From positions 1 to 64,000 of the forward strand of contig NZ_VSEY01000045.1 in NCBI RefSeq assembly GCF_008086045.1: DNA of 64,000 nt, in the 5' to 3' direction. The notes under the pieces are model-generated. The model worked only from the letters and a program-made list of their open reading frames with translations. It ran no database searches and was not told where the DNA came from. Below are positions 1 through 64,000 of this stretch, piece by piece. This DNA is from Nonomuraea sp. PA05. Lineage in GTDB: Bacteria; Actinomycetota; Actinomycetes; Streptosporangiales; Streptosporangiaceae. Position 1 is the stretch's first letter. Each line of letters starts with the position of its first letter. The position numbers and the translations under genes are program-made.

Positions 1-60
1 CCGCGCCCGCCGTGACGCCCGTCTGCGTGCCCGCGCCCGCCGTGACGCCCGTCTGCGTGC
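1..60. repeat. 30-bp tandem repeat, two perfect units
   Basis: Positions 1-30 and 31-60 are identical, and degenerate copies continue to about 120. Read on the minus strand they encode a 10-residue unit (GTQTGVTAGA) in the C-terminal tail of the BpsA-like protein. The array may extend left of the window. Confidence 0.9.
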
Positions 61-1099
61 CCGCCGTCTCGCTGCCCGCCGCGCTTCCCGCCCGCGTGCC
101 TGCGGTCTTGGCGCCCGCCGCGGGAGCCCCACCGAGCGTACTCTCCACCGCCTGCGGCCCCTGGGTGTAGATGGCCGTAGCCTGACGACTCAGCCGCGAC
201 TGCACAGCCGGCCGAGTCTTGCTGGTGGGCCGCAGGATGTACAGATCGGCGGCAGACCCGATGGCCTCAGCCCCGAAGTACCGATTGAAGTCCGGATAAA
301 TCGCCTCATAGGCAAGATTGAGCTCGGACAACTCCTGCTGCACCTTGAACGCCAGCAACGGCGTACGCTCACTGGCCCCGTACGCCAGCAGAACCCGCCC
401 CCCATCCTTGAGCCCCTCAAGAGCGCGCGCCACGAACAGCCCCGTGCCCTCAGGCGTGTAGGGCGGGTCGGTGAGGGCGAGGTCGTGGTCGCGGGCCGAG
501 GCGGGCAGGCCGAGGCGCAGGTCGGCCCACCGGGTGCGGACGCCGAGCCGCTGCTCGTCGAGGTAGGCCAGGATGCGCTCGTCCACGTCGACGACGGTCA
601 CGTCGGTCGCGGGATGGACGAGTTTGACCGCCAGCGACGTCAGGTCGTGGTCGCCCACGCACAGCAGGCGCGATTCGGGCAGCCAGAAGCGGGCTCCCAG
701 CAGCAGCGCCCTGCGCAGCACCGTCTCGGGCGTGGCCGAGACGTGGTCGAGGACGTGGCGGGCGCGCGGCGCCTTGGCGATGAGCGTGGTGAGCCGGTCG
801 AGGGCGGGGCCGGAGTGGGGCAGGAGGTGGGCGACCGGGTCCTCAGGGGGCGGGGCGACGGCGATGAGGTCCTGGTAGGCGGGGGTGTTGACGAGGGGGA
901 CACGGAAGCGGTCGCCGTCGCGTTCCAGCGGCAGCTCGCGCAGCAGGGCCTCGATGGTGCGCCGGGACGTGGCCGTATCCCTGACCAGTTCCGGCAACGT
1001 CCACCACTGGCCGTCGCACAGCAGGCTCAGGGCGTGCCTCAGCCGCCTGCTGTCGGCCCCCGCCTCGGTGAGCAGGCGCTCGACCCCGTCACGCTCCAT
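1..1099 (-). CDS. BpsA-like protein (bis-aminopropyl spermidine synthase family), 3' end outside window
   Basis: The 366 visible codons show an N-terminal winged-helix-like part (about residues 15-75) followed by a Rossmann-fold transferase with GDHDLTSLAV (nucleotide-binding loop), VVDVDERIL and the diagnostic TDPPYTPEGTGLF motif. This is the DUF43/BpsA_C family, whose archaeal members add aminopropyl groups to spermidine to make branched polyamines. Substrate in this organism is unknown. After about residue 300 the protein runs into a Thr/Ala/Gly-rich tail coded by a tandem repeat that continues past the window edge. The ATG at 1097-1099 lies 7 nt after a -10-like TAGGGT with no Shine-Dalgarno, which suggests a leaderless mRNA. 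It is divergent from gltB. Family call good; activity uncertain. Confidence 0.75.
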   Translation of the reverse strand, partial: MERDGVERLLTEAGADSRRLRHALSLLCDGQWWTLPELVRDTATSRRTIEALLRELPLERDGDRFRVPLVNTPAYQDLIAVAPPPEDPVAHLLPHSGPALDRLTTLIAKAPRARHVLDHVSATPETVLRRALLLGARFWLPESRLLCVGDHDLTSLAVKLVHPATDVTVVDVDERILAYLDEQRLGVRTRWADLRLGLPASARDHDLALTDPPYTPEGTGLFVARALEGLKDGGRVLLAYGASERTPLLAFKVQQELSELNLAYEAIYPDFNRYFGAEAIGSAADLYILRPTSKTRPAVQSRLSRQATAIYTQGPQAVESTLGGAPAAGAKTAGTRAGSAAGSETAGTQTGVTAGAGTQTGVTAGA

Positions 1100-1265
1100 G
1101 GCCCAAACCCTATCGGCTCGCGGGGACTCGCTCCCTCTGGCGGAAATCACTGCGCGGGCCGGGAATTTCGGCGGCCACGCCCAGGGTTTGGGATAGGGAG
1201 TTCGGATGTCGAGATGGGCGCAAAAGTTCGTAATGCGGACGCGGCGGGCACCATTCCGGCAGGGT

Positions 1266-1276
1266 GAGGTAACCTC
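1266..1276. promoter_or_regulatory. Short palindrome upstream of gltB
   Basis: GAGGT-A-ACCTC is a perfect inverted repeat about 80 bp before the gltB start. It contains GTAAC, which resembles the first half of a GlnR site, but no second half (GAAAC) follows at the right distance. It may be an operator for gltBD; weak evidence. Confidence 0.3.
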
Positions 1277-1357
1277 TACCCACGATATGCAGCAGGGCCA
1301 ACGTCGTCCCCGCCTGTAGAGCAGTTCTAGACAGACGAAGACGACGGGAGGGATTCA

Positions 1358-5863
<4,506 letters not shown>

Positions 5864-5876
5864 GGAGGCGTACCGA

Positions 5877-7355
5877 ATGGCTGACCCGAAGGGTTTTCTC
5901 ACGCACGACCGGGAGCTGCCGGCGCGCCGCCCCGTGGACGTCCGCATCAGCGACTGGCGCGAGGTCTACCAGGACTTCGGCCAGGAGAAGCTGACCAAGC
6001 AGGCGGCCCGGTGCATGGACTGCGGCATCCCGTTCTGCCACAACGGCTGCCCGCTCGGGAACCTCATCCCCGAGTGGAACGACCTGGTCTTCCGCACCGA
6101 CTGGCGCGAGGCGATCGAGCGGCTGCACGCCACCAACAACTTCCCGGAGTTCACCGGCAGGCTCTGCCCGGCTCCGTGTGAGGCGGCGTGCGTGCTCGGC
6201 ATCAACTCCGACCCGGTGGCGATCAAGCGGGTCGAGGTCGAGATCATCGACCGCGCGTTCGAAGAGGGCTGGGTCACCCCGCAGCCGCCGGCCGTCAAGA
6301 CCGGCAAGAGGGTCGCGGTCGTCGGCTCGGGCCCCGCGGGGCTCGCGGCCGCCCAGCAGCTCACCCGCGCCGGGCACGACGTGGTCGTGTTCGAGCGGGC
6401 CGACCGCGTCGGCGGGCTGCTGCGCTACGGCATCCCCGAGTTCAAGATGGAGAAGCGGCACATCGAGCGCCGCCTGGAGCAGATGCGGGCGGAGGGCACC
6501 GAGTTCCGCACCGGCGTGAACGTCGGCGTCGACATCACGGCCGCCGAGCTGCGCGAGCAGTTCGACGCCGTGGTGCTGTCCGGCGGCGCCACCCAGTGGC
6601 GCGACCTGCCGGTGACCGGGCGCGAGCTCAAGGGCGTCTACCAGGCGATGGAGTACCTGCCGCTGTCCAACAAGGTCCAGGAGGGCGACTACGCGGTCTC
6701 GCCCGTCTCGGCCGAGGGCAAGCACGTGGTCGTGATCGGCGGCGGCGACACCGGCGCCGACTGCATCGGCACCGCGATCCGGCAGGGCGCCGCGTCCGTC
6801 ACCCAGCTCGAGATCATGCCGCAGCCGCCCAGGGCCAGGCCCGGCAGCCAGCCGTGGCCGACGTTCCCCATCCTGTTCAAGATGGAGAGCGCCCACGAGG
6901 AGCTCGCCGACGGTGGCGGGCAGCGCGTGTACGCGGTGTCCACCACCGAGTTCGTCGGCGACGCCGACGGCAACGTGCGGGCGCTGCGGCTGGTCGAGGT
7001 CGAGGGGCCGCAGAACGGGTTCAAGCCGATCCCGGGCACCGAGCGGGAGATCCCGGCCGACCTGGTCACGCTGTCCATGGGCTTCGTCGGGCCGGAGAAG
7101 GGCTCGCTGCTGCAGGACCTGGCGGAGGCGGCCGGCGACGGCTTCTACGACGCCAGGGGGAACGTGGCGCGCGACAAGACGTACATGTCCAAGGTGGACG
7201 GCGTCTTCGTGGCGGGCGACATGGGGCGCGGGCAGTCGCTCATCGTGTGGGCGATCGCCGAGGGCCGCGCCGCCGCCAGCGGCGTGGACCGCTTCCTGAC
7301 CGGGGAGACGGCTCTGCCCTACCCGATCCTTCCCACGGCTCGTCCGCTCGTCTGA
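5877..7355 (+). CDS. gltD: Glutamate synthase (NADPH) small subunit
   Basis: 492 aa, normal for GltD. It takes electrons from NADPH through FAD and two [4Fe-4S] clusters to GltB. Seen: N-terminal cluster cysteines in RCMDCGIPFCHNGCPLGN and CPAPCEAACV; the FAD-binding GSGPAGLAAA loop after a VAVV strand (about residue 145); the NADPH-binding GGGDTGADC loop (about residue 290); and the C-terminal VFVAGDMGRGQSL FAD contact. A GAGG ribosome site overlaps the gltB stop region. A terminator hairpin follows immediately. Confidence 0.98.
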   Translation: MADPKGFLTHDRELPARRPVDVRISDWREVYQDFGQEKLTKQAARCMDCGIPFCHNGCPLGNLIPEWNDLVFRTDWREAIERLHATNNFPEFTGRLCPAPCEAACVLGINSDPVAIKRVEVEIIDRAFEEGWVTPQPPAVKTGKRVAVVGSGPAGLAAAQQLTRAGHDVVVFERADRVGGLLRYGIPEFKMEKRHIERRLEQMRAEGTEFRTGVNVGVDITAAELREQFDAVVLSGGATQWRDLPVTGRELKGVYQAMEYLPLSNKVQEGDYAVSPVSAEGKHVVVIGGGDTGADCIGTAIRQGAASVTQLEIMPQPPRARPGSQPWPTFPILFKMESAHEELADGGGQRVYAVSTTEFVGDADGNVRALRLVEVEGPQNGFKPIPGTEREIPADLVTLSMGFVGPEKGSLLQDLAEAAGDGFYDARGNVARDKTYMSKVDGVFVAGDMGRGQSLIVWAIAEGRAAASGVDRFLTGETALPYPILPTARPLV

Positions 7356-7361
7356 TGTGCT

Positions 7362-7392
7362 GAACGGCCCGGTCCTGGTGACCGGGCCGTTC
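7362..7392 (+). terminator. Terminator of the gltBD operon
   Basis: A perfect 12-bp stem (7362-7373 with 7381-7392) with a 7-nt loop sits 7 nt after the gltD stop. The following bases are only modestly T-rich (GCTTTCCC), typical of high-GC actinomycete terminators. Confidence 0.75.
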
Positions 7393-7526
7393 GCTTTCCC
7401 ACCTGTTACGGCACAGCCGACGTCACCGCCACCCGCCGCACGTGGCTGAGGGCCTCCAGGAAGACGCCCGCTGACCCTGCACGTGGCGGGCCGCCGCTAC
7501 GCGCGCCCTCTTGACCGTCCGCGTGG

Positions 7527-7733
7527 TCAGGCCGCACAGGAACGCGCGATGGCGTCCAGCACCTCGTACTCCAGGGTGAGTGGCCCCTCGGCGGCGTGCC
7601 CAGCCGCTTGGGCGTTGACCCGCACGTCCCGCATGGCCCACAGCCGGGCGAACTCCTCGCTCCCGGAGGTCAGCTCCTCGACCAGGTCCGCCAGGCCCTT
7701 GTCGTCGGGATGAGCGGCCCAGGAGGCCACGCA
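7527..7733 (-). pseudogene. Remnant of an MmyB-type XRE regulator (C-terminal ligand-binding domain)
   Basis: The minus strand encodes about 68 residues ending at a stop at 7527. They contain AHPDDKGLADLVEELTSG, SEEFARLWAMRDVRV and PLTLEYEVLD, which match the core of the MmyB-like ligand-binding domain (pattern S.EF.RLWA.HDVR...G.LTL.YE.L). The helix-turn-helix, the start of the domain and the usual C-terminal end (D..Q.LVVYTAEPGS) are all missing. The remnant lies back to back with an aldo/keto reductase that has lost its own N-terminus. Such regulators are often divergent from an oxidoreductase, so I infer one deletion removed the shared promoter region and both 5' ends. Family call is from memory of the consensus. 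Confidence 0.65.
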
Positions 7734-7773
7734 GGTCGGTGGGCTGCGGGTCTCGCCGCTGGCGCTGGGCACG

Positions 7774-8763
7774 ATGACGTTCGGGACCGACTGGGGCTGG
7801 GGCTCCGACCGGGACGAGTCGCGCCGCGTCTTCGAGGCGTACGTCGAGCGCGGCGGCAACTTCGTCGACACCGCCAACCAGTACACCGACGGCACGTCCG
7901 AGTCGCTGGTCGGCGAGTTCGCGGCGGGGCGGCGCGACCAGCTCGTGCTGGCCACCAAGTACAGCGCGACCAGGCGCCCCCGCGACCCGAACGCCGGCGG
8001 CAACCACCGCAAGAGCATGGTGCAGTCGGTGGAGGCCAGCCTGCGCCGCCTGCGCACCGACCACCTCGACCTGCTCTACCTGCACGCCTGGGACTTCACC
8101 ACCCCCGTGGAGGAGATCCTGTGCGGCCTGGACGACCTCGTCAGGGCCGGCAAGGTGCTCTACGTGGGCATCTCCGACACGCCCGCCTGGCAGGTCTCCC
8201 GTATGCAGGCCATCGCCGACCTGCGGGGATGGTCGCCGCTGATCGCCCTGCAGATCGAGTACAGCCTGATCGAGCGGACCGGGAAGCGCGACCTGATCCC
8301 CATGGCGCGCGAGATGGGGCTCGGCGTCATCCCGTGGTCGCCGCTGGGCAGCGGCGTGCTCACCGGCAAGTACACCAGGGCCGACCTGGCGCAGGAGGTC
8401 TCCGCCGCCCCTTCGGGCACGCGCAAGAACGTGGCGGCGGCCAACGGCTCGCTCACCGAGCGCACGCTCGGCGTCGCCGACGCGGTCAAGCGGGTCGCGG
8501 GGGAGCTGGGCGCGACGCCGTCGCAGGTGGCGCTGGCCTGGGCGCTGCTGGAGCAGGGCGTTACGGCGCCCATCGTGGGGGCGCGGACGCTCGCGCAGCT
8601 CCAGGACAACCTGGGGGCGCTGGACGTGCGGTTCACCGGCGAGCAGCGCGCCACGCTCGACGAGGTCAGCCGGGTGGACCTGGGGTTCCCGCACGAGTTC
8701 CTGCGGCGGCCGATGCCGCGCAGCGTGATCATGGGCGAGGTCACGCTCGAACACACCCGCTGA
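7774..8763 (+). CDS. Aldo/keto reductase, 5'-truncated (possible pseudogene)
   Basis: 329 aa from the first ATG, in the NADPH-dependent AKR family ((beta/alpha)8 barrel). All four catalytic residues are present: Asp in NFVDTANQY, Tyr in the same motif, Lys in LATKYSA and His in LYLHAWD; the C-terminal VGARTLAQL cofactor loop is intact. However, homology starts upstream of this ATG: codons from about 7735 read GGLRVSPLALGT, the usual second strand, then reach a stop codon at 7711-7713 with no recognisable first strand or start. The normal first 15-20 residues are therefore gone. It could still be translated from 7774, but no ribosome site is visible and folding may be impaired. Confidence 0.75.
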   Translation: MTFGTDWGWGSDRDESRRVFEAYVERGGNFVDTANQYTDGTSESLVGEFAAGRRDQLVLATKYSATRRPRDPNAGGNHRKSMVQSVEASLRRLRTDHLDLLYLHAWDFTTPVEEILCGLDDLVRAGKVLYVGISDTPAWQVSRMQAIADLRGWSPLIALQIEYSLIERTGKRDLIPMAREMGLGVIPWSPLGSGVLTGKYTRADLAQEVSAAPSGTRKNVAAANGSLTERTLGVADAVKRVAGELGATPSQVALAWALLEQGVTAPIVGARTLAQLQDNLGALDVRFTGEQRATLDEVSRVDLGFPHEFLRRPMPRSVIMGEVTLEHTR

Positions 8764-8902
8764 TCATCCCGGCCTGGGACGCGAAGCCGGCCTTGGGGGT
8801 CCGCTTCGTCGTCAATCGACCGAAATTTCATCACTAAGTTGCATCAGGGGATTCCTGTCGGGAAGATTCAGGTTCTGCGGCATGTCGGCGGATGGGGGAA
8901 CA

Positions 8903-10530
<1,628 letters not shown>

Positions 10531-10534
<4 letters not shown>

Positions 10535-10881
10535 CGTACCGCCTCCTCGCCGACGCGGCGATGCTGGTGCACTTCGTCTTTCTGCTCTACATGGCCGTGG
10601 GCGGGTTCCTCGCGTGGCGCTGGAGGCGTACGATCTGGGCGCACCTCGCCGTCGCCGCCTGGGGCCTGCTCTCGGTCGCGTTCGGCGTCGAGTGCCCCCT
10701 CACCCTCGCCGAGGACTGGGCGCGCCGTGGCGCGGGCCAGGAGGGGCTACCCGCAAGCGGCTTCATCGACCACTACATCGAAGGCGTGATCTACCCGGAG
10801 GAGTACACGAACTTGGCGCGACTTGGGGTCGCCGTTCTCGTTCTGTTCTCCTACGTCGGGTACGTTCTCCGTCGTCAGTGA
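10531..10881 (+). CDS. DUF2784 family membrane protein
   Basis: 116 aa with three to four predicted membrane segments: about residues 8-28 (LVHFVFLLYMAVGGFLAW), 35-52 (WAHLAVAAWGLLSVAFG) and 93-112 (LGVAVLVLFSYVGYVL). The CPLT segment after the second helix and the C-terminal HYIEGVIYP stretch are typical of DUF2784. Function unknown. It overlaps the S8 protease gene by 4 nt and should be co-expressed with it. Confidence 0.88.
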
Positions 10882-10916
10882 CTGCCAAGTGGTCTGTACC
10901 AATTAAGGTAGGACTC

Positions 10917-12347
10917 GTGACTCGTCGCGCGAAAATCGTCTGCACTCTAGGCCCCGCCACTTCTTCCAAGGAACGACTCCGCGAGCTGATCGCCGCGGGC
11001 ATGGACGTGGCACGGTTCAACCTCAGCCATGGCAATCATGACCTGCACAGAGAGGTTTACGACCGGGTCAAGGAGGTGGCGGCCGACCTCGGCCGCGGTG
11101 TAGGCGTGCTCGCCGACCTGCAGGGCCCCAAGATCCGTGTCGGCACGTTCGAGGAAGGCCCCGTCAGGCTGGGCTTCGGTGACGTCTTCACCATCACCAC
11201 CGAAGACGTGCCGGGCGACCGCGAGCAGGTCTCCACCACCTACAAGGGTCTGCCCAAGGACGTCCGTCCCGGTGACACGATCCTCGTCGACGACGGCCGC
11301 CTCGTCCTGGAGGCCACCCGCGTCGACGGAGAGCGGATCACCACCCGGGTCGTCATCGGCGGCATGATCTCCGACAACAAGGGCCTCAACCTGCCGGGCG
11401 TCAACGTCAGCGCCCCCGCGCTCACCGACAAGGACGAGGCCGACCTGCGCTGGGCGCTGCGCACCGGCTTCGACATGATCGCCCTGTCCTTCGTCCGCCG
11501 CCCGTCCGACGCCGACGTGGTGCGCAACATCATGGAGCAGGAGGCCGTCCGCCTCCCGCTGCTCGCCAAGATCGAGAAGCCGCAGGCCGTCGACCGCCTG
11601 CCCGACATCGTCGAGGCCTTCGACGGCATCATGGTCGCCCGCGGCGACCTCGGCGTCGAGCTGCCCCTGGAGCAGGTCCCGATCGTGCAGCGGCGGATCA
11701 TCGAGCTGTGCCGCGAGAAGGCCCGCCCGGTCATCGTCGCCACCCAGATGCTCGACTCCATGATGAACGCCCCGCGCCCCACCCGCGCCGAGGCCTCCGA
11801 CGTGGCCTACGCGGTCATGGACGGCGCCGACGCGGTCATGCTCTCCGGCGAGACCTCGGTCGGCAACTACCCGATCGAAGCCGTCTCCACGATGGACCGC
11901 ATCGCCTGCGCCGCGGAGAAGTCCTCCCTGCACGCCACCCACACCCTGGAGCGCATGCCGGAGACCACCGGCGGCGCCATCGCCCGCGCCGCCGCCGAAG
12001 TGGGCGCCATCGTGGGCGCCAAGGCACTGGTGGCCTTCACCATGTCGGGCGAGACGGCGCGGCGGCTGGCCCGCTACCGCTCGCCGATCCCGCTGCTCGC
12101 CTTCACCTCCGCGCCGCACGTGCGGGGGCAGCTCTCCCTGACGTGGGGGGTGGAGACGTTCCACGTGCCGTTCGTGCACCACACCGATGACATGGTGCGG
12201 CAGGTGGAGGCGTCGCTGCTGTCCTTGGGGCGGCTGGAGAAGGGTGACAAGGTGGTCATCGTGGCCGGCTCCCCTCCCGGCACCCCGGGCTCCACCAACG
12301 CCCTGCGCGTGCACACGATCGGGTCCGCTGTCTCTCACGCGCACTGA
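10917..12347 (+). CDS. pyk: Pyruvate kinase
   Basis: 476 aa, usual length. It converts phosphoenolpyruvate and ADP to pyruvate and ATP, the last step of glycolysis. Seen: N-terminal TRRAKIVCTLGPATSS, substrate loop FNLSHG, the LLAKIEKPQAVD catalytic strand with Lys and Glu ligands, VARGDLGVELPLEQVP, and the ATQMLDSM / PTRAEASDVAYAVMDGADAVMLSGET signature; the C-terminal allosteric domain is complete. I chose GTG 10917 because AGGTAGGA lies 4 nt before it; open frame further upstream has no homology. Confidence 0.97.
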   Translation: MTRRAKIVCTLGPATSSKERLRELIAAGMDVARFNLSHGNHDLHREVYDRVKEVAADLGRGVGVLADLQGPKIRVGTFEEGPVRLGFGDVFTITTEDVPGDREQVSTTYKGLPKDVRPGDTILVDDGRLVLEATRVDGERITTRVVIGGMISDNKGLNLPGVNVSAPALTDKDEADLRWALRTGFDMIALSFVRRPSDADVVRNIMEQEAVRLPLLAKIEKPQAVDRLPDIVEAFDGIMVARGDLGVELPLEQVPIVQRRIIELCREKARPVIVATQMLDSMMNAPRPTRAEASDVAYAVMDGADAVMLSGETSVGNYPIEAVSTMDRIACAAEKSSLHATHTLERMPETTGGAIARAAAEVGAIVGAKALVAFTMSGETARRLARYRSPIPLLAFTSAPHVRGQLSLTWGVETFHVPFVHHTDDMVRQVEASLLSLGRLEKGDKVVIVAGSPPGTPGSTNALRVHTIGSAVSHAH

Positions 12348-12397
12348 TCCTTTTCGTTACGCGCTGCCGTTTTTTTGTTACGCGCTGCCGTGGTCTG

Positions 12398-12422
12398 CCA
12401 CCCGCCGCACTCCGGCGGGTGG
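12398..12422 (+). terminator. Hairpin downstream of pyk
   Basis: A perfect 10-bp stem (12398-12407 with 12413-12422) with a 5-nt loop, 50 nt after the pyk stop. There is no T-tract after it, so it may act as a stabilising or rho-assisted terminator. Confidence 0.5.
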
Positions 12423-12617
12423 CCCTCCATGTCACGGCCGCTGACCCATCACCGGCCGGCCGCCGTTACGCGAGCCCAAGTGGGCCGTCAGCGTGCTCGA
12501 ACACCGGCCGCCGCCCCTTCGCCGCCCTTCGCGCGCGGCCGTGGCCCCGGCCCCCTCACCACCCCTCGCACGCGGCCGTACCTTGGGGGCTCCACCCGTC
12601 ACCACCGCCAGAAACAC

Positions 12618-12650
12618 CGATGGGGCAGCGTTCCGTACGCTGCCCCATCG
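12618..12650 (-). terminator. Terminator of dapD
   Basis: A perfect 13-bp stem (12618-12630 with 12638-12650) with a 7-nt loop, 30 nt past the dapD stop. On the minus strand it is followed by GTGTTTCTGG. Confidence 0.7.
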
Positions 12651-12679
12651 CCGCATCTCGCCCGTGACGGCGGCGGCGC

Positions 12680-13645
12680 TCAGTCGTTGGCGTGCAGGGC
12701 CGCGTTGAGCTCGATGCCGCCGCCCTTGCGCGGCAGCGCCTCCACCGCGCCCGACTGCGAGTTGCGCCGCAGCAGGATGCCGTCGGACCCCGACAGCTCG
12801 GCCGCCTTGACGACCGCGCCGTCCGGCAGCGTGACCCGCGTGCCCGCCGTGACGTACAGGCCCGCCTCCACCACGCAGTCGTCGCCCAGCGAGATGCCCA
12901 CGCCCGAGTTGGCGCCCAGCAGGCAGCGCTCGCCGATCGAGATGACCTGCTTGCCGCCGCCCGACAGCGTCCCCATGATCGAGGCGCCGCCGCCCACGTC
13001 GGAGCCGTCACCGACGACCACGCCGGCCGAGATCCGGCCCTCGACCATCGAGCTGCCGAGCGTGCCGGCGTTGAAGTTCACGAAGCCCTCGTGCATGACC
13101 GTCGTGCCGCTGGCCAGGTGCGCGCCGAGCCGCACCCGGTCGGCGTCGGCGATCCGCACCCCCGAGGGCAGCACGTAGTCCACCATCCGCGGGAACTTGT
13201 CCACCCCGTACACCGCCACCGCGCCCCTGGCCCGCAGCCGCAGCCGCGTGCGCTCGAAGTCCGGCACGGGGCACGGGCCGTGGCTCGTCCACACCACGTT
13301 GGCCAGATGGCCGAAGATGCCGTCCAGGTTGACGCCGTGCGGCTGGACCAGGCGGGACGAGAGCAGGTGGAGCCGCAGGTAGACGTCGTGCGCGTCCACG
13401 GGCGCCTCGGAGAGCTTGGCGATGCCGGTGCGCACGGCCACCACCTCCACGCCCCGCGCCGCGTCGGGGCCGGTCTGCTCGGCCAGCTCCCCGGCCTCTT
13501 CGGCGGAGAGCCGCTGGGTGCCCGAGTGAGGCGCGTCGCCCAGCTCGGGGGCGGGGAACCAGGTGTCGAGTACGGTGCCGTCGGCGGCGATGGTGGCGAG
13601 GCCGACGCCGAACGCGCCGGTCGAGGTGGGATCGATAGCAGTCAC
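12680..13645 (-). CDS. dapD: 2,3,4,5-tetrahydropyridine-2,6-dicarboxylate N-succinyltransferase
   Basis: 321 aa, the size of the actinobacterial DapD group. It succinylates tetrahydrodipicolinate in the diaminopimelate/lysine pathway, feeding peptidoglycan. Seen: N-terminal FGVGLATI, the conserved [15 protein letters not shown] and [19 protein letters not shown] stretches, then left-handed beta-helix hexapeptide repeats ([66 protein letters not shown]). GTG 13645 is chosen because it matches the family start and lies 7 nt after a -10-like TATTTT, suggesting a leaderless transcript. Confidence 0.95.
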
Positions 13646-13749
13646 GGGCCCAAAAATACCGTTACCCAGGTCAGCCCACGGCCCCCAGCCCACCGCCCAC
13701 CCCGGATCAACCACCCTCAGGACGACTGCCGGCCAAGCCCACCTGCCCA

Positions 13750-13829
13750 CTTACGCGCCCGCTCGCTTATGCGCCCGCTCGCTTATGCGCCCGCTCGCTT
13801 ATGCGCCCGCTCGCTTATGCGCCCGCCCG
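13750..13829. repeat. 16-bp tandem repeat, five units
   Basis: Five head-to-tail copies of CTTATGCGCCCGCTCG; the first has one change and the last has one. It lies in the 218-bp gap between the dapD start and the 3' end of the PPOX gene. No gene is supported in this gap. The absence of spacers excludes a CRISPR array. Confidence 0.9.
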
Positions 13830-13863
13830 TTTGCGCCTGCCTGCCTCCGCGCCTGCCCGGGCG

Positions 13864-14307
13864 TCAACCCAGAGCACCCAAATCAGCCGAGAGCCAGTGA
13901 TCCGGCCGCATCCTGAAGGTCACCAGCACCTTCAAGTCCGAGCCCTGCACATACCCGGACACCGCGTCCGGCGGCAGATACCGAGCAGAGATGCGGGTCA
14001 GATCGTCCAGCGTCGTCGGCCCCGACCGCACCACCGGCCCCTCCACCGACACATACCGATAAGTCGGGCTGTCCCGCTGCACCAGCACAGAGAACCGGCC
14101 TGCCTTCGCGATCAGCCTGGCCTTGTGCGAGTCGCCGTCCGTCAGGAACCGGATCTCGCCCCCCGGGCTGTAGTCGTACCAGACCGGCACGACCAGCGGC
14201 GCCCGGCCGTCGCCCGCCTCCACCGCCAGGCTGGCGATGTGCGACTCCGCCAGGAACGCCTCCCGCGCCCCCACGCTCAACGGCATCCCGCCCACCCCCG
14301 TAGTCAT
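13864..14307 (-). CDS. PPOX-class flavin/F420-dependent oxidoreductase family protein
   Basis: 147 aa, split-beta-barrel fold of the pyridoxamine-5'-phosphate-oxidase superfamily. Recognisable elements: the opening helix SVGAREAFLAESHIASLAV, the strand pair PLVVPVWYDYSPGGEIRFLT, then KARLIAKAGRFSVLVQ and YRYVSVEGPV. Actinomycete members of this group usually bind F420 or FMN and reduce small unsaturated substrates; which cofactor is used here cannot be read. It follows the LysR gene by 15 nt on the same strand, so the two are likely one operon. A start at 14286 is an alternative. Confidence 0.85.
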   Translation of the reverse strand: MTTGVGGMPLSVGAREAFLAESHIASLAVEAGDGRAPLVVPVWYDYSPGGEIRFLTDGDSHKARLIAKAGRFSVLVQRDSPTYRYVSVEGPVVRSGPTTLDDLTRISARYLPPDAVSGYVQGSDLKVLVTFRMRPDHWLSADLGALG

Positions 14308-14322
14308 CGATCTTGATGACGG

Positions 14323-15309
14323 CTATTCCCGGTGGGAGCGATCCCGAAAAGTCGCCACCGCACCCGGAAACCCGGCCGCCACCTCCGCCGCCGTCCGCAC
14401 GAACTCCGCCAGCGCCCGCGACCGCGCCCCTTCGGGCCAGGCGAGCACCACGGTCGTGGGCGCCGCGTCGAGCACCGGCACGCACACCAGGTCCCGCCGC
14501 ACCTGGTCCCGCACCGACTCCGGCCCCACCACGACAAGCCGCCCGAGCGCGACGAGCTGCATCAACGTCGCCGGCTCGGTCACCTCCGGCTGGGGCGCGG
14601 GCTGACGTGGTCTCGGGCCGGTCGCGTTCGGTTGGGTCGCGGGCCGACGTGGTCTCGGCTCGGTCACCTCCGGCTGGGTCGCGGGCCGACGTGGTCTCGG
14701 GCCGGTCGCGTTCGGCTGTGTCGCGGGCCAGCGCGGTGTCGGGCCGGCGTCGAGGTCGGCCAGGCACACGTGCTCGCGGCCCGCCAGCGGATGGGCGGCC
14801 GTCATGACGGCCACGCTGCCCTCCACCAGCAGCGGCTCGCTGTCGAACCCCGCCAGGTCCTCGTACGGGCTGTGCAGGAACGCCACGTCGGCGGTGCCGT
14901 CGCGGACCAGCCGCGCCCGTTCCGCCACCCCGCACAGCGCCAGCTCCACCGCCACCGCGCCAGGCCGCGCACGGTAGGCGGCCAGCACGCCGGGCAGCAG
15001 CCCGCCGTCGCCTCCCGGCTTCAGCGCGACCACCAGCCGCGGCTCGGTCAGCCCGGCCCGGCGCGTGCGGGCCGTCGCCGCCGCCACCGCGTCGAGGACC
15101 TTGGCGGCCTCCCTGGCGAGCACCTCGCCGGCCGGGGTGAGCGACACCCCGCGGCTGGTCCGCTCGAACAGCAGGACACCGAGGCGCCGTTCCAGCTTCT
15201 GGATCGCCCTCGACAGCGGCGGCTGCGCCATGCCGAGCCGTGCGGCCGCCCGTCCGAAGTGCAGCTCCTCCGCGACGGCCGCGAAGTAGGCCAGCTCGCG
15301 CGTCTCCAT
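14323..15309 (-). CDS. LysR family transcriptional regulator with repeat insertion
   Basis: 328 aa. The N-terminal winged helix-turn-helix is textbook (METRELAYFAAVAEELHFGRAA, QPPLSRAIQKLERRLGVLLFERT). The effector-binding domain follows (RLVVALKPGGDGGLLPGVLAAYR), then from about residue 196 it is interrupted by 50-odd residues of 14-residue tandem repeats (ATQPNATGPRPRRP and ATQPEVTEPRPRRP alternating), before the fold resumes at LMQLVALGRLVVVGPES. I use ATG 15309, the family start. It is divergent from an SDR gene and probably controls it through the palindrome at 15308-15322, which covers its own start codon and so would also allow autorepression. Confidence 0.92.
   Translation of the reverse strand: METRELAYFAAVAEELHFGRAAARLGMAQPPLSRAIQKLERRLGVLLFERTSRGVSLTPAGEVLAREAAKVLDAVAAATARTRRAGLTEPRLVVALKPGGDGGLLPGVLAAYRARPGAVAVELALCGVAERARLVRDGTADVAFLHSPYEDLAGFDSEPLLVEGSVAVMTAAHPLAGREHVCLADLDAGPTPRWPATQPNATGPRPRRPATQPEVTEPRPRRPATQPNATGPRPRQPAPQPEVTEPATLMQLVALGRLVVVGPESVRDQVRRDLVCVPVLDAAPTTVVLAWPEGARSRALAEFVRTAAEVAAGFPGAVATFRDRSHRE
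14573..14722. repeat. 42-bp tandem repeat inside the LysR gene
   Basis: Three full 42-bp units (14597-14638, 14639-14680, 14681-14722) and a partial unit before them. Units alternate between two variants (GCGTTCGG and ACCTCCGG), giving a higher-order 84-bp period. All are in frame and add 14 residues each. Confidence 0.9.
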
Positions 15310-15322
15310 ACCCTCAGGGTAT
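15308..15322. promoter_or_regulatory. Probable LysR operator
   Basis: ATACCCTCAGGGTAT is a perfect 7+1+7 inverted repeat and contains a T-N11-A LysR box (T 15309, A 21321 minus 6000, i.e. 15321). It sits in the 71-bp gap between the divergent lysR and SDR genes and overlaps the lysR start codon. Confidence 0.7.
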
Positions 15323-15380
15323 TGCCCAGGACCCATCGGGTGTTGGCTCCGTCGCCGGGCTCGGTGGTGTGCTTCGTGAC

Positions 15381-16169
15381 ATGACAGACACCACCGCCGT
15401 CGCCCTGGTGACCGGGGCGAACAAGGGCATCGGATACGCGGTCGCCGCCGGGCTCGCGGCTCGGGGCATGACCGTCCTGCTCGGCTCCCGCGACCGCGAG
15501 CGCGGCGAACAGGCCGCCGCCCGCCTCCGCGCCGAACCGGGCATGATCAACCAGACCGGCGCTCAGCCGGGCGTCGCCTACCAGGCCGGCGCCGAGCCGG
15601 ACGTGCGCGTGGTCGTCCTGGACGTCACCGACCCCGCCACCATCGAGGCCGCCGCAGCCTCCCTGGACCGCCTGGACGTGCTGGTCAACAACGCAGGCAT
15701 CTCCGGCCCCACCGACCTGCCCCCCAGCCGGACCCCCGCGACCACCATCCGCGACGTCTTCGAGACGAACGTCATCGGCGTGCTCATGGTCACCAACGCC
15801 ATGCTCCCGCTCCTGAGAAACTCACCCGCCCCCCGCATAGTGAACGTCTCCAGCGGCGTCGGCTCCCTGCACCACCACACCGACCCCGCCCACTACATGT
15901 CGGCCCTCCCGGCCTCCGCCGCCTACCCGCCGTCCAAGGCCGCGCTGAACGCGCTGACCGTGCAGTACGCCAAGGAGCTGCGTAAGGACGGCATGCTGGT
16001 GAACGCCGCCGCCCCCGGCGCCTGTGCCACGGACTTCACCAAGGGCCTGCCGTTCCCGATCACTCGCACGGCAGCGGAGGGGGCGGCCGTGATCATTGAG
16101 CTGGCCACGCTGGGCCCGGACGGGCCTACGGGCGGGTTCTTCGACGACGGCGGCCCCGTGCCGTGGTGA
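15381..16169 (+). CDS. Short-chain dehydrogenase/reductase
   Basis: 262 aa, classical SDR Rossmann fold. Seen: NADP-binding TGANKGIGYAVA near the start, LDVTDP, LVNNAGISGP, the catalytic Ser in IVNVSSGVGS and the catalytic Tyr/Lys in AAYPPSKAALN (YxxSK form), and the PGACATDFT segment. Between the second strand and LDVTDP there is an extra 23-residue stretch made of a 10-residue tandem repeat (15531-15600). Substrate unknown. Divergent LysR regulator; no ribosome site is obvious before the ATG. Confidence 0.92.
   Translation: MTDTTAVALVTGANKGIGYAVAAGLAARGMTVLLGSRDRERGEQAAARLRAEPGMINQTGAQPGVAYQAGAEPDVRVVVLDVTDPATIEAAAASLDRLDVLVNNAGISGPTDLPPSRTPATTIRDVFETNVIGVLMVTNAMLPLLRNSPAPRIVNVSSGVGSLHHHTDPAHYMSALPASAAYPPSKAALNALTVQYAKELRKDGMLVNAAAPGACATDFTKGLPFPITRTAAEGAAVIIELATLGPDGPTGGFFDDGGPVPW
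15531..15600. repeat. 30-bp in-frame tandem repeat in the SDR gene
   Basis: Units 15531-15560 and 15561-15590 plus a 10-bp partial third copy. They encode AEPGMINQTG, AQPGVAYQAG and AEP, inserted in a surface loop of the SDR fold. Confidence 0.8.
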
Positions 16170-16249
16170 CCATAATTTCGGTCAACATTTTCGGTCGGAG
16201 GTCACGAAGTGCGATATCGTGCATGCGGAGAGTGTCGCACCCCGGTACG

Positions 16250-16279
16250 ACAAAACCGCCGGGCGTGGTGCCCGGCGGT
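16250..16279 (-). terminator. Rho-independent terminator of the tRNA gene
   Basis: Perfect 10-bp stem (16255-16264 with 16270-16279) and a 5-nt loop, followed on the minus strand by TTTTG. It lies 4 nt past the encoded CCA of the tRNA. Confidence 0.85.
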
Positions 16280-16286
16280 CGGGTGG

Positions 16287-16360
16287 TGCCCCGGGTGGGA
16301 TTCGAACCCACACTGAATGGATTTTGAGGCCATCGACTCTGCCGATTGGTCTACCGGGGC
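16287..16360 (-). tRNA. tRNA-Leu (CAA), short variable loop
   Basis: Acceptor GCCCCGG pairs perfectly with CCGGGGC; discriminator A at 16287 and CCA encoded at 16284-16286. T arm GTGGG-TTCGAAT-CCCAC is perfect. The anticodon loop CTCAAAA gives anticodon CAA (leucine, UUG). The D stem is 3 bp (GAC/GTC) with an 11-nt loop holding GG, as in leucine/serine tRNAs, but the variable region is only 5 nt (TCAGT) instead of a long arm. The anticodon stem has a C-U mismatch next to the loop. Likely functional given the terminator, but atypical for tRNA-Leu. Confidence 0.88.
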
Positions 16361-16450
16361 GGCATTTGTCCGGTCTGTGATCTCGGAGCGTAGCGCCCCG
16401 AGCCGCACCGGCGTGGATCTAATCTACCGGACGTCTGTACTCTTCTGCTC

Positions 16451-17035
16451 GTGAGTACGCAGCGGCGAGTAGTGATCGCGGAAGACGAGGCCCTGATCCG
16501 CCTCGACCTCAAGGAGATGCTCCAGGAGGACGGCTACGTCGTCGTGGGCGAGGCCGGTGACGGCGAGCAGGCGATCAGGCTGGCCGCCGAGCTGAAGCCC
16601 GACCTCGTGATCCTCGACGTGAAGATGCCGGTGCTCGACGGCATCTCGGCGGCCGAGCGGATCGTGTCCGAGCGGATCGCCCCGTGCCTGATCCTGACCG
16701 CGTTCTCCCAGCGCGACCTGGTCGAGCGGGCCAGGGACGCGGGGGCCATGGCCTACCTGGTCAAGCCGTTCACGAAGGCCGACCTGGTGCCGGCGATCGA
16801 GATGGCGGTGAGCAGGCACGAGGAGATGGTGGCGCTCGCGGCCGAGGTGTCGAGCCTGTCGGAGCGGCTGGAGACCAGGAAGCTGGTCGAGCGGGCCAAG
16901 GGGCAGTTGATGACGCAGCACGGCTGGACGGAGCCGCAGGCGTTCCGATGGATCCAGAAGGCGTCGATGGACCGGCGGCTGAGCATGCGCGAGGTTGCCC
17001 AGATCGTTATCGACGACGCCGCGGAGCGATCCTGA
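16451..17035 (+). CDS. pdtaR: ANTAR-domain response regulator PdtaR
   Basis: 194 aa. Receiver domain at residues 5-120 (VVIAEDEALIRLDL, phospho-acceptor Asp56 in LVILDVKMP, LTAFSQ and LVKPF), then a helix and an ANTAR RNA-binding domain at about 135-190 (RKLVERAKGQLMTQHGWTEPQAFRWIQ...MREVAQIVI). PdtaR is phosphorylated by the sensor kinase PdtaS and acts on nascent RNA by antitermination; PdtaS is not in this window. GTG 16451 lies 7 nt after a -10-like TACTCT, consistent with a leaderless mRNA. Position next to this housekeeping block matches other actinobacteria. Confidence 0.95.
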   Translation: MSTQRRVVIAEDEALIRLDLKEMLQEDGYVVVGEAGDGEQAIRLAAELKPDLVILDVKMPVLDGISAAERIVSERIAPCLILTAFSQRDLVERARDAGAMAYLVKPFTKADLVPAIEMAVSRHEEMVALAAEVSSLSERLETRKLVERAKGQLMTQHGWTEPQAFRWIQKASMDRRLSMREVAQIVIDDAAERS

Positions 17036-17187
17036 AAAATCCCTTTATCAGGTGATTTGCTGCGGCGGGTTGTGGTGCGGTCACGAGTGAGCATCCAACC
17101 GGCTTCGGCCGCTTACCCGGAGGGCGTCCCGGCGCGTAACTGATGGGCGGACGGAAGGTCCGCTCCTCTCGATCGGAGACGCACTCC

Positions 17188-18474
17188 ATGATCCGCATTC
17201 TTCGCGCGCCGCTCGCCGTCACCGCGGCGGCTCTGGCGCTGGCGGCGTGCTCGCCGGGCGGCACGACCGCCGGCACCGCCCCCTCGGGCTCCGCGCAGCC
17301 GCCGTCGGCGACGGCTCCGCAGGGCGACGGCACGCTGCGCGTCGGCACGGTGCTGCCGCAGACCGGGTCGCTCGCCTATCTCGGGCCACCCATGTTCGGG
17401 GGCGTCGATCTGGCGCTCAAGGAGATCAACGAGGCCGGCGGGGTGCTCGGCAAGCCGGTGCAGAAGTCCGACACGGACTCGGGCGACTCGACCACCAACA
17501 TCGCCTCGCAGTCGGTGGACAAGCTGCTGGCGCAGAAGGCCGACGCCATCATCGGCGCGGCGTCCTCGTCGGTGTCCGAATCGGTCATCGACAAGATCAC
17601 GCGCGCGGGCGTCGTGCAGTTCTCGCCCGCCAACACCTCCGACAAGTTCACCACGATCGAGGACAAGGGGCTGTACTTCCGTACGGCGCCGCCGGACAAG
17701 CTGCAGGGCCGCGTGCTGGGTGACCTGGTGGTCTCCGACGGCAACGACACCATCGGCATCCTGGCCATGCAGGACTCCTATGGCTCCGGCCTGGCCGACC
17801 AGGTGACCAAGACGGCCCAGGACGGCGGCGCGGAGGTCGTGGAGCGGGTGGACTACGACCCGAAGGCCGCCGACTTCTCCGCCGACGTCGCCAAGATCAA
17901 GGCCAAGAACCCCAAGGGCATCGTGCTCATCGGCTTCGAGGAGACCGCCAAGGTCGTGCAGGAGCTGGTCAAGCAGGGGCTGACCAGCGACAAGTACAAG
18001 TGGTACATGGTCGACGGCAACATGTCGAACACCAACTTCGTCAAGACGCCCAAGGGCACGATGGACGGGGTCAAGGGCACGGTGCCGGGGGCCGAGGCGC
18101 CCGAGGCGTTCCAGAAGCGGTTGCTGCAGGTCAACCCGAAGCTGACCGAGTACACCTACGCGGCGGAGTCGTACGACGCCGTGACGCTCGTGGCCCTGGC
18201 GGCGGAGGCCGCCAAGGCGGACACGGGCACGGCGATCGCGGGCAAGCTGGTGGACGTCAGCAAGGGCGGCACCAAGTGCACGGGCTTCAAGGAGTGCGCC
18301 GACCTGCTCAAGGCGGGATCGGACATCGACTACGACGGCGTCAGCGGGCCGGTGGACTTCAACGACGTGGGTGACCCGTCGGTCGCGACGATCGGGGTCT
18401 ACCAGTACGGGCCGGACAACAAGTTCAACGCCGCCAAGGCGACCGAATATCGCCGGGGAGCCATCGACGGCTGA
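17188..18474 (+). CDS. Branched-chain amino acid ABC transporter substrate-binding lipoprotein (paralogue 1)
   Basis: 428 aa. Start at 17188 gives a lipoprotein signal (MIRILRAPLAV...ALAAC lipobox) with CGGAGA 8 nt upstream; an upstream ATG at 17143 adds a charged, unlikely leader. The mature part is a type I periplasmic-binding fold (Peripla_BP_6/LivJ): LRVGTVLPQTGSLAYLGPP, KEINEAGGVLGKPV, AIIGAASSSVSESVID and the lobe-2 FAVLAMQDSYGSGLADQ-type segment. It should deliver Leu/Ile/Val or a related solute to LivHMGF, which lies 5 kb away on the opposite strand. A terminator follows at once. Confidence 0.92.
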   Translation: MIRILRAPLAVTAAALALAACSPGGTTAGTAPSGSAQPPSATAPQGDGTLRVGTVLPQTGSLAYLGPPMFGGVDLALKEINEAGGVLGKPVQKSDTDSGDSTTNIASQSVDKLLAQKADAIIGAASSSVSESVIDKITRAGVVQFSPANTSDKFTTIEDKGLYFRTAPPDKLQGRVLGDLVVSDGNDTIGILAMQDSYGSGLADQVTKTAQDGGAEVVERVDYDPKAADFSADVAKIKAKNPKGIVLIGFEETAKVVQELVKQGLTSDKYKWYMVDGNMSNTNFVKTPKGTMDGVKGTVPGAEAPEAFQKRLLQVNPKLTEYTYAAESYDAVTLVALAAEAAKADTGTAIAGKLVDVSKGGTKCTGFKECADLLKAGSDIDYDGVSGPVDFNDVGDPSVATIGVYQYGPDNKFNAAKATEYRRGAIDG

Positions 18475-18483
18475 CCATTCCCG

Positions 18484-18510
18484 CCCTGGCCCCGTTATTT
18501 AGGGCCAGGG
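18484..18510 (+). terminator. Terminator after binding-protein paralogue 1
   Basis: Perfect 9-bp stem (18484-18492 with 18502-18510), 9-nt AT-rich loop, then CACCCCTCTTTT. Ten nt after the stop codon. Confidence 0.8.
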
Positions 18511-18533
18511 CACCCCTCTTTTGGGATGTGTCC

Positions 18534-18549
18534 GTAACTCTGACGAAAC
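18534..18549 (+). promoter_or_regulatory. GlnR-like box upstream of binding-protein paralogue 2
   Basis: GTAAC-TCTGAC-GAAAC matches the actinobacterial GlnR consensus (gTnAc-n6-GaAAc) exactly. It lies 148 bp before the start of the second binding protein, in an AT-rich segment (18530-18600) that stands out from the genome average and probably carries the promoter. Only one a/b pair is evident. Confidence 0.5.
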
Positions 18550-18696
18550 AGACCATTACTCAGCGTATTTAAGACATTACGATCCAATATAAAAGTCGGG
18601 TAAGAACTCCCCCTCTTCGGGTCCGGCAGGCATGCTGAGCTCGGAAAACCCGGCGAAGGTGATCGTCTCTTCGCCGAGATTGGGGGAGTCTCTTCT

Positions 18697-20010
18697 ATGA
18701 ACCGCATTGCTCCGATGGGGCGCCTGCTGGCCGTGGCGGCCGCGGCGAGCCTGGCACTGACGGCCTGTGGCGGCGGTGGCGACACGGCCGGGGAGACCGC
18801 GGCGTCCACCGCGCCGTCCGCCGCGACGTCCACGGCGGCCTCCTCGGCGCCGGCGGCGAAGGGCGACGGCACGCTGACCCTCGGCACGGTGCTGCCGCAG
18901 ACCGGTTCGCTGGCGTTCCTCGGCCCGCCCGAGTTCGCCGGTGTGGACCAGGCCGTCAAGGAGATCAACGAGGCGGGCGGCGTCCTCGGCAAGCCGGTCA
19001 CCAAGGTGCACACCGACTCCGGCGACACCACCACGAACATCGCCTCGCAGTCGGTGGACAAGCTGCTCGGGCAGAAGGCCGACGCCATCATCGGCGCCGC
19101 GTCCTCGTCGGTGTCGGAGTCGATCATCGACAAGATCACCGGGGCGGGGGTCGTGCAGTTCTCGCCGGCCAACACCTCCGACAAGTTCACCACGATCGAG
19201 GACAACGGGCTCTACTTCCGTACGGCGCCGCCGGACAAGCTGCAGGGCCGCGTGCTGGGTGACCTGATCGCCGCGGACGGCAACGACACCGTCGGCATCC
19301 TGGCCATGCAGGACTCCTACGGCTCCGGCCTGGCCGACCAGATCACCAAGACGGCCGAGGCGGCCGGCGCGAGCGTCGTGGAGCGGGTCGACTACGACCC
19401 GAAGGCGGCCGAGTTCTCCGCCGACGTGGCCAAGATCAAGGCCAAGAACCCGAAGGCCGTGGTGCTGATCGGGTTCGAGGAGGGCGCCAAGGTCGTGGCC
19501 GAGCTGGTCAAGCAGGGCCTGACCGCCGACAAGGTGAAGTGGTACATGGTGGACGGCAACATGTCGAACACCAACTACCTGAAGATGCCCAAGGGCACGC
19601 TCACCGGGGTCAAGGGCACCATCCCGGGCGCCGAGGCTCCCGAGGAGTTCAGGGACAAGCTGCGCAAGCTCGACCCCAAGCTCGACGACTTCACCTACGC
19701 CGCCGAGTCGTACGACGCGGCGAACCTCATCGCGCTGGCCGCGGAGGCCGCCAAGGACGACAGCGGCGCGTCCATCGCGGGCAAGCTGGCCGAGGTGAGC
19801 GGCGGCGGCGAGAAGTGCAAGAGCTTCAAGGAGTGCGTCGACCTGCTCAAGGCCGGTAAGGACATCGACTACGACGGGATCAGCGGCCCCGTCGAGTTCG
19901 ACGCCAACGGCGACCCGTCCGTGGCGACCATCGGGGTCTACCAGTACGGCGACGACAACAAGTACGCCAGCAAGGCCCTGGAGTACAGGACCGGCAAGAT
20001 CGAGGGCTGA
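18697..20010 (+). CDS. Branched-chain amino acid ABC transporter substrate-binding lipoprotein (paralogue 2)
   Basis: 437 aa, closely related to its two neighbours. Lipoprotein signal MNRIAPMGRLLAV...ALTAC, a Gly/Ala/Thr/Ser linker of about 35 residues, then the Peripla_BP_6 fold with LTLGTVLPQTGSLAFLGPP and the C-terminal CKSFKECVDLLKAG motif. GGGGGAG precedes the ATG. It has its own leader with a GlnR-like box, so it may be the nitrogen-regulated copy. A 54-bp stretch (19213-19266) is identical to one in paralogue 1 (17674-17727). Confidence 0.92.
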   Translation: MNRIAPMGRLLAVAAAASLALTACGGGGDTAGETAASTAPSAATSTAASSAPAAKGDGTLTLGTVLPQTGSLAFLGPPEFAGVDQAVKEINEAGGVLGKPVTKVHTDSGDTTTNIASQSVDKLLGQKADAIIGAASSSVSESIIDKITGAGVVQFSPANTSDKFTTIEDNGLYFRTAPPDKLQGRVLGDLIAADGNDTVGILAMQDSYGSGLADQITKTAEAAGASVVERVDYDPKAAEFSADVAKIKAKNPKAVVLIGFEEGAKVVAELVKQGLTADKVKWYMVDGNMSNTNYLKMPKGTLTGVKGTIPGAEAPEEFRDKLRKLDPKLDDFTYAAESYDAANLIALAAEAAKDDSGASIAGKLAEVSGGGEKCKSFKECVDLLKAGKDIDYDGISGPVEFDANGDPSVATIGVYQYGDDNKYASKALEYRTGKIEG

Positions 20011-20064
20011 CCGCCGCCCGCCCCTTCCCCTCGTGACGTGCCAGGGGGAGGGGCGGTCGCGTTC

Positions 20065-20928
20065 TCAGGAGGGCAGGCCGCAGGCGCGCTTGGCGTAGCC
20101 GAGGAGGCGGTCCTGGAGCGGCTTGGGCGGGGTGACGATCACCACGCGTTCCTCGCCGCCGTCCAGTGACGCCCGCACCGGGAACAGGAAGGCCTTCTTG
20201 GCCTCGGCGAAGGCGTGTCCGGAGCACGCGCCGGGGGTGAGCTGGATCGGCAGCTCCAGGCGCTGCGCCCCCGCGGCCAGCGTGCCCAGCGGCCTGCTGT
20301 CGGGGGTGACGATGTAGTGGGTGGTGCCGCCGACGTCGTTGACGGTCACCGCGCCCTGGCCGCGCCGCGTGAGCACCAGGCTGCCGCGCATCGCCGGCTC
20401 CGACTTGGGCCCCGTCTCCGTCCACGTGGGGCCGAACGCGATGTCCGCGGCCTGCTTGACGAGGAACGCCGAGCACTCGTCCCGCAGCAGCCTGGTCAGC
20501 AGCGGATCCGGGTGCGGCACCTGGAACACCACCTTGCGGGGCTGCTCCGAGCCGGTGCTCACGTGGGCCACGACGGTCGCGGGCCGCACCTCGGGCAGGC
20601 CCTGGGGGAGGCAGTTGGCGGCGCCGTACGGGACGGGCAGGTCCGTGCGTTCGGTCTTCCTGATGACGGCGTCGGTCCGCCGCGCCGGAAGCGTCGCGAA
20701 GGACGGCGTGACGAGCTGGACATCAGCAAAATAAACAGGTGTTTCACTAGTATTTCGGACAGCCACTTGAAGCGCGTGCACCGCTTCGTCCGAACGATAT
20801 TGGGCCAGCGAAACGGACACACCGGGCGGCGGCCCCACCGGCGGGGGAGCGGGCGGTGGAGGGGAACCGCAGCCTGCGGCGAACGCGACCGCGAGCAGGA
20901 GAGGCGTTTTGCGCTTCACCCGTCGCAC
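20065..20928 (-). CDS. Putative lipoprotein of unknown function
   Basis: 287 aa from GTG 20928 (GTG 20919 is the alternative). Signal RRVKRKTPLLLAVAFAAGC with an AAGC lipobox, then a Pro-rich linker and a domain with two parts containing VAVRNTSETPVYFADVQLVTPSF and LPIQLTPGACSGHAFAEAKKAFLFPV. Two cysteines (CLPQ and DECSAF, GACSGH) could form disulfides outside the cell. I do not recognise the family. It lies between binding-protein paralogues 2 and 3 on the opposite strand and may be an unrelated insertion in that cluster. Confidence 0.7.
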   Translation of the reverse strand: MRRVKRKTPLLLAVAFAAGCGSPPPPAPPPVGPPPGVSVSLAQYRSDEAVHALQVAVRNTSETPVYFADVQLVTPSFATLPARRTDAVIRKTERTDLPVPYGAANCLPQGLPEVRPATVVAHVSTGSEQPRKVVFQVPHPDPLLTRLLRDECSAFLVKQAADIAFGPTWTETGPKSEPAMRGSLVLTRRGQGAVTVNDVGGTTHYIVTPDSRPLGTLAAGAQRLELPIQLTPGACSGHAFAEAKKAFLFPVRASLDGGEERVVIVTPPKPLQDRLLGYAKRACGLPS

Positions 20929-21107
20929 ATTAAGCGTCCCCGCGCAGCTCTCGTAAGTTGAGGAGTGATTACGACTCCGCATCCAAGTGCCGACAGTTCT
21001 CCAGCGGATCTGGTTCGAGTGTGCAGCGATTTTGTACGTTTCCTGCATTCGATCGGGAACGCTCGGCGGTGCTGAGGATCCCGGCCTGGAATCGGAGGAG
21101 ACACTTC

Positions 21108-22403
21108 ATGATCCGCATTGCTCCCGTGGGACGGGCGCTGGCTGTCGTGGCTGCCACCAGCCTCGCCCTGACAGCCTGCGGTGGTGGCGGCGGTGACACC
21201 GCCACACAGGCTTCCCAGAGTGCCGCGCCGGCCTCGTCCGCCCCCGCGGCGAAGGGTGACGGCACCCTGACGCTCGGCACGCTGCTGCCCCAGACCGGTT
21301 CGCTGGCGTTCCTCGGCCCGCCCGAGTTCGCGGGCGTCGACCTCGCGCTCAAGGAGATCAACGAGGCCGGCGGCGTCCTCGGCAAGCCGGTGCAGAAGTT
21401 CGACACCGACTCGGGCGACACCACCACCAACATCGCCTCGCAGTCGGTGGACAAGCTGCTCGCGCAGAAGGCCGACGCCATCATCGGCGCGGCGTCCTCG
21501 TCGGTGTCGGAGTCGGTGATCGACAAGATCACGGGCGCCGGTGTGGTGCACTTCTCCCCGGCCAACACCTCCGACAAGTTCACCACGATCGAGGACAAGG
21601 GCCTCTACTTCCGTACGTCCCCTCCGGACAAGCTGCAGGGCCGCGTGCTGGGTGACCTGATCGTCGCCGACGGCAACGACACCGTCGGCATCATGGCCAT
21701 GCAGGACTCCTACGGCACCGGCCTGGCCGACCAGGTCCAGAAGACGGTGACCGAGGGCGGCGCCGAGGTCGTCGAGCGCGTCGACTACGACCCCAAGGCC
21801 GCCGACTTCTCCGCCGACGTCGCCAAGCTGAAGGCCAAGAACCCCAAGGGCATCGTGCTGATCGGCTTCGAGGAGACCGCCAAGGTCGTCCAGGAGCTGG
21901 TCAAGCAGGGCCTGCCGGCCGACAAGCACAAGTGGTACATGGTGGACGGCAACACGTCGAACACCAACTACGTCAAGATGCCCAAGGGCACGCTGAACGG
22001 CGTCAAGGGCACCATCCCCGGCGCGGCGGCTCCGGAGGAGTTCCAGAAGAAGCTCACCGGGGTCGACCCCGACCTGGAGGACTTCAGCTACGCCCCCGAG
22101 TCCTACGACGCGGCGAACCTGATCGCGCTGGCGGCCGAGGCGGCCAAGAGCGACGCGGGCGTGGACATCGCGGCCAAGCTGGCGGAGGTCAGCAAGGGCG
22201 GCACGAAGTGCAAGAGCTTCAAGGAGTGCGTCGACCTGCTGAAGGCCGGCACGGACATCGACTACGACGGCGTCAGCGGTCCGGTCGAGTTCAACGAGGC
22301 CGGTGACCCGGCCGTCGCCACCATCGGCATCTACCAGTACGGCGACGACAACAAGTACGCCACCAAGGCGCTGGAGTACCGCACCGGCAACATCGCCGGC
22401 TGA
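21108..22403 (+). CDS. Branched-chain amino acid ABC transporter substrate-binding lipoprotein (paralogue 3)
   Basis: 431 aa. GGAGGAG lies 7 nt before ATG 21108; signal MIRIAPVGRALAV...ALTAC. Same Peripla_BP_6 fold, with LTLGTLLPQTGSLAFLGPP, NEAGGVLGKPVQKFDTDSGD and a C-terminal EFNEAGDPAVATIGIYQYGDDNKYATKALEYRTG. Compared with the others it has VVHFSPANTS (His where they have Gln) and YFRTSPP, near the hinge, which may alter ligand choice. Own terminator at 22427-22457. Confidence 0.92.
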   Translation: MIRIAPVGRALAVVAATSLALTACGGGGGDTATQASQSAAPASSAPAAKGDGTLTLGTLLPQTGSLAFLGPPEFAGVDLALKEINEAGGVLGKPVQKFDTDSGDTTTNIASQSVDKLLAQKADAIIGAASSSVSESVIDKITGAGVVHFSPANTSDKFTTIEDKGLYFRTSPPDKLQGRVLGDLIVADGNDTVGIMAMQDSYGTGLADQVQKTVTEGGAEVVERVDYDPKAADFSADVAKLKAKNPKGIVLIGFEETAKVVQELVKQGLPADKHKWYMVDGNTSNTNYVKMPKGTLNGVKGTIPGAAAPEEFQKKLTGVDPDLEDFSYAPESYDAANLIALAAEAAKSDAGVDIAAKLAEVSKGGTKCKSFKECVDLLKAGTDIDYDGVSGPVEFNEAGDPAVATIGIYQYGDDNKYATKALEYRTGNIAG

Positions 22404-22426
22404 CGACCTCTCCGCGACATCAACAG

Positions 22427-22457
22427 ACAGGGCCCGGTCACACCGACCGGGCCCTGT
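22427..22457. terminator. Bidirectional terminator between convergent genes
   Basis: Perfect 13-bp stem (22427-22439 with 22445-22457) and 5-nt loop, between the stop of binding-protein paralogue 3 and the stop of the convergent lipoprotein gene. Confidence 0.75.
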
Positions 22458-22475
22458 GCCTTGCACCGGGTACCG

Positions 22476-22886
22476 CTACTCGCATCCGGCCTCGATCCGA
22501 TCCGCCGCGGCCCTGTACTGCCTCAGCAGCGCCACCTGCCGTTCCTTCGGCACGCCGTTACGGGACAGCCCCGCGGTCGTCTCCTTGACCGTCCTCACGT
22601 CCTCCTGCAGTGACCCTGGCAGCCCGGGGCCGAACTGCAGGGTGATGCCGTGCACCTCCGCCAGGCGGCCGATGAGGGCGTCCTCGAAGTTCTGCCGGTC
22701 CTCCTGGCCCTTGGGCTCCAGCATGAGGCCCGCGTAGCCGATGGCGGAGACCACGCGGTCGCAGGGGCTGTCGGTGGGGTCGCCGCCGGTGCTGAACTTC
22801 TGCGAGGAGGAGGCGCCCTCCTGGCAGCCGACGAGCAGCGCGGGCAGGATGAGCGCGATTGTCGCTGAACGTTTCACATCGCTCAT
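22476..22886 (-). CDS. Small putative lipoprotein
   Basis: 136 aa: MSDVKRSATIALILPALLVGC (LVGC lipobox), then a Ser/Gly linker and a mostly helical domain (CDRVVSAIGYAGLMLEPKGQ, FEDALIGRLAEVHGITL, LRQYRAAADRIEAGC). Four cysteines in the mature part may pair outside the cell. Family not recognised. Its ATG begins 2 nt after the U-tract of the livF terminator, with no ribosome site; a start at GTG 22877 is possible. Expression may depend on readthrough from the liv operon. Confidence 0.65.
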   Translation of the reverse strand: MSDVKRSATIALILPALLVGCQEGASSSQKFSTGGDPTDSPCDRVVSAIGYAGLMLEPKGQEDRQNFEDALIGRLAEVHGITLQFGPGLPGSLQEDVRTVKETTAGLSRNGVPKERQVALLRQYRAAADRIEAGCE

Positions 22887-22888
22887 TT

Positions 22889-22931
22889 AAAAACGGAGAA
22901 GGGGCCCCAGGGGAGCCCCTTCTCCGTTTTT
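22889..22931 (-). terminator. Terminator of the livHMGF operon
   Basis: A perfect 17-bp stem (22889-22905 with 22915-22931), 9-nt loop, and a 5-nt T run at the minus-strand end. It begins 8 nt after the livF stop and is the strongest classical terminator in the window. Confidence 0.9.
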
Positions 22932-22938
22932 CCGGTAC

Positions 22939-23738
22939 TTACGCCTTGGCCAGCGTCCCGAGGTACAGCTCGATGACCTTGGGGTCGTTGGCGAGCTGCT
23001 TGCCGGTGCCGGTGTAGGCGTTGCGGCCCTGGTCGAGCACGTAGCCGCGGTGGCAGATCTGCAGGCAGCGCCGCGCGTTCTGCTCCACCATGATCACGGT
23101 CACGCCGGCCTTGTTGATCTGCTGGGCCTGGATGAAGACCAGGTCCTGCAGCTTGGGCGACAGGCCCGCCGAGGGCTCGTCGAGCAGCAGCACGGAGGGC
23201 TCGGTCATCAGGGCCCTGGCCATCGCCACCATCTGCCGCTCACCGCCCGACAGGGAGCCGGCGCGCTGCTTGCGCCGCTCCTTGAGCGCGGGGAACAGCT
23301 CGGCCACGAACTCGAAGCGCTCCTTGAACTTCCCCGGCACCTGGAAGGCGCCCATCTCGAGGTTCTCCTCGATGGTGAGGCTGGGGAAGACGTTGTTGGT
23401 CTGCGGCACGTAGCCGACGCCGCGGGAGACCAGCGAGTGCGCCTTCATGTTCGTGATGTTCTCACCCTTGAGCACGACCGTGCCGCTGCGGATGTTGACC
23501 AGGCCGAACATGGCCTTGAGCAGGGTCGACTTACCGGCGCCGTTGGGGCCGATGATGCCGATCAGCTCGCCGTCCTTCACGTACAGGTCGGAGCCGTTGA
23601 GGATGTTGACGCCCGGGAGGTAGCCCGCGATCAGCTCGTCGCAGCGCAGCACCGCGTCCTCGGCGCCCGCCAGGTGGGCGGTGCGGTCGGTGACGGCGGC
23701 CTTTGACTGGACGGACTGGACGGGCGCTTCATCGGCGC

Positions 23739-23742
<4 letters not shown>
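22939..23742 (-). CDS. livF: Branched-chain amino acid ABC transporter ATP-binding protein LivF
   Basis: 267 aa. Walker A GPNGAGKST, Q-loop YVPQTNNVFPSLTIEENLEMG, signature LSGGERQMVAMARALM, Walker B LLLDEPSAGLSP and the switch His region VEQNARRC are all present, in the LivF pattern. It energises uptake with LivG. GTG 23742 overlaps the livG stop (GTGA), showing translational coupling. About 30 residues precede the ABC domain, longer than in enteric LivF. Confidence 0.95.
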
Positions 23743-24738
<996 letters not shown>

Positions 24739-24752
<14 letters not shown>

Positions 24753-25740
24753 CGATCGCTATCTCCCTCTTGTCCCCCAAAATGCCCTGCGGCCGATAGA
24801 TGAGCAACAGGATCAGACCGAGGCCGACCAGGATCCAGCGCATGGCGCCCACCTGGTTGGTGTCCAGGAACGTGATGTACCCGGCGGCGACCGCCTCGGT
24901 CATCACGTTGTAGAACAGGACCAGCAGCACCCAGAAGATCATCGAGCCGAGCACGGGGCCGAGCACGCGCGCGGCGCCGCCCAGGATGAGCATCGTGTAC
25001 ATGTAGAACGTGGTCTCGGTGCCGAACACGTCAGGTTGCACCGAGGCGTAGCCGAGCCCGTAGATGAAGCCGCCGAAGCAGCCGATGACGCCGCCCAGGA
25101 CGAGCGCCTGCATCTTGTACGAGAACACGCTCTTGCCGAGGCTGCGCACCGCGTCCTCGTCCTCGCGGATGGCCTTGAGCACGCGGCCCCAGGGGCTCTT
25201 CATCAGCAGGTAGACGATGAAGCTGAAGACGGCGATCAGCACCCAGCCCACGGTCAGCACCCACATCGTGCGGTGGCCGAACAGCAGCGGGACGGGCCCG
25301 AGGTTGAAACCGTACTCCCCATCGGGGTACGGGTTGAGCGCGTAGAAGCCGTCGGAGAAGCCGCGCTGGCCGTCGGAGCCGCCGAAGACGCTCTTGAACT
25401 GCACGGAGCGGAAGATGAGGCGGACGATCTCGGCCGCCGCGATGGTGACGATGGCCAGGTAGTCGGCGCGCAGCTTCAGCGTCGGTATGCCGAGCAGGAT
25501 CGCCAGAATCACGGCGGCGATCAGGCCGACGAAGATGCCGACCCAGAACGGCAGGCCCATGACGGTGACCGTGACGGCCAGCCCGTAGCCGGCCACGCCC
25601 ATGAACGCGGCCTGGCCGAAGTTGAGCAGGCCGGTGTAGCCGAAGTGCACGTTCAGGCCGATGGCGCCGATGGCGTACAGCACCGTCTCGACGCCGATGG
25701 CGGCCTTGATGGTGGTACTGAAGATCGTGATCCAGTCCAT
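24739..25740 (-). CDS. livM: Branched-chain amino acid ABC transporter permease LivM
   Basis: 333 aa, about nine hydrophobic segments. The family motifs LNVHFGYTGLLNFGQAAFMGVAGY (N-terminal third) and the EAA-like loop KSPWGRVLKAIREDEDAVRSLGKSVFSYKMQALVL are clear, as is GRPQGI-like YRPQGILG at the end. It forms the membrane channel with LivH. Seventeen nt separate it from livH. Confidence 0.94.
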
Positions 25741-25756
25741 TCTGATCCTCCCCCGA

Positions 25757-27043
25757 TCAGCCGATCCGCTCGCGGCGGCCGAGAATGCCCTGCGGCCGGA
25801 CGAGGAGCACGATGATGAGCACCGCCAGCGCGCCGACGCTCTTGAGCTCCGGCGGCACCCACAGGGTCGAGACCTGGATGAACAGGCCGACCACGAGGGA
25901 GCCCACCAGGGCGCCGAACGCGGTGCCGAGCCCGCCGAGCGTGACGCCGGCGAAGATGAGCAGCAGGATGTCCTGGCCCATCGTGAACTTCAGGTTCTGC
26001 GACAGGCCGAGCATGATGCCGGCCAGCGCCGCGATGGCGCCGCCCACGGTCCAGATGATCCTGATGACCCGGTCGACGTTGATGCCGGACGAGGCCGCCA
26101 GCGCGGGGTTGTCGGCCACGGCGCGGGCCGCCTTGCCGGTGCGGGTGCGCAGCAGCGCGATGCCGACGATGATCAGGACCGCCAGCTCGATGCCCATGGC
26201 GACGAAGTTCTTGGGCGCGGCCGAGATCGGGCCGATCTGCACGCCGGGCTGGGCGGTGTACTGCGCGAACGCCTCGGTCTGGCCGCCGAAGAAGATCAGG
26301 TACACGTACCGGAGGAAGAGCGCCACACCGATCGAGATGATCATCATGGCGATCGTGCCGGTGCCGCGTTTGCGCAGTTGCCCCCAGAACAAGCGGTCCT
26401 GGAGGTAGCCGAGCATTCCGGCGACGATGACGGCGATCACGGCCGCCGGGATGAGATGCAGCCCGAACCCGATGTTGAACGCGTAGGCGAGGATCGCGCC
26501 GAGCGTGACCAGCTCGCCGTGGGCGAAGTTGGTCAGGCCGGTGGTGCCGTAGATGAGCGACAGGCCGAGCGCGGCGAGCGCGATGATCAGGCCGAGGTTC
26601 AGGCCCTCGAACGTGAGCTGCGCCGCCTGCGCCCAGAACGAGCTGGTGCCGCCGCCGTCCTGCTGCTGGTTCGCGGCCCCCTTGGGCTGCAGGGCGTACA
26701 GGACCGTGGAGCAGTTGCCCTCGTAGACGGTGGGCGTGCGCACATTGTTGCCGCCGCGCACCTCCGCGTTCTGCGGAAGGCTGCTGGCATCCAGCGTGAC
26801 CTTGTACTTACCCGGTTCGTCGACCTGGACGTCCCACGTGCCTTCCGCGTTTGTCGTGACCGTCTCGACGGGTTGTCCGCCCTCTGTGGTCACAGCGATT
26901 TTGGCGCCGTTCACTGGCTGGCCTTGGAGTTTGAGTGTTCCCCTCAATCCCTGGCAGTCGGCGGGACCCGCGTGGGCGGGCCCGGCCAGCAGGAAGATGA
27001 GTCCACCCAGGAAGGCCGTGAACGCGATCACGGCTCTGCGCAA
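25757..27043 (-). CDS. livH: LivH-type permease fused to an N-terminal secreted domain
   Basis: 428 aa, about 130 longer than enteric LivH. Residues 1-25 form a signal peptide ending AHA, then residues 26-135 hold a carboxypeptidase-regulatory/Ig-like beta domain (LRGTLKLQGQPVNGAKIAV, NAEGTWDVQVDEPGKYKVTLDA) with a possible Cys30-Cys disulfide. From about residue 145 it is a normal LivH: LALGLSLIYGTTGLTNFAHGEL, the coupling loop RTRTGKAARAVADNPALAASSGIN, and VRPQGILGRRERIG. The extra domain would face outside, where the binding lipoproteins dock. First gene of the operon, with promoter and operator-like repeats upstream. Confidence 0.93.
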   Translation of the reverse strand: MRRAVIAFTAFLGGLIFLLAGPAHAGPADCQGLRGTLKLQGQPVNGAKIAVTTEGGQPVETVTTNAEGTWDVQVDEPGKYKVTLDASSLPQNAEVRGGNNVRTPTVYEGNCSTVLYALQPKGAANQQQDGGGTSSFWAQAAQLTFEGLNLGLIIALAALGLSLIYGTTGLTNFAHGELVTLGAILAYAFNIGFGLHLIPAAVIAVIVAGMLGYLQDRLFWGQLRKRGTGTIAMMIISIGVALFLRYVYLIFFGGQTEAFAQYTAQPGVQIGPISAAPKNFVAMGIELAVLIIVGIALLRTRTGKAARAVADNPALAASSGINVDRVIRIIWTVGGAIAALAGIMLGLSQNLKFTMGQDILLLIFAGVTLGGLGTAFGALVGSLVVGLFIQVSTLWVPPELKSVGALAVLIIVLLVRPQGILGRRERIG

Positions 27044-27159
27044 TGGTGCTCCCTCAAAAGTAGGTCAAGGCGGGGTTGTGCCCCTCCATCTCGACACGCG
27101 CGCATCGCAGGCACAACTGGGATGCAATGGCGGGAGCTTATTCCGGCCACGCCCGGTTC

Positions 27160-27199
27160 AGTATCGTTCGTCACCAATTAGTGACAACTGCGTGTCACT
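27160..27199 (-). promoter_or_regulatory. liv operon promoter with overlapping inverted repeats
   Basis: On the minus strand TTGTCA (27187-27182), a 16-nt gap and GATACT (27165-27160) form a good housekeeping promoter. Over the -35 box lie two nested inverted repeats: AGTGACA (27180-27186) with TGTCACT (27193-27199), and GTCAC (27170-27174) with GTGAC (27181-27185). This spacing suggests dimeric repressor binding. The protein is not identifiable from the site alone. Confidence 0.6.
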
Positions 27200-27297
27200 G
27201 ATGTGAGGAATCAACAAGCCTGGTCAGGGGCTAAATGAGGGGAGACGCCTGGCGCTTCGAGGAAACGAGTCGGTAACGATGAGGGTGAAACGTGGAC

Positions 27298-27409
27298 GAG
27301 CCCGCGGGGCGACCTTTGGGGCCATGTAAGGACCCCTGGGCGATCGCGAGAGCACCCTCGCAGTCGTTCGGGGCCGAACACGTTTTCTACTGGGCCTCCC
27401 CGCGGGCTC
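27298..27409 (-). ncRNA. Candidate structured RNA (6S-like fold)
   Basis: A 112-nt interrupted hairpin in a 443-bp gap with no gene. Closing stem of 12 perfect bp (27298-27309 with 27398-27409), then an internal bubble, GGCC pairing (27320-27323 with 27393-27396), a second bubble, a 6-bp stem with one bulge (27330-27336 with 27370-27375), and an apical hairpin GCGAG/CTCGC (27346-27350 with 27357-27361). Long rod with a large central bubble is the 6S RNA plan. The minus strand is favoured because TTGCGC-18 nt-TACCGT ends just outside the stem. Family membership is inference; a plus-strand RNA or an oversized terminator remain possible. Confidence 0.45.
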
Positions 27410-27419
27410 TGTTGCGACC

Positions 27420-27449
27420 ACGGTAGCGACCCCCGGGGGCCATGCGCAA
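27420..27449 (-). promoter_or_regulatory. Putative promoter for the structured RNA
   Basis: Minus strand: TTGCGC at 27449-27444, 18-nt spacer, TACCGT at 27425-27420. The predicted start at about 27413 is an A four bases before the closing stem. Confidence 0.4.
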
Positions 27450-27486
27450 AGGGTCGGCCAAAGTGACGGACGTGACCGAAGGGCGT

Positions 27487-27900
27487 TCAGCGGTCGCGCA
27501 GCATGCAGGTGAGCCGCGCCGTGCAGACGCGGCGGTCCTGCTCGTCGGTGATCACGATGTCGTACGTCGCCAGAGTGCGGCCGCCGTGCAACCGGGTCGC
27601 GACCCCTGTGACGTACCCAGAGGTGGCCGAGCGATGGTGCGTGGCGTTCAGCTCGATGCCCACGGCGATGCGGTCGGGCCCCGCGTGCACGGCGGCTCCC
27701 ACGGAGCCCAGCGTCTCGGCGAGCACCGCCGACGCCCCGCCGTGCAGCAGCCCGTACGGCTGCGTGTTCCCCTCGACCGGCATCCGGCCCACCACCCGCT
27801 CTGGCGTGGCCTCCAGGAACTCGATGCCCATCCTGTCGGCGAGCGTGCCCTGGTGCAGGTCGCCGAAGATCGAGACGTCTATGGGGTCGGTCTGCGTCAA
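27487..27900 (-). CDS. PaaI/hotdog-fold thioesterase
   Basis: 137 aa, single hotdog domain. It should hydrolyse an aromatic or short acyl-CoA. Motif GLLHGGASAVLAETLGSVGA carries the family HGG and the catalytic acid (Glu), followed by VGIELNATHHRSATSGYVTGVA and RLHGGRTLATYDIVITDEQ. The start is TTG 27900, supported by GGAGG 7 nt upstream; there is no ATG or GTG in a better place. Divergent from polA, with only 62 bp between. Confidence 0.9.
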   Translation of the reverse strand: MTQTDPIDVSIFGDLHQGTLADRMGIEFLEATPERVVGRMPVEGNTQPYGLLHGGASAVLAETLGSVGAAVHAGPDRIAVGIELNATHHRSATSGYVTGVATRLHGGRTLATYDIVITDEQDRRVCTARLTCMLRDR

Positions 27901-27962
27901 GGTGACGCCTCCACTCTTCCGAGCTCGGGTTTTCTGTCGGAGACGCAGACTAGGCTGCGTAC

Positions 27963-30653
27963 GTGCCGAAGAGTGAAGTGACCCCCAGCCGCCCGTGCCT
28001 GCTGCTGCTTGACGGGCATTCCCTGGCCTATCGCGCGTTCTACGCGCTCAAGGACGCCAACCTGATGACCACCGACGGTCAGCACACCGAGGCGGTCTAC
28101 GGGTTCACCTCGATGCTGACCAACATCCTGCGTGATGAGCAGCCCACGCACGTCGCGGTGGCCTTCGACCGCTCCGAGCCGACGTTCCGGCACGAGGAGT
28201 ACGCGGAGTACAAGGCCAACAGGAGCGAGACCCCGGAAGACTTCCGCGGTCAGATGCAGCTCATCTTCGAGCTGCTCGACACGATGCGCATCCCGCGGCT
28301 GTCCAAGGCGGGCTTCGAGGCCGACGACCTCATCGCCACCCTGGCCACCCGCGCCGCCGCCGACGACATGAGCGTCCTGATCGTCACCGGCGACCGCGAC
28401 GCGCTGCAACTGGTCAACGAGCACGTCACCGTCCTGATGACGCGGCGCGGCATCAGCGACATGACCAGGTTCACCCCCGAGGCGGTCGAGGAGAAGTACG
28501 GCCTGACCCCCGCCCAGTACCCGGACTTCGCCGCGCTGCGCGGCGACCCCAGCGACAACCTGCTGAGCATCCCCAGCGTGGGGGAGAAGACCGCCGCCAA
28601 GTGGGTGCGCGAGTTCGGCTCGCTGACCGCGCTGGTCGACCGGGTCGACGAGGTCAAGGGCAAGGTCGGCGACAAGCTGCGCGAGCACGTCGCCCAGGTG
28701 CTGATGAACCGCCGGCTCACCGAGCTGCTGCGCGACGTCCCCCTGGAGGTCGAGATCGGCGACCTCCAGCAGGGCACCTGGGAGCGCGAGGAGATCAACA
28801 AGCTGTTCGACACCCTGCAGATCCGCGGCGAGCTGCGCGAGCGGGTGTTCAAGGTGCTCGGCACCGGCGAGCAGGAGCCCGAGCAGGGCTTCGAGGTCGA
28901 GACCGTGCTGCTCGGCCCCGACCGGGTGGCCGGCTGGCTGTCGGCGCTGCCCGAGGGCCGCGCGGGGCTGGCCTTCAAGGGCGCCTACGGCAGCGGCACC
29001 GGCCGCATCGACGCCATCGCCGTGGCCTCGCCCGACGGCACCGCCGCGCACATCGACCCCGTCAAGCTCACCGAGAGCGACGAGGCGGCGCTGCGGGCCT
29101 GGCTGGGCGACGACACCAAGCCCAAGGCCGTGCACGACGCCAAGGGGCCCATCCTGGCCCTCTGGGCGCAGGGCATGGAGCTGCGCGGCCTGAGCTGCGA
29201 CACCGCGCTGGCCGCCTACCTCGCCATGCCGGGGCAGCGCACGTTCGCCCTGGAGGACCTGGCCAGGCGCTACCTGCACCGCGACCTGCGGGCCGAGGAG
29301 GAGCCGAGCGGGCAGGCCGCGCTGTTCGGCGACGACGAGGACGCGCCCGCCAAGGACCTCGCGCTGCGCGCCCACGCCGTGCGCGAGCTGGCCGAGGCCC
29401 TGGAGGCGTTCCTGGCCGGGCGCGGCGGCACCCAGCTCCTGGCCGACGTGGAGCTGCCGCTGCTGTCGGTGCTGGCCGAGATGGAGCGCGCCGGCATCGC
29501 CGTCGACAGCGAGTACTTCGCCGGTCTGGAGGCGGAGTTCGGCGCCGCGGTCAAGCACGCCGTCGAGGAGGCCCACCGCGCGGTCGGCGAGCAGTTCAAC
29601 CTGGGCTCGCCCAAGCAGCTCCAGGAGATCCTGTTCACCAAGCTCAGCCTGCCCAAGACCAAGAAGATCAAGACCGGCTACAGCACCGACGCCGACCAGC
29701 TCGCCTGGCTCGCCACCCAGACCGAGCACGAGCTGCCCACGATCATGCTGCGACACCGCGACCAGCAGAAGCTGCGCACCACGGTGGAGGGCCTGATCAA
29801 GGAGATCTCCGACGACGGGCGCATCCACACCACGTTCAACCAGATCATCGCCGCCACCGGCCGGCTGTCGTCGGAGAAGCCCAACCTGCAGAACATCCCG
29901 ATCCGCACCGCCGAGGGCCGCCGCATCCGGCAGGGCTTCACGGTCGGCGAGGGCTACGAGACGCTGCTGACCGCCGACTACAGCCAGATCGAGCTGCGCA
30001 TCATGGCGCACCTGTCGGGCGACGAGTCGCTGATCGAGGCGTTCGAGTCGGGGCACGACTTCCACCAGGCCACCGCGGCCAGGGTCTTCGACCTGCCGCC
30101 CGAGCAGATCGACGGCGAGCTGCGGGCCCGCATCAAGGCGATGAACTACGGCCTGGCCTACGGCCTGTCCGACTTCGGGCTCTCCACTCAGCTCAACATC
30201 GCGGTCTCGGAGGCGCGGGCGCTGAAGGAGGAGTACTTCCAGGAGTTCGGCGGCGTGCGCGACTTCCTCAACGCCATCGTCTCCCAGGCCCGCACCGACG
30301 GCTACACCGAGACGATCATGGGCCGCCGCCGCTACCTGCCCGACCTCACCAGCGACAACCGCCAGCGCCGCGAGATGGCCGAGCGGATGGCGCTCAACGC
30401 CCCCATCCAGGGCTCGGCCGCCGACATCATCAAGGTCGCCATGCTCCACACCCACCAGGCGCTGCGCGAGGAGGGGCTGGGCTCGCGGATGCTGCTGCAG
30501 GTCCACGACGAGCTGGTGTTCGAGGTGGCGCCGGGCGAGCTGGAGCAGCTCAAGCAGCTCGTGTGCGACCAGATGAACGCCGCCTACCACCTGCGGGTGC
30601 CGCTGGAGGTCTCCGTGGGCGTGGGCCGCACCTGGGAGGACGCGGGCCACTGA
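27963..30653 (+). CDS. polA: DNA polymerase I
   Basis: 896 aa. Order: 5'-3' exonuclease (residues 10-290; LLLDGHSLAYRAFYAL, FDRSEPTFRHEEY, VTGDRDALQLV), a 3'-5' exonuclease-like region (about 310-490) that lacks the usual DTE metal motif and is probably inactive, and the polymerase domain with motif A DYSQIELRIMAHLSGD, motif B RARIKAMNYGLAYG and motif C QVHDELVFEV. It fills gaps after excision repair and removes Okazaki primers; uvrB lies further along. GTG 27963 is 6 nt after a -10-like TAGGCT, so probably leaderless. Confidence 0.97.
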   Translation: MPKSEVTPSRPCLLLLDGHSLAYRAFYALKDANLMTTDGQHTEAVYGFTSMLTNILRDEQPTHVAVAFDRSEPTFRHEEYAEYKANRSETPEDFRGQMQLIFELLDTMRIPRLSKAGFEADDLIATLATRAAADDMSVLIVTGDRDALQLVNEHVTVLMTRRGISDMTRFTPEAVEEKYGLTPAQYPDFAALRGDPSDNLLSIPSVGEKTAAKWVREFGSLTALVDRVDEVKGKVGDKLREHVAQVLMNRRLTELLRDVPLEVEIGDLQQGTWEREEINKLFDTLQIRGELRERVFKVLGTGEQEPEQGFEVETVLLGPDRVAGWLSALPEGRAGLAFKGAYGSGTGRIDAIAVASPDGTAAHIDPVKLTESDEAALRAWLGDDTKPKAVHDAKGPILALWAQGMELRGLSCDTALAAYLAMPGQRTFALEDLARRYLHRDLRAEEEPSGQAALFGDDEDAPAKDLALRAHAVRELAEALEAFLAGRGGTQLLADVELPLLSVLAEMERAGIAVDSEYFAGLEAEFGAAVKHAVEEAHRAVGEQFNLGSPKQLQEILFTKLSLPKTKKIKTGYSTDADQLAWLATQTEHELPTIMLRHRDQQKLRTTVEGLIKEISDDGRIHTTFNQIIAATGRLSSEKPNLQNIPIRTAEGRRIRQGFTVGEGYETLLTADYSQIELRIMAHLSGDESLIEAFESGHDFHQATAARVFDLPPEQIDGELRARIKAMNYGLAYGLSDFGLSTQLNIAVSEARALKEEYFQEFGGVRDFLNAIVSQARTDGYTETIMGRRRYLPDLTSDNRQRREMAERMALNAPIQGSAADIIKVAMLHTHQALREEGLGSRMLLQVHDELVFEVAPGELEQLKQLVCDQMNAAYHLRVPLEVSVGVGRTWEDAGH

Positions 30654-30687
30654 GCCGTCCCCGGGGGCCTGAAGAGCCGCTTGTGTC

Positions 30688-31869
30688 ATGGATTCTCCAT
30701 TAGCCTGGAAAGCCGGCTTCACCGAGCGGCTCGGGGGTTTCGTGCGGGCACCAGGGGCACTACCGCGCATCATCGGCGTCACGAACGTCGTGGTGATCAC
30801 GGTGGCCGTCGTCGGCCTGAGCCTCTTACCGGGCGAGCCGCCGCCGCAGGCCGGGCCCAAGGGCGTCGCCAAGGTCCAGGGGAGCACCGCGCAGCCCGGC
30901 TCCCCGGGCCCGTCCGGCGCCCCGGAGCCGTCCACCAGCCCGGTGGGGCAGCCGCCGGGGGTGGTGGCCACGCCCGACTTCGCCAGGCAGGTGCGGGCCA
31001 ACGAGGCGGGGCTGGTGCCGGTCCTGATGTACCACCGCATCCTGGCCGAACGGCACGCCTCGCTCGACCGCACGCCCGACCAGCTCAGGAAGGAGCTGGA
31101 GAAGCTCGCGGAGCGGGGCTACGTGCCGATCACCGCCAGGGAGTTCGCCGCCGGAGACATCCGGGTGCCGGCCGGGAAGTACCCCGTCGTGCTCACCTTC
31201 GACGACGGGCACCCCAGCCACTTCGGGCTCGACGCGAACGGCGCCCCGCTGCCCGGCACCGCCGTGGCCGTGATCCAGGAGGTGGCGAGCCGGCACCCCG
31301 GCTTCCGGCCCACGGCCACGTTCTGGATCAACAGGGAGCCGTTCGGGCTGCGTGACAGGGCCGCGCAGGAGGCCGCCGTGCGGTGGCTGGTCGATCACGG
31401 CTACGAGGTCGCCAACCACACCTGGGGCCATCCGAACCTGAGGATGCTCAAGCGCAAGAAGGTCAGCGAGCAGATCGTGCGAATCGAACGCCTGCTCAAG
31501 AAGCTCGGCGCGCCGCCGTCGCAGACCATGGCTTTGCCGTACGGGTCGATGCCCAGGAACAAGGGGGCCGCGCGGAGCGGATCATGGGACGGCACGCGGT
31601 ATGATTTCGCGGGCGTGTTCCTCGCCGGGGCCGAGCCGTCGCTTTCGCCCTACGCGAAAAAGTTCGACCGCGGGGCGATCCAGCGCATCCAGAGCAACGG
31701 CAAGAAGGGCGAGTGCCGCAAATGGTGCTCGGAATACTGGCTCGGCTGGCTGGACAAGCACCCTGGTGAGCGCTATGTCAGCGATGGCGACCCGGAGCGG
31801 ATCTCCCTGCCGGAGAGACTCCGAGGTAATATCGTGGCCAAGCGAGGGCTTGAGGTCATCGCCTACTGA
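30688..31869 (+). CDS. Membrane-anchored polysaccharide deacetylase
   Basis: 393 aa. One N-terminal membrane helix (about residues 28-47, IIGVTNVVVITVAVVGLSLL), a Pro/Gly linker, then a NodB-type deacetylase: VPVLMYHRI, the metal/base motif LTFDDGHPS and the metal-binding His pair in VANHTWGHPNL. It acts outside the cell on N-acetylated glycans such as peptidoglycan. The later CRKWCSEYWLG pair may be a disulfide. Codon 47 is TTA (30826-30828), rare in this genome. It starts 34 nt after polA. Confidence 0.9.
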   Translation: MDSPLAWKAGFTERLGGFVRAPGALPRIIGVTNVVVITVAVVGLSLLPGEPPPQAGPKGVAKVQGSTAQPGSPGPSGAPEPSTSPVGQPPGVVATPDFARQVRANEAGLVPVLMYHRILAERHASLDRTPDQLRKELEKLAERGYVPITAREFAAGDIRVPAGKYPVVLTFDDGHPSHFGLDANGAPLPGTAVAVIQEVASRHPGFRPTATFWINREPFGLRDRAAQEAAVRWLVDHGYEVANHTWGHPNLRMLKRKKVSEQIVRIERLLKKLGAPPSQTMALPYGSMPRNKGAARSGSWDGTRYDFAGVFLAGAEPSLSPYAKKFDRGAIQRIQSNGKKGECRKWCSEYWLGWLDKHPGERYVSDGDPERISLPERLRGNIVAKRGLEVIAY

Positions 31870-31881
31870 TGTCTCCCCGGA

Positions 31882-31910
31882 TTGACCCAGTGGCGAAGGT
31901 CTCATATGCT
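31882..31910 (+). promoter_or_regulatory. rpsA promoter
   Basis: TTGACC (31882-31887), 17-nt spacer, TATGCT (31905-31910): the clearest housekeeping sigma promoter in the window. Start is expected near 31917, leaving an untranslated leader of about 145 nt before rpsA, room for feedback control by S1. Confidence 0.85.
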
Positions 31911-32061
31911 GATCGCTGCGCTGTGGGCTCGCGCGCGCCTCAGACGGAGCGGGCTCGCGCTCGGTCACGTCGATGTCGTAATTCCTCGGCTTGATGCGGA
32001 AGAGGGCCTGCCGCGCATCCGCCACATCGACATCCTGTCCGCGTTCGGAGCAATTCCACAC

Positions 32062-33546
32062 ATGACGTCCAGCACTGAGGCCACCTCGAGCACCCCGCAG
32101 GTAGCGGTCAACGACATCGGGTCCGAGGAAGCCTTCCTCGCGGCGATCGACGAGACCATCAAGTACTTCAACGACGGCGACATCGTCGAGGGCACCGTCG
32201 TCAAGGTCGATCGAGACGAGGTTCTTCTCGATATCGGCTACAAGACCGAGGGTGTCATCCCCTCGCGTGAGCTTTCGATCAAGCACGATGTCGACCCAGC
32301 TGACGTCGTGGAGGTCGGGGAGCACGTCGAAGCCCTGGTTCTCCAGAAGGAGGACAAGGAAGGGCGCCTGATCCTGTCCAAGAAGCGGGCTCAGTACGAG
32401 CGCGCCTGGGGCACGATCGAGAAGATCAAGGACGAGGACGGCATCGTCACCGGCACCGTCATCGAGGTCGTCAAGGGTGGTCTCATCCTCGACATCGGCC
32501 TCCGTGGCTTCCTCCCGGCGTCCCTGGTCGAGATGCGCCGTGTCCGCGATCTGCAGCCGTACGTCGGCCGTGAGCTCGAGGCGAAGATCATCGAGCTCGA
32601 CAAGAACCGCAACAACGTGGTTCTGTCGCGCCGCGCCTGGCTCGAGCAGACGCAGTCCGAGGTTCGCCAGACGTTCCTCAACACCCTCCAGAAGGGTCAG
32701 GTCCGCAAGGGCGTCGTCTCCTCGATCGTCAACTTCGGTGCGTTCGTGGACCTCGGCGGCGTCGACGGTTTGGTCCACGTGTCCGAGCTGTCCTGGAAGC
32801 ACATCGACCACCCGTCCGAGGTGGTCGAGGTCGGCCAGGAGGTCACGGTCGAGGTCCTCGACGTCGACATGGAGCGCGAGCGCGTCTCCCTGTCGCTCAA
32901 GGCCACCCAGGAAGACCCGTGGCAGCAGTTCGCCCGCACCCACCAGATCGGCCAGGTCGTGCCGGGCCGCGTCACCAAGCTGGTGCCGTTCGGCGCGTTC
33001 GTCCGGGTCGAGGAGGGCATCGAGGGCCTGGTCCACATCTCCGAGCTGGCCGAGCGCCACGTGGAGATCCCGGAGCAGGTCGTCCAGGTCGGCGACGAGA
33101 TCTTCGTGAAGATCATCGACATCGACCTCGACCGTCGCCGCATCAGCCTCTCGCTGAAGCAGGCCAACGAGGGTGTCGGCACCGAGGTCGAGTTCGACCC
33201 GACCCTCTACGGCATGGCGGCCACGTACGACGACCAGGGCAACTACATCTACCCCGAGGGCTTCGACTCGGAGACCGGTGAGTGGCTCGAGGGCTTCGAC
33301 AAGCAGCGTGAGGAGTGGGAGCGGCAGTACGCCGAGGCCCAGACCCGCTTCGAGGCGCACAGGAAGCAGATCGAGGAGGCCCGCAAGGCCGAGGCGGAGG
33401 CCGGCGAGGCCGCTCCCTCGTCCTACCAGGGCGAGACCCCGGCTCAGTCGGGTAGCTCTTCCTCGTCGGCTCCGGCCAGTGGCGCGCTCGCCTCTGACGA
33501 GGCGCTCGCGGCTCTGCGCGAGAAGCTCGCGGGCGGCCAGAGCTGA
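32062..33546 (+). CDS. rpsA: 30S ribosomal protein S1
   Basis: 494 aa, the four-S1-domain form of Gram-positive actinobacteria. S1 motifs start near residues 40 (GDIVEGTVVKVDRDEVLLDIGYKTEG), 125 (GIVTGTVIEVVKGGLILDIG), 210 (GQVRKGVVSSIVNFGAFVDLG) and 297 (GQVVPGRVTKLVPFGAFVRV). The C-terminus is a charged then Ser/Pro-rich tail. It binds mRNA leaders during initiation. ATG 32062 is the family start; an earlier in-frame reading has no homology. Confidence 0.97.
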   Translation: MTSSTEATSSTPQVAVNDIGSEEAFLAAIDETIKYFNDGDIVEGTVVKVDRDEVLLDIGYKTEGVIPSRELSIKHDVDPADVVEVGEHVEALVLQKEDKEGRLILSKKRAQYERAWGTIEKIKDEDGIVTGTVIEVVKGGLILDIGLRGFLPASLVEMRRVRDLQPYVGRELEAKIIELDKNRNNVVLSRRAWLEQTQSEVRQTFLNTLQKGQVRKGVVSSIVNFGAFVDLGGVDGLVHVSELSWKHIDHPSEVVEVGQEVTVEVLDVDMERERVSLSLKATQEDPWQQFARTHQIGQVVPGRVTKLVPFGAFVRVEEGIEGLVHISELAERHVEIPEQVVQVGDEIFVKIIDIDLDRRRISLSLKQANEGVGTEVEFDPTLYGMAATYDDQGNYIYPEGFDSETGEWLEGFDKQREEWERQYAEAQTRFEAHRKQIEEARKAEAEAGEAAPSSYQGETPAQSGSSSSSAPASGALASDEALAALREKLAGGQS

Positions 33547-33598
33547 AGTCCTCCTCGCTTTCGCTGAGGACTTCGGCCGCCTGAGGCACAGGTAGTCC

Positions 33599-33634
33599 GG
33601 AAGGCCCCGCACGGTTCGCCGTGCGGGGCCTTCC
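33599..33634 (+). terminator. Terminator of rpsA
   Basis: Perfect 16-bp stem (33599-33614 with 33619-33634) closed by a TTCG tetraloop, followed by GTGTTT. A second, weaker hairpin (33545-33553 with 33566-33574) covers the stop codon region. Confidence 0.85.
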
Positions 33635-33739
33635 GTGTTTGCGGTGGTGCCGCGCGGTTGGCCGCGTGAGGCCTTCCGCGTTTGCGGTGGGTTCGAATGC
33701 GGAACGATCCTTGCCGCGTTGAGGTCTACCTTCGGGGTC

Positions 33740-34915
33740 ATGGACGACATCAAGCCCTTCCAGATCGACATCCCGCAGGCCGACCTCGACGACCTCCGAG
33801 CCCGGCTGCGGCGCACCAGGTGGGCGGCACAACTGCCCGGCGGCTGGACCAGGGGCGTGCCGGTCCGGTACGTGCGTGAACTCGCCGAACACTGGGCCGG
33901 CGACTTCGACTGGCGCGCCCAGGAGGCCAGGCTCAACGCCTTCCCGCAGTACACCACCGTGATCGACGGCCAGCCCATCCACTTCCTGCACGTGCGCTCG
34001 CCCGAGCCGGACGCCCTGCCGCTGATCATGACGCACAGCTGGCCCAGCTCCGTGGCCGAGTACCTGGAGATGATCGGGCCGCTCACCGACCCGCGCGGCC
34101 ACGGGCTCGACCCCGGCCTCGCCTTCCACGTCGTGGCGCCGTCGCTGCCCGGGTTCGCGTTCTCGCCGTTCCCCGAGCCCGCCGACGAGCGGCCGTGGAG
34201 CGTCGAGCGGGTGGCGCGCACCTGGGCCGAGCTGATGCGCCGGCTCGGGTACGAGCGTTACGGCGCGCACGGCAACGACGCAGGCGCGCTCGTCACGCCG
34301 CAACTGGCCGCGCTGGACAGCTCGCACGTGGTGGGCTCGCTCATCACCGCCGGGCTCGGCATCCCCACGGGGCAGCCCGGCGAGCTCGACGGGCTGGGGG
34401 AGAAGGAGCTCGCCGAGCTGGAGGAGATGTCCGCGTGGATGACCGGGGGCAGCGGGTACGGCCCCTACCTGGCGGCCAGGCCCCAGACGCTCGCCCACGG
34501 GTTCGCCGACTCGCCGGTGGCGCAGCTCGCGTACCTGGTGGAGAGGTTCAAGGAGTTCGACGGGTGGGGGTCGGGGGAGGAGCCCATCGGGCGGGACCTG
34601 GTGCTCACCAACGCCAGCCTGTACTGGTTCACGGCGACCGGCGGCTCCTCCTCCTGGACGTACTACGAGGGGGCGGCCGGGCTGCCGATCTCCCAGCGGG
34701 CCGTGCCCACCGGGGTGACGCACGGAGGGCCCGAGGTGATGCGGCGGGTCGCCGAGCGGGGGAACGATCTCGTGTACTGGGGGCGGGCGCAGAGTCCGAG
34801 TCACATGGTGGGGATGGCGGCGCCCGACACGCTGGTGACCGGCATACGCGAATTTTTCGGGATGCTTGGCTGTGGGGGCAAAGATTTTACCCAAGGGGCT
34901 TTGCCAAGGCTCTGA
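33740..34915 (+). CDS. Epoxide hydrolase (EHN family)
   Basis: 391 aa. N-terminal EHN domain (FQIDIPQADLDDLRARLRRTRWA), then an alpha/beta-hydrolase with oxyanion motif HSWPSS, nucleophile Asp in YGAHGNDAGALV, and the late His in SPSHMVGMAAP. This is the microsomal/juvenile-hormone type that opens epoxides to diols. ATG 33740 lies 7 nt after a -10-like TACCTT, suggesting a leaderless mRNA. The physiological epoxide is unknown. Confidence 0.93.
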   Translation: MDDIKPFQIDIPQADLDDLRARLRRTRWAAQLPGGWTRGVPVRYVRELAEHWAGDFDWRAQEARLNAFPQYTTVIDGQPIHFLHVRSPEPDALPLIMTHSWPSSVAEYLEMIGPLTDPRGHGLDPGLAFHVVAPSLPGFAFSPFPEPADERPWSVERVARTWAELMRRLGYERYGAHGNDAGALVTPQLAALDSSHVVGSLITAGLGIPTGQPGELDGLGEKELAELEEMSAWMTGGSGYGPYLAARPQTLAHGFADSPVAQLAYLVERFKEFDGWGSGEEPIGRDLVLTNASLYWFTATGGSSSWTYYEGAAGLPISQRAVPTGVTHGGPEVMRRVAERGNDLVYWGRAQSPSHMVGMAAPDTLVTGIREFFGMLGCGGKDFTQGALPRL

Positions 34916-34989
34916 CCTGCTGGGTTGGGCGCTGGGAGACTGAGCGGCGGCTGGTGGTCGCGACTCTCTTCAGGGGTGACGCAGTGGGC

Positions 34990-36780
34990 ATGGTTCAGCG
35001 GGTGATCCAGGCGGCGGCCGTGCTGGCGGCGGCGCTCGCCGCCTCCGTCCCGGCCACCCCGGCGGGGCTCGCCGCTCCCAAAGTGGACGTCCCAGGTGAG
35101 CTCGACGCTCCAAGGACGGGCGTCTTGGGCGGGCTGGCCGCTCCGGAGGCGGGCGTCCCGGGCGGGCTGGCCGCTCCGGAGGCGGGCGTCCTCGGTGGGC
35201 CGGCCGCTCCGAGAGCGGGCGTCCCGGGTGGGCCGGCCGGTTCGGTTCCGGTCGTCCCGGTGTGGCGGGGGTGCGGGCACGGGCTGGAGTGCGCGAAGTT
35301 GTCCGTGCCCGTCGACTGGGCCAGGCCGCGCGGGCGGCGTACCGAGATCGACCTGGCCAGGATGCCCGCGCGGGACCCGTACGGCAGCCTCGGCCCCCTC
35401 GTCGTCAGCACCGGCTCCGGCCCCGTGATCCAGGGCGTGCGCGCACGGCCCGACGCCGTGAGCGAGCTGGCGCGCTGGTTCGACGTGGTGTTCGTCGAGA
35501 CGCGCGGCATCGGCGATCACGGAAGCGCCGCCACCGTACGCTGCTCGGTGCCCCAGCCCGACCCCCGCCGCCTCCAGCTCACCCCTGGAGCGGCCACATG
35601 GCGCGCCTACGCCCGCGACAACGCCGCCTACGACCGGAGCTGCCGGATCGCCGCCGGGCCCGCCTACGCGGGCCTGACGTCCTGGCAGGTGGCCCACGAC
35701 CTCGACGCCGTGCGCGCCGCCCTCGGGCAGCCGCGGCTGCGGTACTTCGGCAACGCCTACGGGTCCGTGTACGGGCAGGCGTACCTGGAGCTGTACCCAC
35801 GGCGGGTGGAGCGGATGTACCTGGAAGGCGTGCCCGACCACGGCCAGACCAGCGTCGGGCGGCGGCTCATCGCGCACGCCAGGGCGGCCGAGCGGCAGCT
35901 CGCCGCCTTCCGGGCCTGGTGCGCGGGGCGGATGGGCTGCCCGCTCGGGGGTGACGACGCCGTGAAGGTGCTCGACGGGCTGCTCGAACGGGCGCCCCTG
36001 GCCGCCGGTCCCGGCCGCAGGGTGGACGGGCGGGAGGTCGTGGTGGCCGTGCTCGCCGGGCTCGTCCCGCAGCGCTGGCCCGAGCTGGCCGGGGCTCTCG
36101 CGGCGGCCGAGGCGGGCGACGCGAGCGGGCTGGCGGCCATGGCGGCGCCGGGGCAGCCTGTGGCGCCGGCGATGGTGACGCGGGCTTTGCACTGTCATGA
36201 CTTCATGCCTGTCGTGCCCGGGTATCGGCGGTTCCTGGCGATGGAGTCGCGGTTGCGGACGATCGCGCCCCGGGTGGGGTGGTTGACGGGACGGCATGAG
36301 GTGGGGCGCTGTCTGGGCATCGGCGGGCGTCCTGGCTGGCCGCCCCGGACGGGGGCACTCGGCGTTGACGGCCTCGTCACGGCGGGGCGTGGCGGCGACG
36401 GTCCTTCCGCTGCGGCTCGACGCTGCGAAGGTGCTCCTGCTGCGGCGCGCGGCGGTGCGGCCTCGCCCGGGGCGGCGCGTGGAGGGGCCGACGCCGGTTG
36501 TCGTTCCGCCTCGCGGGCAGGGAAGGGTCCCGCGGTGCTGGTCGGGATCGGGCGGCTGGACACGGAGAGCCCCGCCTCCGGGGCCGCGCGGGTGGCCGGG
36601 CGGATCCCCGGCGCGGCGGTGCTCTGGCACGGCGACGGTCACGGCGCGTACCTGCAGCAGGGCGCCGCGAAGCTGCGCGCCACCTGCCTGCGCTCCCGCG
36701 TGCACGACTTCCTCGTCAACGGCACCCCGCCCCGGGCGCGCACCCGCTGCCCGGGGGAGCTGACGGTCCCCCTGAGATAA
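34990..36780 (+). CDS. Secreted alpha/beta hydrolase of the TAP-like family lacking the nucleophile serine
   Basis: 596 aa. Signal peptide (MVQRVIQAAAVLAAALAASVPATPA), then five 11-residue tandem repeats (35068-35232), then the hydrolase: VWRGCGHGLECAKLSVPVDW, VFVETRGIGDHG, and the nucleophile elbow, which reads FGNAYGSVYGQAYLELYP. Family members have G-x-S-Y-G here; this one has Ala256 (GCC at 35755-35757). The acid (VGIGRLDTESP) and base (HGDGHGAY) positions are kept in the TAP-like C-terminal domain. Between them lies a long Ala/Gly/Arg-rich stretch (about residues 445-515) not seen in relatives. It may be a non-catalytic binding protein or a decaying gene. Confidence 0.85.
   Translation: MVQRVIQAAAVLAAALAASVPATPAGLAAPKVDVPGELDAPRTGVLGGLAAPEAGVPGGLAAPEAGVLGGPAAPRAGVPGGPAGSVPVVPVWRGCGHGLECAKLSVPVDWARPRGRRTEIDLARMPARDPYGSLGPLVVSTGSGPVIQGVRARPDAVSELARWFDVVFVETRGIGDHGSAATVRCSVPQPDPRRLQLTPGAATWRAYARDNAAYDRSCRIAAGPAYAGLTSWQVAHDLDAVRAALGQPRLRYFGNAYGSVYGQAYLELYPRRVERMYLEGVPDHGQTSVGRRLIAHARAAERQLAAFRAWCAGRMGCPLGGDDAVKVLDGLLERAPLAAGPGRRVDGREVVVAVLAGLVPQRWPELAGALAAAEAGDASGLAAMAAPGQPVAPAMVTRALHCHDFMPVVPGYRRFLAMESRLRTIAPRVGWLTGRHEVGRCLGIGGRPGWPPRTGALGVDGLVTAGRGGDGPSAAARRCEGAPAAARGGAASPGAARGGADAGCRSASRAGKGPAVLVGIGRLDTESPASGAARVAGRIPGAAVLWHGDGHGAYLQQGAAKLRATCLRSRVHDFLVNGTPPRARTRCPGELTVPLR
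35068..35232. repeat. 33-bp in-frame tandem repeat, five units
   Basis: Units at 35068, 35101, 35134, 35167 and 35200, each coding an 11-residue unit such as LAAPEAGVPGG. They form a flexible linker right after the signal peptide of the hydrolase. Confidence 0.9.
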
Positions 36781-36790
36781 GCTGCCGAGG

Positions 36791-37264
36791 GTGGTGATCG
36801 AACGAGCGGAGCCCGCCGACGCGGGCGAGATCCTCACCCTGCAACGCGCGGCCTACCTCACCGAGGCCCAGCTCTACGGCGACCCGTACATCCCGCCTCT
36901 GGTCGAGTCGCTGGAGCAGGTCCGCAAGGTCATCGAAGGCGCGCTGGTCCTCAAGGCGCTCGACGGCACGCGGATCGTCGGCGCCGTACGCGGCCGGCTC
37001 TCCGGCACCGCCTGCCTGGTGGGCCGCCTGGTCGTCGCGCCCGACCGGCAGGGTCAGGGCCTGGGCACGGCGCTGCTGCGCGCCCTGCACGAACAGGTGC
37101 CGGAGGCGGAGGCGTTCGACCTGTTCACGGGCCACCTGTCGGAGGGGAACCTGCGGCTCTACCGCCGGCTGGGCTACCGGGAGACGAGCCGTGAGCGGAT
37201 GGACGATCACCTGACGGTGGTGTACCTGCGCAGGACGCCAGATCGATCCCCTCCTCCGCGATGA
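36791..37264 (+). CDS. GNAT family N-acetyltransferase
   Basis: 157 aa. GNAT fold with the acetyl-CoA loop LVVAPDRQGQGLGTALLRAL and the C-terminal NLRLYRRLGYRETSRERM motif. Acceptor unknown. GTG 36791 is 7 nt after a -10-like TAAGCT that contains the previous stop codon. Its last 140 bp overlap the 3' end of the convergent Clp-N gene. Confidence 0.88.
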   Translation: MVIERAEPADAGEILTLQRAAYLTEAQLYGDPYIPPLVESLEQVRKVIEGALVLKALDGTRIVGAVRGRLSGTACLVGRLVVAPDRQGQGLGTALLRALHEQVPEAEAFDLFTGHLSEGNLRLYRRLGYRETSRERMDDHLTVVYLRRTPDRSPPPR

Positions 37265-37841
37265 TCATGGCGCGGCCCAGGTCGTCGTCCACCCAGTTCC
37301 AGCCCCACCGCCACTCGGAGCCAGCCGGATGCTCGGCGTTCAGCCGGTCGAGCACGGCCTGCAGCCCGGCGGCGGGCACCACGATCTGATGGCGGCCCCG
37401 CCACGGCACGTGCTCGGGCGCGTCCAGCGGCGGCACCCGCACCCCGTGGCGCCGCAGCCCCGCCAGCACCTCCTCAGGCCGCAGCCCGAACGGTTGCAGC
37501 GGCGTCGCGCCCCGCTCCACCTCGGCGTCGTGGGCCAGCGCGATCAGCCAGTGCTCCGGCGACGGCGCCCGCTCGCCCTCGGCCAGGGCCAGGCCGGTCG
37601 CGATGCCGTCCAGCTTGTGGAAGGCCGGGCCGGCGAAGCCACCGCCCCGGTGGTGCCCCGGCCGCCCATGGCGGGGCAGCAGCTCCAGGGCGCGCTCGTG
37701 GTCGAGCCCCGCCTCGTTCAGCACCCGCGCGGCGAGGCAGTCGCCGCTCAGCAGGGCGAGCACCACGTGCCACGGCCCCACCCAGTCGTCGCCGGCGGCC
37801 GCCGCCTGCTCGTGGGCGGCCCGTACGATCCAGCTCACCAT
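37125..37841 (-). CDS. Clp N-terminal repeat-domain protein
   Basis: 238 aa. Two Clp-N-like helical repeats: VRAAHEQAAAAGDDWVGPWHVVLALLSGDCLAARVLNEAGLDHERALELL, and LAEGERAPSPEHWLIALAH...LRPEEVLAGLRRHG. No AAA+ domain follows, so it is a stand-alone adaptor-like protein. The fold ends near MIIAEEGIDLA (about residue 200); the last 35 residues are low-complexity and read through the antisense of the GNAT gene, probably because the original stop was lost. The 5' end contains an 11-bp direct repeat with several possible starts. Confidence 0.75.
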   Translation of the reverse strand: MVSWIVRAAHEQAAAAGDDWVGPWHVVLALLSGDCLAARVLNEAGLDHERALELLPRHGRPGHHRGGGFAGPAFHKLDGIATGLALAEGERAPSPEHWLIALAHDAEVERGATPLQPFGLRPEEVLAGLRRHGVRVPPLDAPEHVPWRGRHQIVVPAAGLQAVLDRLNAEHPAGSEWRWGWNWVDDDLGRAMIIAEEGIDLASCAGTPPSGDRPSAHGSSPGSPAGGRAAGSPPTGGP

Positions 37842-37896
37842 GCTCTCACCATGCTCTCATCATGCTCCGCTGACGCGCCTTGGATAGGCTGCTGGG

Positions 37897-38499
37897 GTGC
37901 TGAAGATCGGACTGACCGGCGGCATCGGCTCCGGCAAGAGCGAGGTGGCCAGGCGGCTCTCGGCCAAGGGCGCCATGGTGATCGACGCCGACAGGATCGC
38001 GCGTGAGGTGGTGGAGCCCGGCACCCCCGGCCTGGCCAGGGTGGTGGCCACGTTCGGGGAGGAGGTGCTCCGGGCGGACGGCTCGCTCAACAGGGAGAAG
38101 CTGGGCTCGTTCGTGTTCGCCGACTCCGAGAAGCTGGCGGCGCTGAACGCGATCGTGCACCCCCTGGTGGGGGAGCGGGTCGCGGAGCTGCAGCGGGCCG
38201 CCGCCGACGACACGATCCTGGTGTACGACGTGCCGCTGCTGGTGGAGAACAACCTGGCCCCCATGTACGACGTCGTCATCGTCGTGGACGCACCGGACGA
38301 CCTGCGCATCAGGCGGCTGTCCGAGCACCGCGGCATGCCGGAGGCCGACGCCAAGGCGCGCATCGCGGCGCAGGCGACCCGGGAGGAGCGGCTGGCGGCG
38401 GCCGACATCGTGATCCCGAACGACGGCTCGCTGGAGGAGCTGGACGGGCGGGTGGACGAGGTCTGGCGGGAACTCCTCGCCCGCGCCGCCCGCGGCTGA
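37897..38499 (+). CDS. coaE: Dephospho-CoA kinase
   Basis: 200 aa, single-domain CoaE. It phosphorylates dephospho-CoA, the last step of coenzyme A synthesis. P-loop [41 protein letters not shown] and [12 protein letters not shown] are diagnostic. GTG 37897 lies 6 nt after TAGGCT, a leaderless arrangement. rpsA and coaE are neighbours in many actinobacteria; here four genes sit between them. Confidence 0.96.
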
Positions 38500-38620
38500 C
38501 CCCAGAGCCGTGAGCTGATCCCGGCTCGGCCACGTCCCCAGGAACGAGCGGTTGACGGCCTGACCGGTATCCGTGACGATCGGAAAGATCGCCCGACAGG
38601 ACACCCCGGAAGGACCGCCG

Positions 38621-40012
38621 ATGCCGCGTCCCTGGCGTGCCACCCTGGCCGCACTGATCGTCGCCCTGACCACGCAGGCCCCGGCCGGGCAGGCGAGCGC
38701 GGCGACGCAGTCGTTCCGCAACCCGGTGAACCCGTCCGCCGACCCCAGCCTCATCCACCACAACGGCGCCTACTACGTGGCCACCACGCGGGGCGACCGC
38801 ATCGGCGTCTGGCGCTCACCCAGCCTGGCCACCCTCCTGGCCGCCCCCGAGCAGGTCGTCTGGCGCGACAGCGACAACAGCCGCAACAAGCAGATGTGGG
38901 CGCCCGCCTTCCGCCACGTCGGCTCCCGCTGGTACCTGTACTACACGGCCTCCGACGGCGTGGACGCCAACCACCGCATGTACGTCCTGGAGTCGGCGGC
39001 CGACGACCCGATGGGCCCGTACACGTTCAAGGCGAAGATCGCCGACTTCGGCGAGTACGCCATCGACGGCGAGCCGATCACCCACAACGGCCAGTCCTAC
39101 TTCGTCTGGAGCGGCCCGGGGCGCGGCCTCGGCGGCCCCGCCCAGCTCTACATCGCCAGGATGAGCAACCCGTGGACGGTCACCGGCGGCCGGGTCGCGA
39201 TCCCCGCCGGCGGCGGCTGCACCGAGGTGCGGGAGGGCCCGACGCCGCTCTACCGGGGCGGCAGGACGTTCCTGACCTACTCCTCCTGCGACACCGGCAA
39301 GCCCGACTACCAGCTCTGGATGAAGAGCATCGCGAACGGCGCCAACCCCATGGTGGCCGCGAACTGGACGCAGCACCCGGGCCCGGTGTTCTCGCGCGAC
39401 GACGCGACCGGCGTGTGGGGCCCGGGGCACCACTCGTTCTTCCGCTCGCCCGACGGCGCCGAGGACTGGATCGCCTACCACGGCAAGAACACCAGCACCT
39501 ACACCTACGACTTCCGCACCACGCGGGTGCAGAGGTTCACCTGGAACGCCGACGGCACCCCGGACTTCGGCCGCCCCCTGGCCGCGGGCGCCACCCAGCG
39601 ACTCCCGTCAGGCGACCCCGGCGCGGCCACGTCGGTGATCAACGACTTCGACGCGCAGGTCACGTACGCGGGCGCCTGGCAGTCCGGCTCGGGCTGCGGC
39701 AACCAGTGCTTCTGGGGCAACGACCACTGGAGCGGCCAGGCCGGCGCGACCGCGACGGTCACCTTCAACGGCAGCCGGGTGGCCCTGCTCAGCGTGCGCG
39801 ACCGGGGCAACGGCATCGCCGCGATCTCCATCGACGGCGGGGCCGAGCAGCGGGTCGACTACTACAGCGGCATCCGGGTGGGGGAGCAGCTCAACTACCT
39901 GAGCCCGGTGCTGCCGCGCGGGCAGCACACGTTGCGGGTGCGGGTGACGGGCGAGCGCAACCCGGCGTCGGGCAGCACGGTGATCAGCATGGACCGGATC
40001 GAGGTGTTCTAG
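38621..40012 (+). CDS. Secreted glycoside hydrolase family 43 protein with C-terminal beta-sandwich
   Basis: 463 aa. Signal peptide ends ASA (about residue 27). Five-bladed propeller of GH43: FRNPVNPSADPSLIHHNGAYY (Asp base in ADPS), NKQMWAPAFRHVG, FGEYAIDGEPITHNGQSYFVW (Asp modulator) and CTEVREGPTPLYRGG (Glu acid). From about residue 345 a carbohydrate-binding-like beta-sandwich (VINDFDAQVTYAGAWQSG, FNGSRVALLSVRDRG). Probably releases arabinose or xylose from plant glycans. GGAAGGA precedes the ATG. Its stop overlaps that of the next gene on the other strand. Confidence 0.92.
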   Translation: MPRPWRATLAALIVALTTQAPAGQASAATQSFRNPVNPSADPSLIHHNGAYYVATTRGDRIGVWRSPSLATLLAAPEQVVWRDSDNSRNKQMWAPAFRHVGSRWYLYYTASDGVDANHRMYVLESAADDPMGPYTFKAKIADFGEYAIDGEPITHNGQSYFVWSGPGRGLGGPAQLYIARMSNPWTVTGGRVAIPAGGGCTEVREGPTPLYRGGRTFLTYSSCDTGKPDYQLWMKSIANGANPMVAANWTQHPGPVFSRDDATGVWGPGHHSFFRSPDGAEDWIAYHGKNTSTYTYDFRTTRVQRFTWNADGTPDFGRPLAAGATQRLPSGDPGAATSVINDFDAQVTYAGAWQSGSGCGNQCFWGNDHWSGQAGATATVTFNGSRVALLSVRDRGNGIAAISIDGGAEQRVDYYSGIRVGEQLNYLSPVLPRGQHTLRVRVTGERNPASGSTVISMDRIEVF

Positions 40013-41418
40013 CCGGCGGTGTAGAGCTTGGCGATGCGCGCTCCGAGGTCGGCGCCGTAGTTCTCGTGGTAGACCTGGGCGGAGCAGTAGACGGCGCCGC
40101 CCGTGCGGGCCAGGGCGGGCGTCCAGACGGCGGCGTTCTCGGCACCGGGGTCGCTCATCGTCATTCCGGTGAGCGCGATGTCGTCCACGCTGACGTCGAT
40201 GAAGTAGTCGCTCACGCCCTTGCGCTCGTACAGGCGCCACTGCAGCGTCGCGCTCGTCGCCCCGTTCAGCTTGGCCGTGAGGTCGACCGTCGCCCGCACC
40301 CAGGTGTCCGCCGCGTCGGCGGTGACGTCGCGCTCCCAGACCACCTTGCCGTTGAGCAGGAGCTGCTTGGCGTGGTATCCGGCCGGGTGCGACGGCCCGC
40401 GGGCGTCGCGGTGCCAGAAGCTCACCACCCGCCTGGCCGCCCCCGAGACCAGGACCGCCTTCCGCGTCGCGCCGCACGACATGCCCGCCTTGGTGGCGGT
40501 CTGCTGCTGGACGACGAAGCTCAGCCGCCCGTCGCCCGTGCGGGCCAGGTTGTCGGCCGCGGGGCGCGTCCACGCCTGGTCGCGGGAGACGAACGGCAGC
40601 TTGTACTGCAGGACCCCGGCCAGCTCACCGCCGCGGACGTGCTCGACCGCCTTCTTGGTGACCGCCTCGACGTAGGACACCGTCGGCTTCTGGGCGGCGT
40701 GGCTCAGCGGGTACGCGTACGGCATCAGGTAGATCTCGGTGCCGGGCAGCCGCTTGCTCAGCTCCCGCACCTGGTACGACAGGCTCCACGGCCAGGAGGT
40801 GTCCCGGTACGGCTCGTCGCGGAAGGGGAAGACCACGCCGTCCACCAGCGGGATCTGCTCGGCCACGAACGCGTCGGTGAACTGGGCGTAGTAGACGGTC
40901 GGGACGAACCTGAGCGCGGGGGCGATCGCCTTGGCCGCCGACCGCATCTGCCCGACGTAGGCGGGGGTGAACGTCTTGAGGTCGTAGGCGTAGTCGTCCA
41001 CCGTCCAGCCGGCCAGGTTCGGGTGGGCCTTGGCGAGGGTGGCGATCTCGCGGGACCAGGCGACGTAGTCGTGCTTGTACGGCCGGGACACGCAGCAGCC
41101 TTGCTGGCTGGGCGAGTACACCAGCACCCAGACGTCGATCCCGGCGGCGGCCGCGGCGGGCAGGAACTCGTCCCGCAGGTCGGTCCAGTGCACGTTGTCG
41201 CCGGCCATCGGATAGACGTAGGTGTTCGCGTTGAGCGCCTTCAGCCCCGCGATGATCGCCTTGGTGTCCACGTGCCTGATCCCGTCGGCGCGCGGCTGCT
41301 CCTCACGCATGAGGTTGCCCGCCGTCCCCAGCGCGCCGCCCGGAACCTCGGCGTGGGACACGCCGGGGAGCATCGGCAGCAGCACGGCCAAGACGATCAC
41401 GAGTGCGAGACGGATCAC
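40009..41418 (-). CDS. Secreted TIM-barrel-like glycosidase-related protein
   Basis: 469 aa. Signal peptide ends SHA (about residue 23). Residues 40-290 look like a TIM barrel of the DUF4434 type: LKALNANTYVYPMAGDN, AGIDVWVLVYSP, NLAGWTVDDYAYDLKTF (probable acid pair), RFVPTVYYAQF, PLVDGVVFPFRDE. A C-terminal beta-sandwich (SFWHRDARGP...LQWRLYERKGVSDYFIDVSVDDI) resembles carbohydrate-binding modules. Exact family not assigned. Convergent with GH43; both may act on the same extracellular glycan, but they are not co-transcribed. Confidence 0.75.
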   Translation of the reverse strand: MIRLALVIVLAVLLPMLPGVSHAEVPGGALGTAGNLMREEQPRADGIRHVDTKAIIAGLKALNANTYVYPMAGDNVHWTDLRDEFLPAAAAAGIDVWVLVYSPSQQGCCVSRPYKHDYVAWSREIATLAKAHPNLAGWTVDDYAYDLKTFTPAYVGQMRSAAKAIAPALRFVPTVYYAQFTDAFVAEQIPLVDGVVFPFRDEPYRDTSWPWSLSYQVRELSKRLPGTEIYLMPYAYPLSHAAQKPTVSYVEAVTKKAVEHVRGGELAGVLQYKLPFVSRDQAWTRPAADNLARTGDGRLSFVVQQQTATKAGMSCGATRKAVLVSGAARRVVSFWHRDARGPSHPAGYHAKQLLLNGKVVWERDVTADAADTWVRATVDLTAKLNGATSATLQWRLYERKGVSDYFIDVSVDDIALTGMTMSDPGAENAAVWTPALARTGGAVYCSAQVYHENYGADLGARIAKLYTAG

Positions 41419-41492
41419 GGGAGTTCCTTCAGAGCATGATCGGATACAGGCCCGTCAGCATAGAGAGCGCCGGTATGTCGCCGGTATGCCGC

Positions 41493-44400
41493 TCAGAACG
41501 GCGAGTCGAGCGGCACCTGCCGCACCCCCGGCAGGTACGGATCCAGCTCCCCGAGCTCGAACCGCGACATCCCCACCACGTGCCAGAACTGCCCGCCGGG
41601 ATCCCCCTGCACCTTGTACCGCCCGTCGGGCGCCAGCGCCGCCCACCCCTCGGGCAGCCCGAGCAGGGTGGCCCGGCGCTCGCCGCCCGCCCAGAGGATC
41701 ACCGTGCCGTCGTCGCCGGCGCTGGCCAGCAGGTCCTCGGCGGGGCTGAAGGCGACCGACCAGACCCTGCGGGCGTGCCCGGCCAGGGTGTGCAGCAGCC
41801 GCCCGCCGGCGGTGTCCCAGACGCGGACGAGCGTGTCGTCGCCGCCGGTGGCCAGGCGCTCGCCCGAGGCGTCGAAGGCGAGGCTCCACAGCCGTCCCTC
41901 GTGCAGGTCGAGCGTGTGCACCAGTCGGCCGGGGCGCCGCTCCCACACCAGGGCCAGGCCGTCGTTGCCGGCGCTGGCCAGGTAGCGGCCGTCGGGGGAG
42001 AAGGCGACGGAGTAGACGCGGTCGTGGTGCCCCTCCAGCCTGGCGACGCGCAGGCCGGTGCTCGCGTCCCACACGCGCACGCCGTGGTCGTCGCAGCCGG
42101 TGGCCACGTACGCGCCGTCGGGGCTGAAGGCGATGGAGCGCACCCGGCCGCGGTGGCCGATCAGCTCGCCCGCCAGCCGGCCCGTCGGGCGGTACCAGAT
42201 GCGTACGCTGTCGTCGTCGTTGGCGGTGGCCAGCAGGGTGCCGTCGGGGCTGAACGCCTCGGCCCACACGTGGTCGGTCTCGGCGTTCAGCTCGCGCTCG
42301 TAGTCGCCGGTGGCGGCGTTCCAGAAGTGCACGCCGCCGTCGTTGCTGGAGGTGGCCAGCAGCGGCCCGGCGGGGGAGAAGGAGGCGGAGACGAGCCGGT
42401 CGGCGGTGCCGGTGAACTCGCGCAGCCGCCGTCCGGTGCGCGGCTCCCACACGCGTACGAGGCCGTCGTTGCCGCTGGTCGCCAGCATGGTGCCGTCGGC
42501 GCTGAAGCGGACGGAGGAGATGCGCCGGCCGTGGCCGCGCAGCACCCGCTGGCACTGGCCGGTGTCGGGGTCCCACAGCCGCACGGTGCCGTCGTTGCTG
42601 CTGGTGGCGAGCTGCTGCCCGTCGGGGCTGAAGGCGAACGGCCACACCGAGCTGCGGTGCCCCGTCAGCTCGACCCGCTGGCCGGAGCCGAGGCGCTGCA
42701 GCCGGACCACGCCGTTGGCGTCGCCGGTGGCCAGGACCTGCCCGTCGGGGCCGAACGCCACCTGGTAGACGGCGGCGGCGTGCGTGGTGTGCACGCCGCG
42801 CGCCTCGCCCGAGGTCTCCCACACGCGGACGCTGCCCGCCGTGTCGCCGGTGGCCAGCAGCGAGCCGTCGGGCGAGAACGTCACGCAGTAGACGCTGCCC
42901 AGGTGCCCCGTCAGCTCGTGGGCGAGCCGCCAGGTGCGGGTGTCCCACAGCCGGACGGTGCCCGCCTCGTCGCCGGTGGCCAGCAGCCGCCCGTCGGGGC
43001 TGTGCACGGCGCGGTAGACGCTGCCGCGGTGCTCGCCGAGCGTCTCCTTCACCTGGCCCGAACCGAGGTCCCAGACCCGCACCACGCCCGCGGAGTCGCC
43101 GGTCACCAGGGCCGAGGCGCCGAAGGAGGCGGTGTAGACGGGCTCCCGGTGCCCGGCCAGCTCGTGCACGAGCCGCCCGGTGGCCGTCTCCCACACGCGG
43201 ACCACGCCGTCGGCGCCGCCCGCCGCCACCAGCTCGCCGGAGGGGTCGAGCCGCACCGGCCAGACGCCGCCGGGGTGGCACTCCAGCCTGCGCAGCAGCT
43301 CGCCGCTCAGGGCGTCCCACAGCAGCACGAAGCCGTCGCTCGCGCCCGTGGCCAGCAGGCCGCCGGCGAACGTGACCGCGTACACGCGGCCCCGGTGGCC
43401 CTGCAGCGTGCGCACCGGCGCGCCGCCGACGCACAGCAGCACGCCGCCGTCCTCGTTGCCGACCGCGATCGTGGCCCCGTCGGGGCTGTAGGCGATCGGC
43501 TCCGGCAGGCGGCTGGTCTGGAAGTGGTAGCCGTACGGGACGCCGATGCCCGCCGGCGCGAACTCCACCTCGACCGGCTGGCCCGGCACCACGGCGGCGC
43601 CGGGCAGGTGCGGCAGCGTGCCGGTCACGTCGATGAGCGAGGCGCGGTGCCAGCGGGCGCCCTCCAGCGCGGCGTCGCTCAGGTCCACCTGCGCCAGCCG
43701 CGCCCCGGACAGGTCGGCGCCGCGCAGGTCGGCGCCGGTGAGCTGGGCGCCGTCGAGCCGCGCGCCGATCAGCCTGGCATCGCGCAGGACGGCCCTGGAC
43801 AGGTTCGTGCCGGCCAGCGTGGCCTCCGACAGGTCGGCGCCGGTGAGATCGACCTCGCGCAGGTCCCTGGCCGACAGGTCCTCGCCCTTGAGGTTGGCGC
43901 CGCGCAGGTCGGCGTGGGCGGGCGTGCGCAGCCTGGCGGAGATCTTGACCGCGTTCGCCCTGGGCACGTCGTCGGGCGGCGGGTCGTTCACCCAGGCCCG
44001 CAGCGCCCGCACGTCGGCCAGGTCGCACAGGAACTCCACGGTCAGTGCCGACAGCGGCCTGCGCGACAGCAGGACAGGGTGGTCCAGCGTCATCGCGATG
44101 CGCCGGGCGACCAGCCACTCCATCACCGAGGCGTGGATGAACCCGAACATGCCCTCATCGGTGCGCACCAGCAGGCTGCCCGAGCCCATCCGGAACGCGG
44201 CGTGCGCGGCCGTGAGCTGCCCGTCGGCCAGGTCGGTCAGCGTCTCGCCGACCTCGGTCAGCTCGTCGAGCGCCAGCAGCGCCTCGCCGGACTCCCACAG
44301 CCGCACCGCCAGCGCCGTCACCGCCCGCCACAGATCGTCGACGGTCAGCCCGGAGGGGGAGCCGGGGATCCTGGCCCGCCGCTCCTCGAAGACCAGCCAG

Positions 44401-47048
44401 GAGGTGAGGATCTCCTCGTACAGCAGGGCGGGGCTGACCGCGCGCCTGGCCCCGGCCACCGTACGCAGGCGGTCGGCGTCGAGGTCGGTGATGAAGCTGA
44501 GCATGCGCGGGTTCTGGGCCAGCGCCAGCAGGTCCTCGATCTCCCCCATCAGCGACATGCGGGCGCCGGCCTCCTCGCCGGCGCCGAACCGGTTGGCCAG
44601 GTAGGCGCGGATCTGGTCGGGCGTGAAGTCCTCGACGCTGAGCACCCGCCGCTGCGGCAGCACCCCGACCATCTCGCCGAGCGAGGTGAGCACCTGGCTG
44701 GTCGACTTGAAGTGCTGGGTGCGGCTGGCCACCACGATCTTCGCCTTGTCCTCGGCCGCCGCCAGCAGTGTGGCCAGGTGGTCGGCCGCCCGGTCGTAGG
44801 TCAGCCGGGTGACCAGCTCGTCGAACCCGTCGAACAGCAGCACGATCCGCCCCTGCCGCAGCAGGTAGCGGAACGCCTTGAGGTCGATGACCTCCTCGCC
44901 GTGGCCGGCCAGGTGCGCGGCCACCAGCGCGTCCACCGAGTGCGCCTTGTCCAGGGCGCGCAGCTCGATGAGGATCGGCGTCAGGTGCGGCAGCTCGGCG
45001 GGGATGCGGCGGGCCAGCTCGCGCAGCGCGAACGTCTTGCCGTGGCCGAAGTCGCCCAGCAACAGCAGGAACCGGCCGTGGTCGGCGGCCAGCAGCCGCA
45101 TCAGCTCGTCGGTCAGGCCCTGCCGGGTCTGGCCGCCGGGACGGTCGAGCTCGCGGTAGCGCTGCGGGACGTACAGGCCGGGCGGGTAGCGCCGGTCGGA
45201 GGTCAGCCTGGCGGTCTGCTCGGCCACGTAGCCGCTCAGGTCGAGCAGGCCCTGGAACTCGGTGAAGCTGCGCAGCCGCACGCCCATGCGCATCAGGTCG
45301 TCGCGCAGCGCGCGCGGCGCGGGCGGGCCCTGGTAGACCAGCTCGGCGGCCAGGCCGCCGGCGTGCGCCTGCCGGACGAACCCGGCCGCGGCCTCCTCGT
45401 CCAGCGCGCCCACGTGCGCGCCGATCATCGTCTGCCGGACGAAGCCGTCCTCGGCCTGGGTGACCACCAGGTGCGTGCCGAACCTGCGGATCTTGGTGTG
45501 CTCGTGCCTGGCCTCGCACACCTCGGTGATCCGGTCGAGCAGCAGCTCCACCGGGCTCGGCTCGCGCTCCTCAGGCTTGGCGGCGGGCGGCTGGGCGGGC
45601 GGGCTCTCGCCGGTGAACGTGGCCCGCGCGGCCCGCCAGCGGGCGCGTACCGGCTCGGGACGCTCTCCGTCGGGCACCCACGTGCGCAGCCCGTCGGGGC
45701 CGATCTCCACCACGTGGTGCCGCCCGGAGCGCGGCGCGGCGATGCGCCCCTCCGCCGCCTGGCCGGAGCCGCCGTGGAAGAGCAGGTTGACGCGGTGGCC
45801 CAGCAGCCGCTCGTAGGCGGGCGCGTCCCTCAGCTCCTCCGGGGGATGCCCCATCGCGCCCAGGCGCAGCCACTCGCGCTCCTCGTAGGGCCGCAGCCGC
45901 TCGGCGAACCAGGCCGCCTGCGCCTCGCCGAGCATCGCGAACGCGTCGCGCTCCAGGTGGCTCATCGCCATCGTCGAGTTCAGCCCGGCCACCACCACCT
46001 TCAGGTCGGGCACCTCGAACAGCGTCCACGGCTGCCCGCCGTCGAACACCCGGTCGTCCAGCCCCTGGTACAGCTCACCGAACAGGGTGGCGAAGTGCCG
46101 CCACTTGGGCCAGTAGGGCGGCTGCGGGCTGACGTCGTCGGCCTCGCAGGTCAGGAAGTAAGCGCTGGCGGCGGCCTTGGTGACGTCGCGCGGGCCGGGC
46201 AGCAGCACCAGCCGGTGCGGCTCCAGGCCGAGCAGCAGCCGCAGGTCGGTGACGAACCGCGTCGCCTGCGCGTACTGCCCCAGGCTGCCGGACTCGGTCA
46301 GGTCGCCGCTGACGACCATCAGGTCGGGGCGGGGCATGCCGCGGTCGTACAGGGCGGTCAGGTCGGCCCAGATGCGGGCCTGCATGTCCTCGGGCGTGAA
46401 CGGGTCGCCGGGGTCGGGCAGCGCCCGGCCGAAGCGGGGGCCGCCGATGTGCAGCACGCTGATCGAGTCGCGGGCCCTGCCCGGCCCGGCCACCGGCGGG
46501 AACGTGGGCGGCGTGACGGGCGCGCGCCGGGCGCTGGCGCGTTCGGCGGGCGGCGGCAGGGTCGGCGCGGGCGGCGGAACCAGGGTGCCGTCGGGGAAGG
46601 CGGGCGCGGCCTCCGGCTTGGCCCGGCCCGCCAGCGCCTCCCTGACCCGGCCCAGCAGCAGCGCCCTGGCCTGGCCAGGGTCGGTGACGCCCAGCAGGTC
46701 GACCCAGGTGATGGTGGACAGCAGCCCCTCCAGGGGCACGTCCTCCAGCCTGATCGTGACGAGCTTGTTGGACGGGTTGCCGGGGTCGGCGCGCAGCGCC
46801 GCCTGCCACTCCATCCGGCCGTAGCGGGAGCCCAGGTAGTTGCGCGAGAGCACCGCCACGACGAGCTGGGCCTCGCTGACGCCGCGGTCCATGAAGTCGA
46901 TGAAGTTCGTGCCGGGCACGAAGTCCCACGCCTGGATCATGGTGCGGTATCCCGCCGCCTCCAGCTCCCAGGCGATCCAGGTCGCCCAGGCTGTGTCGGC
47001 CGGGGAGTAGCTGACGAAGATGTCGGTCGGCCTGCCGTCACGTGCCAT
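41493..47048 (-). CDS. Giant STAND protein: TIR, degenerate metallophosphoesterase, unknown domain, NACHT, pentapeptide, WD40
   Basis: 1851 aa. Residues 8-135: TIR_2 domain (DIFVSYSPADTAWATWIAWELE, VAVLSRNYLGS, candidate NADase Glu80 in RMEW). 140-190: Pro-rich linker. 195-460: calcineurin-like phosphoesterase fold with most metal ligands replaced. 500-630: domain of unknown function ending YVPQRYRELD. 655-985: NACHT NTPase (Walker A GDFGHGKT at 665-672, Walker B IVLLFDGFDE at 735-744, winged-helix end FIHASVMEWL). 1040-1135: pentapeptide repeats (ADLRG, ANLKG). 1185-1790: about 15 WD40 repeats, enough for two propellers. This is an NLR-like sensor-effector plan: WD40 senses, NACHT oligomerises, TIR acts on NAD. 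Role in defence is inference. Probably leaderless (GATACT 6 nt before ATG). Confidence 0.93.
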   Translation of the reverse strand: MARDGRPTDIFVSYSPADTAWATWIAWELEAAGYRTMIQAWDFVPGTNFIDFMDRGVSEAQLVVAVLSRNYLGSRYGRMEWQAALRADPGNPSNKLVTIRLEDVPLEGLLSTITWVDLLGVTDPGQARALLLGRVREALAGRAKPEAAPAFPDGTLVPPPAPTLPPPAERASARRAPVTPPTFPPVAGPGRARDSISVLHIGGPRFGRALPDPGDPFTPEDMQARIWADLTALYDRGMPRPDLMVVSGDLTESGSLGQYAQATRFVTDLRLLLGLEPHRLVLLPGPRDVTKAAASAYFLTCEADDVSPQPPYWPKWRHFATLFGELYQGLDDRVFDGGQPWTLFEVPDLKVVVAGLNSTMAMSHLERDAFAMLGEAQAAWFAERLRPYEEREWLRLGAMGHPPEELRDAPAYERLLGHRVNLLFHGGSGQAAEGRIAAPRSGRHHVVEIGPDGLRTWVPDGERPEPVRARWRAARATFTGESPPAQPPAAKPEEREPSPVELLLDRITEVCEARHEHTKIRRFGTHLVVTQAEDGFVRQTMIGAHVGALDEEAAAGFVRQAHAGGLAAELVYQGPPAPRALRDDLMRMGVRLRSFTEFQGLLDLSGYVAEQTARLTSDRRYPPGLYVPQRYRELDRPGGQTRQGLTDELMRLLAADHGRFLLLLGDFGHGKTFALRELARRIPAELPHLTPILIELRALDKAHSVDALVAAHLAGHGEEVIDLKAFRYLLRQGRIVLLFDGFDELVTRLTYDRAADHLATLLAAAEDKAKIVVASRTQHFKSTSQVLTSLGEMVGVLPQRRVLSVEDFTPDQIRAYLANRFGAGEEAGARMSLMGEIEDLLALAQNPRMLSFITDLDADRLRTVAGARRAVSPALLYEEILTSWLVFEERRARIPGSPSGLTVDDLWRAVTALAVRLWESGEALLALDELTEVGETLTDLADGQLTAAHAAFRMGSGSLLVRTDEGMFGFIHASVMEWLVARRIAMTLDHPVLLSRRPLSALTVEFLCDLADVRALRAWVNDPPPDDVPRANAVKISARLRTPAHADLRGANLKGEDLSARDLREVDLTGADLSEATLAGTNLSRAVLRDARLIGARLDGAQLTGADLRGADLSGARLAQVDLSDAALEGARWHRASLIDVTGTLPHLPGAAVVPGQPVEVEFAPAGIGVPYGYHFQTSRLPEPIAYSPDGATIAVGNEDGGVLLCVGGAPVRTLQGHRGRVYAVTFAGGLLATGASDGFVLLWDALSGELLRRLECHPGGVWPVRLDPSGELVAAGGADGVVRVWETATGRLVHELAGHREPVYTASFGASALVTGDSAGVVRVWDLGSGQVKETLGEHRGSVYRAVHSPDGRLLATGDEAGTVRLWDTRTWRLAHELTGHLGSVYCVTFSPDGSLLATGDTAGSVRVWETSGEARGVHTTHAAAVYQVAFGPDGQVLATGDANGVVRLQRLGSGQRVELTGHRSSVWPFAFSPDGQQLATSSNDGTVRLWDPDTGQCQRVLRGHGRRISSVRFSADGTMLATSGNDGLVRVWEPRTGRRLREFTGTADRLVSASFSPAGPLLATSSNDGGVHFWNAATGDYERELNAETDHVWAEAFSPDGTLLATANDDDSVRIWYRPTGRLAGELIGHRGRVRSIAFSPDGAYVATGCDDHGVRVWDASTGLRVARLEGHHDRVYSVAFSPDGRYLASAGNDGLALVWERRPGRLVHTLDLHEGRLWSLAFDASGERLATGGDDTLVRVWDTAGGRLLHTLAGHARRVWSVAFSPAEDLLASAGDDGTVILWAGGERRATLLGLPEGWAALAPDGRYKVQGDPGGQFWHVVGMSRFELGELDPYLPGVRQVPLDSPF

Positions 47049-47094
47049 TCGCCCAGTATCCCTTGCCCCGCCGGCGGTGTGCGATCATCTTCGG

Positions 47095-48267
47095 GTGTGG
47101 CGGCGTCTTGGCGTACTCGACTGGATCAGGGTCGGGCTGCTGGTCCTGGGGCTGGTCTTCGTGGCGACCGGCCTGCTGCCGTGGGACGACGCGGTCACCA
47201 GCCTGCTTGAGATCGGCCCGCTGCTGATCTTCCTGGTGGCGGTCATCGTGCTGGCCGAGCTGACCAAGGAGGCTCAGGTCTTCGACGCCATCGCGGCGCG
47301 GATGGCGGTGCTCGGCCGCGGCAACTACGCGGCCCTCTTCTTTCTTTGTGTCATTTTTGCGTCATTTGTTACGATATTTCTGAATTTGGATACGACGGCG
47401 GTGCTGCTCACCCCCGTCATGCTCGCCCTGGCCCCCCGCGCCCGCATCGCCGCTCTTCCCCTCGCCATGACCACCATCTGGCTGGCCAACACCGCGAGCC
47501 TGCTGCTGCCGGTCTCCAACCTGACGAACCTGCTCGGCATGCGGAAGATCGGCCTGAGCGCTCAGGAGTTCGCCGCCCGCATGTGGGCGCCCCAGCTCGC
47601 CGCCATCGCGGTGACGATGGTGTTCCTGTGGGCGTTCTACTGGCGGCGCGGCGAGCGGCGCGACCTGCGTTACACCCCGCCGGTGCTCGAACCGATCGCC
47701 GACCGGGCGCTGTTCTCCGCCGCGTCGGCCGCGTGCGTGCTGTTCATCGCGCTGCTGCTGGTGGAGACGCACGTGGCGATCGCCGCCACGGCCGCGGCCG
47801 TCATCGTGGTGGCCGCGTTCGCGCTGCGCTCCCGCGAGCGCCTGACGTGGAGCCTGATCCCCTGGCAGCTCGTCATCTTCGTGACCGGCCTGTTCCTGGT
47901 CGTGCCCACGCTCAGCCTGCACGGCCTGTCCGCCGTGATGACCTGGATGATCGGCACCGAGGGCGACCCCTACCGCACCGCCGCCGTCGGCGCCGGGCTG
48001 TCCAACGTGATCAACAACCTGCCCGCCTACAAGGCCGTCGAGACCGTCATCCCGGCCACCGACCAGGACCTCCTGCTGGCCCTGCTGGTGGGCACCAACG
48101 TCGGGCCGGTCATCACCCCGTGGGCGTCGCTGGCCACGCTGCTGTGGTTCGAGTCGTGCCGCCGCCACGACGTCCGGGTGCCGATGCGCCGCTTCCTGCT
48201 CACCGGGGCCGGGCTGGCCGTCGTGGGGGTGCCGGTGACCGTCTGGGCGCTGGTCACCTTCGGGTGA
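47095..48267 (+). CDS. ArsB/SLC13-type anion permease
   Basis: 390 aa, about ten membrane helices. Two inverted halves with helix-hairpin signatures: NLDTTAVLLTPVMLAL and LANTASLLLPVSNLTNLLG in the first, INNLPAYKAVETV and GTNVGPVITPWASLATLLWF in the second. Related proteins export arsenite or move Na+ or dicarboxylates; the ion is not predictable. The GTG at 47095 is chosen because TM1 begins shortly after; only 46 bp separate it from the divergent STAND gene. Codons 83-99 (47341-47391) are strikingly AT-rich. Confidence 0.85.
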   Translation: MWRRLGVLDWIRVGLLVLGLVFVATGLLPWDDAVTSLLEIGPLLIFLVAVIVLAELTKEAQVFDAIAARMAVLGRGNYAALFFLCVIFASFVTIFLNLDTTAVLLTPVMLALAPRARIAALPLAMTTIWLANTASLLLPVSNLTNLLGMRKIGLSAQEFAARMWAPQLAAIAVTMVFLWAFYWRRGERRDLRYTPPVLEPIADRALFSAASAACVLFIALLLVETHVAIAATAAAVIVVAAFALRSRERLTWSLIPWQLVIFVTGLFLVVPTLSLHGLSAVMTWMIGTEGDPYRTAAVGAGLSNVINNLPAYKAVETVIPATDQDLLLALLVGTNVGPVITPWASLATLLWFESCRRHDVRVPMRRFLLTGAGLAVVGVPVTVWALVTFG

Positions 48268-48296
48268 GCTCCCGGGCTTTGAGTGCGGCCGGGCTT

Positions 48297-48539
48297 TCAG
48301 GCGGCGGCGAGGGCGTAGGCGCCGGCGACCGCGTCCAGGGCCCAGCGCATCCGCCGCACGTACGTCTCGGGGTGGTCGCCGGCCTCCTGCGCCACGAGCG
48401 CCGCGCACCAGGACGGGTCGCCGCCGCACGCGCACAGCCGCTCGTCCACGGCCTCGCGGATCTGGTACGGGGACAGCTCCTCGGACGGCTGGAGCGCGGT
48501 GACGAAGAGCACCTGCGCCAGCTCGGTCGTGGTCATCAT
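48297..48539 (-). CDS. Small conserved hypothetical protein
   Basis: 80 aa, soluble, with three cysteines in ERLCACGGDPSWCAALVAQEAG, then HPETYVRRMRWALDAV. The CxC...C pattern might bind metal, but this is not established. I recall similar small actinomycete proteins but no function. GGAG lies 7 nt before ATG 48539. It is convergent with the permease gene (29 bp between the stops). Confidence 0.7.
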   Translation of the reverse strand: MMTTTELAQVLFVTALQPSEELSPYQIREAVDERLCACGGDPSWCAALVAQEAGDHPETYVRRMRWALDAVAGAYALAAA

Positions 48540-48558
48540 GTCGGGCTCCATCCACCGT

Positions 48559-48577
48559 GGTGCCGTTGTCCGGCACC
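48559..48577. other. Hairpin in the leader of the small gene
   Basis: A perfect 7-bp inverted repeat (48559-48565 with 48571-48577) with a 5-nt loop, 20 bp upstream of the small gene and beside an AT-rich patch (TAAATAGA). It may be an operator or a leader hairpin. Confidence 0.4.
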
Positions 48578-48645
48578 CTCTAAATAGACGTCGAACGGCG
48601 GCGGAACTCATCGACAAAGGACACACATCATCTGTGGACTTTTTC

Positions 48646-49458
48646 TCACTCCAGCAGCGAGAGCAGCCCGGGCAGGGCCAGCGGATGGGCGGCCACGAAG
48701 CTGCGCTCGTCGCCGGGGCCGTCCACGCACTCCTCGTAGGGCCCGCCGTCCAGCCGCCGGATCTCGATGCCCGCCTCCTGCGCCAGCAGCGCCCCCGCCG
48801 GCAGGTCCACCACCCCGGCCCGGTAGCCCACGATGCCGTCGATGTCGCCGCGCGCCAGCATCGCCCAGGCCAGCAGCGGCGCCCAGAGCTGCAGCACCCG
48901 GCGGGCGTTGAGGTCGAGCGCCGTCTTCAGCCGCCGCACGGTCGCGTCGTCCCTGGCGATGCCGTACCCCTGGGTCCAGGCCAGCAGCGGCCCGTGCGGG
49001 CTCGGCGCGTACGGCGGCGCCAGGCGCAGCCCCGAGGAGGTGCCTGAGGAGGCGAACGACCCCCTGCCGCGCACCGCCGACCACGTCTGACGGGAGACGG
49101 GGTCGTGCACCACGCCCAGCAGCGGCCGCCCGCCCCGGCACAGCGCCACGCCCACCACGTACGTCGGCAGCCCGATGGCCACGTTGTTGGTGCCGTCGAG
49201 CGGGTCGACCAGCCACGTCCACTCACCGCCCGCCGCCCCGACCAGCCCCGACTCCTCGGCGATCACCGTGTGCGACGGGTACGCCGTCAGGATCCGCTCC
49301 AGCAGCAGCTTCTCCGAGGCCAGGTCCAGGTCCGTCACCACGTCGCCGGCCTCGCCCTTGGCCCTGGTGCCGAGCGCGCCCCTGGTGCCCTCCAGGAGCA
49401 GCGCGCCCGCGGCCTCGGCGGCTTCGACGGCGACCGTACGAGCGTGATCCAGGTCCAT
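48646..49458 (-). CDS. Inositol-monophosphatase-like phosphatase
   Basis: 270 aa. Mg-dependent phosphatase fold: metal ligands in AGDVVTDLDLASEK, VIAEES, and WLVDPLDGTNNVAIG (DPLDGTxN), and the C-terminal GIVGYRAGVVDLPAGALLAQEAG, where the usual Trp-Asp is Val-Asp. Substrate could be inositol phosphate, histidinol phosphate, PAP or a nucleotide; the sequence does not decide. Last gene of a three-gene run; it starts 10 nt after the cupin-like gene. Confidence 0.88.
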   Translation of the reverse strand: MDLDHARTVAVEAAEAAGALLLEGTRGALGTRAKGEAGDVVTDLDLASEKLLLERILTAYPSHTVIAEESGLVGAAGGEWTWLVDPLDGTNNVAIGLPTYVVGVALCRGGRPLLGVVHDPVSRQTWSAVRGRGSFASSGTSSGLRLAPPYAPSPHGPLLAWTQGYGIARDDATVRRLKTALDLNARRVLQLWAPLLAWAMLARGDIDGIVGYRAGVVDLPAGALLAQEAGIEIRRLDGGPYEECVDGPGDERSFVAAHPLALPGLLSLLE

Positions 49459-49468
49459 CGGGTGCCTC

Positions 49469-50086
49469 TCAGGTCAGGTGCGCGGTGATCATGCGGATGG
49501 CCAGGGCCGTCTCCGTGGCGTCCAGCGGCTGCCTGGACACGTGGTGCGGGCCGCCGGCCAGCGGGCCGAGCGACAGGTCGTGGCTGCCGGGCCGGCCGCG
49601 GCCGAGCGCGATCGTGGCCGCCTCGCCGCCCTCGGGCACCACGCTGCTGTGGAAGCGGCCGGCGGTGAGCGTGTAGGTGTCGCCGGGGCCGAAGATCTCC
49701 ACCAGGCCGGTGGCGTGCCGCACGGTGCGGGCGGTGGGCGAGATGCGGTCGCCGTCGGCGGCGCTGACCACCTCGTACACCCGGTGCGTGGCCTCGGCGA
49801 GCGCGTCGGAGACCACCGCGTGCACGTTGCGCACCTGGCCGTAGAGCACGTGGCTGACCAGGTCCCAGCTGTGGCAGTGGATCTGCGAGGTGGTGCTCTC
49901 GGCGTGCGCGAGCGAGTCGGTCCACAGGTGGAGGCATACCCCTTCGCCGCCTTGGCGCTCCAGCGGCAGGCAGACGAACCCGAGCGGATGGCGTACGGCC
50001 GTCAGACCCGGCCGCGACAGCTCCGCAAGCGCCCACGCCCGCGCCTCACCGGCTCGCAGGACCGCGCGCACGCTGCTCAGGCTCAT
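49469..50086 (-). CDS. Cupin-like protein of unknown function
   Basis: 205 aa. Beta-rich, with a probable metal site in STTSQIHCHSWDLVSHVLYGQVRN and a matching GPGDTYTLTAGRFHSSVVPEG, as in cupins (HxH ... H). No family name is certain. Its ATG overlaps the stop of the upstream membrane-protein gene (ATGA), and the phosphatase follows after 10 nt, so the three proteins are likely made together. Confidence 0.72.
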   Translation of the reverse strand: MSLSSVRAVLRAGEARAWALAELSRPGLTAVRHPLGFVCLPLERQGGEGVCLHLWTDSLAHAESTTSQIHCHSWDLVSHVLYGQVRNVHAVVSDALAEATHRVYEVVSAADGDRISPTARTVRHATGLVEIFGPGDTYTLTAGRFHSSVVPEGGEAATIALGRGRPGSHDLSLGPLAGGPHHVSRQPLDATETALAIRMITAHLT

Positions 50087-51120
50087 GCGTACGGATCCAG
50101 CGCGCGCAGGGCCTTACGGGCGATGTCGACGACGTCGCGGCCGTTGTAGGACCTGGGCAGGGGCGTCCCGATCCGCTCGAACAGCTCCTGCACCTCCTCG
50201 ATGGTGGGCTCGTCGCCGAGCGGCACCTTCTTGTACATCTCCAGCGGCACCCGCCGCGCCTGCTCCATGCTGAGCCGCAGCTCGGTGTCGCAGTTCTCGT
50301 AGTAGAACGTGTCGGCCAGCGCGGTCATCGCCATGTTCGGGTCCTCGACCGTCATGATCAGGCGGGTCGAGGACAGGTCCCAGCGGAACGTGGTCATCGT
50401 CGAGGACAGGCCCACCTCGATGTCGAGCAGGCCGTAGCGCTGGCGGTGCCAGAAGGCCGCCAGGATGGTCGCGTACGACTCCTTCCTGGCCCGGTCGGTC
50501 GTCCACGTCTCGCCGGTGCCGTCGGGGGCGTCGGACAGCGAGCGGCGGTAGTGGGCGTAGGTCTCGCACACCTCCGCGTTGGCCGGGTCGATGATCTCGA
50601 CGCTGACCCTGAGGTGCCGCTTGTCCTTGCGCGCGGCGGCCACGCACTCGGGCAGCGTGACGGCGCGCAGGTAGGTGCCGGTGCCGCCCTTGAAGCTCCA
50701 CCGGGTGGTGTCCCTGCGGGCCTCGGCGTGCGACTGGGCGATCTCCTGCCTGCTGCCGAGCACCCTGACGAGCTGCAGGGAGTCGAGGGCCCTGCGGGTG
50801 CTGTGGGCCAGCGTCTCGATCTCCTCCAGGCGGGCCAGCCGCACGGGCAGCTCGGCCAGCGCCCCTGAGGTGATCGTCTTCTCGACGGGCGCCTGGCGGG
50901 CGCGGTCGCGCAGCAGCGCCGTGGCCACCAGCGCGAGGATGACCAGGGTCGCGGCGGTGACGAGCTGGCGCTGGATCTCGTCGCCCTGCGTGCCGAAGAT
51001 CTCGTCGGGCATGATGCCGAGCACGCCCACGATGATCGCCAGGCCGAGCGCGATGGCGCCGTCCGCGTTGCGCGCCGCCCATGGGGCGGACCTCTTCAAC
51101 GCCGCCATGAACCGTGCCAT
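50083..51120 (-). CDS. Two-helix membrane protein with large cytoplasmic domain, unknown function
   Basis: 345 aa. Two N-terminal membrane helices (about residues 21-39 and 52-70) joined by an acidic loop, a short coiled-coil-like stretch (LARLEEIETLAHSTRRALDSL), and a C-terminal domain of about 220 residues: RRDTTRWSFKGGTGTYLRAVTLPECVA, LRVSVEIIDPANAEVCETYAHYRRSL, STRLIMTVEDPNMAMTALADTFYYENCDTELRL. I do not recognise this domain; IIDPAN and the GGTG loop suggest a ligand-binding alpha/beta fold. First gene of the operon with the cupin and phosphatase genes. Confidence 0.75.
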   Translation of the reverse strand: MARFMAALKRSAPWAARNADGAIALGLAIIVGVLGIMPDEIFGTQGDEIQRQLVTAATLVILALVATALLRDRARQAPVEKTITSGALAELPVRLARLEEIETLAHSTRRALDSLQLVRVLGSRQEIAQSHAEARRDTTRWSFKGGTGTYLRAVTLPECVAAARKDKRHLRVSVEIIDPANAEVCETYAHYRRSLSDAPDGTGETWTTDRARKESYATILAAFWHRQRYGLLDIEVGLSSTMTTFRWDLSSTRLIMTVEDPNMAMTALADTFYYENCDTELRLSMEQARRVPLEMYKKVPLGDEPTIEEVQELFERIGTPLPRSYNGRDVVDIARKALRALDPYA

Positions 51121-51274
51121 CGTTCGCCCCGCCGTTCGACGATCAGTTCCCGAGGTCTGCCGACGTCATGGTAACGAGAGCGCCAGGGGACTGTCAGCAC
51201 ACGATCTACTGGCCAAAGATGCCCCGGGATATTGCCTCGCGTCCGGATCGACGGCCGCCGTAGGATCCAAGGGC

Positions 51275-52060
51275 ATGATCTTGGATCCGGCCGTCATGGG
51301 CTACTACGAGCGCGGCGGCGAGCTGACGAGGCTGCGGCAGGGCCGCGGCCGGCTGGAGTACTGGCGCACCCGCGACGTGCTGCGCCGCACGCTCCCGCCC
51401 GCCCCCGCGCGGGTGCTGGACGTGGGCGGCGGTACGGGCGTGCACGCCGAGTGGCTGGCGGCCGAGGGGTACGACGTCGAACTCGTCGACCCGGTGCCGC
51501 TGCACGTCGAGGAGGCCGGCAAGCTGCCGGGCGTGCGCGCGGTGCAGGGCGACGCCCGCTCGCTGCCGGTACCCGGCGGGCAGGCCGACGCCGTGCTGCT
51601 GCTCGGCCCGCTCTACCACCTGCCCGAACGCGCCGACCGCGTGCGCGCCCTGACCGAGGCCCGCCGCGCCGCCCGCCCCGGCGGGCTGGTGGCCGCGGCC
51701 TGCATCACCCGCTACGCGGCCCTGCACGACAGCGTCTACCACGGCTACTTCGCGCGGGAGGAGCTGCGGGCGAACGACTACCGCGCCCTGGAGACGGGCG
51801 CGATCGTCTCGCCCAGGGAGGGCGGGTTTCGCGGCTACGGCCACGACCCGGAGGAGATCCTGGGCGAGTTCGCCGACGCCGGCCTGCCGGAGCCGCGCCG
51901 CTACGGCCTGGAGGGCGCCTTCTGGCTCTACGGCGACGTCGGCGACTGGCTGGACGACGACGAGCGGCGCGAGCTGTTGCTCGACGCCGCCCGCCGGCTG
52001 GAGTGCGAGCCGTCGCTGCTGGGCGTCAGCGGCCACCTGCTCGCCGTGTCGTCCGCTTGA
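51275..52060 (+). CDS. Class I SAM-dependent methyltransferase
   Basis: 261 aa. Motif I VLDVGGGTGVHAEWLAAEG, motif II VELVDPVPLHV, motif III QGDARSLPVPGGQADAVLLLGPLYHLP and the later ARRAARPGGLVAAA are standard for the Methyltransf_11/25 group. The C-terminal half (HDPEEILGEFADAGLPEPRRYGLEGAFW) probably binds the acceptor, which is unknown. TAGGAT lies 8 nt before the ATG. Divergent from the membrane-protein operon. Confidence 0.9.
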   Translation: MILDPAVMGYYERGGELTRLRQGRGRLEYWRTRDVLRRTLPPAPARVLDVGGGTGVHAEWLAAEGYDVELVDPVPLHVEEAGKLPGVRAVQGDARSLPVPGGQADAVLLLGPLYHLPERADRVRALTEARRAARPGGLVAAACITRYAALHDSVYHGYFAREELRANDYRALETGAIVSPREGGFRGYGHDPEEILGEFADAGLPEPRRYGLEGAFWLYGDVGDWLDDDERRELLLDAARRLECEPSLLGVSGHLLAVSSA

Positions 52061-52213
52061 GGTCCACGACCTGGGCGCCGCGCCCGGGATAGACCTGGAC
52101 CAGCACGTGCTGCGGGGTCCACGCCGCCCAGCCGGGCTCGCGGTGGTGCACCCGCACGCGGTAGTGGCCCGCGCCCGCCACCGCCAGGCCGGGCAGCACG
52201 GGCCATCCCGGCG
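52026..52213 (-). pseudogene. Possible short gene fragment downstream of spo0M
   Basis: Between the spo0M stop and the methyltransferase 3' end the minus strand stays open and reads GHYRVRVHHREPGWAAW, then VLVQVYPGRGAQVVDL. The pattern YRVRVH...VLVQVYP resembles the C-terminal strand pair of small actinomycete proteins I remember, but there is no start with a ribosome site and it overlaps the neighbouring gene by 35 bp. Either a decayed gene or chance. Confidence 0.35.
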
Positions 52214-52987
52214 TCAGAACCAGCCGCGGTGGCGGGCCATCTGCTCCAGCCCGCGCTGCAGGGCCGCGTCCGCCTCGTGCGGCGACTGGTCGTAGCGGAC
52301 CGTGAAGCGGTTGTAGGCGTCGTGGCTGGAGCTCAGGAAGCCGCCCCGCTTGTCGGCCTCCAGGATGACGTCCATCTGCCGCGGCCCGGCGATGAACGTC
52401 AGCTCCAGCTCGTTGAAGTAGCGCCGCCACTGGCCGCCCGCGTAGTACTCGATCTCCTGGAAGAACGGCATGGTCGAGCCGTACAGGGTGCCCCGCTCCA
52501 GGTCGGCCTTCTTGAACTGGAAGCCCAGCCGGTCGAGCGCGCCGATCACGTGCTCCTGGGCGGGCAGCGGGCTGACGAACAGCGGGTCGAGGTCGCCCTT
52601 GTCGAGCGCCCCCGCCAGCGCCAGCTCCGTCTGGACGCCCAGCTTCATGCCGTGCAGCGGGTGCCCGGCGATCGCGCTGATCGGCGTCTCCCACGGGATC
52701 GGGATCTCGAACTGCTGCTGGTGCTGGGCACCCTTCGCGAGCTGGAAGGTCCCGGCCACCTGCTGGCGCAGGAAGCTGTAGGACGTCTTGTACTCGTTGT
52801 CACCTGACTCGACCTCGACCACGGCGGTGAGGTCGATGTAGATGCCCTCGACCTTGTAGTCGGAGTTGCCGCCACGGAAGTGCACGACGCCGCGCAGCGG
52901 CTCGCCCGGGCGCACGCCCGTGTTGGTCAGCACCGTGTCAACCTCGACGCCCGCGCCGAAGGCGGCCATCAACTTGCGGAACACCAT
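52214..52987 (-). CDS. spo0M: Sporulation-control protein Spo0M
   Basis: 257 aa, arrestin-like beta-sandwich of the Spo0M family (PF07070): VEVDTVLTNTGVRPGEPLRGVVHFRGG, IPIPWETPISAI and the C-terminal EVDLVLEADKRGG-like stretch MDVILEADKRGGFLSS. In Bacillus Spo0M affects sporulation and cell shape; in actinomycetes the role is not settled. AGGAG lies 6 nt before the ATG. It follows two SPFH genes with a 9-nt gap, so it is likely made with them and may act at the same membrane domains. Confidence 0.93.
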   Translation of the reverse strand: MVFRKLMAAFGAGVEVDTVLTNTGVRPGEPLRGVVHFRGGNSDYKVEGIYIDLTAVVEVESGDNEYKTSYSFLRQQVAGTFQLAKGAQHQQQFEIPIPWETPISAIAGHPLHGMKLGVQTELALAGALDKGDLDPLFVSPLPAQEHVIGALDRLGFQFKKADLERGTLYGSTMPFFQEIEYYAGGQWRRYFNELELTFIAGPRQMDVILEADKRGGFLSSSHDAYNRFTVRYDQSPHEADAALQRGLEQMARHRGWF

Positions 52988-52996
52988 GGGGTTCTC

Positions 52997-54232
52997 CTAA
53001 GCGGAAGGTGTGTGACCGTTCAGTTGGCCTGAACCCGAGATGCGGGGGAGCAACTGGGCCAGGAGAAGGGTGGAGAGCGCGGAGTCCGACTGTCCCTGCT
53101 GGGTGCGTACGACCAGCGGCTGGGGTGCGTTCTCCGCCAGTTTGGCACCCACGTCGAGGCGCCTGCGAGCCAGCTCGTACTGCAGCACGGCCCGGTTGTC
53201 CCGGTACGACTCGGCCAGCCGGCGCAGCGCCTTGGCCTCGTTCTCGGCGGCGGTCAGCTCGGCCCGGCCGCGCGCCTCGATCTCCCACGTCACCCGCTGC
53301 GCCTCGGTCTCCTGCTCCTCCAGCATGCGCGCCACGTCCTTGCGCGCCGTGTTGTGGGCGGCCTTGACCTCCACGACGCGGGCGTCACGGGTCTTCTTGG
53401 AGCGTTCGATCTCCATCAGCAGCGTGTCGATGCGGCGCTTGCGGGTCAGCTCCCACTCGCGCTCGTAGGCCGACAGCTCCTTGGCCACCTTCTCGCGGGT
53501 GGCCAGGTGCTGCTGGTACTGGTCGGGGAGCTGCACGTCGGGGATGTTGGCGCCGGTGATGCGCACCCCGTAGCGGCCGAGCTGGCGGTTGAGCGCGTCC
53601 TGCATGTCGCCGACGTCGGAGCCGCGCAGGTCGTAGGCCCGCTCGGTGTTGACCCTGCGGCTGCGCTGCCTTATCGCGTCCTGCACCGCGCTGGACAGCA
53701 CGAGGTCGAAGTTGCCCGCGCCGATCGTGCGGACGAACGCGACGGGGTCCACGATCCGGAACTTGAGGAAGAACTCGATCGACTTCAGCGGCACGTTCTC
53801 GGCGGTGGGGCAGGCCACGATCGGCGCCGAGTACGGGATCTCGGTGGAGGTGTCGACGACCGCGTCCACCCGGTCCCACGGCAGCCAGAGGTAGTGCCGG
53901 CCCGGCGGCAGGGTGCTCGTGATGGCGCCCCAGCGGCTGCGCACGCCGGTGGTGCCCTCCTCGATCTCGATGATGGCCTTGCGCCAGACCGTCAGCAGCG
54001 CCAGCAGCACGAACAGCAGCGCCCCGAACGTCCCGATGAGCCGATAGCCGGTCAGCGCGGCCATGCCGGCGAAGTAGAGCGCGAGGAACACCAGGGTCAT
54101 CCAGGCGAAGCCGCGCCGGTCCTTGGGGATGACGACGGGCACGAGCTGGCCCTGCTCGCCGCCGCGCAGGAGCTGGCGGATCTCTCCCCAGGAGGCCAGT
54201 GATTCCTTGATCTTCGAGAACTCACGGCTCAT
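52997..54232 (-). CDS. SPFH/band-7 domain membrane protein (second of pair)
   Basis: 411 aa. Two membrane helices (about residues 42-61 and 66-82), then an SPFH domain from about 88 (AIIEIEEGTTGVRSRWGAITSTLPPGRHYLWLPWDRVDAVVDT...VPLKSIEFFLKFRIVDPVAFV), and a long heptad-rich coiled coil (about 250-370). Such proteins form membrane microdomain scaffolds. It starts 1 nt after the stop of the other SPFH gene. Confidence 0.9.
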   Translation of the reverse strand: MSREFSKIKESLASWGEIRQLLRGGEQGQLVPVVIPKDRRGFAWMTLVFLALYFAGMAALTGYRLIGTFGALLFVLLALLTVWRKAIIEIEEGTTGVRSRWGAITSTLPPGRHYLWLPWDRVDAVVDTSTEIPYSAPIVACPTAENVPLKSIEFFLKFRIVDPVAFVRTIGAGNFDLVLSSAVQDAIRQRSRRVNTERAYDLRGSDVGDMQDALNRQLGRYGVRITGANIPDVQLPDQYQQHLATREKVAKELSAYEREWELTRKRRIDTLLMEIERSKKTRDARVVEVKAAHNTARKDVARMLEEQETEAQRVTWEIEARGRAELTAAENEAKALRRLAESYRDNRAVLQYELARRRLDVGAKLAENAPQPLVVRTQQGQSDSALSTLLLAQLLPRISGSGQLNGHTPSA

Positions 54233-54233
54233 C

Positions 54234-55850
54234 TCAGATCTCCCCCTTCCCGGGCAGCAGGCGCTCGACGGTGCGTTCCAGCAGGTTGTCCGGCTCGGTC
54301 GCCGCGGCAGGCACCTGCGGCGGCTCCTCCACGTCGGCGGCGGCCTTCTGCAGCAGCGCGGCGATCTCGTTCTCGCGCCCGCGCACGCGGGTGGCGATCT
54401 CGTCGAGCCTGCCGCGGATGGCGGCCATGTCCTCGGCGGAGAACAGCACCGCGTCCTTTCCGCCCACGAGCTGCTGGGCCAGGGCCAGGAAGTCGATGTC
54501 GGTCTGCTCGCCCACCTGCACCACCTGCGGCAGCCTGGTGGCGACGGACTCCAGCTTGGCCAGGAGGTCCTGCTGGAAGCGGTAGTCGAGGATCTCGGGC
54601 GCCTCGGCGGCGGACAGCGCCCTGATGTCCAGCGCCTGCGCCTCCAGGAGTGCGGCGTTGGCGTTGGCCGTGGACTCGGCCTCGACCAGGCGCTGCCTGG
54701 CCTGCGCGGTGGCCTGGTGGCTGGCCCGTTCGAGCGCGGTGTCCATGCGGGCCTGGTAGCCGGCGATCTCGGCCTGGATGGCGCTCAGCGTCTCCTGGAG
54801 GCCGGCCAGCTCCTTGACCAGGTCGCCCTCGTTCTGCTCCTTGCGGAGCTGCAGCTCGTACTCGTAGGTGTAGGCCTCCTTGGCGACCCTGACCATCTCG
54901 GGGGCGGCCAGGTCCATGCGGTATTCCTGGCTGGACGGCTCGGCGTGGGTGATGTTCACGTCGGTGAGCCGTACGGCGGGCAGGAACTGCTGGTTGAGGC
55001 TCTCCAGCATGCCGAGCGTGCTCTCGCCCACCAGGTCGTAGATCTCCTCGGCCCGCTGGGCGTAGATGAGCGAGCGGGTGACCTCGCTGATGGCGTTCTG
55101 CAGCTTGGACTGGAAGCCGCTGACCGAGCCGAGCACGAAGATGAACTCCGCCGGGTTCTCGATCCTGAACTGCAGGAACAGGTCGACGCTGGCCTTGACG
55201 CCCTGCTGGGTGGGTGCCTCGCTGATCGGCGCGTTGAACGGGTACTCGCGGGTGGTGTTGACGATGTAGCTGACCCGCTTCCACGGGTTGAACAGCGTCA
55301 CCCGGCCCGGGTCCGCGATGTGCACCAGCTTGCCGAACTGGGTGATGAGCGCCTTGCAGCCCTCGGGCACCATCACCACGCTGCGCCGCCACCACAGGAA
55401 CCCGGCGGCCAGCACCAGCACGATCCAGTAGTGCGGGCCGAAGATCACCTCGGCGTTCGGCACGATGTTGCCGAGCGCGCCGATGAGGCCGAGCACCACG
55501 AGGATGCCCAGCGGCACGATCACCTTGGCGGTGCTGCCCTTGGGGATCACCACAGGCGAGATGACGTGCATGCCGTTCTCGGCGAAGCTGCGGTTGACGA
55601 TCTCGCCGGCCTCGTTCAGCGACGCGGACTTCGCCTCGATGAGGGTGCCGACGGAGGCGCCGCCGTCACGGGCCGCCGCGAAGTCGTGCGGGTTGAGCCT
55701 GAAGCCCGGTGCCTGGCCGGCCAGTTGCCCGGCCTGGTCGAGGACCTGCCCGGCGGCCTGCCCCATGGCCTGCCTCACGTCACCCCCTTGGGCCACCGCT
55801 TGGGCCATGCCCCGTCCTGCCTGGATCAGTGCCTCTCTGGGTCGTGACAT
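54234..55850 (-). CDS. SPFH/band-7 domain membrane protein (first of pair)
   Basis: 538 aa. A 100-residue hydrophilic N-terminus, two membrane helices (about 108-131 and 140-155), SPFH domain from about 157 (SVVMVPEGCKALITQFGKLVHIADPGRVTLFNPWKRV...KASVDLFLQFRIENPAEFIF), then an Ala/Glu/Gln coiled coil (about 330-430) and an acidic tail. ATG 55850 has GGAAGG just upstream; a longer frame from 55916 has no support. It heads the SPFH-SPFH-Spo0M operon and is divergent from an ABC exporter gene. Confidence 0.9.
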   Translation of the reverse strand: MSRPREALIQAGRGMAQAVAQGGDVRQAMGQAAGQVLDQAGQLAGQAPGFRLNPHDFAAARDGGASVGTLIEAKSASLNEAGEIVNRSFAENGMHVISPVVIPKGSTAKVIVPLGILVVLGLIGALGNIVPNAEVIFGPHYWIVLVLAAGFLWWRRSVVMVPEGCKALITQFGKLVHIADPGRVTLFNPWKRVSYIVNTTREYPFNAPISEAPTQQGVKASVDLFLQFRIENPAEFIFVLGSVSGFQSKLQNAISEVTRSLIYAQRAEEIYDLVGESTLGMLESLNQQFLPAVRLTDVNITHAEPSSQEYRMDLAAPEMVRVAKEAYTYEYELQLRKEQNEGDLVKELAGLQETLSAIQAEIAGYQARMDTALERASHQATAQARQRLVEAESTANANAALLEAQALDIRALSAAEAPEILDYRFQQDLLAKLESVATRLPQVVQVGEQTDIDFLALAQQLVGGKDAVLFSAEDMAAIRGRLDEIATRVRGRENEIAALLQKAAADVEEPPQVPAAATEPDNLLERTVERLLPGKGEI

Positions 55851-55934
55851 CGAACCTTCCTTTTCCGCTACAGGCGATTCCGACCGTATCGGGTACGACT
55901 TACTGTTCGCTTGCAATGTGGTGTCATATATGTA

Positions 55935-55979
55935 TTGCCTCCTGTAGTAGGTATGCTATGAATGTAGTAGTCCTACTAC
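55935..55979 (+). promoter_or_regulatory. ABC exporter promoter with palindromic operator
   Basis: TTGCCT (55935-55940), 16 nt, TATGAA (55957-55962) is a likely promoter. Immediately after it, GTAGTAG-TC-CTACTAC (55964-55979) is a perfect 7-bp inverted repeat, and a third GTAGTAG half-site lies at 55944-55950 within the spacer. A regulator binding here would block transcription of the ABC genes. The region is unusually AT-rich for this genome. Confidence 0.65.
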
Positions 55980-55990
55980 TTGGAGGGTTG

Positions 55991-56905
55991 ATGGGAGCGG
56001 TAAAAGAGCTCGCAGGCGGCCCCGACCTCGGGAAGGACGCCGCCGCCGTCGAGGTCGCCGGGCTGCGGATGGCGTACGGCGACAAGGAGGTCCTGCGGGA
56101 CGTCGCGTTCACCATCAGCCCCGGCGAGGTGATCGCCCTGCTCGGGCCCAACGGCGCGGGCAAGACCACGACGATCGAGATCCTGGAGGGGTTCAGGAAG
56201 CCCTCCGCCGGTCACGTACGGGTGCTGGGGGTGGAGCCCGCCCGCGGCGACGAGCGGTGGCGCGCCAGGCTCGGCGTCGTGCTGCAGTCGTGGCGCGACC
56301 ACGGCCGCTGGCGGGTGCACCAGCTCCTGCACCACCTCGGCCGCTACTACGAGCCCTACGCCGAGCCGCACCGGCCGCCGTTCGACACCGGCGAGCTGAT
56401 CGAGGCGGTCGGGCTCGCAGGGCAGGCCGGGCAGCGGATCAAGCAGCTCTCCGGAGGCCAGCGGCGCAGGCTCGACGTCGCCATCGGCATCGTCGGCAGG
56501 CCCGAGGTGCTCTTCCTCGACGAGCCGACCGCCGGCTTCGACCCGCAGGCCAGGCGTGACTTCCACGACCTGGTGCACCGCCTGTCCGACCTGGACGACA
56601 CCACGATCCTGCTCACCACGCACGACCTCGACGAGGCGGAGAAGCTCGCCGACCGCATCCTCATCCTGTCCGGCGGCCGGATCGTCGCCGACGGCAGCCC
56701 CGACAGCCTCACCCGCGAGTACTCCCGCGACGCCCAGGTGCGCTGGAGCCGCGACGGCGAGCACTTCGTGCACGCCACCCACGACGCCACGGAGTTCGTG
56801 CGCGAGCTGTTCGAGCAGCACGGCGCCGCGATCGGCGACCTGGAGGTGCGCCGCGCCTCGCTGGAGGACACCTACATGGCCATCGTCAGGAGGGAGGAGA
56901 CGTGA
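55991..56905 (+). CDS. ABC transporter ATP-binding protein (drug/antibiotic exporter type)
   Basis: 304 aa. Walker A LLGPNGAGKTTTIEILEGF, Q-loop VLQSWRDHGRWRVHQLL (Gln present, rest unusual), signature LSGGQRRRLDVAIGI, Walker B VLFLDEPTAGFDP and switch TTHDLDEAEKLADR, with the C-terminal DrrA-like extension. GGAGG lies 5 nt before ATG 55991. Its stop overlaps the permease start (GTGA). Exports an unknown compound. Confidence 0.94.
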   Translation: MGAVKELAGGPDLGKDAAAVEVAGLRMAYGDKEVLRDVAFTISPGEVIALLGPNGAGKTTTIEILEGFRKPSAGHVRVLGVEPARGDERWRARLGVVLQSWRDHGRWRVHQLLHHLGRYYEPYAEPHRPPFDTGELIEAVGLAGQAGQRIKQLSGGQRRRLDVAIGIVGRPEVLFLDEPTAGFDPQARRDFHDLVHRLSDLDDTTILLTTHDLDEAEKLADRILILSGGRIVADGSPDSLTREYSRDAQVRWSRDGEHFVHATHDATEFVRELFEQHGAAIGDLEVRRASLEDTYMAIVRREET

Positions 56906-57756
56906 ACCCCACGCTGCACGCCGCCCGGCTCGGCGCCCACCGCGGGTGGACCGAGTTCAAGCAGCAGCTCACCAGCGCCCAGGACATGGGCTTCGCCGTG
57001 GTGAGCACCGCGGCCTTCGTCGTCGTGCTGTACTTCCAGCGCGACGCGACGCTGCCCGGCACCGACCTCTCGCTGGCGGCGGCCACGCTGCCCGGCCTGG
57101 TGGCCCTGATGATCCCGCTCAACGGGCTCATGGGCGCGGTGGGCGCGCTGTCCGTCGAGCGCGAGGACGGCACCCTGCTCAGGGCCAAGGCCGTGCCGCA
57201 GGGCATGGTCGGCTATCTCGTCGGCAGGATCGTCATGCTGTCCATCACCACGATCTGCTCCGTGGTGGTGATGCTGGCCGCCGGGCTGTTCTTCGTGCCC
57301 GAGCTGGCCGGCATCGGGGTGGGCGGCTGGCTCACCCTCGCCTGGGTCGCCCTGCTGGGGCTGCTGTCCTCGCTCCCGCTCGGAGCGATCATCGGCTCCC
57401 TGGCCAAGAGCCCTCAATCCGCGGCCGGGCTGTCTATGCTGGCCGTCGGCGCGCTCACCTCGGTCTCCGGCATCTTCTACCCGATCTCGGCGCTGGCCGG
57501 CTGGCTGCAGGTCGTCGCCCAGGCCTTCCCGCTCTACTGGCTCGGCCTGGGCATGCGCTCCGCGCTGCTGCCCGACGCGGCCGCCGCCGCGGAGATCGGC
57601 GGCTCCTGGCGGCCGGTGGAGACCACTCTGGTGCTGCTCGCCTGGGCGGTGGCCGGGCTGCTGCTGGCGCCTCCGATCCTGCGCAGGATGGCCAGGCGCG
57701 AGTCGGGCTCGGCGATGGAAGAGCGCCGTCACCGGGCGATGCAGCGGGTGACCTGA
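56902..57756 (+). CDS. ABC-2 type transporter permease
   Basis: 284 aa, six membrane helices. N-terminal cytoplasmic stretch, then TM1 (FAVVSTAAFVVVLYF), the cytoplasmic loop VEREDGTLLRAKAVPQGMVGYLVGRI typical of ABC-2 permeases, and SGIFYPISALAGWLQVVAQAFPLYW before the last helices. Partner of the ATPase upstream; together they form a DrrAB-like exporter. Confidence 0.92.
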   Translation: MNPTLHAARLGAHRGWTEFKQQLTSAQDMGFAVVSTAAFVVVLYFQRDATLPGTDLSLAAATLPGLVALMIPLNGLMGAVGALSVEREDGTLLRAKAVPQGMVGYLVGRIVMLSITTICSVVVMLAAGLFFVPELAGIGVGGWLTLAWVALLGLLSSLPLGAIIGSLAKSPQSAAGLSMLAVGALTSVSGIFYPISALAGWLQVVAQAFPLYWLGLGMRSALLPDAAAAAEIGGSWRPVETTLVLLAWAVAGLLLAPPILRRMARRESGSAMEERRHRAMQRVT

Positions 57757-57769
57757 GAAACTACGCGTG

Positions 57770-58003
57770 ATGAGCGAGAACGTCTACAACCGCATCGCGC
57801 TGCTGCGCGCAGAGCGGAACGTGACCCGCCGGCAGCTCTCCGACGCCCTGGGGGTCCACTACCAGACCATCGGCTATCTCGAACGCGGCGAGTACAGCCC
57901 CAGCCTCTACCTGGCGCTGCGCATCGCCGAGTACTTCGAGGTGCCCGTCGAGGTCGTCTTCTCCACCACGCCCTTCCCCCGGATAGGCGAGCGCACGGCC
58001 TGA
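57770..58003 (+). CDS. Small XRE-type helix-turn-helix regulator
   Basis: 77 aa, essentially one Cro/CI helix-turn-helix: [58 protein letters not shown]. It starts 13 nt after the permease stop, so it is the third gene of the ABC operon. By analogy with similar operons it may bind the operator at 55964-55979 and control its own operon. Confidence 0.9.
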
Positions 58004-58038
58004 CGGTTTCTGTCAGTCGGGCCGCCTACAGTGGCAGC

Positions 58039-60147
58039 ATGCGACCGGTCACTGATTTGCAGCGGAAGGTGGCGCCCTTCGAGGTCGTCACCGAGATGAC
58101 TCCATCCGGCGACCAGCCGACGGCCATCGCCGAGCTGGAGCGCCGCGTCAAGGCCGGGGAGAAGGACAGCGTCCTGCTGGGCGCCACCGGCACCGGCAAG
58201 ACGGCCTCGATCGCCTGGCTGATCGAGCGGCTGCAGCGGCCCGCCCTGGTCATGCAGCCCAACAAGACGCTCGCCGCGCAGTTCGCCAACGAGCTGCGCG
58301 AGATGCTGCCCAACAACGCGGTCGAGTACTTCGTCTCGTACTACGACTACTACCAGCCCGAGGCGTACGTCCCGCAGAGCGACACCTACATCGAGAAGGA
58401 CTCCTCGATCAACGACGAGGTCGAGCGGCTGCGCCACTCGGCCACCAACTCGCTGCTCACCCGCCGCGACACCATCGTGGTCGCCTCGGTGTCCTGCATC
58501 TACGGCCTGGGCACCCCGCAGGAGTACGTCGACCGCATGGCCCGCCTGCGCGTGGGCATGGAGACCGACCGCGACCAGCTGCTGCGCCGCCTCGTCGACA
58601 TGCAGTACACCCGCAACGACCTGGCCTTCACGCGCGGCACGTTCCGGGTGCGCGGCGACACGATCGAGATCATCCCCAAGTACGAAGAGCTCGCCGTGCG
58701 CATCGAGATGTTCGGCGACGAGATCGAGAAGCTCTCCACCATGCACCCGCTGACCGGCGAGGTCATCACCGAGGACGAAGAGCTCTACATCTTCCCCGCC
58801 TCCCACTACGTCGCCGGCGAGCAGCGCATGGCCGCCGCCGTGGCCGGCATCGAGGCGGAGCTGGCCGACCGGCTGGCCGAGCTGGAGCGGCAGGGCAAGC
58901 TGCTGGAGGCGCAGCGGCTGCGGATGCGCACGACGTACGACATCGAGATGATGCGCCAGGTCGGCACCTGCTCCGGCATCGAGAACTACTCGCGGCACAT
59001 GGACGGCCGCGAGGCCGGCAGCGCGCCCAACACGCTGCTCGACTACTTCCCGGAGGACTTCCTGCTCGTCCTCGACGAGTCCCACCAGACCGTGCCGCAG
59101 ATCGGCGCCATGTACGAAGGCGACGCCTCCCGCAAGCGCACGCTGGTCGAGCACGGGTTCCGGCTGCCGTCGGCGCTCGACAACCGGCCGCTGAAGTGGG
59201 AGGAGTTCCTGGAGCGCATCGGGCAGACGGTCTACCTGTCGGCCACGCCGGGCCCGTACGAGCTGGGGCGGGTCAAGGGCGACGTGGTCGAGCAGGTCAT
59301 CCGCCCGACCGGCCTGGTCGACCCCGAGATCGTGGTCAAGCCCACCAAGGGCCAGATCGACGACCTGGTGCACGAGATCCGTGAGCGGGCCGAGCGCGAC
59401 GAGCGCGTCCTGGTCACCACGCTCACCAAGAAGATGTCGGAAGACCTCACCGACTACCTCCTGGAGCTCGGCATCCGGGTGCGCTACCTGCACAGCGAGG
59501 TCGACACGCTGCGCCGCATCGAGCTGCTGCGCGAGCTGCGAGTCGGCGAGTTCGACGTGCTCGTCGGCATCAACCTGCTGCGCGAGGGCCTCGACCTGCC
59601 CGAGGTGTCGCTGGTGTCCATCCTCGACGCCGACAAGGAGGGCTTCCTGCGCTCCGAGACGTCGCTGATCCAGACCATCGGCCGCGCCGCCCGTAACGTC
59701 TCCGGCCAGGTGCACATGTACGCCGACAAGGTCACCCCGTCCATGGAGCGGGCCATCGACGAGACCAACCGGCGCCGGGCCAAGCAGATCGCCTACAACG
59801 AGGCCAACGGCATCGACCCGCAGCCGCTGCGCAAGAAGATCGCCGACATCCTCGACTCGCTGTCCCGCGAGGACGCCGACACCCAGCAGCTCATGGGCGG
59901 CGGCCGGCAGCAGTCGCGCGGCAAGGCCCCCGTGCCCGGCTTCGCCGCCCGGCAGGCCGGCCAGCACGCCAAGGCCATCGCCGGTGAGATGCCGCGCGCC
60001 CAGATGGAGTCCCTCATCGAGTCGCTGACCGAGCAGATGCACCAGTCGGCGGCCGATCTGCAGTTCGAGGTGGCGGCCCGGCTGCGCGACGAGATCAAGG
60101 AGCTCAAGCGCGAGCTGCGCGACATGCGCGAGGCGGGGGTTCAATAG
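58039..60147 (+). CDS. uvrB: Excinuclease ABC subunit B
   Basis: 702 aa, full length. Helicase-like damage-verification subunit of nucleotide excision repair. Seen: [11 protein letters not shown], Walker [11 protein letters not shown], the beta-hairpin [35 protein letters not shown], helicase motifs V and VI ([26 protein letters not shown]) and the C-terminal UVR domain ([22 protein letters not shown]). The ATG is 6 nt after TACAGT, a leaderless arrangement. Confidence 0.98.
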
Positions 60148-60205
60148 GTCGTATGCCTTCTGACCTGGGCGAATGCTTCACCCGTGGGTGGGCAGCGTCC
60201 AGGGT

Positions 60206-60817
60206 ATGAACAAGACGATCATTGGGGCCCTGGTCGGTGCGTCGGTGCTGGCGGGGGGCTGCGGCGCCGTCGTCCGCGAGGCGGAGCGGCTGGCCGTCCG
60301 CACCTCGCCGTCCATCGGCACCCCCACGTCCGCGTCCTCACCGTCCGCGTCCTCACCGCCCGGGTCCTCACCGGCCGGCTCGCCGGGGGCGGGTGACCTC
60401 AAGCAGGCCGCCCAGGCGGCGCTCGGCGCGGTGCCCGGCTCCACCCTCGTCTCCATCGAGACCGAGGAGAACGGCCGCCTGTGGGAGGTGCAGGTCGTCG
60501 GCAAGGACGGCACCGAGCACCAGCTCGACGTGGAGTCCGGCAAGGTCGTCGCCGGGCCCACCACCGAGCAGGAGGACGCCGACGACAAGGCCAAGCACCG
60601 GGCCCGGGTGTCGGCGGCCAAGCTCGACTACGCCCAGGCGGCCGACAAGATCGCGGCTGCGGTGCCTGAGGGGCGGGTCACGGAGCTGAACCTGGACACG
60701 GAGCAGGGGAAGACCGTGTGGGAGGCCGATGTGATCGGGGCGGACGGGGCGAAGCACGAGGTGGCGGTGGACGCGGCCACGGGCGCGGTCACCAGGAACA
60801 ACGCCGCCACGTCCTGA
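60206..60817 (+). CDS. PepSY-domain lipoprotein
   Basis: 203 aa from ATG 60206 (an earlier ATG at 60173 adds 11 unlikely residues). Lipoprotein signal MNKTIIGALVGASVLAGGC, a Ser/Pro linker built on a 15-bp tandem repeat (about 60330-60375), then two PepSY domains: LKQAAQAALGAVPGSTLVSIETEENGRLWEVQVVGKDG and YAQAADKIAAAVPEGRVTELNLDTEQGKTVWEADVIGADG. PepSY proteins often inhibit proteases outside the cell. Target unknown. Confidence 0.88.
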   Translation: MNKTIIGALVGASVLAGGCGAVVREAERLAVRTSPSIGTPTSASSPSASSPPGSSPAGSPGAGDLKQAAQAALGAVPGSTLVSIETEENGRLWEVQVVGKDGTEHQLDVESGKVVAGPTTEQEDADDKAKHRARVSAAKLDYAQAADKIAAAVPEGRVTELNLDTEQGKTVWEADVIGADGAKHEVAVDAATGAVTRNNAATS

Positions 60818-60870
60818 CGGACCACGGCACGTGCCCTGCGCCACCGCGTTCGGTCTGGGGGCGCCTGAGG

Positions 60871-61632
60871 TCAGGGGAGCAGGGTTGTGAGGGTGCGGGC
60901 GAAGGCCTCGGGGTTGTCGAGCATGATGTTGTGCCCCGACTCCGGCACCTCCAGCACCCGCACCCCGGCCTCCCGCAACTCCGCGGCCCCGGCGGGCTCG
61001 TCGTTCTCCGGGTACAGGAAGGCGCGCGGGATCGGCAGCCCGGCCAGCAACTCGCGCACGGTCGGCTCCGTCCCCCTGGCCAGGCTGACCGCGGTGCGGT
61101 GCAGCGCGCGCAGGTCGGCGAGCCGCATCGTGGACCACCAGTGCGGCCCCACCCGATCCCGCACCTGCTGCCACCCTCCCGCCAGGAACTCCTCCTCCCC
61201 GAACGCCGCGATCCCGCTGGTACCGGGCCGGACCGGCGCAGGAGGGTAGGGGTCGAGATTGGCGTCGACCAGCACCAGCCGGGCGACCAGCTCGGGATGG
61301 CGCGCGGCCAGGACCGTGGCCACCGCCCCGCCCATGCTGTGCGCGATCACCGAGGCCCCCGACACTCCGGCCTTGCGCAGCCCTTCCGCCAGGGTTTCCG
61401 CGTGCTCCTCCAGCGTGTACGAGAACTCCTGCGGCCGGTCGCTGATGCCGAACCCGAGCAGGTCGATCAGCAGGGACCGGTGGCGGGGCAGCAGGGGATG
61501 GGCCGCCACCTCCGCGTAGTAGGGGGCCGAGGTGGCGCCGAGGCCGTGGACGTAGACACGCGCCGGCTCCTCGCCGGGCAACTCCACCCAGCGCATGCGA
61601 GCGCCGCTGGGATGGACGATGGCATCGTGCAT
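60871..61632 (-). CDS. Alpha/beta hydrolase
   Basis: 253 aa. Oxyanion strand VYVHGLGATSAPYYAEVAAHP, LLIDLLGFGISDRP, nucleophile Ser in VIAHSMGGAVA, acid region LYPENDEP and base His in PESGHNIMLDNPEAFA. An intact serine-type hydrolase, substrate unknown. AGGAGG lies 7 nt before the ATG. Divergent from a PadR regulator, which probably represses it. Confidence 0.92.
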   Translation of the reverse strand: MHDAIVHPSGARMRWVELPGEEPARVYVHGLGATSAPYYAEVAAHPLLPRHRSLLIDLLGFGISDRPQEFSYTLEEHAETLAEGLRKAGVSGASVIAHSMGGAVATVLAARHPELVARLVLVDANLDPYPPAPVRPGTSGIAAFGEEEFLAGGWQQVRDRVGPHWWSTMRLADLRALHRTAVSLARGTEPTVRELLAGLPIPRAFLYPENDEPAGAAELREAGVRVLEVPESGHNIMLDNPEAFARTLTTLLP

Positions 61633-61691
61633 GACGGACCTCCTCGTATATCGGCATCAATATATATCGGGCCCGAGGTATGATGACAGCC
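61633..61691. promoter_or_regulatory. Divergent PadR/hydrolase promoter region
   Basis: A 59-bp gap, rich in A and T. It carries a direct repeat TATATCGG (61646-61653 and 61667-61674) spanning about two helical turns, and a -10-like TATGAT (61679-61684) about 7 nt before padR. Likely target of PadR autoregulation. Confidence 0.5.
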
Positions 61692-62225
61692 ATGCTGGAG
61701 CTGGCCATACTCGGGTACCTCAGAGACCGGCCCTTACACGGTTACGACCTGCGCCGCAGGGTGGCGGCGCTGATGGGGCACGTACGCCCGGTGGCCGACG
61801 GCACCCTCTACCCGGCGATCAAGCGGATGGCCGCGGCCGGCTGGCTCATCAGGAAGGACGAGCCGGGGGCCGCCGCCGCGCCCCGGCGCACGCTCTACCT
61901 GACGCCCGAGGGCCGAGCGGAGCTGGAACGCCGGCTGCGCCACCCGGGCGAGCTCGACATCAGCGACGAGAACCGCTGGTTCACGCTGCTCGCGTTCCTG
62001 CGTCACCTGGACGAGCCCAAGGAGCAGGTGGCGGTGCTGCGTAGGCGGCTGGCGTTCCTGGAGGAGCCGACGAGCTTCTTCTACGACGGCGACAGGCCGA
62101 TGGGCGCCGAGGAGTTCGCCGATCCGTTCCGCCAGGGCCTGCTCACCATCGCCCACGCCACCAGCCAGGCCGAGCTGGCCTGGCTGCGCCACACCATCGA
62201 AAGCCTCGAATCAGTCACAGGCTGA
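61692..62225 (+). CDS. PadR family transcriptional regulator
   Basis: 177 aa. N-terminal PadR winged helix (LELAILGYLRDRPLHGYDLRRRV, VADGTLYPAIKRMAAAGWLI, RRTLYLTPEGRAEL), then a helical C-terminal domain (LLAFLRHLDEPKEQVAVLRRRLAFLEEP) for dimerisation. Start 61692 fits the family and is 7 nt from a -10-like box. Codon 15 is TTA (61734-61736), rare in this genome and dependent on the bldA tRNA in streptomycetes. It ends inside a duplicated 29-bp segment. Confidence 0.92.
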   Translation: MLELAILGYLRDRPLHGYDLRRRVAALMGHVRPVADGTLYPAIKRMAAAGWLIRKDEPGAAAAPRRTLYLTPEGRAELERRLRHPGELDISDENRWFTLLAFLRHLDEPKEQVAVLRRRLAFLEEPTSFFYDGDRPMGAEEFADPFRQGLLTIAHATSQAELAWLRHTIESLESVTG

Positions 62226-62265
62226 GCCAGGCCGGGCTCGAATCGGTCACAGGCTGAGCCCGGCC
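62205..62265. repeat. Direct duplication of 29 bp at convergent gene ends
   Basis: 62205-62233 and 62237-62265 match at 27 of 29 positions. The first copy encodes the last residues and stop of PadR; the second holds, on the other strand, the last residues and stop of the RIO kinase. Confidence 0.85.
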
Positions 62266-63122
62266 TCCTTGCGGAGCAGGGCGGCCAGGCCGTCCGGGTC
62301 GGCGGCGGCCACGCCCTTGGCGGCGAACCACGTCGCCACGTTGCGCGCGTCGCGATCGAGGAACGACGGCCCGGACGGATGCGCGATCACGTCCACGATC
62401 TGCGGCAGGTCGATCACCACCAGCCTGCCGTCCTGCACCAGCAGGTTGTACGGGGACAGGTCACCGTGCGCGAGCCCCTCCCCGGCCAGCGTCACCATGG
62501 CCGCCACGAGCTGCTCCCACAGCCCGTCGAGCCCCTCGGCCACCTGCGCCAGCCGCGGCGCCGCGTACCCGTCGGCCGTCCCGACGAACTCCTGAAGGAT
62601 CTCCGTCCCGACGATCTGCACCGGGTACGGCACCGGCACCCCCAGCTCCCACAGCCGGCACAGCGCCGAGAACTCGGCCACCGCCCACTGCGCGGCGATG
62701 GCCTGCTTGCCGAAGGCGGTGCGGCCGGCCATGGCCCGGTTCATGCGGTCGTCGCGCGTCCTGCGGCCCTCCAGGTAGCCCGAGTCTCGGTGGAACAGGC
62801 GGTGCTCGGACGAGCGGTACCGCTTGGCGGCCAGCAGGCACACCCGGTCGGTGCCGGGCACGCCGCGCGAGATCAGGTGGACGTCGGCTTCCTTGCCGGT
62901 CTTGAGTATGCCGTGCTCGGTGTCGACGGCGGCCAGCTCGGTGACGAGCCAGTCAGGGTGAGGGCGGGGGCCCTTCTCGGTCGGGGTGCTCTGGTCCCAG
63001 GTGGACCAGCGGTCGCCCTCAGGCGGGCCGTCGAGCGTCTCGGGGGCGTTGCCGAGCCATTCGAGGTCGTCGGCGTCGAGGGCGTTCCTGCCACGGCGGC
63101 GGTGTTGCGAGTGCTTCGGCAC
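62247..63122 (-). CDS. RIO-type serine protein kinase
   Basis: 291 aa. RIO1-like fold: GKEADVHLISRGV (ATP loop), Lys in LLAAKRYR, the long variable HRLFHRDSGYLEGRRTRDDRMNRAMAGRTAFGKQAIAAQWAVAEF typical of RIO1, catalytic AHGDLSPYNLL and metal-binding VVIDLPQIVDV. Eukaryotic and archaeal RIO1 act in small-subunit ribosome maturation; bacterial roles are not defined. GTG 63122 start. A 204-bp gene-free gap precedes it; I see no clear signal there. Confidence 0.93.
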   Translation of the reverse strand: MPKHSQHRRRGRNALDADDLEWLGNAPETLDGPPEGDRWSTWDQSTPTEKGPRPHPDWLVTELAAVDTEHGILKTGKEADVHLISRGVPGTDRVCLLAAKRYRSSEHRLFHRDSGYLEGRRTRDDRMNRAMAGRTAFGKQAIAAQWAVAEFSALCRLWELGVPVPYPVQIVGTEILQEFVGTADGYAAPRLAQVAEGLDGLWEQLVAAMVTLAGEGLAHGDLSPYNLLVQDGRLVVIDLPQIVDVIAHPSGPSFLDRDARNVATWFAAKGVAAADPDGLAALLRKEAGLSL

Positions 63123-63326
63123 GGTGGGATGACTCCAGGTCTGAGGCCCACCGGCGGGTCGCGATCAGATCGGCTGACGCCCGGTGGGAGGGAATGAGGA
63201 CGCGGAAAACGGCACGCGGACAGTCGTTGCCACGGTCTCAGCCTCCCTTCGTGCGGCGGTGATCGATACGCGCCATGAGTATCGCGATGCGGCGGGGACG
63301 GGTGCAACCCATTTACCCCGTGTGGC

Positions 63327-63896
63327 TCAGCGCCGGACTTTGTTCAGGTCGAGGTCGACGTCCACGTCGAAGCCGATGTTCGTCCGCAGCCGCCCGCGGT
63401 GGATGCCGGTTGGGACGTATGCCCTGACGGCGGGCTCCAGCTCGAACGTGTAAACGACGGGTACGCCGTCTTCCTGCTCCACCCGCCAGAAATGCTTGAT
63501 TCCCGCATCCGAGTACTTGATCGGCTTCGTGGTGCGGTCGCGCTCCCTGGACTCGTCCGAGACGACCTCGACGGCCAGGTGGACATCCTCGGGCTTGAAC
63601 GAGGTGGTCTTCCCGGTCAAGGCGGAGCTCTTGACGATGAGGATGTCCGGCTCCGGCCGCTGGTGCGGGCCCAGCGTCACCGTCATCTCCCGGACCGTCA
63701 TGAGCCCACGCGGCGGGCGGAGCGACCGCTCCAGCAGGCGGAGCGCGAGCATGTGGAAGCCGTTCTGCGGCGGTCTCGTGACGAGTGAGCCATCGATCAG
63801 CTCGACGTGCCGGGGCGCGCCAGGGGGAAGGTGATCGAGCATGTCAGCGGTCCACCCACCGGAAGGCCCGGGGCGGAGCAACCTCGACAAGTTCAT
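63327..63896 (-). CDS. Uma2 family (DUF820) putative endonuclease
   Basis: 189 aa. PD-(D/E)XK-type Uma2 fold: HVELIDGSLVTRPPQNGFHMLALRLL, PEPDILIV (Asp ligand), DVHLAVEVVSDESRERDRTTKPIKYSDAGIKHFW (Glu and Lys ligands) and the closing YVPTG. These proteins are very numerous in actinomycetes and cyanobacteria and have no proven role. ATG 63896 is preferred because GAGAGGG lies upstream. Confidence 0.88.
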   Translation of the reverse strand: MNLSRLLRPGPSGGWTADMLDHLPPGAPRHVELIDGSLVTRPPQNGFHMLALRLLERSLRPPRGLMTVREMTVTLGPHQRPEPDILIVKSSALTGKTTSFKPEDVHLAVEVVSDESRERDRTTKPIKYSDAGIKHFWRVEQEDGVPVVYTFELEPAVRAYVPTGIHRGRLRTNIGFDVDVDLDLNKVRR

Positions 63897-63936
63897 GCAG
63901 GACGCCCTCTCGATGAGACACCGCACGACGTGACCG

Positions 63937-64000
63937 TCAGGGCCGGTCCCTGCGCTCCTCCATCGACCGCCGATACAGCTCGTCGATCTCGTCCAGCGGG
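63937..64000 (-). CDS. 3' end of a gene continuing past the window
   Basis: The minus strand is open from the window edge to a stop at 63937-63939 and reads PLDEIDELYRRSMEERRDRP, a plausible charged helical C-terminus. It would lie upstream of the Uma2 gene on the same strand, 40 nt away. Too short for a family call. Confidence 0.5.
   Translation of the reverse strand, partial: PLDEIDELYRRSMEERRDRP

What the first reader, a model, noticed from the sequence alone, without database searches (positions are those of the whole stretch)
41493..47048. Six-module NLR-like protein: TIR + phosphoesterase fold + unknown domain + NACHT + pentapeptide + WD40
One intact 1851-residue gene combines a TIR domain, a calcineurin-like fold, an uncharacterised domain, a NACHT ATPase with good Walker A and B motifs, pentapeptide repeats and about 15 WD40 repeats. 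Established: bacterial STAND/NACHT and TIR proteins often act in phage defence, with TIR cleaving NAD. Inference: this is a single-gene abortive-infection or self/non-self sensor. The phosphoesterase-like insert and the double sensor (pentapeptide plus WD40) make the plan unusual. It stands alone in its operon.
Basis: partly seen in the sequence, partly recalled or inferred. Interest (0 to 1): 0.85.

Follow-up and report, generated by a model that had tools for sequence, protein, structure and literature searches.

The report
Core bacterial immune-receptor-like gene module
A very large immune-receptor-like bacterial protein proves to be an old, stably inherited gene kept at a conserved chromosomal place with two small partner genes, rather than a swappable phage-defence gene, so it may watch for something inside the cell itself.

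Summary
The protein is real, on the minus strand (47048..41493; 1851 aa): TIR, phosphoesterase fold, NA-iREase3 (the "uncharacterised" domain), NACHT, pentapeptide repeats, about 14 WD40 repeats. TIR Glu80 and NACHT Lys671 are invariant in every aligned row that covers them. The phosphoesterase is a fossil: Rv0805-like fold, but motif-I metal ligands are Gly and Arg in all 61 sequences; two of three TIR-less relatives keep a near-intact site.

The "single-gene, variable-locus phage defence" reading is not supported. The gene is in 51 of 54 same-genus (Nonomuraea) genomes and 22 of 68 sampled genera of the family, head-to-head with a CitMHS transporter and near coaE, and diverges in step with coaE (rho 0.89). 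No phage or viral copy was found. WD40 repeats show no concerted evolution.

It is tied to two uncharacterised genes: a 2-TM protein with a PLD-like fold (u345) and a cupin-like protein (u205). In the order sample 71 of 72 strict NLR carriers have u345; the exception lies near a contig end. In N. thailandensis a divergent homologous pair replaces them.

Best reading: a vertically inherited NLR module with TIR output, monitoring a conserved, possibly self, cue. Function is untested.

The parts
41493..47048 (-). NLR-like gene, 1851 aa: TIR - pseudo-phosphoesterase - NA-iREase3 - NACHT - pentapeptide - WD40
   Evidence: 60 closed orthologous ORFs
46680..47024 (-). TIR domain (aa 9-123); Glu80 in all 60 sequences that cover it; most conserved domain (mean identity to the window 94.5% in genus, 83% in other genera)
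45684..46469 (-). Phosphoesterase-fold domain (aa 194-455), metal site degenerate (motif I D->G203 and H->R205 in 61 of 61)
45240..45548 (-). NA-iREase3 (NACHT-associated inactive restriction endonuclease; aa 501-603)
44586..45071 (-). NACHT NTPase (about aa 660-821); Lys671 and DGFDEL invariant in 61 of 61
43635..43913 (-). Pentapeptide repeats (about aa 1046-1138)
41679..43433 (-). WD40 repeats (aa 1206-1790, 14 Pfam stretches)
47054..47060 (-). Conserved GATACTG motif just upstream of the ATG: promoter-like, would fit a leaderless transcript
   Evidence: ATACTG within 25 nt upstream of the start in 39 of 40 same-genus orthologues
47020..48267 (+). CitMHS/ArsB-family transporter, divergent from the NLR (start codon uncertain); found in 58 of 60 loci
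48646..49458 (-). Inositol-monophosphatase-family protein (InosP); found in 53 of 60 loci, absent in three (L050, L100, L103) where u345 and u205 are in view
49469..50086 (-). u205, cupin-like protein (His70-x-His72 ... His146)
50083..51120 (-). u345, hydrophobic N-terminus (two TM helices by inspection, not by a predictor) plus a PLD-like fold; its end overlaps the start of u205 by 4 nt

Best explanation
This is the receptor and executioner of a vertically inherited NLR-type module of Streptosporangiaceae and some other actinomycetes: NLR + u345 (membrane, PLD-like fold) + u205 (cupin-like), usually with an inositol-phosphatase-family gene and a divergent CitMHS transporter. Shown: anatomy, invariant TIR Glu and NACHT motifs, loss of the phosphoesterase metal site, conserved locus, co-occurrence with u345/u205, no concerted evolution of the tested WD40 repeats. 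Inferred: the WD40/pentapeptide platform and the dead phosphoesterase read a conserved cue or partner; ATP binding by NACHT drives assembly; clustered TIR domains cleave NAD+ and kill or arrest the hyphal compartment (or make a TIR signal). u345/u205 set the trigger or hold the receptor off: the pair can exist without the NLR, while close NLR orthologues are almost never found without u345, the pattern of a guarded component or an antidote. The cue is more likely a conserved cellular state (stress, development, or a perturbation that phages cause) than a strain-variable phage part.
For: Present in 51 of 54 same-genus genomes, with one match in 49 of the 51; 59 of 200 family genomes, 22 of 68 genera. 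Same neighbours across genera. Of six NLR-less genomes, five show the interval without the NLR, two of them with coaE directly next to spo0M; the sixth (G169) is unresolved. Pairwise identities track coaE (rho 0.89) and CitMHS (0.90); neighbour control coaE against CitMHS 0.84. u345 in 71 of 72 strict NLR genomes (E<1e-60, a cut-off I set after seeing the list) of the order sample, the exception near a contig end. Class sample of 296: u205 in 11 of 11 strict NLR genomes and in 3 of the other 285 at E<1e-20; u345 in 10 of the 11. L050: old u345 a fragment, a 41%-identical u345-u205 pair beside the NLR. L101: NLR, u205 and u345 each split between frames while InosP, coaE and GNAT are in one frame. 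L230: NLR in fragments, u345 lacking its N-terminal part, u205 a remnant with most of the middle missing, InosP not found. L126 and L128: u345, u205, InosP, NLR in a row on one strand. TIR the most conserved domain. Orthologous WD40 repeat is the best match in 587 of 600.
Against: No expression, NADase or phenotype data. 46 of 68 sampled genera of the family gave no match, and 3 of 54 same-genus genomes lack it, so it is dispensable. The block is linked, so part of the co-occurrence may be shared deletion. More distant relatives go without the pair: of 19 class genomes with weaker NLR-type matches only G507 has u205, and G083, G189 and G278 of the order sample have weak matches and no u345. 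G235 keeps u345-u205-InosP-CitMHS with the NLR absent; seven more order-sample genomes have u345 without an NLR match. G408 has NLR and u205 but no u345 found. The locus is rearranged in some genomes (coaE on the other side in L065, cassette inverted in L078). WD40 is the most variable folded module (mean entropy 0.65, TIR 0.19); iREase dN/dS was 0.19 to 0.93 in four pairs. L101's frame breaks could be assembly errors.
Confidence: 0.55

Rival explanations
1. One reading: an accessory abortive-infection gene. The WD40/pentapeptide part recognises a phage product, NACHT oligomerises, TIR depletes NAD+.
For: Domain types known from defence; weak matches to antiphage models (EruA 29.9 bits against cut-off 1000; DS9_1 phosphoesterase 27.5 against 420; PADLOC bSEFIR 34 bits). 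Patchy at genus level (22 of 68). Multi-copy distant relatives in another family (up to eight matches in a genome) look like an accessory repertoire.
Against: Near-universal in its genus, conserved locus, diverges like housekeeping neighbours, no mobile-element copies found, no concerted WD40 evolution, partner genes. A core gene can still be immune, so phage defence as function is not excluded; only the accessory, single-gene form is.
Confidence: 0.25
2. A developmental or stress regulator domesticated from an NLR: it reads an endogenous signal and triggers programmed lysis or arrest during hyphal differentiation, not immunity.
For: Core status and conserved sequence; a spo0M-family gene close by in the window and in 38 of 60 loci; no mobile-element copy found. 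Precedent from an abstract read: LypABC, a CARD-NLR-like system needed for gene-transfer-agent lysis in Caulobacter (PMC13236601).
Against: No developmental gene is bound to the block; most sampled genera of the same family lack it; spo0M is present with or without the NLR.
Confidence: 0.3
3. The link with u345/u205 is only physical linkage: unrelated genes kept side by side by vertical descent and deleted together.
For: The genes are within a few kb in most genomes seen; rates correlate because all descend vertically.
Against: In two Microbispora-type genomes and one f39 genome the pair lies about 7 to 15 kb from the NLR and is kept; L050 replaced the pair by a divergent one next to the NLR; L101 breaks these three genes and not InosP, coaE or GNAT. 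coaE stays in all six NLR-less genomes inspected, though as a housekeeping gene it would be expected to.
Confidence: 0.2
4. The TIR domain is a protein-interaction adaptor rather than an enzyme, as in animal TLR/MyD88.
For: The best-scoring solved relatives by sequence are TLR and MyD88 TIRs.
Against: Glu at the NADase position is invariant in 60 of 60; no partner TIR gene was seen in the block.
Confidence: 0.1

Closest known systems
Bacterial NACHT/NLR-related proteins (bNACHT families; start of the abstract of PMC12169576 seen in a search listing)
   Same: Central NACHT ATPase; N-terminal effector and C-terminal sensor (that layout recalled)
   Different: Those are known as antiphage genes; this one is near-universal in its genus at a conserved locus with partner genes
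Conflict systems of multicellular bacteria with TIR, calcineurin-like and STAND domains (Kaur et al. 2020, PMC7159879; 2021, PMC8195603; passages read)
   Same: Same vocabulary of domains; passages in both papers name TIR and calcineurin-superfamily domains as effectors in such systems
   Different: A passage on the TRADD-N proteins stresses N-terminal domains varying between close relatives; here the TIR is the most conserved part and the calcineurin-fold domain is dead
Fungal HET-type NACHT-WD40 NLRs (start of the abstract of PMC12222747 seen in a listing; repeat biology recalled)
   Same: NACHT followed by a WD40 array
   Different: No sign of concerted evolution: orthologous repeats 81% against 38% for paralogous ones in the genus, on 10 repeats
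Rv0805 / GpdQ phosphodiesterases
   Same: Fold of the phosphoesterase part of aa 188-640
   Different: Motif I D and H are G and R, motif III N-H is P-R, GHxH is lost; motif II Asp and one motif IV His remain
LypABC CARD-NLR-like system (PMC13236601, abstract read)
   Same: NLR-like system with a role outside phage defence
   Different: Different domains (peptidases, CARD) and different partners

Membership tests
STAND/NACHT NLR-related proteins | NACHT P-loop NTPase with Walker A and B | tested here: met
   PF05729 43.8 to 47.1 bits against cut-off 26.7; K671 and DGFDEL in 61 of 61
STAND/NACHT NLR-related proteins | N-terminal effector and C-terminal superstructure-forming repeats | tested here: met
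   TIR_2 at the N-terminus; pentapeptide and WD40 at the C-terminus
TIR NADases | TIR fold with conserved catalytic Glu | tested here: met
   TIR_2 profile match; E80 in 60 of 60 sequences covering it; that this position is the catalytic one is recalled knowledge
TIR NADases | NAD+ cleavage activity | not testable with these tools
   needs an assay
Active metallophosphoesterases | Calcineurin-like fold | tested here: met
   Foldseek to Rv0805, E 1.6e-10
Active metallophosphoesterases | Metal ligands D-x-H, GD, GNH(D), H, GHxH | tested here: not met
   G203 and R205 in 61 of 61, R287 in 58 of 61, motif V lost; D249 (56 of 61) and H401 (61 of 61) remain; therefore not filed as an enzyme
NA-iREase3 (PF22739) | Pfam profile match above cut-off | tested here: met
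   115.6 bits against cut-off 27; catalytic inactivity is Pfam's label, not tested
Known antiphage systems (PADLOC-DB 2.0.0, NCBIfam) | Full-length match to a named system | tested here: not met
   only partial or repeat-driven matches; u345, u205, InosP and CitMHS no PADLOC match
Accessory defence genes | Variable locus or mobile-element carriage | tested here: not met
   conserved neighbours, intervals without the gene in five of six NLR-less genomes inspected, no phage or viral copy found, single 'plasmid' record is 11.85 Mb
Diversifying WD40 NLRs (HET type) | Concerted or hypervariable WD40 repeats | tested here: not met
   on the 10 of about 14 repeats that the search pattern caught; one genome per species, so no strain-level test
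Cupin superfamily (u205) | Cupin profile match above cut-off | tested here: inconclusive
   PF07883 weakly in 10 of 31 members, best E 0.0025; H-x-H and later H conserved
PLD superfamily (u345) | PLD fold and HKD motif | tested here: inconclusive
   Foldseek best E 1.1e-3, to phosphatidylserine synthase, then SauUSI 1.2e-3; no invariant His that could head an HKD motif in the alignment

The most novel reading that the evidence does not exclude
A housekeeping NLR: a bacterial NLR kept as a core gene for a conserved endogenous cue, with a TIR executioner that took over from an ancestral phosphoesterase effector (now a fossil, perhaps a ligand pocket with arginines in place of metals), and with an obligatory membrane/cupin pair that acts as guarded component or antidote.
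Probability: 0.35. Interest if true: 0.85.

Novelty: new variant of a known kind. Interest (0 to 1): 0.62.

Why it matters
Bacterial NLRs are studied almost only as accessory antiphage genes (my recollection of the field). An NLR that is core to a genus, conserved in place and bound to two uncharacterised genes makes it testable whether such receptors also serve the organism's own physiology, as NLRs do in plants and animals. The dead phosphoesterase, with near-intact TIR-less relatives, is a readable case of one effector apparently replacing another. The u345-u205 pair gives a concrete hypothesis for how a potentially lethal TIR protein is kept safe over long evolutionary time.

Tried and rejected
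Active phosphoesterase as second effector: rejected, both motif-I ligands absent in all 61 aligned sequences. Recent arrival by mobile element: rejected by locus, rate correlation and collection searches. Concerted WD40 evolution: rejected on the 10 repeats caught by the search pattern. Naming u345 or u205 by Pfam, NCBIfam, PADLOC or PDB sequence profile gave nothing firm. A sigma-factor class for the GATACTG motif was considered and not assigned. Literature: the listings (two empty, the others capped at 6 to 20 titles) showed no paper on this architecture, locus or gene pair; PMC10853773 (passages read) uses 'iREase' for another system. The library lacks most subscription papers. Families f19, f20 and f39 could not be named: the genome search gives no names, and the genome-contig scan returned the best 80 of 276 loci, none of which I could assign to them.

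Weak points of my own. (1) Alignment A1 holds two rows, L111 and L117, translated from the wrong strand (confirmed). They are 2 of the 44 rows behind the AlphaFold2 model, the profile and the pattern scans. (2) dN/dS is Nei-Gojobori on GC-rich codons and rough. (3) WD40 entropy used 10 of about 14 repeats; conserved positions may be structural rather than a binding face. (4) The family, order and class samples overlap. (5) The promoter background (37 of 29,406 25-nt tiles) includes NLR starts themselves. (6) The strict E<1e-60 sets were chosen after seeing the lists; unfiltered counts are given too. (7) 'Same genus' is the tool's grouping: at least one member (G037) has the contig length of the record titled Thermoactinospora rubra.

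Full report
WHAT IS THERE. The gene is on the minus strand, 47048 down to 41493, 1851 aa, in a 13.1 Mb genome. The closest named relatives are '[Actinomadura] parvosata' (91%) and many Nonomuraea, so I take the genus to be Nonomuraea, family Streptosporangiaceae. Pfam gives TIR_2, NA-iREase3, NACHT, pentapeptide and WD40; the phosphoesterase is sub-threshold, but the AlphaFold2 model matches Rv0805 and GpdQ. The 'unknown domain' is NA-iREase3.

ACTIVE SITES. On 61 aligned sequences (window, 40 same-genus, 20 same-family): Glu80 in 60 of 60 that cover it, Walker Lys671 in 61 of 61, DGFDEL in 61 of 61. The phosphoesterase motif I has G203 and R205 in 61 of 61 where an enzyme has D and H; motif III has R287 in 58 of 61; motif V has no GHxH. 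Motif II keeps D249 in 56 of 61 and motif IV keeps H401 in 61 of 61. In one search nine further sequences with the TIR architecture (L125 to L133; L133 is a second copy in the same family, the others are from f19, f20 and f39; TIR confirmed by Pfam in the six of them that were scanned) also lack the motif-I D and H. Of three TIR-less relatives in the family, two (L135, L136) keep S-D-x-Q, GD, GNHD, HH and GHTH, that is all but a Gln in place of the motif-I His, and score above Pfam's cut-off; the third (L134) is degenerate. This suggests, without proving, that TIR took over as effector and the phosphoesterase became a non-catalytic part.

CORE GENE AT A CONSERVED LOCUS. The query was aa 194-637. 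It matches 51 of 54 same-genus genomes, 49 of them once (the G011 match is cut by a contig end); 59 of 200 family genomes in 22 of 68 genera; 77 of 200 in the order sample; 30 of 296 in the class sample, many of these distant and multi-copy. The samples overlap. Sixty loci of about 13 to 18 kb were cut out. Within the fetched stretch coaE is found in 59, CitMHS in 58, GNAT in 57, u345 and u205 in 56 each, InosP in 53, spo0M in 38 (34 of 40 same-genus, 4 of 20 other). Of the four lacking u345/u205, L086 and L088 are cut by contig ends; L092 and L093 were cut too short, the pair lying further out in both genomes. Rearrangements exist: coaE is on the other side in L065, the cassette is inverted in L078. 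Six genomes without the NLR were inspected: coaE lies directly next to spo0M in G110 and G067; GH43 and an unassigned stretch lie between in G014 and G025; a CitMHS lies between in G040; in G169 only coaE and GNAT were recognised, so its site is unresolved. Pairwise identity of the NLR tracks coaE (rho 0.89), CitMHS 0.90, InosP 0.88, u205 0.88, u345 0.85, GNAT 0.78; the control coaE against CitMHS is 0.84. Whole-gene dN/dS is 0.22 to 0.33 in four pairs, TIR 0.05 to 0.075, iREase 0.19 to 0.93, neighbours 0.07 to 0.37. No phage record and no viral contig was found to encode it; the one 'plasmid' record is 11.85 Mb.

SENSOR. For the 10 WD40 repeats caught by a pattern, the orthologous repeat is the best match in 587 of 600 cases; identity is 81% to the orthologous and 38% to paralogous repeats in the genus, 66% and 38% in other genera. 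Positions -12 to -10 and 3 to 6 of the repeat have mean entropy 0.10 to 0.32; means above 1 occur at -2, 8, 15, 18, 22 and 24. Some of the conserved positions are structural, so this does not by itself show a conserved binding face. Against my reading, WD40 as a whole is the most variable folded module (mean entropy 0.65; TIR 0.19; NACHT 0.26). TIR identities follow NACHT identities (rho 0.79, L101 left out), so the TIR does not look swapped.

PARTNERS. Upstream on the same strand lie u345 (50083-51120), u205 (49469-50086, overlapping u345 by 4 nt) and InosP (48646-49458). In two genomes of another family (L126, L128) u345, u205, InosP and NLR lie in a row on one strand. In the order sample u345 is in 73 of 77 NLR-positive and 8 of 123 NLR-negative genomes (Fisher p 6e-40, not corrected for kinship); of 72 strict NLR genomes (five weak or fragmentary matches set aside, two of these with u345) 71 have it, the exception G269 having its NLR match near a contig start. 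In the class sample u345 is in 13 of 296 and u205 at E<1e-20 in 14 of 296; the 11 strict NLR genomes all have u205 and 10 have u345; of the 19 with weaker NLR-type matches only G507 has u205. Of 80 named loci, 69 have both genes within the flank; of the other 11, five are Microbispora loci of full length and six are short loci. In L050 the old u345 is a fragment, InosP and CitMHS are missing, and a 41% u345-u205 pair lies beside the NLR. Decay: L101 has NLR, u205 and u345 split between frames but GNAT, coaE and InosP in one frame; L230 has NLR fragments, a u345 without its N-terminal part and a u205 remnant lacking most of the middle; L233 has fragments of CitMHS, InosP and u345 and no NLR. 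Against: L228 (G235) keeps the cassette with no NLR, and G146/G096 keep u345-u205 alone; G408 has NLR and u205 without a detected u345. The soluble part of u345 is modelled with confidence, its N-terminus is not, and it weakly resembles PLD folds; u205 looks like a cupin.

START SITE. ATACTG lies within 25 nt upstream of the ATG in 39 of 40 same-genus orthologues, including L050, where the partner pair was replaced. It supports the ATG start and a conserved, possibly leaderless promoter; the sigma factor is not assigned.

MECHANISM AND VERDICT. Most likely an NLR module with TIR output, set by u345/u205 and responding to a conserved cue. The TIR chemistry, the assembly and the cue are inferred from family knowledge. 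It is a member of the NACHT/NLR-related proteins; it is not filed as an active phosphoesterase, an accessory defence gene or a diversifying HET-type receptor. Phage defence as the ultimate function remains open.

Noticed in passing
window 40009-41418 (-): 469-aa protein with a signal-like N-terminus just downstream of the NLR, no Pfam match; no hit above 60 bits in any of the 60 orthologous loci, so the NLR-coaE gap seems to hold strain-specific cargo
   Followed up: partly
G000, 23 places: The genome holds 23 NACHT matches at E<=0.001; this is one of many STAND proteins, and the only place matching the phosphoesterase/iREase query
   Followed up: partly
L135 and L136 (G189, G083): TIR-less relatives with a near-intact phosphoesterase site ahead of NA-iREase3 and NACHT
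   Followed up: partly
L137 (G021, second copy): A relative of the NACHT part that carries Pfam NNH7; no TIR or phosphoesterase match in its first 1000 residues
   Followed up: no
L235 12723-13700 (G001): A second u345-like gene directly downstream of the NLR, 48% identical over aa 127-344
   Followed up: partly
L126, L128 and L145, just downstream of the NLR: A different CitMHS-family gene (about 31% identical) lies beyond the 3' end of the NLR in three f19 genomes; no divergent CitMHS was seen in their fetched stretches
   Followed up: partly
NZ_LT559118.1: An 11.85 Mb record labelled 'plasmid I' of Nonomuraea gerenzanensis is in the plasmid collection; by size it looks like the chromosome
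   Followed up: no
class family f19, several genomes: Up to eight matches per genome to the phosphoesterase/iREase part, mostly 35-50% identical: looks like a lineage-specific expansion
   Followed up: partly
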